Shown: one piece after another, positions 1 through 37,475 of the stretch
Layout of the letters: every line of letters begins with the position of its first letter
Position numbering within the stretch: the stretch's first letter is position 1
Source: Aphanocapsa sp. GSE-SYN-MK-11-07L
GTDB lineage: Bacteria; Cyanobacteriota; Cyanobacteriia; Thermosynechococcales; Thermosynechococcaceae
Length of the DNA: 37,475 nt
Direction of reading: 5' to 3'
Assembly: GCA_019359715.1 (NCBI GenBank)
Contig: JAHHGS010000113.1
Coordinates: forward strand, 1-37,475
Translations under genes and position numbers: made by a program
The notes under the pieces: model-generated
The model's database searches: none
What the model was told of the DNA's origin: nothing
What the model saw: the letters and a program-made list of their open reading frames with translations, nothing else

Positions 1-24
1 TAGTTCATCCGAGAGCGCCTGGAT

Positions 25-612
<588 letters not shown>

Positions 613-655
613 CTAGGTCAACACATGAGTAGGGACTTACTGCCCCCTCAGCAGA

Positions 656-859
656 CTAACCTTCAGAGTGGCTCTGGCGAGAGACATGCTTCTCAAACGT
701 AGCCTGGGTCTGATGCAGCAACTGCTCACGAGTATCGCCAGTCGGTTTGAGCGTAGGAACTAAATTGCGAGCCTGGAGGGCCATGTGGAGTTGTAGGTGG
801 GCCACATATTCACTCAAGTCTTCACGGGAAGCAGAGTCAGAGCGCAGATTCGGATGCAA
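656..859 (-). CDS. Small conserved-looking hypothetical protein
   Basis: Function not recognised. The 67-residue product is hydrophilic, with no signal peptide or membrane segment. It is rich in Gln, His and Ser and probably helical (a stretch around SEYVAHLQLHMALQARN). The frame could open at an ATG at 895, but a strong Shine-Dalgarno AAGGAGA lies at about 865-871 on the minus strand, six or so bases before an in-frame TTG at 857-859. I prefer that TTG start, which drops 12 residues. It lies between the iminopeptidase remnant and the S41 protease, all on the minus strand, with about 140 bp to the protease stop. The ribosome binding site is the main support; homology is unknown. Confidence 0.55.
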   Translation of the reverse strand: MHPNLRSDSASREDLSEYVAHLQLHMALQARNLVPTLKPTGDTREQLLHQTQATFEKHVSRQSHSEG

Positions 860-862
860 GGT

Positions 863-871
863 GTTCTCCTT
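863..871 (-). promoter_or_regulatory. Ribosome binding site deciding a TTG start
   Basis: On the minus strand, AAGGAG precedes the TTG at 857-859 at ideal spacing. The upstream ATG at 895 has no comparable site. Confidence 0.55.
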
Positions 872-999
872 AACTAGGTCTCTACCGTTGATCAACGTTT
901 AAAACACTACCATTTGGGCAAATATTGATTCGTTTTTGTTAATGAAGTGTAACTCTAGTCACAATCAGCTTAAAAAAGTTAAATTTCGCTACTACTATT

Positions 1000-2313
1000 T
1001 TATTTTATTGTTGCTCCTGTCGGCCGAATAGGCTGAGTCTGGGCTGCTTCCAGAGCGATCGCGATCGCTTTTGCCTTCTGGGGGTCTGCCCCTTGGGCGT
1101 AGTTAACTGAAGATGGAACTTCGATGTCTGGTCTGACTCCAATTCCTTCTAGGCGTTGATTGTCATCCAGATGCACATCTGCAACTGCTAAATATAAAAC
1201 GCTGCCGTCTCGCATTGGAAACAGGCTGCCTTGGACAACTGCACCAGCCGTTTTTACACCGACAACCAAACCAATTTGATGCCTTTGAAACCCATAGGCT
1301 AAAATCTCTTTGCCACTTCGACTGCCCTCATTCACAAGCATCACAACGGGCTTGCTCCAAGCAGAGTTTGAAGTGAAGGGCGATTGGCTGCGATCCGTGC
1401 TGGTCAGTTTGATATTTCTGGCCGTGTAAAGGTTGAGATAGGAGGGCATTGCCCCACCCCAGCCTTCCCTTAAATCCAGCACGAAACTGTCTACATCCTT
1501 GAGGCGACCGTAGAAGAGTTCAAATTCAAGTTGGTTTTGGAACTGATCGCCCGCATAAGACCAGACATGCACGTAGCCAATTTTTCGCCCGGCTTGCTGA
1601 ATGACCTGCACACTCGCCTTCATCGCATCCAAAAACATCGTTGTGCCATCCAGCAGTTTTGGCGTAACCATAATTTCCTGCTGGTTTTCTGGTTGAAGAG
1701 AGCGCTGAACCAAAACTTTGACAGGTTGATTCGCTTTGCCCGCAAAGGACTGGATGGGGTGAAAGGGTTGTCCCTCAACACTCAAGATGCGATCGCCAAC
1801 CTGTAGCTCGGTCTTTAAGGCAGGACTGCCATCCAAAATCGCCCGAATAAACGTCTGGTCATTTTCCGGCTTGGTAAAAATGCCGATCCCACTATATTCG
1901 GGTTTGCCACCCGGCAAAACAGCCTGCATCTGTCGCTGCAATGCTGGATCTCTAGGCAGAAAGATCCCTAAAATTTGGTAGTAAGCTGGTTCGTCTGGAG
2001 TGTAGAAGCGGGTATGGGAGGTGCCCAGCTCAGCCAGCATCTGATTAATCACTTGGGCTAGCTCTGCTTTTGATTTTGCCTGCCTAGCTTGAGGTTTGTA
2101 TTTTTTGTGCAGGTCTTGCCAGTTAACGCCGTTGAAGCTGGGGTCAAAGAAATGCTCGTTGACGGTTTGCCAAACTTGCTCAAATGGATCGGCTTGCGAC
2201 TGACCAACCGTGGGCAAAATCGGGACAAGTGCGCCCCACAGCAGGAGCAGAACAGCGCTGATTAGCGCGATCGCCATCAGGCGAATTTGATGTCTTCGTT
2301 TTGAGTGCTGCAT
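1000..2313 (-). CDS. S41 family peptidase with PDZ domain, membrane-anchored
   Basis: This 437-residue exported protease is of the tail-specific/tricorn superfamily. Residues 10-36 form a hydrophobic signal or anchor after a KRRH cluster. An N-terminal helical domain (about 40-110) ends in GTSHTRF. A PDZ-like segment (about 140-215) contains GSPALKTELQVGDRILSVEG. The S41 core follows (about 245-400) with VLDLREGWGG, NEGSRSGKE and VGVKTAG. By alignment to CtpA the nucleophile is Ser333. The lysine used as general base by CtpA (in the GKG after KTF) is Ala here, so His100 of the SHT motif may act instead, as in tricorn- and NSR-type S41 enzymes; this is inference. It is expected to act in the periplasm or thylakoid lumen. 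It is divergent from the GNAT gene, with 46 bp between the starts. Confidence 0.85.
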   Translation of the reverse strand: MQHSKRRHQIRLMAIALISAVLLLLWGALVPILPTVGQSQADPFEQVWQTVNEHFFDPSFNGVNWQDLHKKYKPQARQAKSKAELAQVINQMLAELGTSHTRFYTPDEPAYYQILGIFLPRDPALQRQMQAVLPGGKPEYSGIGIFTKPENDQTFIRAILDGSPALKTELQVGDRILSVEGQPFHPIQSFAGKANQPVKVLVQRSLQPENQQEIMVTPKLLDGTTMFLDAMKASVQVIQQAGRKIGYVHVWSYAGDQFQNQLEFELFYGRLKDVDSFVLDLREGWGGAMPSYLNLYTARNIKLTSTDRSQSPFTSNSAWSKPVVMLVNEGSRSGKEILAYGFQRHQIGLVVGVKTAGAVVQGSLFPMRDGSVLYLAVADVHLDDNQRLEGIGVRPDIEVPSSVNYAQGADPQKAKAIAIALEAAQTQPIRPTGATIK

Positions 2314-2359
2314 ATCAAACTTCAGAAGGCCTATAAGCGATCCTAAATGAGTTGCTAGG

Positions 2360-2899
2360 TTGCCCCCACAATCCAGGCTGAGATGGCTTACAATTCAACA
2401 ATTATCTGAGCTTCTAACCCCTAGCGTGACTCTAGACAATCGACAAATTCAGTTCCAAGAAGGACTGGCTGAACCGCTGACGGCGGCAGACTTACAGCAG
2501 TTACAAGACTTATTTGAGCAGGGGGCGTTTTGGGCAGCAGGTCGTCGGCAGGAAGACTTGGCAGTTGCGATCGCCCACAGTCATCCAGTGATTAGCGCTT
2601 GGGATGGCGATCGATTGATTGGATTTGCCCGCGCCAACTCGGATGGGATCTATCGGGCCACGATTTGGGATGTGGTGGTTCACCCGGATTACCGGGGGGC
2701 TGGCTTAGGGCGGAAACTTGTCCAAACGGTATTGGCTCACCCGCAGATTAATAAAGTTGAACGGGTATACTTAATGACCAGTCACCAGCAAAGTTTCTAC
2801 GCCCAGATTGGGTTTGAGCCGAACTCGACAACAACAATGGTCTTGCACCAACAGCCAGCGCCTACCCTGGCTGAACAGACGGCGATCGCCCATGAGTGA
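2360..2899 (+). CDS. GNAT family N-acetyltransferase
   Basis: A 179-residue soluble acyltransferase. The GNAT core runs from about residue 75 to 165: [20 protein letters not shown] carries the acetyl-CoA pyrophosphate-binding motif R/Q-x-x-G-x-G/A, and [11 protein letters not shown] is the typical C-terminal motif. It resembles the cyanobacterial/plastid GNAT group that includes Ycf52, but I cannot assign an acceptor substrate. The start is a TTG at 2360, because an in-frame stop lies just upstream (2348-2350) and no better start is seen; the Shine-Dalgarno is weak. The last 8 bases overlap the next gene (ATGAGTGA), so the two are probably translationally coupled. Confidence 0.85.
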
Positions 2900-3329
2900 C
2901 TGTGACTCCCCTACTTCAGCGCTGTCGGCTTGCGTACAGACTTTGGGGTTAACCACGATTGAACGCCACATATTTCTGTGTGCTGATCAGAGCAAGCCTG
3001 TTTGCTGTTCTCAGGCAGAAGGGTTGGCTACTTGGGACTACCTAAAACGGCGACTGCGGGAGTTGGGGCTGGATGCTCCGCAGCCAGAGCGCCCAACCAG
3101 TGTTTTTCGGACAAAAGCTAACTGTCTACGAGTCTGTCAGCAAGGGCCAATCTTAGTCGTCTATCCCGATGGAGTTTGGTATCATTCCGTCACGCCAGCG
3201 GTGATGGAGCAAATCATCCAAACTCATCTGTTGGGCAATCAGATTGTGCAAGAGTATGCTTTTTGCACCCATGCTCTGCCTGATCTCCAACTAGCTGTTC
3301 CAGCCGATAGAGTTGAGAATCAAGTTTAG
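2892..3329 (+). CDS. (2Fe-2S) ferredoxin-domain protein, thioredoxin-like fold
   Basis: A 145-residue protein resembling the thioredoxin-like [2Fe-2S] ferredoxins found as stand-alone electron carriers and in NuoE. Candidate cluster ligands are Cys30, Cys38 or Cys39, Cys78 and Cys82, in the pattern HIFLCAD...VCCS...NCLRVC, followed by [13 protein letters not shown], typical of this family. I chose the ATG at 2892, overlapping the GNAT stop by 8 bp; an in-frame extension upstream to 2808 lies wholly inside the GNAT gene and lacks family similarity. The electron partner is unknown. The overlap suggests co-expression with the acetyltransferase, though a joint function is not evident. Confidence 0.8.
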
Positions 3330-3443
3330 ACTGCTGCTCAACCACAGGGTGATCAGCATCGCTTTTTTATCATTGGCGATCCCTGTCTAAAACAAACGGA
3401 TCTCAGATGATGCAAAGTTAGCAGTACTGAAAGAAAGCGATGA

Positions 3444-3884
3444 TTATGACTCCAGCTCTACTGCTTGCTCGAAGATCTCAGCCTCGGAGAACAGGCAGGT
3501 TTGGGGAAGACGCTTGGGGTCAAGAGGCGTTTCTCGCCCCACTAAATTCAACCCGTCTTTGTACGCCTTAGTGATGGCTTCAGGCAAGTAAGGTTTCAAA
3601 CTAGGATTTTCAGCTAGGTGGTCAAGAATGCGCTCCCGCTGCTCCTTAATGGTGTAGAACCAACTTTTGGAACGCGCTTCCGGCTGATACCGCCATTTAA
3701 GGAGATGCCCTAGCAGCACACCCAGGCGATTGCGAAGCTCTTGGCGCTGTTGCTTGCCCAACGAGTCTAACTCCTCAATCAAGTTATCAATATCCACTTG
3801 CTCCCATCGCTGAGCTTTTAGCAGTTCAACCTGCTGCTGTGTCCAGGCATAGAAATCTTGGTTATAGAGGGTCGTGGTTTGCAT
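3444..3884 (-). CDS. DUF29 family protein (copy 1)
   Basis: This 146-residue DUF29 protein belongs to a cyanobacterium-rich helical family of unknown function. Diagnostic stretches are YNQDFYAWTQQQ at the N terminus, LIEELDSLGKQQRQELRNRL and LLKWRYQPEARSKSW. The frame can be extended upstream to 3950, but I chose the ATG at 3882-3884 because the paralogue at 12945 starts with the same residues (MQTTTLY) and is exactly the same length. The two copies agree at 108 of 146 positions in an ungapped alignment by eye, and lie in opposite orientation 9 kb apart. It is convergent with the 2Fe-2S gene. Confidence 0.88.
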   Translation of the reverse strand: MQTTTLYNQDFYAWTQQQVELLKAQRWEQVDIDNLIEELDSLGKQQRQELRNRLGVLLGHLLKWRYQPEARSKSWFYTIKEQRERILDHLAENPSLKPYLPEAITKAYKDGLNLVGRETPLDPKRLPQTCLFSEAEIFEQAVELES

Positions 3885-4219
3885 CAGCGTCACCATACTG
3901 TCTGAGCTTATTTTGGCATTTAAGTCCTGAAGCGATAAAAAAATCACCACAAAAATGAGATTTTCTCAGTCTTAGTCAGTATGATGACTTGTCCTTCAGT
4001 CAGGACAGGAGTATGAATGAGACTGCGTGGGTTAATGTTTGGTGTTTTGGGTGCGCTACTTGAGCGGTATTTTTGTCAAACGTCCCTACGATGATATCAG
4101 GGGTAGATATTTCATTTAGAAAGTTTCTCGACTTGTCTATAACTACCTCAGCCAGCCCCGCCCTGTGACGGTGAAAGTGAGGATGCCACCCGCTAATGCT
4201 GAGACTCGATAGGAACAAT
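3885..4219. other. Gene-free stretch between modBC and DUF29
   Basis: About 335 bp. A 75-codon minus-strand frame (4000-4227) crosses most of it but has no recognisable similarity. I see no clear terminator for modBC. Part of it may be decayed coding DNA, but nothing can be assigned. Confidence 0.5.
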
Positions 4220-6055
4220 TCAGCCAAGATCAGACAAGACCATTAGCCGGAGTGGATCGAGGTGAATAGACCAGGGCAAGGGCTGATCTTTGATCTCCAG
4301 CCACTTTTCCTTAAAGACTTCTGCTTGTAAATGGTAATCAGCAGCATGGTGAGGAGGAGCGTGGAGTTTCACGTAGAGGGTAATTCGATGGGGTGTTTCG
4401 CTTGTATTAGCCAGCCAGCAGGGAAAAGTATTAGGAGAACTAGGATTCGGCTCTTGAGTAAACTTAAGCTGATGCGCCCGAACCCCAACCTGAAATTGGG
4501 CATTCCTAATCAATTCAGGTGTTTGTAAGTTGCATTCCCAGTCGATCGCGGTCATCGTTTGTTCTCCGGTGGCAACGGCTCGCGAAAAATTTTTGCAGCC
4601 CGTTAATCTAGCCACACTCACGGTTTGAGGGTGTTCAAAAATGTCTTGCTTGCGACCGTAAGCGATGATTTGGCCTTGCTCTAGGACGAGGAGGTTTTGG
4701 CAGACCCGATAGGCTTCCTCCATGTTATGGGTTACAAACAGAGTTACACCTGCATAGCGGTTGAGGATCGAGATCAGTTGCTGCTCGATCAGATACTGGA
4801 GGTGAGTATCAAGGGCAGAAAAGGGTTCATCTAAAAGCAATCCCTCTGGTTGACTGATTAAAGCTCTGGCTAGGGCCACTCGCTGCTGCTGTCCACCAGA
4901 CAGTTGGTGAGGATAGCGATCGCCCATCTCAGCCAAGCCAACTGCTCTTAACTGAGCCTCAACTTGCGGCTGGATCGCCGGATTGAAGGAGCGACGGAGC
5001 TGGAATCGCTGCCGAGGTTTGAGGATGCCAAAACCGACATTCTCAGCCACGGTCAAATGGGGAAAGAGGGCATAATTTTGAAAAATGATTCCAATTCCCC
5101 GCTCGCGGCTGGGCAGATTAATTCCTTGGTCTGAATCGAACAGGACTCGCCCGTTCAGAATAATTCGCCCTCGATCTGGGGTTTCCGTGCCGACAATGCA
5201 CTTGAGCAACATACTCTTGCCCGCCCCAGAAGCGCCCAAAATCCCCAAGGCGAGATGATCGCTCTCAAAGGCAATCTGTAAGTAGAAATTGGGCAATTGC
5301 TTTTCGATCTCGACCACCAGTCCAGTTCGGGAATAAGTTATCTTCTGGGGAGACTCTGATCGAAAAAATGGTTTGGGCCGGGGCAGCCATGCCTGGGATT
5401 GGCGACGAAATTGCCAGAGATTAACGAGGGCGATCGCCGCGAGAGAAACCGCCAAAATTAGCCCTGACCAAAACCAGGCCTGCTGTATGTCTCCGGCTTC
5501 CACAGCCGCATAGATGGCCAGCGGCATGGTTGTCGTCAGACCGGGAATATTACCCGCCAACATTAGGGTGGCTCCAAACTCGCCCAAGCCCCGCGCAAAA
5601 GCCAAGGTAGTCCCCGCCAAAATTCCGGGCAAAGCCAACGGCAAGGCAATTCGCCAAAATAGTCGAGTTTCGGAAGCACCCAAGGTTCTAGCAGCGCTCA
5701 GCAAATTGCCATCAATCTGCTCAAAAGCGCCTAAGGCTGTCCGATACATCAATGGAAACGTGACAACTGTGGCGGCGATCGCCCCGGCATACCAAGTAAA
5801 GATAATATCGACCTTGAAGCGGTGGAGCAGTTGCCCAACCGGGCCATACTTACCCAGCAATTGCAGCAGAACAAATCCGACCACCGTCGGCGGCAAGATC
5901 AGCGGAGAAATGCAAATGCCATCAATCAACGATCGCCAACGCCCCCGATACCTTGCCATCCGATAGGCGGTTGCCAGACCAATTAGAAACGTGGCCAGGG
6001 TTGCGATCGCCGCCACCTTCAAAGAAATCCAGAGCGGAGAAAGGTCAAGTTCCAT
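4220..6055 (-). CDS. modBC: Fused molybdate ABC transporter permease/ATPase ModBC
   Basis: This 611-residue fusion imports molybdate across the inner membrane. Residues 1-215 are the ModB permease, with several membrane spans and the EAA-type loop around AARTLGASETRLFWRIALP. A linker (220-245) leads to a ModC ATPase: Walker A GASGAGKS at 274-281, Q-loop FQNYALFPH, signature LSGGQQQRVALARAL at 385-399, and Walker B LLLDEP at about 406-411. The C-terminal ~120 residues are an atypical regulatory tail rather than an obvious pair of TOBE domains. Fused modBC is known in cyanobacteria. It starts 31 bp after the modA stop, so they form one operon. Confidence 0.93.
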   Translation of the reverse strand: MELDLSPLWISLKVAAIATLATFLIGLATAYRMARYRGRWRSLIDGICISPLILPPTVVGFVLLQLLGKYGPVGQLLHRFKVDIIFTWYAGAIAATVVTFPLMYRTALGAFEQIDGNLLSAARTLGASETRLFWRIALPLALPGILAGTTLAFARGLGEFGATLMLAGNIPGLTTTMPLAIYAAVEAGDIQQAWFWSGLILAVSLAAIALVNLWQFRRQSQAWLPRPKPFFRSESPQKITYSRTGLVVEIEKQLPNFYLQIAFESDHLALGILGASGAGKSMLLKCIVGTETPDRGRIILNGRVLFDSDQGINLPSRERGIGIIFQNYALFPHLTVAENVGFGILKPRQRFQLRRSFNPAIQPQVEAQLRAVGLAEMGDRYPHQLSGGQQQRVALARALISQPEGLLLDEPFSALDTHLQYLIEQQLISILNRYAGVTLFVTHNMEEAYRVCQNLLVLEQGQIIAYGRKQDIFEHPQTVSVARLTGCKNFSRAVATGEQTMTAIDWECNLQTPELIRNAQFQVGVRAHQLKFTQEPNPSSPNTFPCWLANTSETPHRITLYVKLHAPPHHAADYHLQAEVFKEKWLEIKDQPLPWSIHLDPLRLMVLSDLG

Positions 6056-6086
6056 GGGGTCGCAATTTCAAGGCGATAGATCAGGT

Positions 6087-6899
6087 TTAGGCCACTTTAA
6101 ACCCATACTTAATGAACACTTGCTGGGCGCGATCGCTGAACAAAAATTGGGCAAAGGCCTTGGCATCGTTTGGGTGACGGCTATTTTTTAAGACGGCAAT
6201 CGGATAAATGATCGGCGGATGGAGAGGGCTGGGAATCGTTTGGGCAATTTTGACCTGACTTGTGGTTTTAGCATCGGTCAGATAGACCAGCCCAACATCG
6301 GCGTTGCCTGCTTCGACAAACTGCAACACCTGCCGGACATTATTCGCCAGCACGAATTTGGGTTTGAGGGGGTTCCATAGCCCAGCTTTGGTCAGTGCGG
6401 CCTGGGCATATTCTCCGGCTGGTACACTGCGCGGATCGCCGATCGCAATTCGCTTGATCCGAAGATCTGTCAAATTGTTTAGGGTTCTTACCCCGAAGGT
6501 TTGGGTCGGGACGACTAAAACCAGTCGATTAGTCAACAAGATCCGCCGCGTATTGGCTAGCAGCAGATTTTTTTGCTGGAGGGCATCCATTTGCTTGGCG
6601 GCGGCTGAGATAAAAATATCAGCCGGGGCACCATTGACAATTTGCTGTTGCAGCGCTCCAGAGCTGGCAAAGTTATAGCGAACAGTTAGGTTGGCTCGCT
6701 CAGCTTCATACATTGGTGCAAGCTCTTTAAGAGCATTGGTAAGACTAGCCGCCGCTGAAACAATCAGTTGGGTCTTGGTCTGAATGTTTGCTGTTCCAAA
6801 GGTAATCACCCCAGTCAGACTGACCAATTGCATACCTACAGCGGCAAAAAAAGCTAACCCTAACAATCCGACATAGGTCAGAATTCGTTTCCTCGTCAT
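6087..6899 (-). CDS. modA: Molybdate-binding periplasmic protein ModA
   Basis: A 270-residue substrate-binding protein that delivers molybdate to ModBC. A signal peptide at residues 5-25 follows MTRKR; no lipobox cysteine is seen. The mature protein opens with LIVSAAASLTNALKELAP, the ModA oxyanion-binding start. Other family features are FNFASSGALQQQI-like, GAPADIFISAA, RLVLVVP and a conserved GDPRSVPAGEYAQAAL. The frame is open up to 7094, inside the MFS gene, but I chose the ATG at 6897-6899, which places the signal peptide at the N terminus. It lies 59 bp after the MFS stop on the same strand and 31 bp before modBC. Confidence 0.92.
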   Translation of the reverse strand: MTRKRILTYVGLLGLAFFAAVGMQLVSLTGVITFGTANIQTKTQLIVSAAASLTNALKELAPMYEAERANLTVRYNFASSGALQQQIVNGAPADIFISAAAKQMDALQQKNLLLANTRRILLTNRLVLVVPTQTFGVRTLNNLTDLRIKRIAIGDPRSVPAGEYAQAALTKAGLWNPLKPKFVLANNVRQVLQFVEAGNADVGLVYLTDAKTTSQVKIAQTIPSPLHPPIIYPIAVLKNSRHPNDAKAFAQFLFSDRAQQVFIKYGFKVA

Positions 6900-6958
6900 A
6901 CCAGGCTCTGAAAACTTTATTCGGTGGTGATTTTTATTAAAGACTAACGGTGTACTGC

Positions 6959-8254
6959 CTAGCCCTGCTGAAAATTGACTGATAATTTTTGATATTGACG
7001 CGATCGCATTGCCAGTAGCGTCACGATCAATCCAATTAGTCCAGTCACTGTAAACAACAGCGCAATTCCGCGGTCTGCCCCAGTGCCAAACCAATGACCC
7101 AGCAAATTTACACCCGCACCCGTTGTCATAAAGGGAATAAAAATCAACTGGGCAATTGGGCCAATCATAAATGCCGTAATCGGGGAAGCGGCTTGCTCAA
7201 TGCTCTGGGCAAATCCGAAGACTCGACCCTGACGTTCGATCGGAATGACGGTCTGCAAGATGGTTTGTTCTGATGCTTCCACCACCGGAATCAGGCATAA
7301 GTAAATAAACATCCCGATCGCTAGGAGTGGAACAGAAGCTTGAATCGTAAAGCAAGTCGCAACGATCCACATGGCAATGTTGGCTAGAAACATAGTTTGC
7401 AGAGGGTTTTTCCCTAAGCCATGCTTAGCAACGACTAAGCCCCCGATAATAAACCCTAAACTTAAGCAACCCCATAACACGCCCCAAGCTTGGACTGAAA
7501 CTAAAGATAAGCCATAGGCATCCATCAGGGACATGAAGACTCCGCCCAGAAAGTTGTTGAAACAATTAAAGAAAATAAGTCCAAACAGTCCAGGTACAAG
7601 ATGGACGGCTCGAATCGTGCCGCGAATGTCAATTGGGTTGGCTTGAGTTCCCGTTTGCCTTACCCGTCGTTCAGGCATGGATAGCAGACCAAGATGGAGT
7701 ATTGTCAAAGCCGTGAGGGCGATCGCAAACACCAGCATCCAAAAGACACCGAGAAACCCAACCACAAGGCCGCTAAAAATTGAAGCCCCTAAGAAGGCAA
7801 CCCCATTCACCGTTCCAACTAGCCCGTTTGCCTGATCGCGCTTTGGCTCGGAAATGAGGAGGGTGACAAGGGTGGGGAGGGCAATCGTACGGATGTTACC
7901 TGCGATCGCGCCCACCAGTGTCAAGAAGATGAACGTCCAAAGGCTTGGGCTGGCAGGATCAGTAAAGTCAGCCGATGGAGTCGTAACAAAGAGGATGTAG
8001 GCCAGCAGGTATAAAACAAGCGAACAGAGGCTTGAAACCAGCATCGCTGTTTTCTTTTTGTATCGGTCAACTAAAGATCCGAGAAAGAAGCCTGAAATGG
8101 CAACAGTGACAAGATACATGCCTGCCATCACCGATGTCGCAAGCACTGATTTGGTTTGCAGATAGACCCAAAAGGTAACAGCGAACCAGACAAATGTATT
8201 CGACAGGGAAGCTACTAATGAGTTAGCCAAAATGGCATAAAAAACTTTGGTCAT
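6959..8254 (-). CDS. MFS transporter (drug/macrolide-efflux-like)
   Basis: A 431-residue integral membrane protein of the major facilitator superfamily with about 12 hydrophobic segments. The cytoplasmic loop between helices 2 and 3 reads GSLVDRYKKK, the MFS loop motif. A long central loop around residues 205-215 separates the halves. It resembles the MefA/MFS_3-type exporters, but the substrate cannot be read from sequence. The start is the ATG at 8254, with a purine-rich AGAGAG just upstream. It precedes modA by 59 bp on the same strand, so read-through is possible, yet no role in molybdate handling is implied. Confidence 0.88.
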   Translation of the reverse strand: MTKVFYAILANSLVASLSNTFVWFAVTFWVYLQTKSVLATSVMAGMYLVTVAISGFFLGSLVDRYKKKTAMLVSSLCSLVLYLLAYILFVTTPSADFTDPASPSLWTFIFLTLVGAIAGNIRTIALPTLVTLLISEPKRDQANGLVGTVNGVAFLGASIFSGLVVGFLGVFWMLVFAIALTALTILHLGLLSMPERRVRQTGTQANPIDIRGTIRAVHLVPGLFGLIFFNCFNNFLGGVFMSLMDAYGLSLVSVQAWGVLWGCLSLGFIIGGLVVAKHGLGKNPLQTMFLANIAMWIVATCFTIQASVPLLAIGMFIYLCLIPVVEASEQTILQTVIPIERQGRVFGFAQSIEQAASPITAFMIGPIAQLIFIPFMTTGAGVNLLGHWFGTGADRGIALLFTVTGLIGLIVTLLAMRSRQYQKLSVNFQQG

Positions 8255-8282
8255 ACGCTCTCTTTGATTCTTTTTTATACCA

Positions 8283-8681
8283 TCACTGTTCTGAGATTGG
8301 ATTGCTCAGCCACTGCACAAGTTGAACCACAACTCCATTTGGATCAGTCACCTGAAAGAACCGTTCACCCCAGGGTTCAGTTTCAATCGGGGTCGTAATC
8401 GGCACTCCTTCAGCTTGTAATCTTGCATACTCTCGATCAATGTCTTCTACGACAAACACAATCAGCAGACCATCGGCTTGATGACCACCGAGATGGATTG
8501 GCTTGAAGCTCTCAAGTCCAGTCCGCAGGAAGATCAAGTTAAATCCAGCATCGTCTCTAGTGAGGGATACAAAGCCGTCAGCAGACATTTCTTGACTAAA
8601 ATCGAAGTGATGTTTGAAAAAGCTAGCGGATGCTGTGACATCATCGACGTTGAGTGAAATCGCTGAAGCAGTAATTTTCAT
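8283..8681 (-). CDS. VOC (glyoxalase/dioxygenase) superfamily protein
   Basis: A 132-residue single VOC protein with paired beta-alpha-beta modules: MKITASAISLNVDDVTASASFFKHHF at the N terminus and GERFFQVTDPNGVVVQLVQW at the C terminus. The DPNG turn and the alternating Glu/His positions are typical of metal-binding VOC proteins, which include glyoxalases and antibiotic-resistance proteins. Substrate unknown. I took the second ATG (8679-8681) as the start because relatives begin MKI; an ATG four codons upstream at 8693 is possible. It lies 28 bp upstream of the MFS gene on the same strand, so an exporter plus VOC pair may be a small resistance or detoxification operon (inference). Confidence 0.82.
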   Translation of the reverse strand: MKITASAISLNVDDVTASASFFKHHFDFSQEMSADGFVSLTRDDAGFNLIFLRTGLESFKPIHLGGHQADGLLIVFVVEDIDREYARLQAEGVPITTPIETEPWGERFFQVTDPNGVVVQLVQWLSNPISEQ

Positions 8682-8801
8682 CTCACAATCCATGCACTAC
8701 AAAATGATCAGTTACAGAGTTGGCTCTGCGCCCGAAATGACTCTTCAGACCAGACAAGTCCAATCGCTGGCTGTTTGCAAAATCAGAACTAATTTATAGT
8801 C

Positions 8802-9644
8802 TTATTGTGATGCTGATCGCTCATCTTTCTTCTGGCCGATATAAAGAAAATGGTCTGACATCATCACTCCCTCTGACGTTTGTCCGGTCACTTCTACCAA
8901 ATCCATCCATGCTTCAACCTCTTCTGGTGCCAGGGTTTGAATTGTTGTGGCAAAGGGGGCAGAAAAAGATTCAACCCCAATGATCGCCATTGGGTCAAAC
9001 TCAAGTGCAAACAATTGAAGAAACTCAGCCTGGGTCGTTAAATGTCCATAGCCAAGCGGCGGCGCATGTTCTGGATCAACATTGCCATCCTGTAAAAGTT
9101 GTCGATGGAAGTCTTGACGAATAGCAGCTTCCTCTGGCTGATTCCGAAATAGATCGCGAAAATAGGCCAATCGATTGATGCCTGCAGCAATTAGGATGCC
9201 ATCTGGCTTGAGAATTCGCGCCGCTTCTCGGACTGCCTCTTGCCTGGCTTCCAATGAGCAAAGGTGATAGAGCGGGCCTAACAGCAGTACAGCATCAGCG
9301 ATCGCAGTTGCTATCCCCACCACCTGAGTTGCAGAGGCTTGCAGGACACCGAGGATCTGTTGTTCCAAATTTGCCGTTTTGAGTCTGGCATAGGTCGTGT
9401 CCAACAACTTTTGAGCAATATCAATCAGGTAAAGCTTACAGCCTCGTTGGGCGAGCAACTCGGCATAGTGCCCCACTCCAACTCCAATATCTATCACTAT
9501 TGATTGGTCTGGAATCCACCGATCGAGATAGCGGGCCATCATCGCATACTCAACCGGACTGTGCTCCTGGAGTCGAACAGACTCATACTCAAACCCGTCC
9601 TGAGTGTAATGTTGAGCAACATTTAGTTCGTTTCGACTGTACAT
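8802..9644 (-). CDS. Class I SAM-dependent methyltransferase
   Basis: A 280-residue cytosolic methyltransferase. The Rossmann glycine-rich SAM-binding motif is VIDIGVGVGHYAELLA, followed by the acidic motif II LYLIDIA and the motif around ADAVLLLGPLYHL. The substrate is unknown; such proteins often act on small molecules. The frame is open from 9698, but a Shine-Dalgarno AGGAAAGAG ends six bases before the ATG at 9642-9644, which I prefer. It is transcribed in the same direction as the VOC and MFS genes, about 120 bp ahead of the VOC gene. Confidence 0.85.
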   Translation of the reverse strand: MYSRNELNVAQHYTQDGFEYESVRLQEHSPVEYAMMARYLDRWIPDQSIVIDIGVGVGHYAELLAQRGCKLYLIDIAQKLLDTTYARLKTANLEQQILGVLQASATQVVGIATAIADAVLLLGPLYHLCSLEARQEAVREAARILKPDGILIAAGINRLAYFRDLFRNQPEEAAIRQDFHRQLLQDGNVDPEHAPPLGYGHLTTQAEFLQLFALEFDPMAIIGVESFSAPFATTIQTLAPEEVEAWMDLVEVTGQTSEGVMMSDHFLYIGQKKDERSASQ

Positions 9645-9954
9645 GACATGCTCTTTCCTAGGAAGCAAGACATCTCTGCCATCTGTGTGTTGCAGCAAAC
9701 CAACATTGCTAGCTGCGATCAGGGCAATAACAAAGATTAGGCGATCGTATTTGAGCTGAACGCAAGGCAGAGGCGAACCGCTACTTACAATATACTACAT
9801 TATACTACAAGATTAGAGAGAAAAATGCCGATAGTTTATTTGGAAGGTGTTTAAGCAAAAATAGAAGTTGTGTAATCTTTCAAGACTAAATGCAAAAATC
9901 AGAATTACGTTGATCGGGCTACGTTAACAATTCGATCGCGGTGTGCAGCAAGTA
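9645..9954. other. Gene-free stretch upstream of the methyltransferase
   Basis: About 310 bp, AT-rich around 9780-9900, with no supported reading frame. It holds the 10-bp tandem repeat at 9791-9810, which on the minus strand includes TATAAT-like sequence and may be the methyltransferase promoter, and the 3' flank of the CNNM gene. Confidence 0.5.
9791..9810 (-). promoter_or_regulatory. Tandem 10-bp direct repeat with -10-like sequence
   Basis: TATACTACAT is followed immediately by TATACTACAA. On the minus strand this reads TTGTAGTATAATGTAGTATA, including TATAAT. A one-helical-turn direct repeat over a -10-like box, about 150 bp before the methyltransferase, suggests an operator-promoter overlap. 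Confidence 0.35.
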
Positions 9955-10899
9955 TTACAAGGAATCCCTAGCCATCACCTTCGGCTTAGCTGGATCAGCC
10001 TCAATGATCACTGTTTCCGGTTGAGCCAGCAGTAAAGGTTTGAGAACGTTACGGATCAGGATGTTCCCTACGCCACCATTTAAACTGCTTGTGGCTTCAA
10101 GTTCTAATTCAGCCCAGACTAGCCGCTCTCCGATCGCTGGCGGATGACCCAAGTGGTGAATCATGAAGCCGGCTAAAGTTCGGTAAGCTGGGCTTGACGG
10201 TAAGTTTAATCCTAGTTCTTGATTCACCACCATTAGTTCTAAACTTCCAGCCACAGAGACAGAATGAAGATCCGTTTGGAGCAATGGCGGTTGGGATGCA
10301 GGTAATTCTGGTAATGGCTGTCGATGGTTAATCCATCCCGTCAAGAGTCGGACATTGCTGTTGAGCAATACCAAGAAAGGCCAAAAAACGTTGGAGCAGA
10401 TCTGAAGCGGACGAATCAACAGGAGAGCGGTCTGCTCTGGGGCTTGCGAGGCAAGCACTTTCGGGACAAGTTCGCCCAACAGAATTTCAGTGTAAGTGAC
10501 CAGCGCGAACGCAACCACGATCGCAATCAAATGCGTGGTGACAATAGCAGGCAATTGGTCGATCGGCAGCCAACTCACCCAGGGTTCAATCCAGTGCACG
10601 GTTGCGTCTTCTCCAATCCAGCCTAAGAGTAAGCTGCCGGCCGTTGTCCCAGTCTGAGTCACGGACAGATAATGCTGTAAATTGGTTTGGGCCGCCTGTA
10701 CACGCTGGGCAGCTTTGGCTTTGCCTAGATCATTTGTCTGCTGAGCAAATTGACTAATCTGATCGCGAGAAGCAGCAATCAGGGCAAGTTCGGCTGCGAC
10801 AAAAAAGGCGATCGCCAAGACCAGACCAAACAGCATTACGCTCTGTAAGAGGGTTTCAGCAACTTCAACTTGCAGAGTTTGGATCGTACTTAACAGCAT
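9955..10899 (-). CDS. CNNM/DUF21 membrane protein lacking the CBS pair
   Basis: This 314-residue protein is related to the CorC/HlyC and CNNM magnesium/cobalt transport family. Residues 20-190 form the DUF21 membrane domain: hydrophobic segments near 20-43, 122-140 and 165-185, with FFVAAELALIA, TGTTAGSLLLGW and LGELVPK. Residues 213-290 match the C-terminal CorC_HlyC domain (SVAGSLELMVVNQELGLNLP, TLAGFMIHHLG, IGERLVWAELELEA). Relatives of about 430-450 residues carry two CBS domains between these parts; here only a ~20-residue Pro-rich linker remains. The CBS pair binds ATP-Mg and gates transport in CNNM/CorC, so regulation should differ. I see no frameshift; the frame is continuous. Confidence 0.85.
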   Translation of the reverse strand: MLLSTIQTLQVEVAETLLQSVMLFGLVLAIAFFVAAELALIAASRDQISQFAQQTNDLGKAKAAQRVQAAQTNLQHYLSVTQTGTTAGSLLLGWIGEDATVHWIEPWVSWLPIDQLPAIVTTHLIAIVVAFALVTYTEILLGELVPKVLASQAPEQTALLLIRPLQICSNVFWPFLVLLNSNVRLLTGWINHRQPLPELPASQPPLLQTDLHSVSVAGSLELMVVNQELGLNLPSSPAYRTLAGFMIHHLGHPPAIGERLVWAELELEATSSLNGGVGNILIRNVLKPLLLAQPETVIIEADPAKPKVMARDSL

Positions 10900-11026
10900 T
10901 AGTCACACCAAAGACTGAATCACTTTTACCTCTTTAATTTAGGGACTAACGCCAAGCAAGTGATTGGCAGATAACCGTACTGAAAATTCCAATCGGACTG
11001 CGATATTGCTCCAAATCGGCAGCTCT

Positions 11027-12598
11027 TTACCCCTTTTGGGCGCCGGGTTGTCCAGCCTCCACGGCAAAGGCAGCCAAGGTGCGAATCGAACTTTGTTTTT
11101 GCTTGACCGTATCGACGGCTCGCAATTCGCTGAGCCAGCGATCGCCTGTGACGGTGCAACGGACATAGCCTCGCAGTCGACTTTCAAAAAACTTGATGTG
11201 GAGATTGCTGGGTAAGACAGCCGAGACCAGCTCGTAGGGAATCCCATTTGAGCTAATTGAGGTTCCGACAAACTCGCTGGCCAGAATCGGTGAGGTCGGG
11301 TTGCGAAAATCAGCTTTCAGATCCGTTACCCAAAAGGAATGGATATCACCCCCTAGAAAAATTGGATTGGCCGGTTTTCGCTCGGCGATCGCATTTAGCA
11401 AGCGCTGACGAGTCGCGGCATAACCATCCCAGCCGTCACTCCAAAAATTCTCTTGCGCATCTACCGCTTGGCGCAGTTCCGCCACCAGATACGGCTGGGC
11501 AATCACGTTCCAGCCGGCTTTAGAGGTCGTAAGTCCATTCAATAACCAGGCTTCTTGCTGGCTTCCCAACAGCGATCGCTGCGGGTCTAGTCGTTCCTGG
11601 CAGTTTTTGACAATTTGCCCGCCGCCTTTACCATTCGCACAGGGCTGATCATCTCGATACTGGCGTGTGTCTAGCACCTGGATCTGGATCAATTCACCAA
11701 ATTGAAAATGACGGTAAAGCTGCAAGCTTGAACCAGTCGGCTTAGATTCTGGGCGCAACGGCAAATGCTCATAATAGGCTTGGTAAGCGGCTGCTCGTCG
11801 GTTTAAGAAGTCTGTCACCGTGGCAAAATCTTGAGATTGGGCATTTGCATAATCATTGTCAACTTCGTGGTCATCCCAGGTGCAAATGAAGGGAAACAAG
11901 CGGTGAGCGGTTTGCAGATCTGGGTCAAGTTTGTATTGAGCGTAGCGCCGCCGATAGCCTGCTAAATCAGTTGGTTCTGGCCCGTTGTGGAGGCGGGTTA
12001 AGTTGGGAAGCGGAATCCCACCCCCTTCATAAATGTAGTCGCCCAGATGCAAGACAAAATCTAGGTCTTCTGCTGCCATGTGGCGGTAGGCATTGAAATA
12101 GCCGTGTTCATAGTTCTGACAGGAGGCAAAGGCAAACCTGATCGGAGCCAAAGCCGATCGCTGGGCGGGGGCAGTTTTGGTTCGCCCCTCTGGACTGACT
12201 TCACTATTGGCTGCATTTCCGACTTTAAATTGATACCAATACCACTGATTCGGGTTTAATCCGTTCACAACGACATGCACCGCATGGGCAAAATCAGGGG
12301 TTGCCAACGCGGTGCCCCGCGCCACCACCTGACGCATTGACTGATCGGTAGCCACTTGCCACTGGACGGGCACTGAGCCGCTAGCGAAGGGGCGATCGCT
12401 GAGCGGATTCCCCACCAGCCGTGTCCAGATCACGACGCTATCGGATTGCGGGTCTCCAGAAGCAACCCCCAGCTTAAAAGGATAGTCGTTCAATTGAAGC
12501 TGAGCGAATTGAGCCACACTCTGCAACTGGCCCTGAACGCCCACCACCCCGACGAGGGTTGCGCCTGCGCCCAGAAGTAAATTTCGCCGTTTGACCAT
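11027..12598 (-). CDS. phoD: PhoD-family alkaline phosphatase
   Basis: A 523-residue exported phosphodiesterase/monoesterase that frees phosphate from organic phosphate. The N terminus KRRNLLLGAGATLVGVVG is a twin-arginine signal. Metal-site motifs follow in family order: FASCQNYEHG (cysteine ligand to iron in PhoD), LHLGDYIYE, TWDDHEVDNDY, and GGDIHSFWVTDL near the C terminus. The N-terminal PhoD domain has PFKLGVASGDPQSDSVVIWTR. Length fits the family. The start is the ATG at 12598. PhoD is usually induced by phosphate starvation; I did not identify a convincing Pho box upstream. Confidence 0.93.
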   Translation of the reverse strand: MVKRRNLLLGAGATLVGVVGVQGQLQSVAQFAQLQLNDYPFKLGVASGDPQSDSVVIWTRLVGNPLSDRPFASGSVPVQWQVATDQSMRQVVARGTALATPDFAHAVHVVVNGLNPNQWYWYQFKVGNAANSEVSPEGRTKTAPAQRSALAPIRFAFASCQNYEHGYFNAYRHMAAEDLDFVLHLGDYIYEGGGIPLPNLTRLHNGPEPTDLAGYRRRYAQYKLDPDLQTAHRLFPFICTWDDHEVDNDYANAQSQDFATVTDFLNRRAAAYQAYYEHLPLRPESKPTGSSLQLYRHFQFGELIQIQVLDTRQYRDDQPCANGKGGGQIVKNCQERLDPQRSLLGSQQEAWLLNGLTTSKAGWNVIAQPYLVAELRQAVDAQENFWSDGWDGYAATRQRLLNAIAERKPANPIFLGGDIHSFWVTDLKADFRNPTSPILASEFVGTSISSNGIPYELVSAVLPSNLHIKFFESRLRGYVRCTVTGDRWLSELRAVDTVKQKQSSIRTLAAFAVEAGQPGAQKG

Positions 12599-12944
12599 GA
12601 TTACCTTACCTGCCTCAGAAAACGAGGGTTTTAGTCGCTCGTCAAAAAACTGCTCGGACTATCAAGAACCGACCAGTACTCCAATTAGGGCATGGCTGGG
12701 GGCAAAGGGCAGCAATCCGAGCGTAGACCAATTTGGGACTAACCAGGCCTCGCCGACCGGCCCCAGTCCGGCATTGGGCGCTACGCCATCGGATACGCAT
12801 GTTTTTGCCCATGCTTTCCCTGGACTGCGATCGAGTTTATTCAGCCATCATTGCTCAGGGTGGACGCAGCGACAATCCCTTTAATCTAGAATCCCCTGCT
12901 ATTCCCAGAGTGCCACAATAGGCTCAGTTAGCTCGGTAAGGCTC
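12599..12944. other. Gene-free stretch between phoD and DUF29 copy 2
   Basis: A 346-bp divergent intergenic region. Two short plus-strand frames cross it but look noncoding (Ser/Pro-rich, no known similarity). It must carry the phoD promoter on the minus strand and the DUF29 promoter on the plus strand. A possible ribosome site GGTAAGG precedes the DUF29 ATG. Confidence 0.5.
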
Positions 12945-13385
12945 ATGCAAACCACGACCCTCTATGACCAAGACTTCTATGCCTGGACTCAGCGCCAGAT
13001 TGAGTTGCTGCAAGCTCAGCAGTGGAATCAGGTGGACGTTGAGAATTTGATTGAGGAGTTGGATTCGTTGGGTAAGCAACAGCGTCAGGAGCTTCGTCAT
13101 CGCCTTGGTGTGCTGCTGGGGCATCTCCTAAAATGGCACTATCAACCGGAAGCAAGATCAAGAAGCTGGACGGGGACAATCCGCGAGCAGCGCCGCCGAA
13201 TCAAACAACATCTTTCCGATAACCCCAGTCTCAACCCCTATCTCCCAGAAGCCATTGAACGGGGCTATGAGGATGGTCTAGATCTGATAGAGCGAGAAAC
13301 GCCCCTCAACCTTAGACAACTCCCCCAATCTTGCCCCTTCTCTGAAGCTGAAATCTTCGACCAGCCCCTCGAACTGGATCATTAG
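12945..13385 (+). CDS. DUF29 family protein (copy 2)
   Basis: A 146-residue paralogue of the DUF29 protein at 3444-3884, the same length and aligning without gaps. Conserved blocks are QDFYAWTQ, NLIEELDSLGKQQRQELR, RLGVLLGHLLKW and FSEAEIF; differences cluster in the second half. Function unknown. The ATG at 12945 has an upstream GGTAAGG. It is followed after 100 bp by ftsH on the same strand, but an AT-rich promoter-like stretch (13424-13460) separates them. Confidence 0.88.
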   Translation: MQTTTLYDQDFYAWTQRQIELLQAQQWNQVDVENLIEELDSLGKQQRQELRHRLGVLLGHLLKWHYQPEARSRSWTGTIREQRRRIKQHLSDNPSLNPYLPEAIERGYEDGLDLIERETPLNLRQLPQSCPFSEAEIFDQPLELDH

Positions 13386-13485
13386 ACCTCGCTTGACTTT
13401 ATGTAAACCGGTATTAATTTCTGAGAATTAAGTTAAATTTAATTAAGATGCCCCCTTAAATTCTTCTTATGAAGGAAACTCTGCT

Positions 13486-15387
13486 ATGAAATTTTCTTGG
13501 AAAACAGCCTTACTCTGGACATTACCTGCCCTGATTATTGGCTTTTTTGTCTGGCAAGGTGGCTTTGCCCAAAATGGCGATAACACTCCGCTTAACACCG
13601 CTGGTTCTCGGATGACCTACGGACGCTTCCTGGATTACTTAGGAGCGGGGCGAGTTGAAAAAGTAGACTTATTTGATGGTGGACGTACCGCCATTATTGA
13701 AGTAACTGACTCGGAATTTAGCCAAGTTGACGGTCGCCCCCTGCGCGTCCGGGTTGACCTGCCTGGCTCTACTCCTCAGCTCATTACCAAACTGCGGACG
13801 GCAAATGTTGATTTAGATGTGCATCCCGCCCGCAATGATGGCGCGGTTTGGGGTCTACTCGGTAACTTGGTTTTCCCAGTTTTGCTGATTACAGGGCTGT
13901 TCTTTTTGTTTCGCCGCTCTAGCAACGTGCCGGGTGGCCCAGGGCAAGCCATGAACTTTGGCAAGTCGAAAGCCAGATTCCAAATGGATGCCAAAACCGG
14001 AGTCATGTTTGATGATGTGGCTGGGATTGAAGAAGCTAAAGAAGAACTGCAAGAAGTTGTTACCTTTCTGAAAAAGCCAGAGCGATTTACGGCGATTGGG
14101 GCCAAAATTCCGAAGGGCGTGCTGCTGGTCGGCCCGCCCGGCACCGGCAAAACGCTGTTAGCCAAGGCGATCGCGGGTGAAGCTGGCGTTCCCTTTTTCA
14201 GCATTTCTGGCTCTGAGTTTGTCGAAATGTTTGTTGGCGTCGGCGCTTCCCGCGTTCGTGACTTGTTCAAGAAAGCGAAAGAAAACGCGCCTTGCATCAT
14301 TTTTATCGATGAAATTGATGCCGTGGGTCGCCAACGGGGAGCTGGAATTGGCGGCGGTAATGACGAGCGGGAGCAAACCCTCAACCAGTTGCTGACCGAG
14401 ATGGACGGGTTTGAAGGCAATACAGGCATCATTATCATTGCTGCGACCAACCGCCCGGATGTGCTTGATTCTGCCCTCCTGCGCCCTGGCCGGTTTGACC
14501 GCCAAGTCACGGTCGATGCGCCAGATATTAAGGGTCGGTTAGAAATTTTAGATGTGCATGCCCGCAATAAAAAGCTGGCCCCGGAAGTTTCCCTAGAGGC
14601 GATCGCCCGTCGTACCCCCGGTTTTACAGGGGCTGATTTAGCCAACTTGCTCAACGAAGCCGCCATCCTGACGGCTCGTCGTCGTAAGGAAGCGATCACA
14701 ATGCTAGAAATTGATGATGCGGTTGATCGGGTTGTGGCGGGGATGGAAGGTACGCCCCTGGTCGATAGCAAGAGCAAGCGCTTGATTGCCTATCACGAAA
14801 TTGGGCACGCAATTGTTGGTACTTTGCTCAAAGATCATGACCCAGTTCAAAAAGTGACGTTGATTCCGAGAGGTCAAGCCAGAGGTCTAACCTGGTTTGT
14901 GCCCGATGACGACCAGAGCCTGATTTCGCGATCGCAGCTAATGGCCCGGATGGCTGGGGCACTGGGCGGTCGAGCGGCTGAATATGTCGTGTTTGGCGAG
15001 TCCGAAGTCACGACTGGGGCGGGCAGCGACCTGCAACAGGTGACAGGGATGGCGCGGCAAATGGTGACTCGGTTTGGGATGTCTGATCTCGGCCCAATGT
15101 CTCTAGAAAGCCAAAGTGGTGGCGGTGAGGTCTTCTTGGGCAGAGACTTTATGTCTCGGTCTGACTATTCCGATGAAATTGCCTCCCGGATTGATGCTCA
15201 AGTTCGTGAACTGGTGCAACGCAGCTACGAAGAAGCAATCCGGCTGGTGCGGGAAAATCGGCTCGTGATTGATCGCCTAGTGGACTTACTAGTGGATAAA
15301 GAAACCGTCGATGGGGAAGAATTTCGCCAAATCGTGGCTGAGTATGCAGTTGTGCCTGAGAAGGAGCGGTTTATCCCCCAACTGTAG
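13486..15387 (+). CDS. ftsH: ATP-dependent zinc metalloprotease FtsH (FtsH2/Slr0228-like)
   Basis: A 633-residue membrane AAA protease that degrades damaged membrane proteins, in cyanobacteria notably photosystem II D1. Two membrane spans (about residues 6-25 and 125-145) flank a lumenal domain. The AAA module has Walker A GPPGTGKT, Walker [10 protein letters not shown], pore loop FVG and the second region of homology ATNRPDVLD through LLRPGRFDR. The protease domain has the zinc site HEIGH (about 440-444). The start [11 protein letters not shown] and the end IVAEYA...PQL closely match the Slr0228 type as I remember it. A GAAGGA ribosome site precedes the ATG. An intrinsic terminator follows at 15431-15465. 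Confidence 0.96.
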
Positions 15388-15430
15388 AGCCTCTGTTTTG
15401 ACTTGCTAGTCCAAGATATTCATAGTGTTT

Positions 15431-15465
15431 GGAGTCAGATTTGATCGAATCTGACTCCTTTTTTG
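15431..15465 (+). terminator. Intrinsic terminator of ftsH
   Basis: An 11-bp perfect stem GGAGTCAGATT / AATCTGACTCC (15431-15441 with 15448-15458), a 6-base loop and a run of T, about 45 bp after the ftsH stop. Confidence 0.92.
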
Positions 15466-15504
15466 TTGGGGTTGCGATCGCCAGCTCGTTGTCAGAATAG
15501 CCAG

Positions 15505-15553
15505 CAAAAGTTTACGAAGAAATACGCCCACAACTCACTTTTTCTCACCGACA
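15505..15553. repeat. Shared upstream element, copy A (near the SnoaL-like gene)
   Basis: CAAAAGTTTAC, then an unconserved 11-base spacer, then CCCACAACTCAC, one 10-bp unit TTTTTCTCAC, then CGACA. The same order and spacing recur at 19687-19745, upstream of the NB-ARC/WD40 gene. It lies 55 bp before the SnoaL-like ATG. Confidence 0.75.
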
Positions 15554-15607
15554 AGTCCACTTTCTAAAGCTGAAACTTGACTCATTCTTACTTCTTCACT
15601 TAGCACA

Positions 15608-16039
15608 ATGATTAATCACTTGGGTCAGTTAGATCACTTGTTGCAAAAACACTTGGATGAAACTGAGACCATTTTGGCAACTTTTAAAGCTTATACACAG
15701 GCTTTTGAAACCCTTGATCCCCATCGGGTTGAACCTTTTTTTCATCAGCCAGCCGTTTTAATCACTTCGGCAAAAGTTTCCCTAATGAGCAATTCAGAGG
15801 AGATTAAACGGGTTTTTTGGATTTTGTTTGCAGATTTGACCCTAAAAGATTTTAAGTGCAGCAAGATTGATGCCATCCGGGCTAAGCAGGTCAGCGAAAA
15901 TCAGGCGATCGTCAGCGGGGTAGCAACCCGCTACGACAGGAGTAACCAGGTTCTAGATCGGTTTGGGCTTAACTATACGCTGCGTAAAGCTGATCGCAAC
16001 TGGAAGATTGTCGTCGCTGTGCTGCACGATTATTGGTAG
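15608..16039 (+). CDS. SnoaL/NTF2-like fold protein
   Basis: A 143-residue protein with the helix-rich N terminus and curved beta-sheet typical of SnoaL-like NTF2-fold proteins: ILATFKAYTQAFETLDPHRVEPFFHQPAVLIT at the front and NYTLRKADRNWKIVVAVLHDYW at the back. Such proteins range from small-molecule isomerases to ligand-binding or stress proteins; activity here is unknown. The start is the ATG at 15608. It ends 6 bp before the stop of the NB-ARC/WD40 gene on the other strand, so their transcripts converge. A decayed relative of its C-terminal half lies at 21485-21655. Copy A of the shared element is immediately upstream. Confidence 0.75.
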   Translation: MINHLGQLDHLLQKHLDETETILATFKAYTQAFETLDPHRVEPFFHQPAVLITSAKVSLMSNSEEIKRVFWILFADLTLKDFKCSKIDAIRAKQVSENQAIVSGVATRYDRSNQVLDRFGLNYTLRKADRNWKIVVAVLHDYW

Positions 16040-16045
16040 CGAGGA

Positions 16046-19000
16046 TTAGCTGATCGCCCCCAATGCCTTTAAGGTCATTTCTTGCCCCTCCGTCAGTCCT
16101 TGGATGCCCAAAATTTTCATTCCTTCGTAGGGGCGAGGGACTCTTAGGGTTCGCCAGCACTTTTGCGCTTCTAAATCCCAGAGCTTGATGCTTTCGTCTA
16201 GGCTGCCGCTGGCGGCGATCGCCATTTCGCGATCGCCCAGTTGAATCGAAGCCGTTACCAGGGTACTGACAAGCTCAGTGTGGCCGGTTAACGTTTGCTC
16301 ACATTTCCCGGCGGCCACATCCCACAGCTTGAGGGTGCTATCAAAGCCGCTGCTGACGATCGATTTGCCGTCTGGACTAAACCGAGCCGCCATGACTGGG
16401 TAAGCATGCCCTCGGAACGTTTGCAGGCATTCTCCAGTGGCCACAGACCACAGCTTGAGGGTTTGATCATAGCTGGCGCTGACGAGCCACTGCCCGTCTG
16501 GGCTGAAGCTAACGGACCAAGCACTATTGGTATGTTCGTGCAGGCTGTGCTGACAGGCTCCGGTTTGGGCATCCCAGAGTTTAATCATGCCGTCAAAGCC
16601 GCTGCTGGCGAGCCATTGACCGTCTGGGCTATAGGCAACCGAAATCACCGGGCTAGGGTGTTCTCGCAGCGTTTGCAAACACTGACCCGTCGGGATGTCC
16701 CATAGTCTTAAGGTTTGGTCGTAGCTACAGCTAGCCAACTGCTGACCATCGGGGCTAAAGGCAACGGTCCACACCCAACTGGTGTGTCCTAGCAATGTTT
16801 GCAGGCAACTGCCCGATCGCCAATTCCAAAGCTTCACCGTGTGGTCGGCACTGCTGCTGGCCAGGAGTGGGGTGGCACTGCCAGGCTGCCAGGCGACTGA
16901 CCAAACGCGGTTGGTATGCCCTGGCAGGGTCTGCAATATTGTTCCAGTTTGCAAGTCCCAAACTCGCACGGTTTGGTCTTCGTGCCCGCTGGCTAAATAT
17001 TTGCCATCGGGGCTGAGGGCAAGCGAAAGCGGCGCATTGGCGTGGCCGGTGATTGATTTAGTACAGCGTCCGGTTTTGAGGTTCCAGAGTTTGGTTGCAT
17101 GGTCGTCACCGCCGCTGGCAATTTGTTGCCCACTCGGATCATAAGCAACGGCCCAGACGCGGCTGGCATGGCTGATCAGGGTTTTTAGGCATTCTCCAGA
17201 GCGGACATCCCATACTTTTAGGGTGCGATCAAAGCTGCTGCTGGCAATATTCTGCCCATCCGGGCTAAAGGCGATCGCTGTTACGGGCTGCCGGTGCCCG
17301 CGCCAAGTTTGCAGGCAGTCTTGACTGGCCACCTGCCAAAGTTTAATTGTTTGGTCAAAGCTACAACTGGCCAAGGTTCGTCCATCCGGGCTAAAGGCAA
17401 CGGATTTTACCCAGTAGTCGTGGGCGGGCCAAACCGCTCGGCAAACGCCTGTCGCTAGATCCCAGAGCCGAAGGCAACAGTCTTGGCCGCCGCTGGCCAA
17501 GGTTTGCCCATCTGGGCTAAAGGCGATTCCCCAGACCCGTTTATCATTGGCGACTAAGGTCTGCACTTCCGGTTGCGGGTTGCCAACGGCCACCCGCCAC
17601 AGCCGAATCGTCGCATCTTGTGAGCAAGTTGCAATCGTTTGCCCATCGGGGCTAAAAGCAATCCCATTCACGGCATAGGTGTGCCCGGTATAGGTTTGCA
17701 GGCACCTGCCGGTTTCGACATCCCAGAGTTTGACGCGATAGTCATCGCTGGCGCTGGCCAGGTATTGGTTATTCGGACTAAAGGCGATCGCCCATGTCCA
17801 ATGCTGGTGCCCTTGGCATAAAACGTGCTGCATTCCCGTCCGGGCATCCCAAATTTGAATCTCACCCCTAGTGTCGCTGGTGGCTAAGCGTTGCCCATCG
17901 GGACTAAAAGCCACACTGACGATCCCACCAAAGGTTTCCGCGAAGACGGTTTGACTGATTTCTGCCCCAGATAAATTAACCTGCGGCAAGGCTGCATTTG
18001 CTAAGTAGGCCTGCCGAATCACCAGATTAGAAAAATCAAACCCAGTCAGGTCAGTTTTGAGATAACAGAGTAAGTTGAGCAGGTTACCGCCGGCATAGCC
18101 AGTCTGGAGGGTGGTTTGATGGCGTAGCTTAGCCAAAAGCTGGCCCAAGTGCTGCTCTAGCTCAGCCTGAGCTGCAAAGTGGGTGAGCAAGCGACTGATC
18201 AGCGGGTTCAAAATTAGTTGCACCTGCGTCTCGCGCACATAGTCTTGGGTTTGGGCTTCAATTAAGGCATGGGTTTTAAATAGCCTCAGGTCGCCAGAGA
18301 TGATTTCCTGCACCACGGTTTGGAGCAGCCGTTCCGTCACATACTCCATAATCACCGACTGCTGGGTGATCCCGGCTTCGCCAGTTTCAATCAGGCTCCG
18401 CTCGTACAGCAATTCCAACCCTTCCAGAAATTGCGGCCAGGAAACCTCGGGTTCAATTTCGGTTTTGAGCTTGACCGGCTCCACCCACTCCCGGTTGATC
18501 GCCAGCCAGTACATAATCTGCTGCGGCAGCGGCGCCAACCGCTGAAATTGCTCTTCCAGCAGGTTCCACAAATTGCCAAACACACTGCTGCCCTGAGCCA
18601 AAAAGGTCTGACAGTCACCGCCAAACAAATTTTGAATCGTTGTCGCCACAATTTTGAGCGCCAGCGGATTGCCGTAAAAATAGTTGACTAGCGTTTGCCG
18701 CTGCTGCTCAGAGGCTTGTAACCCCCTGGCAATTAAAATTTGCTCCCCTGGATCGCCCAACAGCCCAGACAGTTGCAGCGATCGCACTAACGAGTCTCTT
18801 TTCTCCCGTTCCAACAGCCCGCTTGGCTTTTCGCGCCCGGTTAAAACCAAGCAGCTTTGGTGGGCTTCCTCGGCAATTTGAGCAAACAACTGACCATACT
18901 CTTCATAGCCAGTTTGAAACTGCCCACCACCCATCAACTCCTGCTCGGCATTACTGCGTAAAATCGACTCAATGTTATCGATCACTAACAAACAGCGCTT

Positions 19001-19615
19001 CTGCTGCAATTGTTCGATCAGGCTCTGCGTGGAGCCGTCAGTCACAGCGGCTGAACCAGCCAACATTGGCAACACCTGGCTGAGCAGCACGCTCAAAGGC
19101 GGTGCTTCTCGCAGACTGCGCCAGACTACGCAGTCAAATTCAGCCTGTACCTGCTGAGCCAGTTTGACGGAGAGGCTGGTTTTGCCCATTCCCCCTAGCC
19201 CAAAAATCCCAATCACCCGGCAGCGTTGATCCGCTAGGGCCGGATTGCCCATCACCCAGTTGGTTAGGGTTTGCAGTTCGGTCTGTCGCCCATAGAACCG
19301 AGAAATGTCAACTGGCTCTGACCACTCTGGCTGATCGCGGACAATGCTCTGAGACTGCTGATAGCGCCGCAGGACGGTTTGGAGATTTTTTTTAGAGACT
19401 TCTTCGCCAACCGCTTCTGACAGCAAGCGCCAGAGTTGCGATCCGACCTGCTTAATATAGTCAGATTCATAGCCCAGACGATCGGCGATCGCTTGATAGG
19501 GCAGCCCCACCCAAGCTCCGACAAACACGCGAGACTGTACATCGCTGAGTTTGCGCTCTCGGCTTGCTCCTTTCAACAGGGTATCAATCAGGGAAAGTGC
19601 CTCTTGCTCCGTCAT
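16046..19615 (-). CDS. NB-ARC (STAND) ATPase with N-terminal HTH-like domain and 14 WD40 repeats
   Basis: This 1189-residue signalling protein of the STAND class would oligomerise on ligand sensing. Residues 1-85 form a helical domain like the N-terminal helix-turn-helix of cyanobacterial vMAP-type proteins (GLPYQAIADRLGYESDYIKQV). The NB-ARC ATPase follows, with P-loop GLGGMGKTS at 139-147, Walker B CLLVIDNIES at about 209-218, and TGRE as sensor. A winged-helix/linker region (to about 560) has a pentapeptide-like LSGAEISQTVF stretch. I count 14 WD40 blades by their x-L/V-W-D ends, enough for two seven-bladed propellers that would bind the ligand or partner. No effector domain is seen other than the N terminus. 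The start is the ATG at 19615. Confidence 0.93.
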   Translation of the reverse strand: MTEQEALSLIDTLLKGASRERKLSDVQSRVFVGAWVGLPYQAIADRLGYESDYIKQVGSQLWRLLSEAVGEEVSKKNLQTVLRRYQQSQSIVRDQPEWSEPVDISRFYGRQTELQTLTNWVMGNPALADQRCRVIGIFGLGGMGKTSLSVKLAQQVQAEFDCVVWRSLREAPPLSVLLSQVLPMLAGSAAVTDGSTQSLIEQLQQKRCLLVIDNIESILRSNAEQELMGGGQFQTGYEEYGQLFAQIAEEAHQSCLVLTGREKPSGLLEREKRDSLVRSLQLSGLLGDPGEQILIARGLQASEQQRQTLVNYFYGNPLALKIVATTIQNLFGGDCQTFLAQGSSVFGNLWNLLEEQFQRLAPLPQQIMYWLAINREWVEPVKLKTEIEPEVSWPQFLEGLELLYERSLIETGEAGITQQSVIMEYVTERLLQTVVQEIISGDLRLFKTHALIEAQTQDYVRETQVQLILNPLISRLLTHFAAQAELEQHLGQLLAKLRHQTTLQTGYAGGNLLNLLCYLKTDLTGFDFSNLVIRQAYLANAALPQVNLSGAEISQTVFAETFGGIVSVAFSPDGQRLATSDTRGEIQIWDARTGMQHVLCQGHQHWTWAIAFSPNNQYLASASDDYRVKLWDVETGRCLQTYTGHTYAVNGIAFSPDGQTIATCSQDATIRLWRVAVGNPQPEVQTLVANDKRVWGIAFSPDGQTLASGGQDCCLRLWDLATGVCRAVWPAHDYWVKSVAFSPDGRTLASCSFDQTIKLWQVASQDCLQTWRGHRQPVTAIAFSPDGQNIASSSFDRTLKVWDVRSGECLKTLISHASRVWAVAYDPSGQQIASGGDDHATKLWNLKTGRCTKSITGHANAPLSLALSPDGKYLASGHEDQTVRVWDLQTGTILQTLPGHTNRVWSVAWQPGSATPLLASSSADHTVKLWNWRSGSCLQTLLGHTSWVWTVAFSPDGQQLASCSYDQTLRLWDIPTGQCLQTLREHPSPVISVAYSPDGQWLASSGFDGMIKLWDAQTGACQHSLHEHTNSAWSVSFSPDGQWLVSASYDQTLKLWSVATGECLQTFRGHAYPVMAARFSPDGKSIVSSGFDSTLKLWDVAAGKCEQTLTGHTELVSTLVTASIQLGDREMAIAASGSLDESIKLWDLEAQKCWRTLRVPRPYEGMKILGIQGLTEGQEMTLKALGAIS

Positions 19616-20082
19616 GGAAGGCGATCTTCAGTTGTTTCAACAGTGGGCCGCTACCCTACTGTACTGTTTGCCCAAGGGTGGCTTTACAAAAGTTTACATG
19701 GAGTTTTACCCACGCCTCACTTTATCTCACTTTATCTCACCGACAGAGCAAGCAGGCTTGAGTTATCCAATTAGTAGAAGTGTTCCAGAGACTCGATTAG
19801 CCTTCTCCAGATGGCAGTCATGACATCGGTAAGGCGTTCGTAGGCAAAAACGACTAATTAGCTAAAAGTATTGTTCCCTGATGTCCTCTGCCAAGCAATT
19901 GATTTTAATTTAAGCAACGATCGCAATCCGATCTGGATTGGGAGTGCAGTTTCTGCTCGGAATTGCACTGACTGTTTCTAGCAGTCTTGCAACTTGCGAT
20001 CGCTGCTATTGATGTCAGGCGATCGAAAAAATTGGGCATTCGGTTCTATACAACAACACTTTGGGGTCATTAGGAGAAAGCA
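19616..20082. other. Gene-free stretch upstream of the NB-ARC/WD40 gene
   Basis: A 467-bp divergent region between the NB-ARC gene (minus) and the unknown gene at 20083 (plus). It contains copy B of the shared element at 19687-19745. Short frames crossing it show no recognisable similarity. Confidence 0.55.
19687..19745. repeat. Shared upstream element, copy B (near the NB-ARC gene)
   Basis: CAAAAGTTTAC, 11-base spacer, CCCACGCCTCAC, then two tandem units of TTTATCTCAC and CGACA. It is the same as copy A except for one extra 10-bp unit. Read toward the NB-ARC gene (start 19615) it gives GTGAGATAAA repeats about 100-125 bp upstream, a likely operator array. Confidence 0.75.
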
Positions 20083-20625
20083 GTGGAGATTATTACGGCA
20101 TCAGTCAGTGGTGAAAACATCAAGAAATACTTGGGGAATACCTATATTGATAACAACGTCATTGTTCGGTATGCAGAAGTCGCCTGTTTCAAGTGTTGGG
20201 AGACAGGCTCTCTGTTTAGCCAAATCTCGGATGGTTTAGTCATCTGCTACGTGATTACTGGGATTGATAATACTGCCTCAAATCAGGCGCTGGATTTTCC
20301 CTACAATCCGTATCTTGTCCACGCGATTAGCGCCAATGGCGAAGCTGAATATCCGGGCCGAGGGACATTAGGCCCCCTCATGGCCGCTCGCAGACTGATT
20401 ATTCCCAAACTCAGCCGACCGATTTTGCGGGACAGATTATTAATTGCGATCGCGGGCGATCCGGAACGCTTACTAGAGGAAAAAGTTGACTTGTCCTATG
20501 ACTGGTCAGCCGGCGGCGGAACCCAATATGTTGTGATGGAGCGAGACAGTATCTTTGACCCACCCGTTAAAGAGTTTCTTGAACTAGCAGATTTATTTGA
20601 GCTAGATCGGATCAAAAATATCTAA
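20083..20625 (+). CDS. Hypothetical protein, unknown function
   Basis: Not recognised. The 180-residue protein is soluble in character with mixed alpha/beta composition. Notable stretches are VACFKCWETGSLFSQ (two Cys three apart), FPYNPYLVHAISANGEAEYPGRGTLGPLMAARRL and a C-terminal acidic helix KEFLELADLFELDRIK. The start is a GTG at 20083 preceded by AGGAG at good spacing, which supports it as a real gene. It stands alone: 121 bp before the Uma2 gene, and divergent from the NB-ARC gene. Confidence 0.65.
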   Translation: MEIITASVSGENIKKYLGNTYIDNNVIVRYAEVACFKCWETGSLFSQISDGLVICYVITGIDNTASNQALDFPYNPYLVHAISANGEAEYPGRGTLGPLMAARRLIIPKLSRPILRDRLLIAIAGDPERLLEEKVDLSYDWSAGGGTQYVVMERDSIFDPPVKEFLELADLFELDRIKNI

Positions 20626-20746
20626 CAGGAAAGCTACGTAATCTGCTTGAAACTGCAGAACAATAGAACAAGGGTCCTGTGGAATAATCTAAAGATAAGG
20701 CAACTTTTCTCCCCAATCAGCCCTTAATTCGACGGAAGCCAACTTA

Positions 20747-21337
20747 ATGACCACACTGACACTCCCCCTCAAGGTGGATCTAAAACATGTTGATCTCAGC
20801 GATGAGCAGTTCTATCAACTGTGCATCAATAATCCTGAGCTGAATATAGAACGCAATGCCCAAGGAGTCTTAATTTTTATGCCACCCATAGGAGGAGAAA
20901 GTGGGAGACGAGAAGCAGGTTTGATTACTGACTTGAATATCTGGAACCGTCAAACCAAACTCGGTGAGGTTTTTAGCTCCTCGACAATTTTTAAACTGCC
21001 GGGGGGAGGAGACCGTTCCCCTGATGCCGCTTGGGTAGAGTCTTCACGTTGGCAAGCTCTCACGCCGGAACAACGCCAGAAATTTCCACCGATTGCTCCA
21101 GATTTTGTGATTGAACTCCGCTCTCGCACCGATAGCTTACTCATGCTTCAGGAAAAAATGCAGGAGTATATGGATAGCGGTGTCAAACTCGGCTGGTTGT
21201 TTAATCCGCAAGGTCAACAGGTAGAAATTTATCGCCAAGGTCTAACAAAAGAAGTGCGATCGCTACCGACACAACTCTCTGGCGAAGCAGTCTTACCCGA
21301 ATTTGTCTTGCAGGTTGATCGGTTTACGGATGATTAG
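20747..21337 (+). CDS. Uma2 family (DUF820) restriction-endonuclease-fold protein
   Basis: A 196-residue member of the PD-(D/E)xK-fold Uma2 family, greatly expanded in cyanobacteria and often linked to mobile DNA; the biological role is unsettled. The N terminus LSDEQFYQLCINNPELNIERNAQGVLIFMPPIGGESGRRE is the family signature. The nuclease core shows SPDAAWV (Asp), FVIELRS (Glu, in the E-x-S form), and EKMQEYMDSGVKLGWLFNP. The usual lysine is in EKMQEY. The ATG start at 20747 fits the family N terminus. Confidence 0.9.
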   Translation: MTTLTLPLKVDLKHVDLSDEQFYQLCINNPELNIERNAQGVLIFMPPIGGESGRREAGLITDLNIWNRQTKLGEVFSSSTIFKLPGGGDRSPDAAWVESSRWQALTPEQRQKFPPIAPDFVIELRSRTDSLLMLQEKMQEYMDSGVKLGWLFNPQGQQVEIYRQGLTKEVRSLPTQLSGEAVLPEFVLQVDRFTDD

Positions 21338-21484
21338 ACGAGAGCGACAGCCCAGAAAGCATCATTGATTGCCTTGGCTGCGATCGCCCAATCAAATCCC
21401 CCTACTCCTGAATACCAGGCACTTTTTGGTAAATAGCGGCGATCGGGCAGCTAAATTCAATACTGGCTTAACCTTTGTTTCTGT

Positions 21485-21655
21485 TTGACTAGCTTAAAGC
21501 ACAATGATTGCAAAGAAAGCAAACTGGATAATTTGCAAGTTAATCAGGTTGGCGAGAATCAAGCTATTGCTACTGACGTTGCTACACACTATCAAGTAGA
21601 TGATTTTATTCTCGAATATGAGACTCCAGCGATAGATCAGCGTTTAGCTTTCTAG
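21485..21655 (+). pseudogene. Decayed fragment of a SnoaL-like gene
   Basis: A plus-strand frame encodes a peptide containing SKLDNLQVNQVGENQAIATD and VATHYQVDDFILEYE, which aligns with SKIDAIRAKQVSENQAIVSG and VATRYDRSNQVLDRFG of the SnoaL-like protein at 15608-16039. Only the middle of the protein survives: there is no N-terminal half, and the C terminus degenerates into an unrelated tail ending at a TAG. It overlaps the nucleotidyltransferase 3' end by about 12 bp. Confidence 0.65.
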
Positions 21656-22198
21656 ATTTTCTAGATCGGCAAGATCTTGTAAACGTCCTGATGCTTTTTT
21701 GTTGAGCTTTAAGTTTTCTAGATCAATGAAATTCGCCGTTGTGTTATCAACAGATACTTTTATTCTTGCAGCATAGCAAGTTGTAAAGTTGACTCCATCT
21801 GGGGTTGTAATTAGGTCGATACGACTGGGAGGGTAGCCAAGCTGAATCACGCTATCGGGCTTCAAGAAATCGTCCAGGGTTATATCCAGAGATCCAAAGC
21901 CAAACTGCTCTAACGCTTTGATCGTATTGACAGCATTCTCTTGTGTCATTTCGATCCAGATGTCTATGTCTATGTCTATGTCTATGTCTATGTCTATGTC
22001 TATGTCTATGTCTATGTCTATGTCTATGTCTATGTCTATGTCTATGTCTATGTCTATGTCTATGTCTATGTCTATGTCTATGTCTTTGGTGTAGCGTGGA
22101 TAACCGTGTAGAGCAACTGCATAGCCGCCAATGGTTAAATAGCGGACTTGATTATCGTTTAAGAACTGTATAAACTCTTTGAAGTCTGGGTTGAACAC
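21644..22198 (-). CDS. Nucleotidyltransferase (DUF6036/MNT-like) with (Asp-Ile)21 insertion
   Basis: A 184-residue nucleotidyltransferase of the type often paired with a small upstream protein, like AbiEii/MNT toxin-antitoxin enzymes. The Pol-beta-like core has GGYAVALHGYPRYTKD (residues 24-39), the DxD metal motif, and a third carboxylate in SRIDLI. The DxD site lies inside 21 uninterrupted Asp-Ile pairs (residues 39-80) encoded by a hexanucleotide microsatellite; relatives would be expected to have about two. Without the expansion the protein would be near 146 residues. The start is a GTG at 22196-22198, giving the expected N terminus (NPDFKEFIQFLNDNQVRYL). It overlaps the small upstream gene by 47 bp. 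Whether it is active with this insert is unknown. Confidence 0.85.
   Translation of the reverse strand: MFNPDFKEFIQFLNDNQVRYLTIGGYAVALHGYPRYTKDIDIDIDIDIDIDIDIDIDIDIDIDIDIDIDIDIDIDIDIDIWIEMTQENAVNTIKALEQFGFGSLDITLDDFLKPDSVIQLGYPPSRIDLITTPDGVNFTTCYAARIKVSVDNTTANFIDLENLKLNKKASGRLQDLADLENLES
21960..22085. repeat. Perfect hexanucleotide microsatellite, 21 copies
   Basis: ATGTCT is repeated 21 times without interruption (126 bp). Read on the minus strand it codes for alternating Asp and Ile within the nucleotidyltransferase active site. The unit is a multiple of three, so gain or loss keeps the frame. Confidence 0.97.
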
Positions 22199-22349
22199 CG
22201 TATTGCCACTGGTGGAATTCTTGACGAATTTGTTCTAAGGCTTTGAGGCGCTGAATGTAAGGTTGAGATTGCCAGAACGCTGCGTCTGTTTTTGAAGCAT
22301 GAAGGCTCGTTTTGGTAACTTTAATTGGGAAGCTTAACGAGGATTGCAT
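22152..22349 (-). CDS. Small partner protein of the nucleotidyltransferase
   Basis: A 65-residue protein ending in KALEQIRQEFHQWQYGVQPRLQRVYTVLKR, with an SKTDAAFWQSQP motif in the middle. I recognise this pattern from short proteins encoded just ahead of cyanobacterial nucleotidyltransferases, possibly the antitoxin or accessory half of a pair; this is from memory, not a search. Its 3' end overlaps the nucleotidyltransferase start by 47 bp in another frame, which implies translational coupling. The start is the ATG at 22349; no strong ribosome site is visible, so a later start is possible. Confidence 0.65.
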   Translation of the reverse strand: MQSSLSFPIKVTKTSLHASKTDAAFWQSQPYIQRLKALEQIRQEFHQWQYGVQPRLQRVYTVLKR

Positions 22350-22469
22350 AAAAAGCTTTATCAGGTTTTTATAAAAGGCTCAGACTTATCCTAGCGTATC
22401 CCCTGGGCTAGCAGCTTCTGACTTCAATCCTCTATAAACATTCTCAGAGAATTGCTGTAGCATACAGAT

Positions 22470-23594
22470 GTGACGCAGAACCCCCTCCATTCTTTACTTC
22501 ACGGTCACTGGTTCAAGCTAATTTGCGGAGCCAGCTTTCAGCATCTCCCAGAAATTCGCAATTTGGTTTTGGCTTACACGCTGGCGGGAGCTGACTGCAT
22601 TGATATTTCGGCAGACCTAGCGGTGTTGACCGCCGCCCGCTCTGGGTTGCAGGCAGCTAGGTTAATCCAGCAGACCCAATTGATGCCAGCCGCCGTCCCT
22701 GAGCTACCTTTGATCATGGTCAGCTTGAACGATGGCGAAGACCCGCATTTTCGGAAAGCCGAGTTTGACCCCCAGTTGTGCCCGATCGACTGCCCTCGCC
22801 CCTGTGTCAGTATTTGCCCTGCCAGTGCGATCGCCTTTACCGACCAGCAGGGCGTAGCGGCAGATCGCTGCTACGGCTGCGGGCGCTGTTTACCCGTTTG
22901 TCCAATCCAGCAGATTACGACCCGTGCTCATTCTGCCAGCCTTGAAACCATCTTGCCGCTGCTGGCGGCGGGGCAGATTGATGCGATCGAAATTCATACC
23001 CAAGTTGGACGAGAGCAAGAATTTGCCCAGCTATGGCAAGCGATCGCCCCTTACAAACCGCACCTCAAACTGCTGTCTATCAGTTGCCCTGATGGAGCCA
23101 AGCTGATTAACTATCTTTGGGCTGTCTGGCAAATAATAATGCCGCTCGACTGCCCATTGGTTTGGCAAACGGACGGTCGCCCGATGAGCGGCGATATTGG
23201 CGACGGGGCAACCCGCGCTACGATCAAGCTAGGTCAAAAAGTGCTGTCTGCCAATTTACCGGGCTACGTGCAGCTGGCAGGGGGGACAAATCGTCACACC
23301 CTTGCTAAACTCAAAGCCATGCAACTGCTCAACCCCCAATTGATGCATCCGCTGACGACCCAGCCCCAACGCTACATTGCTGGCATTGCCTACGGTAGTT
23401 TTGCCCGGGCGCTTTTGTCTCCGCTCCAAGCTCAAATTCCGGCCCTTGCTTATCCGTTAGAAGACAGGCCGGAACTGTTGCGGTCAGCCGTTGAGCTGGC
23501 CGCTGGTTTAGTGTCCCCCCTCAAACAAAACCTCACCGATCTCCTATGGTTGACTCCATCTTTGGACAGCGGCATCAGATTACAGACGATTTAG
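22470..23594 (+). CDS. ldpA: LdpA, iron-sulfur circadian input protein
   Basis: This 374-residue protein is known in Synechococcus elongatus as light-dependent period modulator A, which tunes the circadian period by sensing cellular redox state. Two 4Fe-4S clusters are visible: CPIDCPRPCVSICP (about residues 106-119) and CYGCGRCLPVCP (about 134-145). The N terminus (HGHWFKLICGASFQHLPEIRNLVLAYTLAGADCIDISAD) and the C-terminal region with GTNRHTL are family-specific. The start is a GTG at 22470. The 3' end overlaps the next gene by 49 bp. Confidence 0.9.
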   Translation: MTQNPLHSLLHGHWFKLICGASFQHLPEIRNLVLAYTLAGADCIDISADLAVLTAARSGLQAARLIQQTQLMPAAVPELPLIMVSLNDGEDPHFRKAEFDPQLCPIDCPRPCVSICPASAIAFTDQQGVAADRCYGCGRCLPVCPIQQITTRAHSASLETILPLLAAGQIDAIEIHTQVGREQEFAQLWQAIAPYKPHLKLLSISCPDGAKLINYLWAVWQIIMPLDCPLVWQTDGRPMSGDIGDGATRATIKLGQKVLSANLPGYVQLAGGTNRHTLAKLKAMQLLNPQLMHPLTTQPQRYIAGIAYGSFARALLSPLQAQIPALAYPLEDRPELLRSAVELAAGLVSPLKQNLTDLLWLTPSLDSGIRLQTI

Positions 23595-25291
23595 ACAAAC
23601 TGCTTGATATTTTGCCTGGCAGTTTGTATCGTCCTCTAAACCATCATCCCCAGCGCGATCGCCTGATCGAAGTTGTGATGGATTTGGGTCGTCAGCCGGA
23701 AGCCCGCTTTCCGCGCGAGGCTGAATATCTATCAACGGACGTGATTAGCCGGGCTGACCTTGACTATTGCATTGAGCGGGTGGGTCACTTTAGCGGTGAC
23801 AACCGAGCTGGAATTGAGCGCACCCTGCACCGGATTAGCGCCCTCCGAAATCGGCAAGGCGACATTATTGGCTTGACCTGCCGGGTGGGGCGAGCCGTCT
23901 TCGGCACAATTGGCATGATCCACGACCTGGTAGAAAGCGGCAAGTCGATTTTGCTGCTCGGTCGGCCGGGCGTCGGTAAAACAACCGCCCTGCGGGAAAT
24001 TGCCCGCGTTCTGGCCGATGACCTCAAAAAGCGAGTCGTGATTATTGACACCTCGAACGAAATTGCTGGCGATGGCGATGTCCCGCACCCGGCGATCGGG
24101 CGGGCCCGCCGGATGCAGGTGTCTCGCCCGGAACTTCAGCATCAGGTGATGATTGAAGCGGTAGAAAATCACATGCCGGAAGTGATTGTGATCGATGAAA
24201 TTGGCACGGAATTAGAGGCCTTAGCAGCCCGGACGATCGCTGAACGCGGGGTGCAACTGATTGGAACTGCCCACGGCAACCAGATTGAAAACCTGATCAA
24301 AAATCCCACCTTGTCTGATTTAGTAGGAGGAATTCAGTCTGTTACCTTGGGGGATGAAGAAGCGCGGCGGCGGGGTAGCCAAAAGAGCGTCCTAGAGCGC
24401 AAAGCGCCACCGACGTTTGAAATTGCGGTGGAAATGCTGGAGCGCGATCGCTGGGTGATCCACGAAGAAGTGGCCGAAACTGTTGACTCTTTGCTGCGAG
24501 GACGAGTGCCCAACCCGCAAGTCCGCACTCTCAGTACTACCGGCGAGGTGGTGATCAGCCAGCCGCAGCCTGCTCCTGTTGCCCCGCCGACCTCAAGATT
24601 TCCAGAGATCAGTCCGGCGGGTGGATCGGGCTGGCGATCGTCGGGGCGAATGGTGCCACTGCCGACAGAAGAATCAAAATTCACGCCGGAGCAAACCTAT
24701 TTTGAAGAGTTGCTGGATCAGTCTCTCAGCCGTCGAGATGTCTATGGCAATGCCAAAGAAAAGCAAATTGGCCCGAACGGGGAAGATTTGCCGCTGCACA
24801 TTTATCCCTATGCCGTCAGCCGCCAATATTTGGAGCAGGTGATTCAAACTCTCAACTTACCGATCGCCGTTACCAAAGACATTGACAGTGCTGATGTGGT
24901 GCTGGCGGTGCGATCGCACCTCAAAAACCATCCCAAATTGCGTCACCTGGCCCGGGCCCGCCAAATTCCGATCCACACCGTCAAAGCCAGCAGCATTCCT
25001 CAAATTGCCCACGGGCTGCGCCGATTGTTGAATATGGAGGAACCCAGTACGCCAGAGTTAGCCGACCTCTCTCTGCTGGCTGGCAGCGGCAGTGACGATG
25101 AAATTGAAGCCCTGGAAGAAGCTCGCCTGGCCGTTGAGCAAATTGTGATTCCCAAGGGGCAACCGGTGGAACTATTACCCCGTGCGGCCAGTATTCGGAA
25201 AATGCAGCATGAGCTGATTGAGCACTATCGGCTCAACTCCCGCAGCTTTGGCGAAGAACCCAACCGCCGCCTCCGGATTTACCCGGCTTGA
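23546..25291 (+). CDS. ycf45: Ycf45-like AAA ATPase with R3H domain
   Basis: A 581-residue P-loop ATPase related to plastid Ycf45 and to SpoIIIAA. Walker A is GRPGVGKTT (about residues 139-147), Walker B VIVIDEIGTE (about 212-221), with NEIAGDGDVPHPAIGRARR and a GTAHG sensor between and after. A variable Pro-rich linker (about 330-380) leads to a C-terminal domain ending in an R3H nucleic-acid-binding motif (RKMQHELIEHYRL, about 551-563). Probably a cytosolic nucleic-acid-associated ATPase; exact role unknown. The start is the ATG at 23546 inside ldpA, a 49-bp overlap. Confidence 0.9.
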   Translation: MVDSIFGQRHQITDDLDKLLDILPGSLYRPLNHHPQRDRLIEVVMDLGRQPEARFPREAEYLSTDVISRADLDYCIERVGHFSGDNRAGIERTLHRISALRNRQGDIIGLTCRVGRAVFGTIGMIHDLVESGKSILLLGRPGVGKTTALREIARVLADDLKKRVVIIDTSNEIAGDGDVPHPAIGRARRMQVSRPELQHQVMIEAVENHMPEVIVIDEIGTELEALAARTIAERGVQLIGTAHGNQIENLIKNPTLSDLVGGIQSVTLGDEEARRRGSQKSVLERKAPPTFEIAVEMLERDRWVIHEEVAETVDSLLRGRVPNPQVRTLSTTGEVVISQPQPAPVAPPTSRFPEISPAGGSGWRSSGRMVPLPTEESKFTPEQTYFEELLDQSLSRRDVYGNAKEKQIGPNGEDLPLHIYPYAVSRQYLEQVIQTLNLPIAVTKDIDSADVVLAVRSHLKNHPKLRHLARARQIPIHTVKASSIPQIAHGLRRLLNMEEPSTPELADLSLLAGSGSDDEIEALEEARLAVEQIVIPKGQPVELLPRAASIRKMQHELIEHYRLNSRSFGEEPNRRLRIYPA

Positions 25292-25310
25292 GGCAAATGG
25301 GATGAGAGTT

Positions 25311-26402
25311 CTAGGCTGTCTGAAGAACTGGATAATCAGTGTAGCCCTTAACTCCCGGCGTATAGAAGGTTGACGGATCAGGAGGATTAAGCGCGGCCTT
25401 GAGCCGGATCCGTTCAGGCAAATCTGGATTGGCAATAAACGGAATGCCATAGGCGATCAAATCTGCCTCAGCATTAGCGATCGCGGCGGCTCCAGTTTCA
25501 GCATCATAGCCACCATTCAGGATCAGGGTTCCGCGATAAGCCTCCCGGATATGGGGTGAAACCCGCTCTCCTTCACCGGCTAGAAAATGACCAGGCAGCG
25601 CTTCTAGGATATGCAAGTAAGCGAGCCGGAACGGATTTAAAGCTTGAGCTGCGTGGGTGAAGGTTTGGATGGGGTTGCTATCCCGCATGTCGTTATAGGG
25701 ATTGGTGGGAGATAGGCGCACCCCCACTCGATCGGCGCTCCAAGCCTGCACAACGGCTTCAGTTACCTCCAACAGAAACCGGGTTCGATTTTCTACACTG
25801 CCGCCGTAAGCATCGGAGCGTTGATTAGAACCCTCGCGGAGGAACTGGTCAATCAAGTAACCATTAGCGGCATGAATTTCGACGCCATCAAACCCGGCCG
25901 CTTGGGCGCGCCGAGTCGCATCAGCGTACTGCTGCACCACGCCTGGAATTTCATCCAGCTCTAAGGCCCGGGGCGTAACGTAGGGTTTCTTGCCCTTAGG
26001 AGTATGGGCTTCTCCTGCCGCCGCGATCGGGCTGGCTGAGACGGGAAGTGCTCCACCCGGTTGAAAGTCGGGGTGAGAGGCACGTCCAGTATGCCAAAGT
26101 TGCAGGAAAATCTGGCCGCCTGCCTGATGAACCGCATCCGTAATTCTTTGCCAGCCTTCAACCTGTGCCGCCGTGTGAATGCCAGGGCTTTGACTCCAAC
26201 CCGCTGCTTGTTCAGAAATTTGGGTGGCCTCGGAAATAATTAGCCCCGCGCTGGCCCGTTGGACGTAATACTCCGCCATGAGTGAATTTGGCAGGCGTTC
26301 TTGCCCCGCTCGCCCCCGCGTCAGGGGAGCCATAATCATCCGGTTGGGCAGTTCAAGGCTGCCCAACGCATAGGGCGACAGAAGTGGATTAGTCGTGTTC
26401 AT
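25311..26402 (-). CDS. Old yellow enzyme family alkene reductase (NemA-like)
   Basis: A 363-residue FMN-dependent NAD(P)H ene-reductase that reduces activated double bonds, quinone-like electrophiles or nitro compounds. It shows NRMIMAPLTRGRA at the N terminus, FLQLWHTGRASHP (substrate/FMN-binding His), GFDGVEIHAANGYLIDQFL and RSDAYGGSVENRTRFLLEV, all OYE signatures, with the FMN phosphate-binding GGYDAETGAAAI near the end. It is the last gene of the apparent trxA-GST-OYE operon, 54 bp after the GST gene, so ArsR-type control by the divergent regulator is likely (inference). Confidence 0.93.
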   Translation of the reverse strand: MNTTNPLLSPYALGSLELPNRMIMAPLTRGRAGQERLPNSLMAEYYVQRASAGLIISEATQISEQAAGWSQSPGIHTAAQVEGWQRITDAVHQAGGQIFLQLWHTGRASHPDFQPGGALPVSASPIAAAGEAHTPKGKKPYVTPRALELDEIPGVVQQYADATRRAQAAGFDGVEIHAANGYLIDQFLREGSNQRSDAYGGSVENRTRFLLEVTEAVVQAWSADRVGVRLSPTNPYNDMRDSNPIQTFTHAAQALNPFRLAYLHILEALPGHFLAGEGERVSPHIREAYRGTLILNGGYDAETGAAAIANAEADLIAYGIPFIANPDLPERIRLKAALNPPDPSTFYTPGVKGYTDYPVLQTA

Positions 26403-26456
26403 AATTTAGTCTCTGGAGTGCAAAATAGATGACGGAAGTTATCCATGAATAGACAG

Positions 26457-27059
26457 CTAAGGAACGCTCATGCCCCGTTGAACGGCAGGACGCTGCTTGA
26501 CCGCCTCCAGCCAGCGTTTGAGATGGGGGTACTGATCTAGAGTTAAGCCTTGGAATTCGTAAATGGCGACCCAAGGATAGGTGGCAATATCGGCGATCGA
26601 GTAATCGCCAGCAATGTACGTATGGGTGCTTAGTTGCTGGTCAAGCACGCCATATAGCCTTAAGGTTTCTTTGGTGTAGCGCTCGATCGCGTAGGGGATT
26701 TGCTCAGGGGCGAAGCGCTTAAAGTGATTGAGCTGACCAAACATTGGGCCGACCCCGCCCATTTGGAACATTAGCCACTGCATAACTTCAGAACGGGCTT
26801 TTGGTTCAGAAGGAAGAAATTTCCCGGTTTTTTCGGCCAGGTAAATCAGAATCGCTCCCGATTCAAACACGGTCAGGCCTGATTCCTGATCAACGATCGC
26901 CGGAATTTTGCTGTTGGGATTAATGGCGACAAACTCTGGCTTAAATTGATCGCCTTTAGAGATATCGATTTTGTGAACCGTATAGGGTAGGCCCACTTCT
27001 TCGAGCATAATCGAGGCTTTACGCCCATTTGGGGTCGTGAAGGTATACAGGTCAATCAT
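26457..27059 (-). CDS. Glutathione S-transferase family protein (YfcG/Nu-like)
   Basis: A 200-residue GST. The N-terminal thioredoxin-like domain opens with [23 protein letters not shown], where TTPNG replaces the classical catalytic Tyr/Ser region as in E. coli YfcG/YghU disulfide-bond reductases; NSKIPAIVD and [12 protein letters not shown] bind glutathione. The C-terminal helical domain ends with [19 protein letters not shown]. Likely role: glutathione-dependent disulfide or peroxide reduction. It lies 24 bp after trxA and before the ene-reductase. Confidence 0.92.
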
Positions 27060-27083
27060 GATGATCTATACCAAGCGAAAGGT

Positions 27084-27416
27084 TTACAGATGCTTTTCGA
27101 GGGCTTGGACTAGGGTTTGAGCCGGCACAGCCCCGACAATGGTCTCAACCGGCTGTCCAGTCTTGAAAATGACGAGCGCAGGAATACTGCGAATCCCATA
27201 TTGACTGGCGATCGCGGGATGCTCGTCAACATTCAGCTTCACCACCCTCACCCGACCTTCGAAGCGAGCCGCAACTTCTGACACAATTGGGGCCACCATT
27301 CGACAGGGCCCACACCAAGGGGCCCAAAAATCGACCAAAACCAATCGGTCACTTGCCAGAACCTGGGTCTGAAAGGTATCGTCACTGACGGATATAACTT
27401 GAGTTGGGGATGACAT
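27084..27416 (-). CDS. trxA: Thioredoxin
   Basis: A 110-residue thioredoxin with the active site [10 protein letters not shown] (Cys pair at about residues 35 and 38), the cis-proline loop [12 protein letters not shown], and normal full length. A soluble disulfide reductase. A strong AAAGGAGG ribosome site precedes the ATG at 27416. It is the first gene of a three-gene minus-strand operon with GST and an ene-reductase, and faces a divergent ArsR gene 74 bp away. Confidence 0.95.
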
Positions 27417-27434
27417 TTGTCCTCCTTTATTTCG

Positions 27435-27473
27435 ATTGTTCGATAAACTCGAATAATTAAACTATAGAACAAT
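27435..27473. promoter_or_regulatory. Palindromic operator candidate between arsR-type gene and trxA
   Basis: Two nested inverted repeats lie in the 74-bp divergent gap: TTCGA-TAAAC-TCGAA at 27439-27453, and ATTGTTC (27435-27441) with GAACAAT (27467-27473). ArsR-family dimers bind such symmetric sites over promoters. TATAGA-like -10 sequence lies between the outer arms. Confidence 0.6.
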
Positions 27474-27490
27474 TATGCCATACTGTAAAC

Positions 27491-27832
27491 ATGCGACCTT
27501 TGTACCATCCTGATTGCAAAGACATCACCTTAGCAGGGGTGCTTTATGCCTTGGGCGACCCGGTGCGACTTGAAATCATCCGGCGACTGGCGACGGAAGG
27601 CGAACTCTGTTGTAATGCGTTGGACTGTGCGATCGCCAAGTCTACGATGTCAAACCACTTCAAGATCTTGCGAGAGGCTGGCGTAATTTATTCTCGCAAG
27701 GAAGGAACTCAGCACATTAATACCTTGCGCCGCCACGATCTGGAGACAAGATTTCCTGGCTTACTGAATACAGTTTTGCACTCTGCTCAGCCGATCGAGG
27801 AAGAGAAAGTCCAACTTAGGATCGTGGATTAA
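27491..27832 (+). CDS. ArsR-family winged-helix transcriptional regulator
   Basis: A 113-residue repressor-type protein. The winged helix is clear: LGDPVRLEIIRRLATEGELCCNALDC, then recognition helix STMSNHFKILREAGVIYSR and a wing KEGTQHINTLR. Three cysteines in ELCCNALDC occupy the place of the metal/thiol-sensing ELCVCDL motif of ArsR proteins, so a thiol or metal switch is plausible. It is transcribed away from trxA-GST-OYE, with palindromes between, suggesting it represses that operon and itself. No clear ribosome site precedes the ATG, so a short-leader transcript is possible. Confidence 0.9.
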   Translation: MRPLYHPDCKDITLAGVLYALGDPVRLEIIRRLATEGELCCNALDCAIAKSTMSNHFKILREAGVIYSRKEGTQHINTLRRHDLETRFPGLLNTVLHSAQPIEEEKVQLRIVD

Positions 27833-27881
27833 ATAACCTGTAAGTTAGACGAAGACGTTAAGAAACTGGAGTCAGAGGACA

Positions 27882-27992
27882 ATGGCAACCAACACCCTAT
27901 TGGACTGGACGCTCGGCGGTCTGGCTTTATTGATTCTGGTGAGTGGACTGTTAATGCTGTTGAGCGGGGTGCGAGAGCTGGGAGACAAGTAA
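27882..27992 (+). CDS. Single-span small membrane protein
   Basis: A 36-codon frame with ATG at 27882, preceded by AGAGGAC. The product is one hydrophobic helix (about residues 10-28, LGGLALLILVSGLLMLLSG) with polar ends finishing RELGDK. It resembles in size the small subunits of photosynthetic complexes, but I could not match it to PetG, PetL, PetM, PetN or the Psb and Psa small subunits I know. It lies 50 bp after the ArsR gene. Function unknown. Confidence 0.5.
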   Translation: MATNTLLDWTLGGLALLILVSGLLMLLSGVRELGDK

Positions 27993-28044
27993 GCAGATAA
28001 CAACTTAAAACAACTTAATCTGGATCAAGAGATGTTGGTTGACC

Positions 28045-28575
28045 TTAAAAATGTTTTTTGACGTATGAAATAACAAACGGTGTCATCAATTGCTCTAGCT
28101 CTAGGATGATTTTGCGATCAGTTTTAGACCAAATTCTAGGCTGTCCAAAAACACAGGGTTGTAGAACTCCCCACAAATTTCCAGCCTGCACTAAGTGAGC
28201 GTGAATTAAAGCCCGATGCCCAAAATTCGCTTGTTCAAATTCTCGATTAACAATCTCTGGATCAGCAGTTTCAACATCTTCCACAAAAATAGAGGGTTTA
28301 GCCTGGAGGGCGGCTGCAAAAAGCGGATCGGCTTGAGGCAATGAGGCTGGCTCTTGCTGCCAAACAGTAGTTTTTAGATCAGGAAATTGAGAGCTACGGC
28401 GCCAGCAGTCAGTGACTTTGCCCATTTTGGTCGAAGGGTGCCGCACATAAAGAAAGCAGCGATCGCACTCTAACCACTCTCCCAATTTAGGTAAAAGCTC
28501 GGAAAAAACGACCTCTGGCTGATCATTGGTTTGCAAAACTTGTTGGAGAAAGGAGGTTGGATTTTGGTCTGTCAT
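28045..28575 (-). CDS. GAF domain protein
   Basis: A 176-residue protein made of a single GAF domain: an N-terminal helix (SFLQQVLQTNDQPEVVFSELLPKLGEWLECDRCFLYVRHP), the central sheet and loop, and a C-terminal RALIHAHLVQAGNLWGVLQPC plus helix. GAF domains bind small ligands, tetrapyrroles or nucleotides. The cysteine of the canonical bilin-binding site is not obvious here, so photoreceptor function is not supported. No output domain is present. It is divergent from the ECF sigma gene 182 bp away. Confidence 0.85.
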   Translation of the reverse strand: MTDQNPTSFLQQVLQTNDQPEVVFSELLPKLGEWLECDRCFLYVRHPSTKMGKVTDCWRRSSQFPDLKTTVWQQEPASLPQADPLFAAALQAKPSIFVEDVETADPEIVNREFEQANFGHRALIHAHLVQAGNLWGVLQPCVFGQPRIWSKTDRKIILELEQLMTPFVISYVKKHF

Positions 28576-28757
28576 ACTTTTGGGTGTGGAGCCTTAGAGG
28601 TTATTTAGCCTATGCATCAACAAATTCAAGTCTGGCAATTTTGATTTATTGGAGCTTGATGATTTACATAAGTAAAAATTATCAGTAAAACTGAACCCTT
28701 TGCTGAGATTGCCAGTCTAAAGCCTTGTAGTCTGCATCCGTTAGGAATAACGAGTTG

Positions 28758-29336
28758 ATGGTGTCAATTGACCGAGCCAAGAAGCGTCAGCCTAGCGGTG
28801 AATCTGAGCACGATTTAATTTGTCAGTGTTTAAGGGGTGATTCTGAGAGTTTTCGCCAGATTTACCAGCGTTATCAGCGACAGGTGCGATCGATTTTGTT
28901 TCGGTTGTGTGGAGAATCGCAGCTAGATGATTTAACCCAAGAAGTGTTTTTGCGGGCTTGGAAAGGGTTGCCCAAAATGCAAAACCCGGAACGGTTTGCA
29001 GCTTGGCTTTATCGAATTGCCTGGAATATCGCCACCGATTATCGACGGGGAGCTGCCCAAACTCGATCGCGGTTGGAATCTTTGAGTCAGCAGACTCAGA
29101 CGCAAACTCCTGCCCCTGATTTGATGCACTTGCACTATCAAGATTTAGTGCAGCGAGGGTTGGCCCATCTTAGCTTCGATCACGGGAGCGTATTGATTTT
29201 GCACGATTTGGAAGGCTTATCGCAAAATCAGATTGCCGAGATTCTGGCAATTCCGGCTGGCACTGTTAAATCTCGGCTATCTCGGAGCCGCCTTGCGCTC
29301 AAGCAGTTTTTACACCAGCAAGGAGTTCAGCTATGA
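28758..29336 (+). CDS. ECF-type RNA polymerase sigma factor
   Basis: A 192-residue sigma-70-family group 4 factor. Region 2 runs from FRQIYQRYQRQVRSILFRLCG through DDLTQEVFLRAWKGL and RFAAWLYRIAWNIATDYRR. Region 4 is FDHGSVLILHDLEGLSQNQIAEILAIPAGTVKSRLSRSR, the helix-turn-helix that reads the -35 box. A TTG one codon upstream (28755) and a GTG one codon downstream are also possible starts; the ATG at 28758 is preferred. Its stop overlaps the next ATG by 4 bp, the usual coupling of an ECF factor to its anti-sigma. Confidence 0.93.
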   Translation: MVSIDRAKKRQPSGESEHDLICQCLRGDSESFRQIYQRYQRQVRSILFRLCGESQLDDLTQEVFLRAWKGLPKMQNPERFAAWLYRIAWNIATDYRRGAAQTRSRLESLSQQTQTQTPAPDLMHLHYQDLVQRGLAHLSFDHGSVLILHDLEGLSQNQIAEILAIPAGTVKSRLSRSRLALKQFLHQQGVQL

Positions 29337-29734
29337 AATATTCCTCTGAACGATCCGATGATCAATCTGAGTCGACGCCAGAAGAAGCCAGAGTGGTTGA
29401 GTTTTTGCAGTTGCACAGCCCCAGCCCTCCAATCGCCCCACCAAGACTAGAGAATCAGATGATGGCAGCGGTAAGTGAGCAGCCCCAGCAACTGCCAGTC
29501 ACTCGGATTCAATCAACCCTCTACCCGCTGTGGCAGCGCTGGCTTGCCTATGCCATGCCAGTCGCAGTCATGGTTGGGCTGCCCTTGTTCTGGCTGGGGC
29601 GAGCATTGTCTCCTCAACCCCTGACTGCCACTGAGTATGTCCAATTGGAAGCTTTTCTAGAAACCAATTGGGAGGATTTGTCCACCAGTCGAGATCGCTC
29701 GTGGATCAGTGATTTGAGTCATCAGTACGACTAG
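29333..29734 (+). CDS. Putative membrane anti-sigma factor
   Basis: A 133-residue single-pass protein: a cytoplasmic N-terminal ~70 residues with helical EEARVVEFLQLH and PRLENQMMAAV, one membrane span (about 70-90, LAYAMPVAVMVGLPLFWLGRAL), and a ~40-residue acidic exterior tail. There is no HxxxCxxC zinc motif, so it is not a ZAS-type anti-sigma; similarity to known ones is by layout. The role is inferred from the 4-bp overlap with the ECF gene and from topology. A Spy/CpxP-like gene follows at 66 bp. Confidence 0.7.
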   Translation: MKYSSERSDDQSESTPEEARVVEFLQLHSPSPPIAPPRLENQMMAAVSEQPQQLPVTRIQSTLYPLWQRWLAYAMPVAVMVGLPLFWLGRALSPQPLTATEYVQLEAFLETNWEDLSTSRDRSWISDLSHQYD

Positions 29735-29800
29735 TTGTTTAGTTTATTGAGTCGTTCCATCTAGTTACACCGCAATTGTCTAATTTACGAGGTAGTTCCG

Positions 29801-30322
29801 ATGTCTTTACGCCTGTCCTTACGCAGTTTTTCAATGGTGAGCTTATTGGCGCTGACGTTGAGTGGGGTGGCGGCCTTTGTTGCCCCGCCTGCGCTCTTAT
29901 CTCAGACCACAGATTCGCCCTCTGGCACCGGTCAGCCCGATCTGCCGGCTAGTTCTGGACAAACCGGCAAGCGCGGGCAATGGCTACAAGACCTCAACTT
30001 AACGCCAGAGCAACTCAAGCAATTACAGGCGGTGCGGCAGCAGTATAGCGGTCAGCTAACTCAGAAAGCCCAAAATCTGAGGCAAGCCCGCCAAGAAATG
30101 GTGCAGATGATGTCTGGCACAGCCACAGACCAACAATTGCGAGCTAAGTTTGACCAAATCGAAGCTTTGCATCAAGAAGTGACAAAATTGCGGTTTGAAA
30201 GCATGTTGGCCATGCGATCGCTGCTCACCCCTGAGCAGCGATCGCAATTCGCCCAAAAAATGCAGCAGCACCGCCAAGGCATGCGCGATCGGGGGCTACA
30301 AAACCGCCAGAACAATCTTTAA
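29801..30322 (+). CDS. Spy/CpxP-like periplasmic protein with LTxxQ motifs
   Basis: A 173-residue exported protein: signal peptide at residues 1-34 (hydrophobic SMVSLLALTLSGVAAFVAPPALL), a low-complexity Ser/Gly/Pro linker, then an alpha-helical hairpin with two LTPEQ motifs (LNLTPEQLKQL and SLLTPEQRSQF), the hallmark of Spy/CpxP/CnrX-like proteins. Such proteins act as periplasmic chaperones or stress or metal sensors. His is scarce and Cys absent, which argues against classical CnrX-type metal binding. It follows the ECF/anti-sigma pair, so it may sense or relieve envelope stress in that circuit (inference). Confidence 0.85.
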   Translation: MSLRLSLRSFSMVSLLALTLSGVAAFVAPPALLSQTTDSPSGTGQPDLPASSGQTGKRGQWLQDLNLTPEQLKQLQAVRQQYSGQLTQKAQNLRQARQEMVQMMSGTATDQQLRAKFDQIEALHQEVTKLRFESMLAMRSLLTPEQRSQFAQKMQQHRQGMRDRGLQNRQNNL

Positions 30323-30707
30323 TTGAGCGTTCAGTGACAATCAAAAAAGTGGCACCTAAAATTTGGGTAATCTGAGCAGACAAACTTACTCTAAGGATAT
30401 GGAAGTATTTGGAGTTTTAAAGGCTTTACCTGGGCCTTGTAGCAACGCTAAAGGCTCAAGCTTTGTCTCCAAGTTCTGAATCTGCGCCTGGCCGTGCAAT
30501 TTTCCATCCCTGTATCTTATGATTTGTCTCCGCTGTACCCATCTGCAAGCATAAATGGGGGTAGGTTAGTCACCTGCCCCCATTTTGGTTTTTTGTCGCG
30601 ATCTAGGTTGGCGATCGCTGTTGATCTGGGGCACAATAGGTCAGACTATGTTAAGACTTTGGCAAAATTTAAGATTTAGCCGAAGGTATTTCCTACTAAT
30701 TTGCAAT
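30323..30707. other. Gene-free stretch after the Spy gene
   Basis: About 385 bp with no supported reading frame. A strong plus-strand terminator sits at 30554-30594, some 230 bp after the Spy stop, so the preceding bases are either a long 3' UTR or a small RNA. I could not match them to 6S, tmRNA, RNase P RNA or SRP RNA. Confidence 0.5.
30554..30594 (+). terminator. Intrinsic terminator
   Basis: A 13-bp stem AATGGGGGTAGGT / ACCTGCCCCCATT (one wobble pair) with a 5-base loop, followed by TTGG and six T. It lies between the Spy gene and the UDP-sugar genes. Confidence 0.9.
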
Positions 30708-31676
30708 ATGCGTATTTTGGTAACAGGCGGAGCTGGTTTTATTGGCTCCCATTTGATCGACCGACTGATGAATGCTGGGCATGAAGTTATTTGTTTAGAT
30801 AACTTCTTTACTGGAGACAAGAAAAACTTGCTCCATTGGCTGAACCACCCTTACTTTGAGTTAGTCCGCCACGATGTGACCGAGCCGATTCGGCTTGAGG
30901 TTGATCAAATCTATCATTTGGCTTGTCCTGCCTCACCTGTTCACTATCAGTACAACCCCGTTAAGACAATTAAAACGAATGTGCTGGGGACGATGAATAT
31001 GCTTGGTCTAGCCAAGCGAACCAAAGCCAGATTCTTGCTCGCATCGACTTCAGAAGTCTATGGCGACCCAGAAGTCCATCCGCAAGTCGAAGACTACCGA
31101 GGGAACGTTAACCCAATTGGCATCCGAAGCTGCTATGACGAGGGAAAACGGGTTGCCGAAACGTTAGCTTTCGACTATCATCGCCAAAACAATGTTGACA
31201 TTCGAGTGGCGCGAATTTTTAACACCTATGGGCCAAGAATGCTAGAGAATGATGGGCGGGTAGTGAGTAATTTTATTGCCCAAGCCCTACAAAATAAGCC
31301 GCTAACAGTCTATGGCGATGGTTCCCAAACCCGCAGTTTTTGCTACGTCTCAGACCTCGTAGATGGATTGATTCGTTTGATGAACGGAGACCATGTTGGC
31401 CCAATCAACTTGGGAAATCCTGAAGAATATAGTGTGCTGGAGCTAGCGCAAAAGGTGCAAGCTCAGATTAATCCAGCCATTCCAATTCAGCAAAAAGATC
31501 TACCTGCTGATGACCCACAGCGCCGTCGCCCTGATATTACCCGTGCGACGAGTTTGCTGGGTTGGCGGCCGACCATTCTTCTCCAAGAAGGGCTAGAACT
31601 AACGATTGCAGACTTTCGGGCTCGGTTGGCGGCTCAGTCGGAGCACTCGCTATCAACCGACCCGCTCAAAGTTTAA
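30708..31676 (+). CDS. uxs: UDP-glucuronate decarboxylase (UDP-xylose synthase)
   Basis: A 322-residue extended short-chain dehydrogenase that converts UDP-glucuronate to UDP-xylose. The NAD-binding GGAGFIGSH (residues 7-15), the [22 protein letters not shown] stretch, and SCYDEGKR (the catalytic Tyr and Lys) are diagnostic of UXS rather than epimerases. The frame is open from 30585 but the ATG at 30708 puts the Rossmann strand [10 protein letters not shown] at the N terminus, as in the family. It is followed 27 bp later by UDP-glucose dehydrogenase, which supplies its substrate. Confidence 0.93.
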
Positions 31677-31703
31677 GTATCAATTACTAACGGAGTTTGA
31701 ATT

Positions 31704-33080
31704 ATGAAAGTATGCGTAATTGGTACTGGTTACGTTGGCTTAGTTACAGGGGCTTGTTTGGCCCATATTGGGCATCAGGTGATTTGTATTGACAACAACG
31801 AAGAGAAAATTCGCCTGTTGCAATCCGGTCAGTCGCCAATTCATGAGCCGGGTTTACCTGAAATTCTGCAATCTACGCTCAAAAGCGGCAATATTGTTTT
31901 TTCGAGTGATTTGTCAGCCGGGGTTGACCATGGCGAAGTCTTGTTTATTGCCGTCGGTACGCCTGCCCTGCCAAGCGGCGAGAGCGACACTCGCTACGTA
32001 GAGGCAGTCGCCCGCAGCATTGGTGCTCACTTAAACGGTGGCTATAAGGTGATCGTGAATAAGTCAACGGTGCCGATTGGTTCCGGTGACTGGGTGCGGA
32101 TGTTAGTGCTGGAGGGATTAGCAGAGCGCCAGCAGGTACTCGTCGGTGCTGGCGGCAGAGTTGCCGAAGCACCGCCCGAATTTGATGTCGTGAGCAATCC
32201 AGAATTTCTGCGGGAGGGATCAGCGGTTTATGACACCTTCAACCCAGATCGAATTGTCCTGGGGAGCAGCAATTCGAGAGCGATCGCCATGATGGAAAAG
32301 CTCTACTCAGAGATTGTCGAGCGATCGTATGGACAGGATCCAACCCTGCCATCCGTGCCTGTCCTGGTCACAGACCTGAGTTCGGCAGAGATGATCAAGT
32401 ATGCCGCTAACGCATTTTTGGCCACAAAGATCAGCTTTATCAACGAAGTTGCCAATATCTGCGATCGGGTAGGAGCCGATGTGACTGAGGTGGCACGGGG
32501 GATCGGGCTTGACAGCAGAATCGGCAGCAAATTTCTGCAAGCCGGACTCGGCTGGGGCGGCTCTTGCTTTCCCAAAGATGTATCAGCTCTCGTTCACACT
32601 GCCGAAGACTATGGCTACGAAGCTCAACTGCTGAAATCTGCCATTAGCGTTAACCATCGGCAGCGTCAGATTGTGATTGAAAAGCTGCAGCAGACTCTAA
32701 AAATCCTCAAAGGCAAGACGGTTGGTCTACTGGGCCTTACCTTTAAGCCCAACACGGATGACATGCGAGATGCTCCCTCCCTCAGCATTATTGAAGAATT
32801 GACCCGGCTTGGCACCAAAGTCAAAGCCTATGATCCGCTCGTCTCTCAAACCGGATTGGCCCACGGGCTGTCAAACGTGCTAATTGAAACTGACCCTGAA
32901 CGCTTGGCAGACGGTTGCGATGCACTGGTGCTGGTAACGGACTGGGAACAATTTAAAAGCCTAGATTACAGCAAAATGGCTCAACTGATGATTCATCCTG
33001 TGCTGGTAGACGGGCGCAATTACCTGGATCGTAAACAGATTGAAGCAGCCGGCTTCCGCTATGTTGGAATTGGCCATTAA
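31704..33080 (+). CDS. ugd: UDP-glucose 6-dehydrogenase
   Basis: A 458-residue enzyme that oxidises UDP-glucose to UDP-glucuronate with 2 NAD+. Motifs in order: NAD-binding MKVCVIGTGYVGLVTGACLA, KSTVPIGSGD, NPEFLREGSAV, the central helix YAANAFLATKISFINE, the catalytic cysteine in GWGGSCFPKD (about residue 285), and GLTFKPNTDDMRDAPS. Full length. It forms an operon with the preceding UXS gene, together giving UDP-xylose from UDP-glucose for polysaccharide or glycan synthesis. Confidence 0.96.
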   Translation: MKVCVIGTGYVGLVTGACLAHIGHQVICIDNNEEKIRLLQSGQSPIHEPGLPEILQSTLKSGNIVFSSDLSAGVDHGEVLFIAVGTPALPSGESDTRYVEAVARSIGAHLNGGYKVIVNKSTVPIGSGDWVRMLVLEGLAERQQVLVGAGGRVAEAPPEFDVVSNPEFLREGSAVYDTFNPDRIVLGSSNSRAIAMMEKLYSEIVERSYGQDPTLPSVPVLVTDLSSAEMIKYAANAFLATKISFINEVANICDRVGADVTEVARGIGLDSRIGSKFLQAGLGWGGSCFPKDVSALVHTAEDYGYEAQLLKSAISVNHRQRQIVIEKLQQTLKILKGKTVGLLGLTFKPNTDDMRDAPSLSIIEELTRLGTKVKAYDPLVSQTGLAHGLSNVLIETDPERLADGCDALVLVTDWEQFKSLDYSKMAQLMIHPVLVDGRNYLDRKQIEAAGFRYVGIGH

Positions 33081-33145
33081 TTTGGAATTGGCGATTAATA
33101 TTGAGCTGGACAACCCCTAAACGGGGCTGATTTGGAGTCATCACA

Positions 33146-33490
33146 ATGAGTCAGAACCGGTTCAGTCCGGGTAGCATTCCGTCGATTGAAGCCTTAAACC
33201 GGGAAATCGACGATTTGTACCGCGAAGTTGAAGAACTCCATCATGAAACTGCAATGCTGCAAGGAGTGATGGCGGGTAGCTGTGCTTACTTTATCCATCA
33301 GCTTGTGCTTGGGCATCAAAGTCAGCAAGGATTGTCGCCTGAACAATGCCAGCAGCTTGTAATTGATGCCCTAAAGCGCATTCGATCGTCGCAGAACCGC
33401 TTTGAGTACGACTTTTTGACCGACATCGAAGCGGTTCTGGACAAGATGCACCTATCGAATGCGCTCAAAGATTATAGTGATCTGATTTGA
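33146..33490 (+). CDS. Hypothetical coiled-coil protein
   Basis: Function not recognised. The 114-residue protein has a predicted coiled coil at about residues 15-42 (IEALNREIDDLYREVEELHHET) and a helical C-terminal half (SPEQCQQLVIDALKRIRSS ... FLTDIEAVLDKM). No membrane span or signal peptide. It lies 65 bp downstream of ugd on the same strand, so it may be co-transcribed. Its 3' end overlaps the convergent MFS gene by 19 bp. Confidence 0.7.
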   Translation: MSQNRFSPGSIPSIEALNREIDDLYREVEELHHETAMLQGVMAGSCAYFIHQLVLGHQSQQGLSPEQCQQLVIDALKRIRSSQNRFEYDFLTDIEAVLDKMHLSNALKDYSDLI

Positions 33491-34938
33491 CGTTCCTGGA
33501 CAAATATTAAGGACAATAGGGCTGCTAGCCGCAATACGCTAGAAAGTGCGAATAACCCCAGCAAACCACCGCTGCCAAACTGGGCAAAAAAGCCACCAGC
33601 CGTAGTTCCGATCGCGCCGCTGATGCCGGCTGAGGCTGCTGCCATCCCAAAGTAAGTGGACTGATGATGGCTAGGGGCAATTCCAAGCTGCAAGTTGCTG
33701 GAACAAAGGTCGATCGCCGCCATTGTTCCCCCAGCCATTAAGTGCAGCAGCGGTAGCCAAACCCAAATCGACAATGAGTTAGTGTCAATGGTTAGCCACA
33801 GCAGCGGTAAGACTGAAAACACAATTCCTACCCCAACTAGAATTGGACGGTTGCCAATTCGGTCTGCTAGCTTACCCCAAAACATCAGCAGCAGTAGGTT
33901 CGCTCCGGCTGTAAGACTGTTATAAAGAGTGACTTGGCTAATCCCCAAATCCAGATTATTCAGCAGGTAAACATTAAAAAATGGGGCGCTGAGGCTGACT
34001 GCAAATGTCCACAGGTTGAAGTAGAGCAGAAATTTAAGGAAGTTCAGATCTTGCCAGAACCGCGGGGTTGGCACAGGTGGCAACAGAGAGGAGCTGGTTG
34101 ATGGAATCATGATTAAATCAGCCTCGATCGCTGAGCTGATCGGACGTTGTCCAGTCTGAGGATTCACGTCCACCATGAAATTCTGAAACCAGAGGCTAAC
34201 TAGCCCGGAAACAATCCCCAGCATCAGCACTAAACCGTATCCCTGCGTTGAACCGCCTCGCCATTCCGAAATCAGAACTCCCATCAGCGGCACCGAAAGC
34301 AGATTGGTTAGGTTAGCGGCGCTGTTTCGCAAACCGAAGTATCGTCCCCGCAAGGGTCGAGGAACAAGAGCCGCCATCCAACTCAGCCAAGGGGCACTGC
34401 CTAATGCCCCCAAAAAGTAGCTGAGCACAGCAATGCCTAGAGTGAGAGCAATGAGGATCCCTGGAGCCGCGTGGCTGCTGCCGACCCAAAAGATGGCGAT
34501 CGCCAGCCCCAGCCATAAACTCCGGGAAATACCGTAAGTCCAAAGACAATAGTAGTGACGACTGGTAGTGCGTTCTGAAATGTAAGCCCCTAGCGGCTGC
34601 ATCAGATTGGCCAGCATGGGAATTGATGCTACTAGACCAATTTCAGTTGAGTTAGCCCCCAATTGCAGCAAAAAATTTGTCAGCAGCAGCCCGCCGGTCA
34701 CATTTGAGAAGAGGCTAGCGAAGACCCCATCTAGGGTTGAAGCCTTCAAACTGGTGCGAATTTCATCCTTAGAAGCGTTGAGAGTTGCGGTCAGTGCGCG
34801 TGATTTCGATTTAACCTGTGCAAGCGACCCCGGCATCAGAGCTGACTCAACCGGAATTTCGGCGGCGATCGCATTGACGGGCGTAAAATCCACGTTGTAC
34901 CTCACGACTAAATCAGGGTCAAGCTGGCGAGTAGCCAA
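33472..34938 (-). CDS. MFS transporter
   Basis: A 488-residue major facilitator protein with a long hydrophilic N terminus (about 75 residues) before about 12 membrane segments. TNFLLQLGANSTEIGLVASIPMLANLMQPLGAYISERTT covers the first helices, and the mid-protein loop has FWGKLADRIGNRPILVGVG, the loop 8-9 MFS motif. The substrate is unknown. The start is a TTG at 34936-34938; a weak AAGGGG lies well upstream, so a later start at an internal Met (for example before PGSLAQ) is possible. A hairpin-like palindrome is found upstream at 34988-35007. Confidence 0.82.
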   Translation of the reverse strand: MATRQLDPDLVVRYNVDFTPVNAIAAEIPVESALMPGSLAQVKSKSRALTATLNASKDEIRTSLKASTLDGVFASLFSNVTGGLLLTNFLLQLGANSTEIGLVASIPMLANLMQPLGAYISERTTSRHYYCLWTYGISRSLWLGLAIAIFWVGSSHAAPGILIALTLGIAVLSYFLGALGSAPWLSWMAALVPRPLRGRYFGLRNSAANLTNLLSVPLMGVLISEWRGGSTQGYGLVLMLGIVSGLVSLWFQNFMVDVNPQTGQRPISSAIEADLIMIPSTSSSLLPPVPTPRFWQDLNFLKFLLYFNLWTFAVSLSAPFFNVYLLNNLDLGISQVTLYNSLTAGANLLLLMFWGKLADRIGNRPILVGVGIVFSVLPLLWLTIDTNSLSIWVWLPLLHLMAGGTMAAIDLCSSNLQLGIAPSHHQSTYFGMAAASAGISGAIGTTAGGFFAQFGSGGLLGLFALSSVLRLAALLSLIFVQERQIRSL

Positions 34939-35245
34939 CGTCGGTTGGCTGTCTGCACCCCTTTAAACTAATCCATAGCAGGTCTAAGTCACGATCATTC
35001 GTGAGACTGAGTGAAGATTTGGTTTTGATCCCGGCTGGTGGGACTTGAATGTGACGTTGACTCAGAAGTCGTTCTTAAGACTATTGCAGAAGACAATAGA
35101 TATACAAGCTGCGAGCGTAGGTTCACTCTTGAGATAGAACAAACTAACTCTGGCAGCAGTTAGGGTACTTACTATCCACAGTTTTGGTAAGTCTCTACCA
35201 AGTGCTGCCTCCCCGATCTTCGATTCGCAGAGATTACCCAAAGCA
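34939..35245. other. Divergent gene-free stretch (MFS / SDR)
   Basis: 307 bp with no supported gene; presumably holds promoters for the MFS gene (minus) and the SDR gene (plus). The only clear feature is the palindrome at 34989-35004. Confidence 0.5.
34989..35004. promoter_or_regulatory. Palindrome upstream of the MFS gene
   Basis: TCACGA-TCAT-TCGTGA is a perfect 6-bp inverted repeat, extendable by AGT/ACT with a bulge, about 50 bp upstream of the MFS start. It may be a repressor site; nothing identifies the regulator. Confidence 0.35.
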
Positions 35246-36271
35246 ATGACAATTGAACTTAAACCGATTGAACAGCAGGTTGCTGTTGTTGTTGGAGCAT
35301 CAAGCGGAATTGGCCGAGAAACGGCCCTGCAATTTGCTAAGCGGCAAGCAAAAGTTGTTGTTTCTGCCCGCAGTGAAGCTGGACTGCAATCCTTAGTTGA
35401 GGAAATTTCTCGGCTGGGCGGCAGCGCGATCGCCGTTCCAGCAGATGTGTCTGTGTTTGAGCAGGTTCAAAAAGTTGCCGATAAAACAGTTGAGCACTAC
35501 GGACGGCTTGATACCTGGGTTCACACTGCTGCAACTTCGGTGTTTGCTCCCTTTGAGCAAGTTACTCCCGAAGAATTTAAGCGAGTCGTTGATGTCAATC
35601 TGATGGGGCAGGTTTATGGGGCGATGGCCGCTTTGCCTCACTTAAGACAGACGGGACGAGGAGCATTAATTCATATTACCTCGGTTGAAGCTTGCCGATC
35701 GCTGCCCTTGCAAAGCGCCTATGCTGCCTCTAAGCATGCCATTGAAGGCTTTCTGGATTCTCTGCGAGTTGAACTCCAGCATGAAGGCGTACCCATTAGT
35801 GTTACCAACGTGATGCCGGCAACAATCAACACACCGTTTTACAACAAAGCGCTGACTAAACTAGGAGTCAAACCAACCGGAGTTCCGCCTTATTATCAAC
35901 CCGACATTGTAGCCGAAGCGATTTTGCACGTGGCTGAACATCCAACCCGCGACATCATTGTGGGTGATGTTGGTCGGCTGCTGGACCTGCTTCAGAAAGT
36001 GTCTCCCCACTTGGTCGATGCAATGCTCAAGCTAGTTGCGGTGGAAGGACAGCGAACTGAAACAACAAAATTTGCCAGCGACCCGAATAACTTGTTTGAG
36101 CCGATCGCCGGATATGACCGGGCAACGGGCGATTTCAGCGATAAAACAATTCCTAGCTTTTTAGATTGGTTTGACTTTCATCCAGCAGCAAAATGGAGTG
36201 CAGCGGCTGGGCTGGGCGGGCTTGCTCTGTTGGCAACTCAAGTATTGAACAGCATAGAAACCCCCAGATAA
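35246..36271 (+). CDS. Short-chain dehydrogenase/reductase with C-terminal hydrophobic tail
   Basis: A 341-residue classical SDR: VVVGASSGIGRETALQFA (TGxxxGxG-type cofactor motif), HTAATS (NNAG region), SVEAC, and the catalytic YAASK. Residues 250-341 extend beyond the ~250-residue core and end with a hydrophobic AAAGLGGLALLATQVL, possibly a membrane anchor. The substrate is unknown; the fold and extension match SDR proteins seen in stress gene clusters beside SRPBCC and zinc alcohol dehydrogenase genes, as here. It is the first of three plus-strand genes. Confidence 0.9.
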   Translation: MTIELKPIEQQVAVVVGASSGIGRETALQFAKRQAKVVVSARSEAGLQSLVEEISRLGGSAIAVPADVSVFEQVQKVADKTVEHYGRLDTWVHTAATSVFAPFEQVTPEEFKRVVDVNLMGQVYGAMAALPHLRQTGRGALIHITSVEACRSLPLQSAYAASKHAIEGFLDSLRVELQHEGVPISVTNVMPATINTPFYNKALTKLGVKPTGVPPYYQPDIVAEAILHVAEHPTRDIIVGDVGRLLDLLQKVSPHLVDAMLKLVAVEGQRTETTKFASDPNNLFEPIAGYDRATGDFSDKTIPSFLDWFDFHPAAKWSAAAGLGGLALLATQVLNSIETPR

Positions 36272-36308
36272 GTTCTAAATCATTTCTGATTGATGACTTC
36301 AAATTGTA

Positions 36309-36318
36309 GGAGGTGATA
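36309..36318 (+). promoter_or_regulatory. Very strong Shine-Dalgarno before the SRPBCC gene
   Basis: AGGAGGTGAT, complementary to the 16S rRNA tail, ends about four bases before the ATG at 36322 and so decides against the GTG start at 36313. Confidence 0.75.
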
Positions 36319-36321
36319 ACA

Positions 36322-37047
36322 ATGGAAATACAATCAACTGATAGTAACAATCCCCAAGACAATCAGGCAAGTAATCTCAGCGATGCTGAACGCTGGGGGT
36401 CGCTGATTACAGGCGGAGCGCTGGTTTTGAGTGGATTAAGTCAACGGTCACTGCGGGGCGCTTTGTTGGCGATCGTTGGCGGCGGGCTGGCTTACCACGG
36501 CGCAATGGGCCAAAAAAGCCTCCAGGAGACAATCACCGAGGCAATTAGCACTGAAGCAGGTGCTGCTAAAAGCATTCGAGTTGAGAAAACCGTCACTATT
36601 TTTAATAAGTCGCCCGAAGAACTGTATCGCTTCTGGCATGACTTTGAAAATTTACCTACATTCATGCAGCACCTTAAGAGTGTGATTGTGATTAACGATC
36701 GGCGCTCTCACTGGGTTGCTAATCTGCCATTAGGCAACAGTGTGGAATGGGATGCCGAGATCATTAACGACCAAGAGAACCAGCTAATTGGTTGGGCCTC
36801 CGTGCCAGGGGCTGATATCGATCATTCAGGATTTGTGCGATTCGCACCCTCAACCCAGGAGCATGGCACCGAAGTCAAAGTCGTGATGGAATATAGCCCA
36901 CCGGGTGGGGAAGTCACAAACGCGATCGCCAAACTGTTCGGCGAATCGCCTGAACAGCAAATTGGCGATGACTTGCGCCGCTTCAAAATGCTAATGGAAG
37001 CGGGCGAAATTGCGACCACCGAAGGACAATCCTCAGGGCACAAATAG
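36322..37047 (+). CDS. SRPBCC (cyclase/dehydrase-type) protein with N-terminal membrane segment
   Basis: A 241-residue protein: an N-terminal pair of short hydrophobic stretches with glycines (about residues 20-55, [31 protein letters not shown]), then a START/SRPBCC-type ligand-binding domain (about 75-220; [25 protein letters not shown] ... [19 protein letters not shown]). Ligand unknown. AGGAGGTGAT, almost a full anti-Shine-Dalgarno match, sits just before the ATG at 36322; an upstream GTG at 36313 lies within that site and is rejected. Follows the SDR gene by 50 bp. Confidence 0.88.
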
Positions 37048-37088
37048 CGACTGATCAATTCAATTACCAATACTTAAGGATAATCACC

Positions 37089-37394
37089 ATGAAAGCAGTC
37101 TGCTGGCAAGGTGCCAATAACGTGCAGGTTGAAACTGTACCCGATCCAAAAATTCTTAATCCACGGGATGCCATTGTGAAAGTTACCACAACTGCGATTT
37201 GTGGTTCCGACCTCCACCTCTACAACGGCTTTAATCCGACCATGCAAAAGGGTGACATCCTGGGGCATGAGTTCATGGGCGAGATTGTTGAGCTGGGTAG
37301 TGCCGTTAGAAATGGGAATGCCAATGGCAAAACTTTATCGATCGGCGAGGCTTTGTTGCATGATTCAAAAGAAGGAAGAGGTTGGTTGAGATAG
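37089..37394 (+). pseudogene. Interrupted zinc-dependent alcohol dehydrogenase
   Basis: The first ~75 residues are a medium-chain zinc alcohol dehydrogenase/threonine-dehydrogenase-like protein: [32 protein letters not shown] (catalytic zinc Cys), [15 protein letters not shown] (zinc His/Glu). The family is about 350-390 residues and continues with a GDRV motif and a Rossmann domain; here similarity stops after VRN (about 37310) and the frame ends at 37394. The sequence after 37347 looks like an IS5-type terminal repeat, so an insertion has probably split the gene, with the remainder beyond the window. About 36 bp between the loss of homology and the repeat are unexplained. Confidence 0.7.
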
Positions 37395-37475
37395 AGAACT
37401 CTTTAAGCTGGGACTGGGTAACTCTCAGGCTTAGCGATTTGGATCATTCGGTTGAGGGCTGCACATTTGATGAAT
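37347..37475. mobile_element. Probable end of an IS5-family insertion sequence (partial)
   Basis: GAGGCTTTGTTGCATGATTC at 37347-37366 resembles from memory the termini of IS5-family elements of the IS903/IS427 type, which begin GGCTTTGTTG. Inward from it a minus-strand frame ends 56 bp from the terminus, as expected for the 3' end of a transposase. The rest of the element lies past the window edge, so neither the far repeat nor target duplication can be checked. Confidence 0.5.
37403..37475 (-). CDS. Transposase C-terminal fragment (partial, enters from right edge)
   Basis: Only 23 residues are inside the window, ending at a TAA (37403-37405). The readable tail contains CAALNRMIQIAKPESYPVPA; LNRM with a following P-E-S-Y resembles the C termini of IS5-type transposases as I remember them. 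The call depends mainly on its position just inside the terminal repeat at 37347. Confidence 0.4.
   Translation of the reverse strand, partial: FIKCAALNRMIQIAKPESYPVPA

Follow-up and report, generated by a model that had tools for sequence, protein, structure and literature searches.

The nickel/cobalt system CnrYXH of Cupriavidus metallidurans is built of three parts, a periplasmic partner, a membrane inhibitor and a sigma factor. On pMOL28 the genes are ordered cnrY-cnrX-cnrH, and the metal site of CnrX is His-based. In E. coli the sigma factor RpoE has a single-pass inhibitor, RseA, from which it is released through regulated proteolysis, and a further partner, RseB. The chaperones Spy and CpxP, which are run by BaeSR and CpxAR, have a fold in common with CnrX, and some members of this fold act as sensors or in feedback. 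Another ECF factor of cyanobacteria, SigG, has a downstream partner, SapG, which binds it in the yeast two-hybrid assay (PMC2758279).

A 2009 review of cyanobacterial sigma factors lists SigH for Synechocystis PCC 6803, PCC 7002 and BP-1 and leaves it blank for PCC 7942 and PCC 7120; it reports that nothing was then available on which genes SigH-type factors control, and the accessible part of its text names no anti-sigma factor, Spy partner or target of SigH (PMC2758279). According to the excerpts available, the sigH transcript is induced late after heat (PMC2758279, PMC3264485) and late in sulfur starvation (PMC2491639), and an extended SigH promoter motif had already been predicted by Todor et al. 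2020 (as cited in PMC8155712). SigG is placed there in an ECF cluster different from that of SigH, with a predicted GGAAC/GTC motif and not the extended one (PMC8155712); like the locus described here, it combines an ECF sigma factor with a downstream partner.

The sigma factor and its neighbours

The window, a stretch of 37,475 nucleotides from Aphanocapsa sp. GSE-SYN-MK-11-07L, contains an ECF sigma gene followed by genes for a small membrane protein and a Spy-like protein, Spy1 (Table 1). An earlier note on this DNA had described a 4-bp overlap between the first two genes and a 66-bp gap before the third, whose product carries two LTPEQ motifs. Sequence and open reading frames bore this out; the overlap is ATGA (start at 29333, stop at 29336). 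The hairpin behind Spy1 has seven G-C pairs among its 14, a loop of 5 and a T-rich tail; six terminator-like sites were found in the region compared with 2.4 in shuffles, and this one was by far the longest.

Table 1. Coordinates of the sigma factor locus and its predicted control elements.
Feature	Positions	Strand	Details
Predicted self-regulated ECF promoter	28692-28720	+	TGAACC-N17-GTCTAA (-35, -10)
ECF sigma gene	28758-29336	+	ATG 28758, stop 29336; 192 aa
Probable anti-sigma gene	29333-29734	+	133 aa
Spy-like gene (Spy1)	29801-30322	+	173 aa; two LTPEQ motifs
Intrinsic-terminator-like hairpin, may end the operon	30553-30585	+	14-pair stem

The sigma factor matched Pfam Sigma70_r2 and Sigma70_r4_2 and passed the NCBIfam equivalog PRK12518 (NF009171) with 270 bits at a cut-off of 208. 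When its profile was compared with solved structures, E. coli RpoE was nearest (7.8e-32), followed by SigW (6.4e-30), and CnrH was more distant (3.6e-14). PRK12518 is common to this protein and the cyanobacterial SigH-type ECF factors, such as Sll0856 of Synechocystis PCC 6803 and Tlr0317 of BP-1. Most likely, judging by the phyletic pattern and place of its orthologues, the protein is the SigH type of the cyanobacterial reviews. Bell 2017 is said to describe the regulon of an ECF factor of Nostoc punctiforme. In a family that includes a Richelia (f7) the sigma gene was found in only one listed genome, which fits the SigH blank for PCC 7120 in the part of the review available (PMC2758279).

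Matches to the sigma factor at 1e-35 were present in 43 of 194 genomes of the phylum and 155 of 388 of the class. We examined 51 loci, 30 from the 194-genome search and 21 named ones, with L042 (which lacks Spy) and L043 and L044 (which repeat L008 and L014) excluded; among the more distant loci L060-L115, L060 and L061 were looked at. The anti-sigma gene directly followed the sigma gene in all 51 and the Spy gene was present in 50, where four of the anti-sigma and six of the Spy calls were made by eye after the script had missed them. The 4-bp overlap was found in 39 of 47 parsed orthologous loci. Nearly every relative examined keeps the three genes together. The one exception, L010, lacks an adjacent Spy gene and resembles the Gloeomargaritales locus L042; in both, a ribosomal protein S15-like gene (by eye) follows the sigma and anti-sigma genes. 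The full trio was also present, at a sigma identity of 36-38%, in a Nitrospinota bin (L058) and two Gloeobacterales loci (L057, L059). The Nitrospinota bin has the same promoter too, which may point to gene transfer, to an origin further back or to a bin of mixed content.

In the literature searched, with most subscription journals outside it and some sources available in part, no anti-sigma factor, Spy partner or SigH regulon was named, which given this coverage is weak evidence of novelty. Both the sigma factor and a promoter motif have already been published; the partners are little described and the predicted regulon is new.

The membrane protein and the Spy-like protein

The second protein has two short helices at residues 16-28 and 39-49, a membrane helix at about 64-91 and a predicted periplasmic helix at 99-131. 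In the AlphaFold2 model (pLDDT 77) a Pro-rich linker joins the two N-terminal helices; as the pTM was 0.28, the topology alone was used. Sequence searches gave little: no Pfam family at E 1, a weak match to NF052375 antisigma (1e-4, 22 of 100 bits) and no meaningful match in a profile search of the PDB. Among 22 aligned sequences F24, P33 and E40 were invariant, and a segment beyond the membrane was conserved as well. The protein's profile matched 42 of the 194 genomes at 1e-12 or below, and comparison by hand showed that each of the 42 belongs to the 43 with the sigma gene; three further genomes gave weak matches alone (0.004-0.01). From its adjacency to the sigma gene, its topology and this co-occurrence, the protein is probably an anti-sigma factor. 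The motif HxxxCxxC was found in 0 of 47 automatically parsed orthologues. Membership in the zinc-binding anti-sigma (ZAS) class was therefore rejected, and the single-pass protein without a zinc motif that had been described from the window alone was upheld; the inhibitor appears to be of a small type lacking that motif.

Spy1 has a hydrophobic, signal-like N-terminus and matched both LTXXQ (PF07813, 1.8e-9; 38.6 bits at a gathering score of 24.3) and Metal_resist (PF13801, 1.7e-10, above the cut-off). Its PF07813 score, its LTxxQ motifs and the helical hairpin of its model agree with the LTXXQ family; against the NCBIfam Spy model it remained below the cut-off (42.9 of 174 bits). The best PDB match of its profile was Spy (3oeo, 1.5e-10). 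The model is a long helical hairpin (pLDDT 81, pTM 0.60), for which ZraP, CnrX, CpxP and Spy were among the top Foldseek matches (probability 0.98-1, E 0.08-0.2), with no match at E 0.001. VIA-align gave Z of 9.5 to 10.7 for the Spy1 relatives, values that unrelated coiled coils also reach. For these two reasons we base the fold assignment on the highest-ranking matches and on the sequence families, from which Spy1 appears to be a Spy/CpxP-like protein with the fold common to CnrX, CpxP, ZraP and Spy.

Among 21 aligned Spy orthologues no column held Cys above 6%. The sole column with His above 15% had it in 62% of the sequences and has Phe in the window; the next reached 15%. A conserved His/Cys set is therefore missing, as had been noticed for Spy1 itself, and in this the family differs from CnrX. 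The same note had likened the trio to a Cnr system ordered H-Y-X. That order was wrong for Cupriavidus, and the window runs sigma, anti-sigma, Spy. The anti-sigma model has two short helices ahead of the membrane helix. Between CnrY and the anti-sigma factor hhalign gave a probability of 2.3% (P 0.02), which is chance level, and a likeness to CnrY was not supported. CnrX aligned weakly with Spy1 (probability 10%, P 0.003), and CnrH and the window's sigma factor aligned as ordinary ECF relatives (probability 98.5%). What stood of the analogy is the Spy fold common with CnrX and the three-part architecture. Membership in CnrYXH was rejected by gene order, the missing ligand set and the chance-level CnrY alignment; in function the trio may still bear some likeness to Cnr, combining a sigma factor with an inhibitor in the membrane and a partner in the periplasm.

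The other two known systems resemble the locus in part. The inhibitor is single-pass here as in RpoE-RseA, although its cytoplasmic part of about 60 residues is smaller than that of RseA, and the Spy-like gene stands where E. coli has RseB. With the Spy and CpxP chaperones Spy1 has the LTXXQ family and the fold in common, but it is encoded together with a sigma factor, whereas the E. coli proteins are under BaeSR and CpxAR.

The predicted promoter and sites in relatives

We counted all pairs of 4-mers with gaps of 13-19 in 46 orthologous regions upstream of the sigma gene, after near-duplicates (L018, L023, L032, L033, L047) had been dropped. The top dyad, level with an overlapping pair, was GAAC-N18-GTCT at fixed spacing in 43 regions, compared with 8 for the best dyad in 20 Markov-shuffled sets, and the other three regions had GAAC-N18-GTC. 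All 43 dyads start with TGAAC, and the consensus reads TGAACCTTTT...GTCTAAA. A self-regulated promoter had been expected upstream of 28758, and the conserved dyad predicts one at 28692-28720. A separate promoter, expected before 29801, was not seen: 44 regions before the Spy genes (Spy was not judgeable in L200 and L201) had no ECF-like dyad in common, and the commonest dyad, in 16 regions, probably belongs to the anti-sigma gene, whose last part these regions cover.

Within the 5.1-Mb genome the site at 28692-28720 was the sole match both to TGAACC-N17-GTCTAA (reversed control 1) and to GAAC-N18-GTCTAAA (reversed control 11); on this basis the sigma factor may here act mainly on its own operon. 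With a relaxed pattern there were 97 matches compared with 174 in the reversed control, so no further site is claimed in this genome. The exact site was absent upstream of the gene for an LTxxQ protein on another contig, C8, and a single search of this genome for small secreted targets, which carries little weight, turned up none.

The relatives gave a wider set of predicted sites. TGAACC-N17-GTCTAA had 76 matches in the 43 sigma-bearing genomes, against 27 in the reversed control. The stricter pattern TGAACCTT-N15-GTCTAA, outside which the window's own site falls because of a C at its seventh base, gave 119 matches in 388 genomes, the control 8; 105 were in sigma-bearing genomes (control 5) and 14 in genomes lacking a sigma match (control 3). 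A stricter site was thus present in 78 of 155 sigma-bearing genomes compared with 11 of 233 others (Fisher p 2e-26, uncorrected for relatedness).

For 97 of these 119 sites we examined the flanking sequence; the other 22 were placed by hand before the sigma gene according to their position, and L169 was omitted from the tally. The sites precede the sigma gene (39), a second Spy-like gene, Spy2 (27), the gene for an HlyD/RND-type, efflux-type adaptor (10), a group-2 sigma gene (10; best NCBIfam model PRK05949, 467 of 530 bits for a 230-residue piece) and other positions (33) behind which no large recurrent family was found. In sigma-bearing genomes, these last included a DUF1800 protein (L273), an S41 PDZ protease (L246, and L242 judging by its start) and several small proteins that begin with a signal-like stretch and match no Pfam family (L260, L270, L274, L275). 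By sequence, the predicted targets in relatives are largely exported or membrane proteins.

Some details of these sites were noted in passing. The proteins at L260, L274 and L275 have about 100 residues, look alike by eye and lie 30-110 bases behind the predicted sites. DUF1800-like proteins recur beside Spy1 or behind a site (L037, L043, L056, L273, L274; L273 tested, the rest by eye). In six genomes of one genus (L261-L264, L266, L268) sites of the form TGAACCTTG...GGTCTAA have no clear gene behind them.

Five of the 14 sites in sigma-minus genomes precede Spy2 (L211, L216), adaptor (L210, L240) or S41 (L239) genes. These five assemblies are listed as 84-94% complete, and the sigma gene may lie in the part that was not assembled. 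The remaining sites in sigma-minus genomes precede unrelated genes or none, and those before MotA/ExbB (L202, L203) and DUF928 (L251) genes were not counted as targets.

For Spy2 and the group-2 sigma gene we compared sites with the presence of the sigma factor, in samples that are uneven and uncorrected for shared ancestry. The best 30 loci of a Spy2 profile search came from 9 sigma-bearing and 21 sigma-minus genomes. The exact site preceded Spy2 in five of the 9 (seven when two near matches are added, an eighth being doubtful) and in one of the 21 (G185, from a family in which others carry the sigma gene). TGAC-N20-TGAC was found instead in 18 of the 21 sigma-minus upstream regions, which suggests that Spy2 has there been switched to another regulator. 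The spaced TGAC repeats (L286-L309) lie mostly about 80-105 bases before Spy2, in the place of the ECF site.

The group-2 sigma gene was preceded by a site in 19 of 34 sigma-bearing genomes compared with 2 of 15 others tested; 41 sigma-bearing and 34 other genomes had a match in all, and the sample joined the best 30 loci to a further 20 from sigma-bearing genomes, chosen on purpose, less L321 (no start found); G058 and G083, where sites had already been identified, were among those left out. Two sigma-minus f7 genomes have GAAC-N18-GTCT before this gene, so sites of this kind may be recognised by a different ECF factor.

Proposed signal, release and output

Co-conservation, gene order, the conserved promoter and the sites before genes for exported and membrane proteins led us to consider it probable that the three genes form one self-activating envelope-stress operon. 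In the unstressed cell the anti-sigma factor would use its two short N-terminal helices to keep the sigma factor tethered to the membrane. When proteins unfold in the periplasm or damage arises there, the state of the anti-sigma factor's periplasmic helix would change, and the sigma factor would be freed either when a Spy-like protein occupying this helix is drawn off to its clients or when the anti-sigma factor is cut. Once free, it would transcribe its own operon from the predicted promoter, and the additional Spy-like chaperone and anti-sigma factor would ease the damage and close the loop. Counterpoints in the window's own genome are that it has no second strong site and that the better of its two group-2 sigma matches is without one. 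A sigH mutant of Synechocystis proved tolerant of every condition tried (PMC3264485), which also counts against this explanation, as do the Gloeomargaritales loci with no adjacent Spy gene and the sites in sigma-minus genomes.

That the three genes are ordinary neighbours, separately transcribed and with no functional link, we regard as extremely improbable in view of the overlap, the adjacency across the phylum, the single conserved promoter and the long terminator-like hairpin. It is also very unlikely that the trio is a genuine metal sensor like CnrYXH, for which the PF13801 match of Spy1, its CnrX fold and a copper-ATPase-like gene (by eye) 89 bases behind a site in one relative (L146) would speak: the His/Cys set is not conserved, the anti-sigma factor is not detectably CnrY-like and the gene order differs. 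Synechocystis sigH, moreover, fell to 0.30 under high copper, according to the available part of that study (PMC4182526). The missing ligand set, together with predicted targets that are largely exported or membrane proteins, makes an envelope signal likelier than metal, in line with the earlier note's view of the input.

A closer competitor concerns the role of Spy1. It may be output only and no sensor, with the sigma factor released by regulated proteolysis of the anti-sigma factor as in RseA; we hold this to be a serious possibility, if somewhat short of an even chance. The Gloeomargaritales loci, which keep sigma and anti-sigma genes with no adjacent Spy, the second Spy family as a separate predicted target in many genomes and the conserved anti-sigma segment beyond the membrane all favour it, whereas the Spy gene beside the pair in nearly all loci and the sensor or feedback members of the Spy/CpxP/CnrX fold argue for a closer involvement of Spy1. 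A bolder form of the envelope-stress operon, which we regard as doubtful, would make the module a principal sensor of protein quality in the envelope of the cyanobacteria that carry it, with Spy1 itself as the sensing part, and would add, in several lineages, a cascade from the sigma factor to a group-2 sigma factor. Spy1 would then grip the periplasmic helix of the anti-sigma factor and let go once unfolded envelope proteins draw it away, and the group-2 factor (SigB/SigD-like by family) would tie envelope damage to the general stress response.

With the envelope-stress operon as the preferred reading, a likely partner of SigH, its predicted promoter and a list of candidate targets are now at hand. 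The locus would offer a defined envelope-stress reporter for photosynthetic bacteria, and its small sigma/promoter pair would be of use in engineering. The region upstream of the operon is common to a second gene: a GAF-domain protein is encoded on the minus strand at 28045-28575, divergent from the sigma operon.
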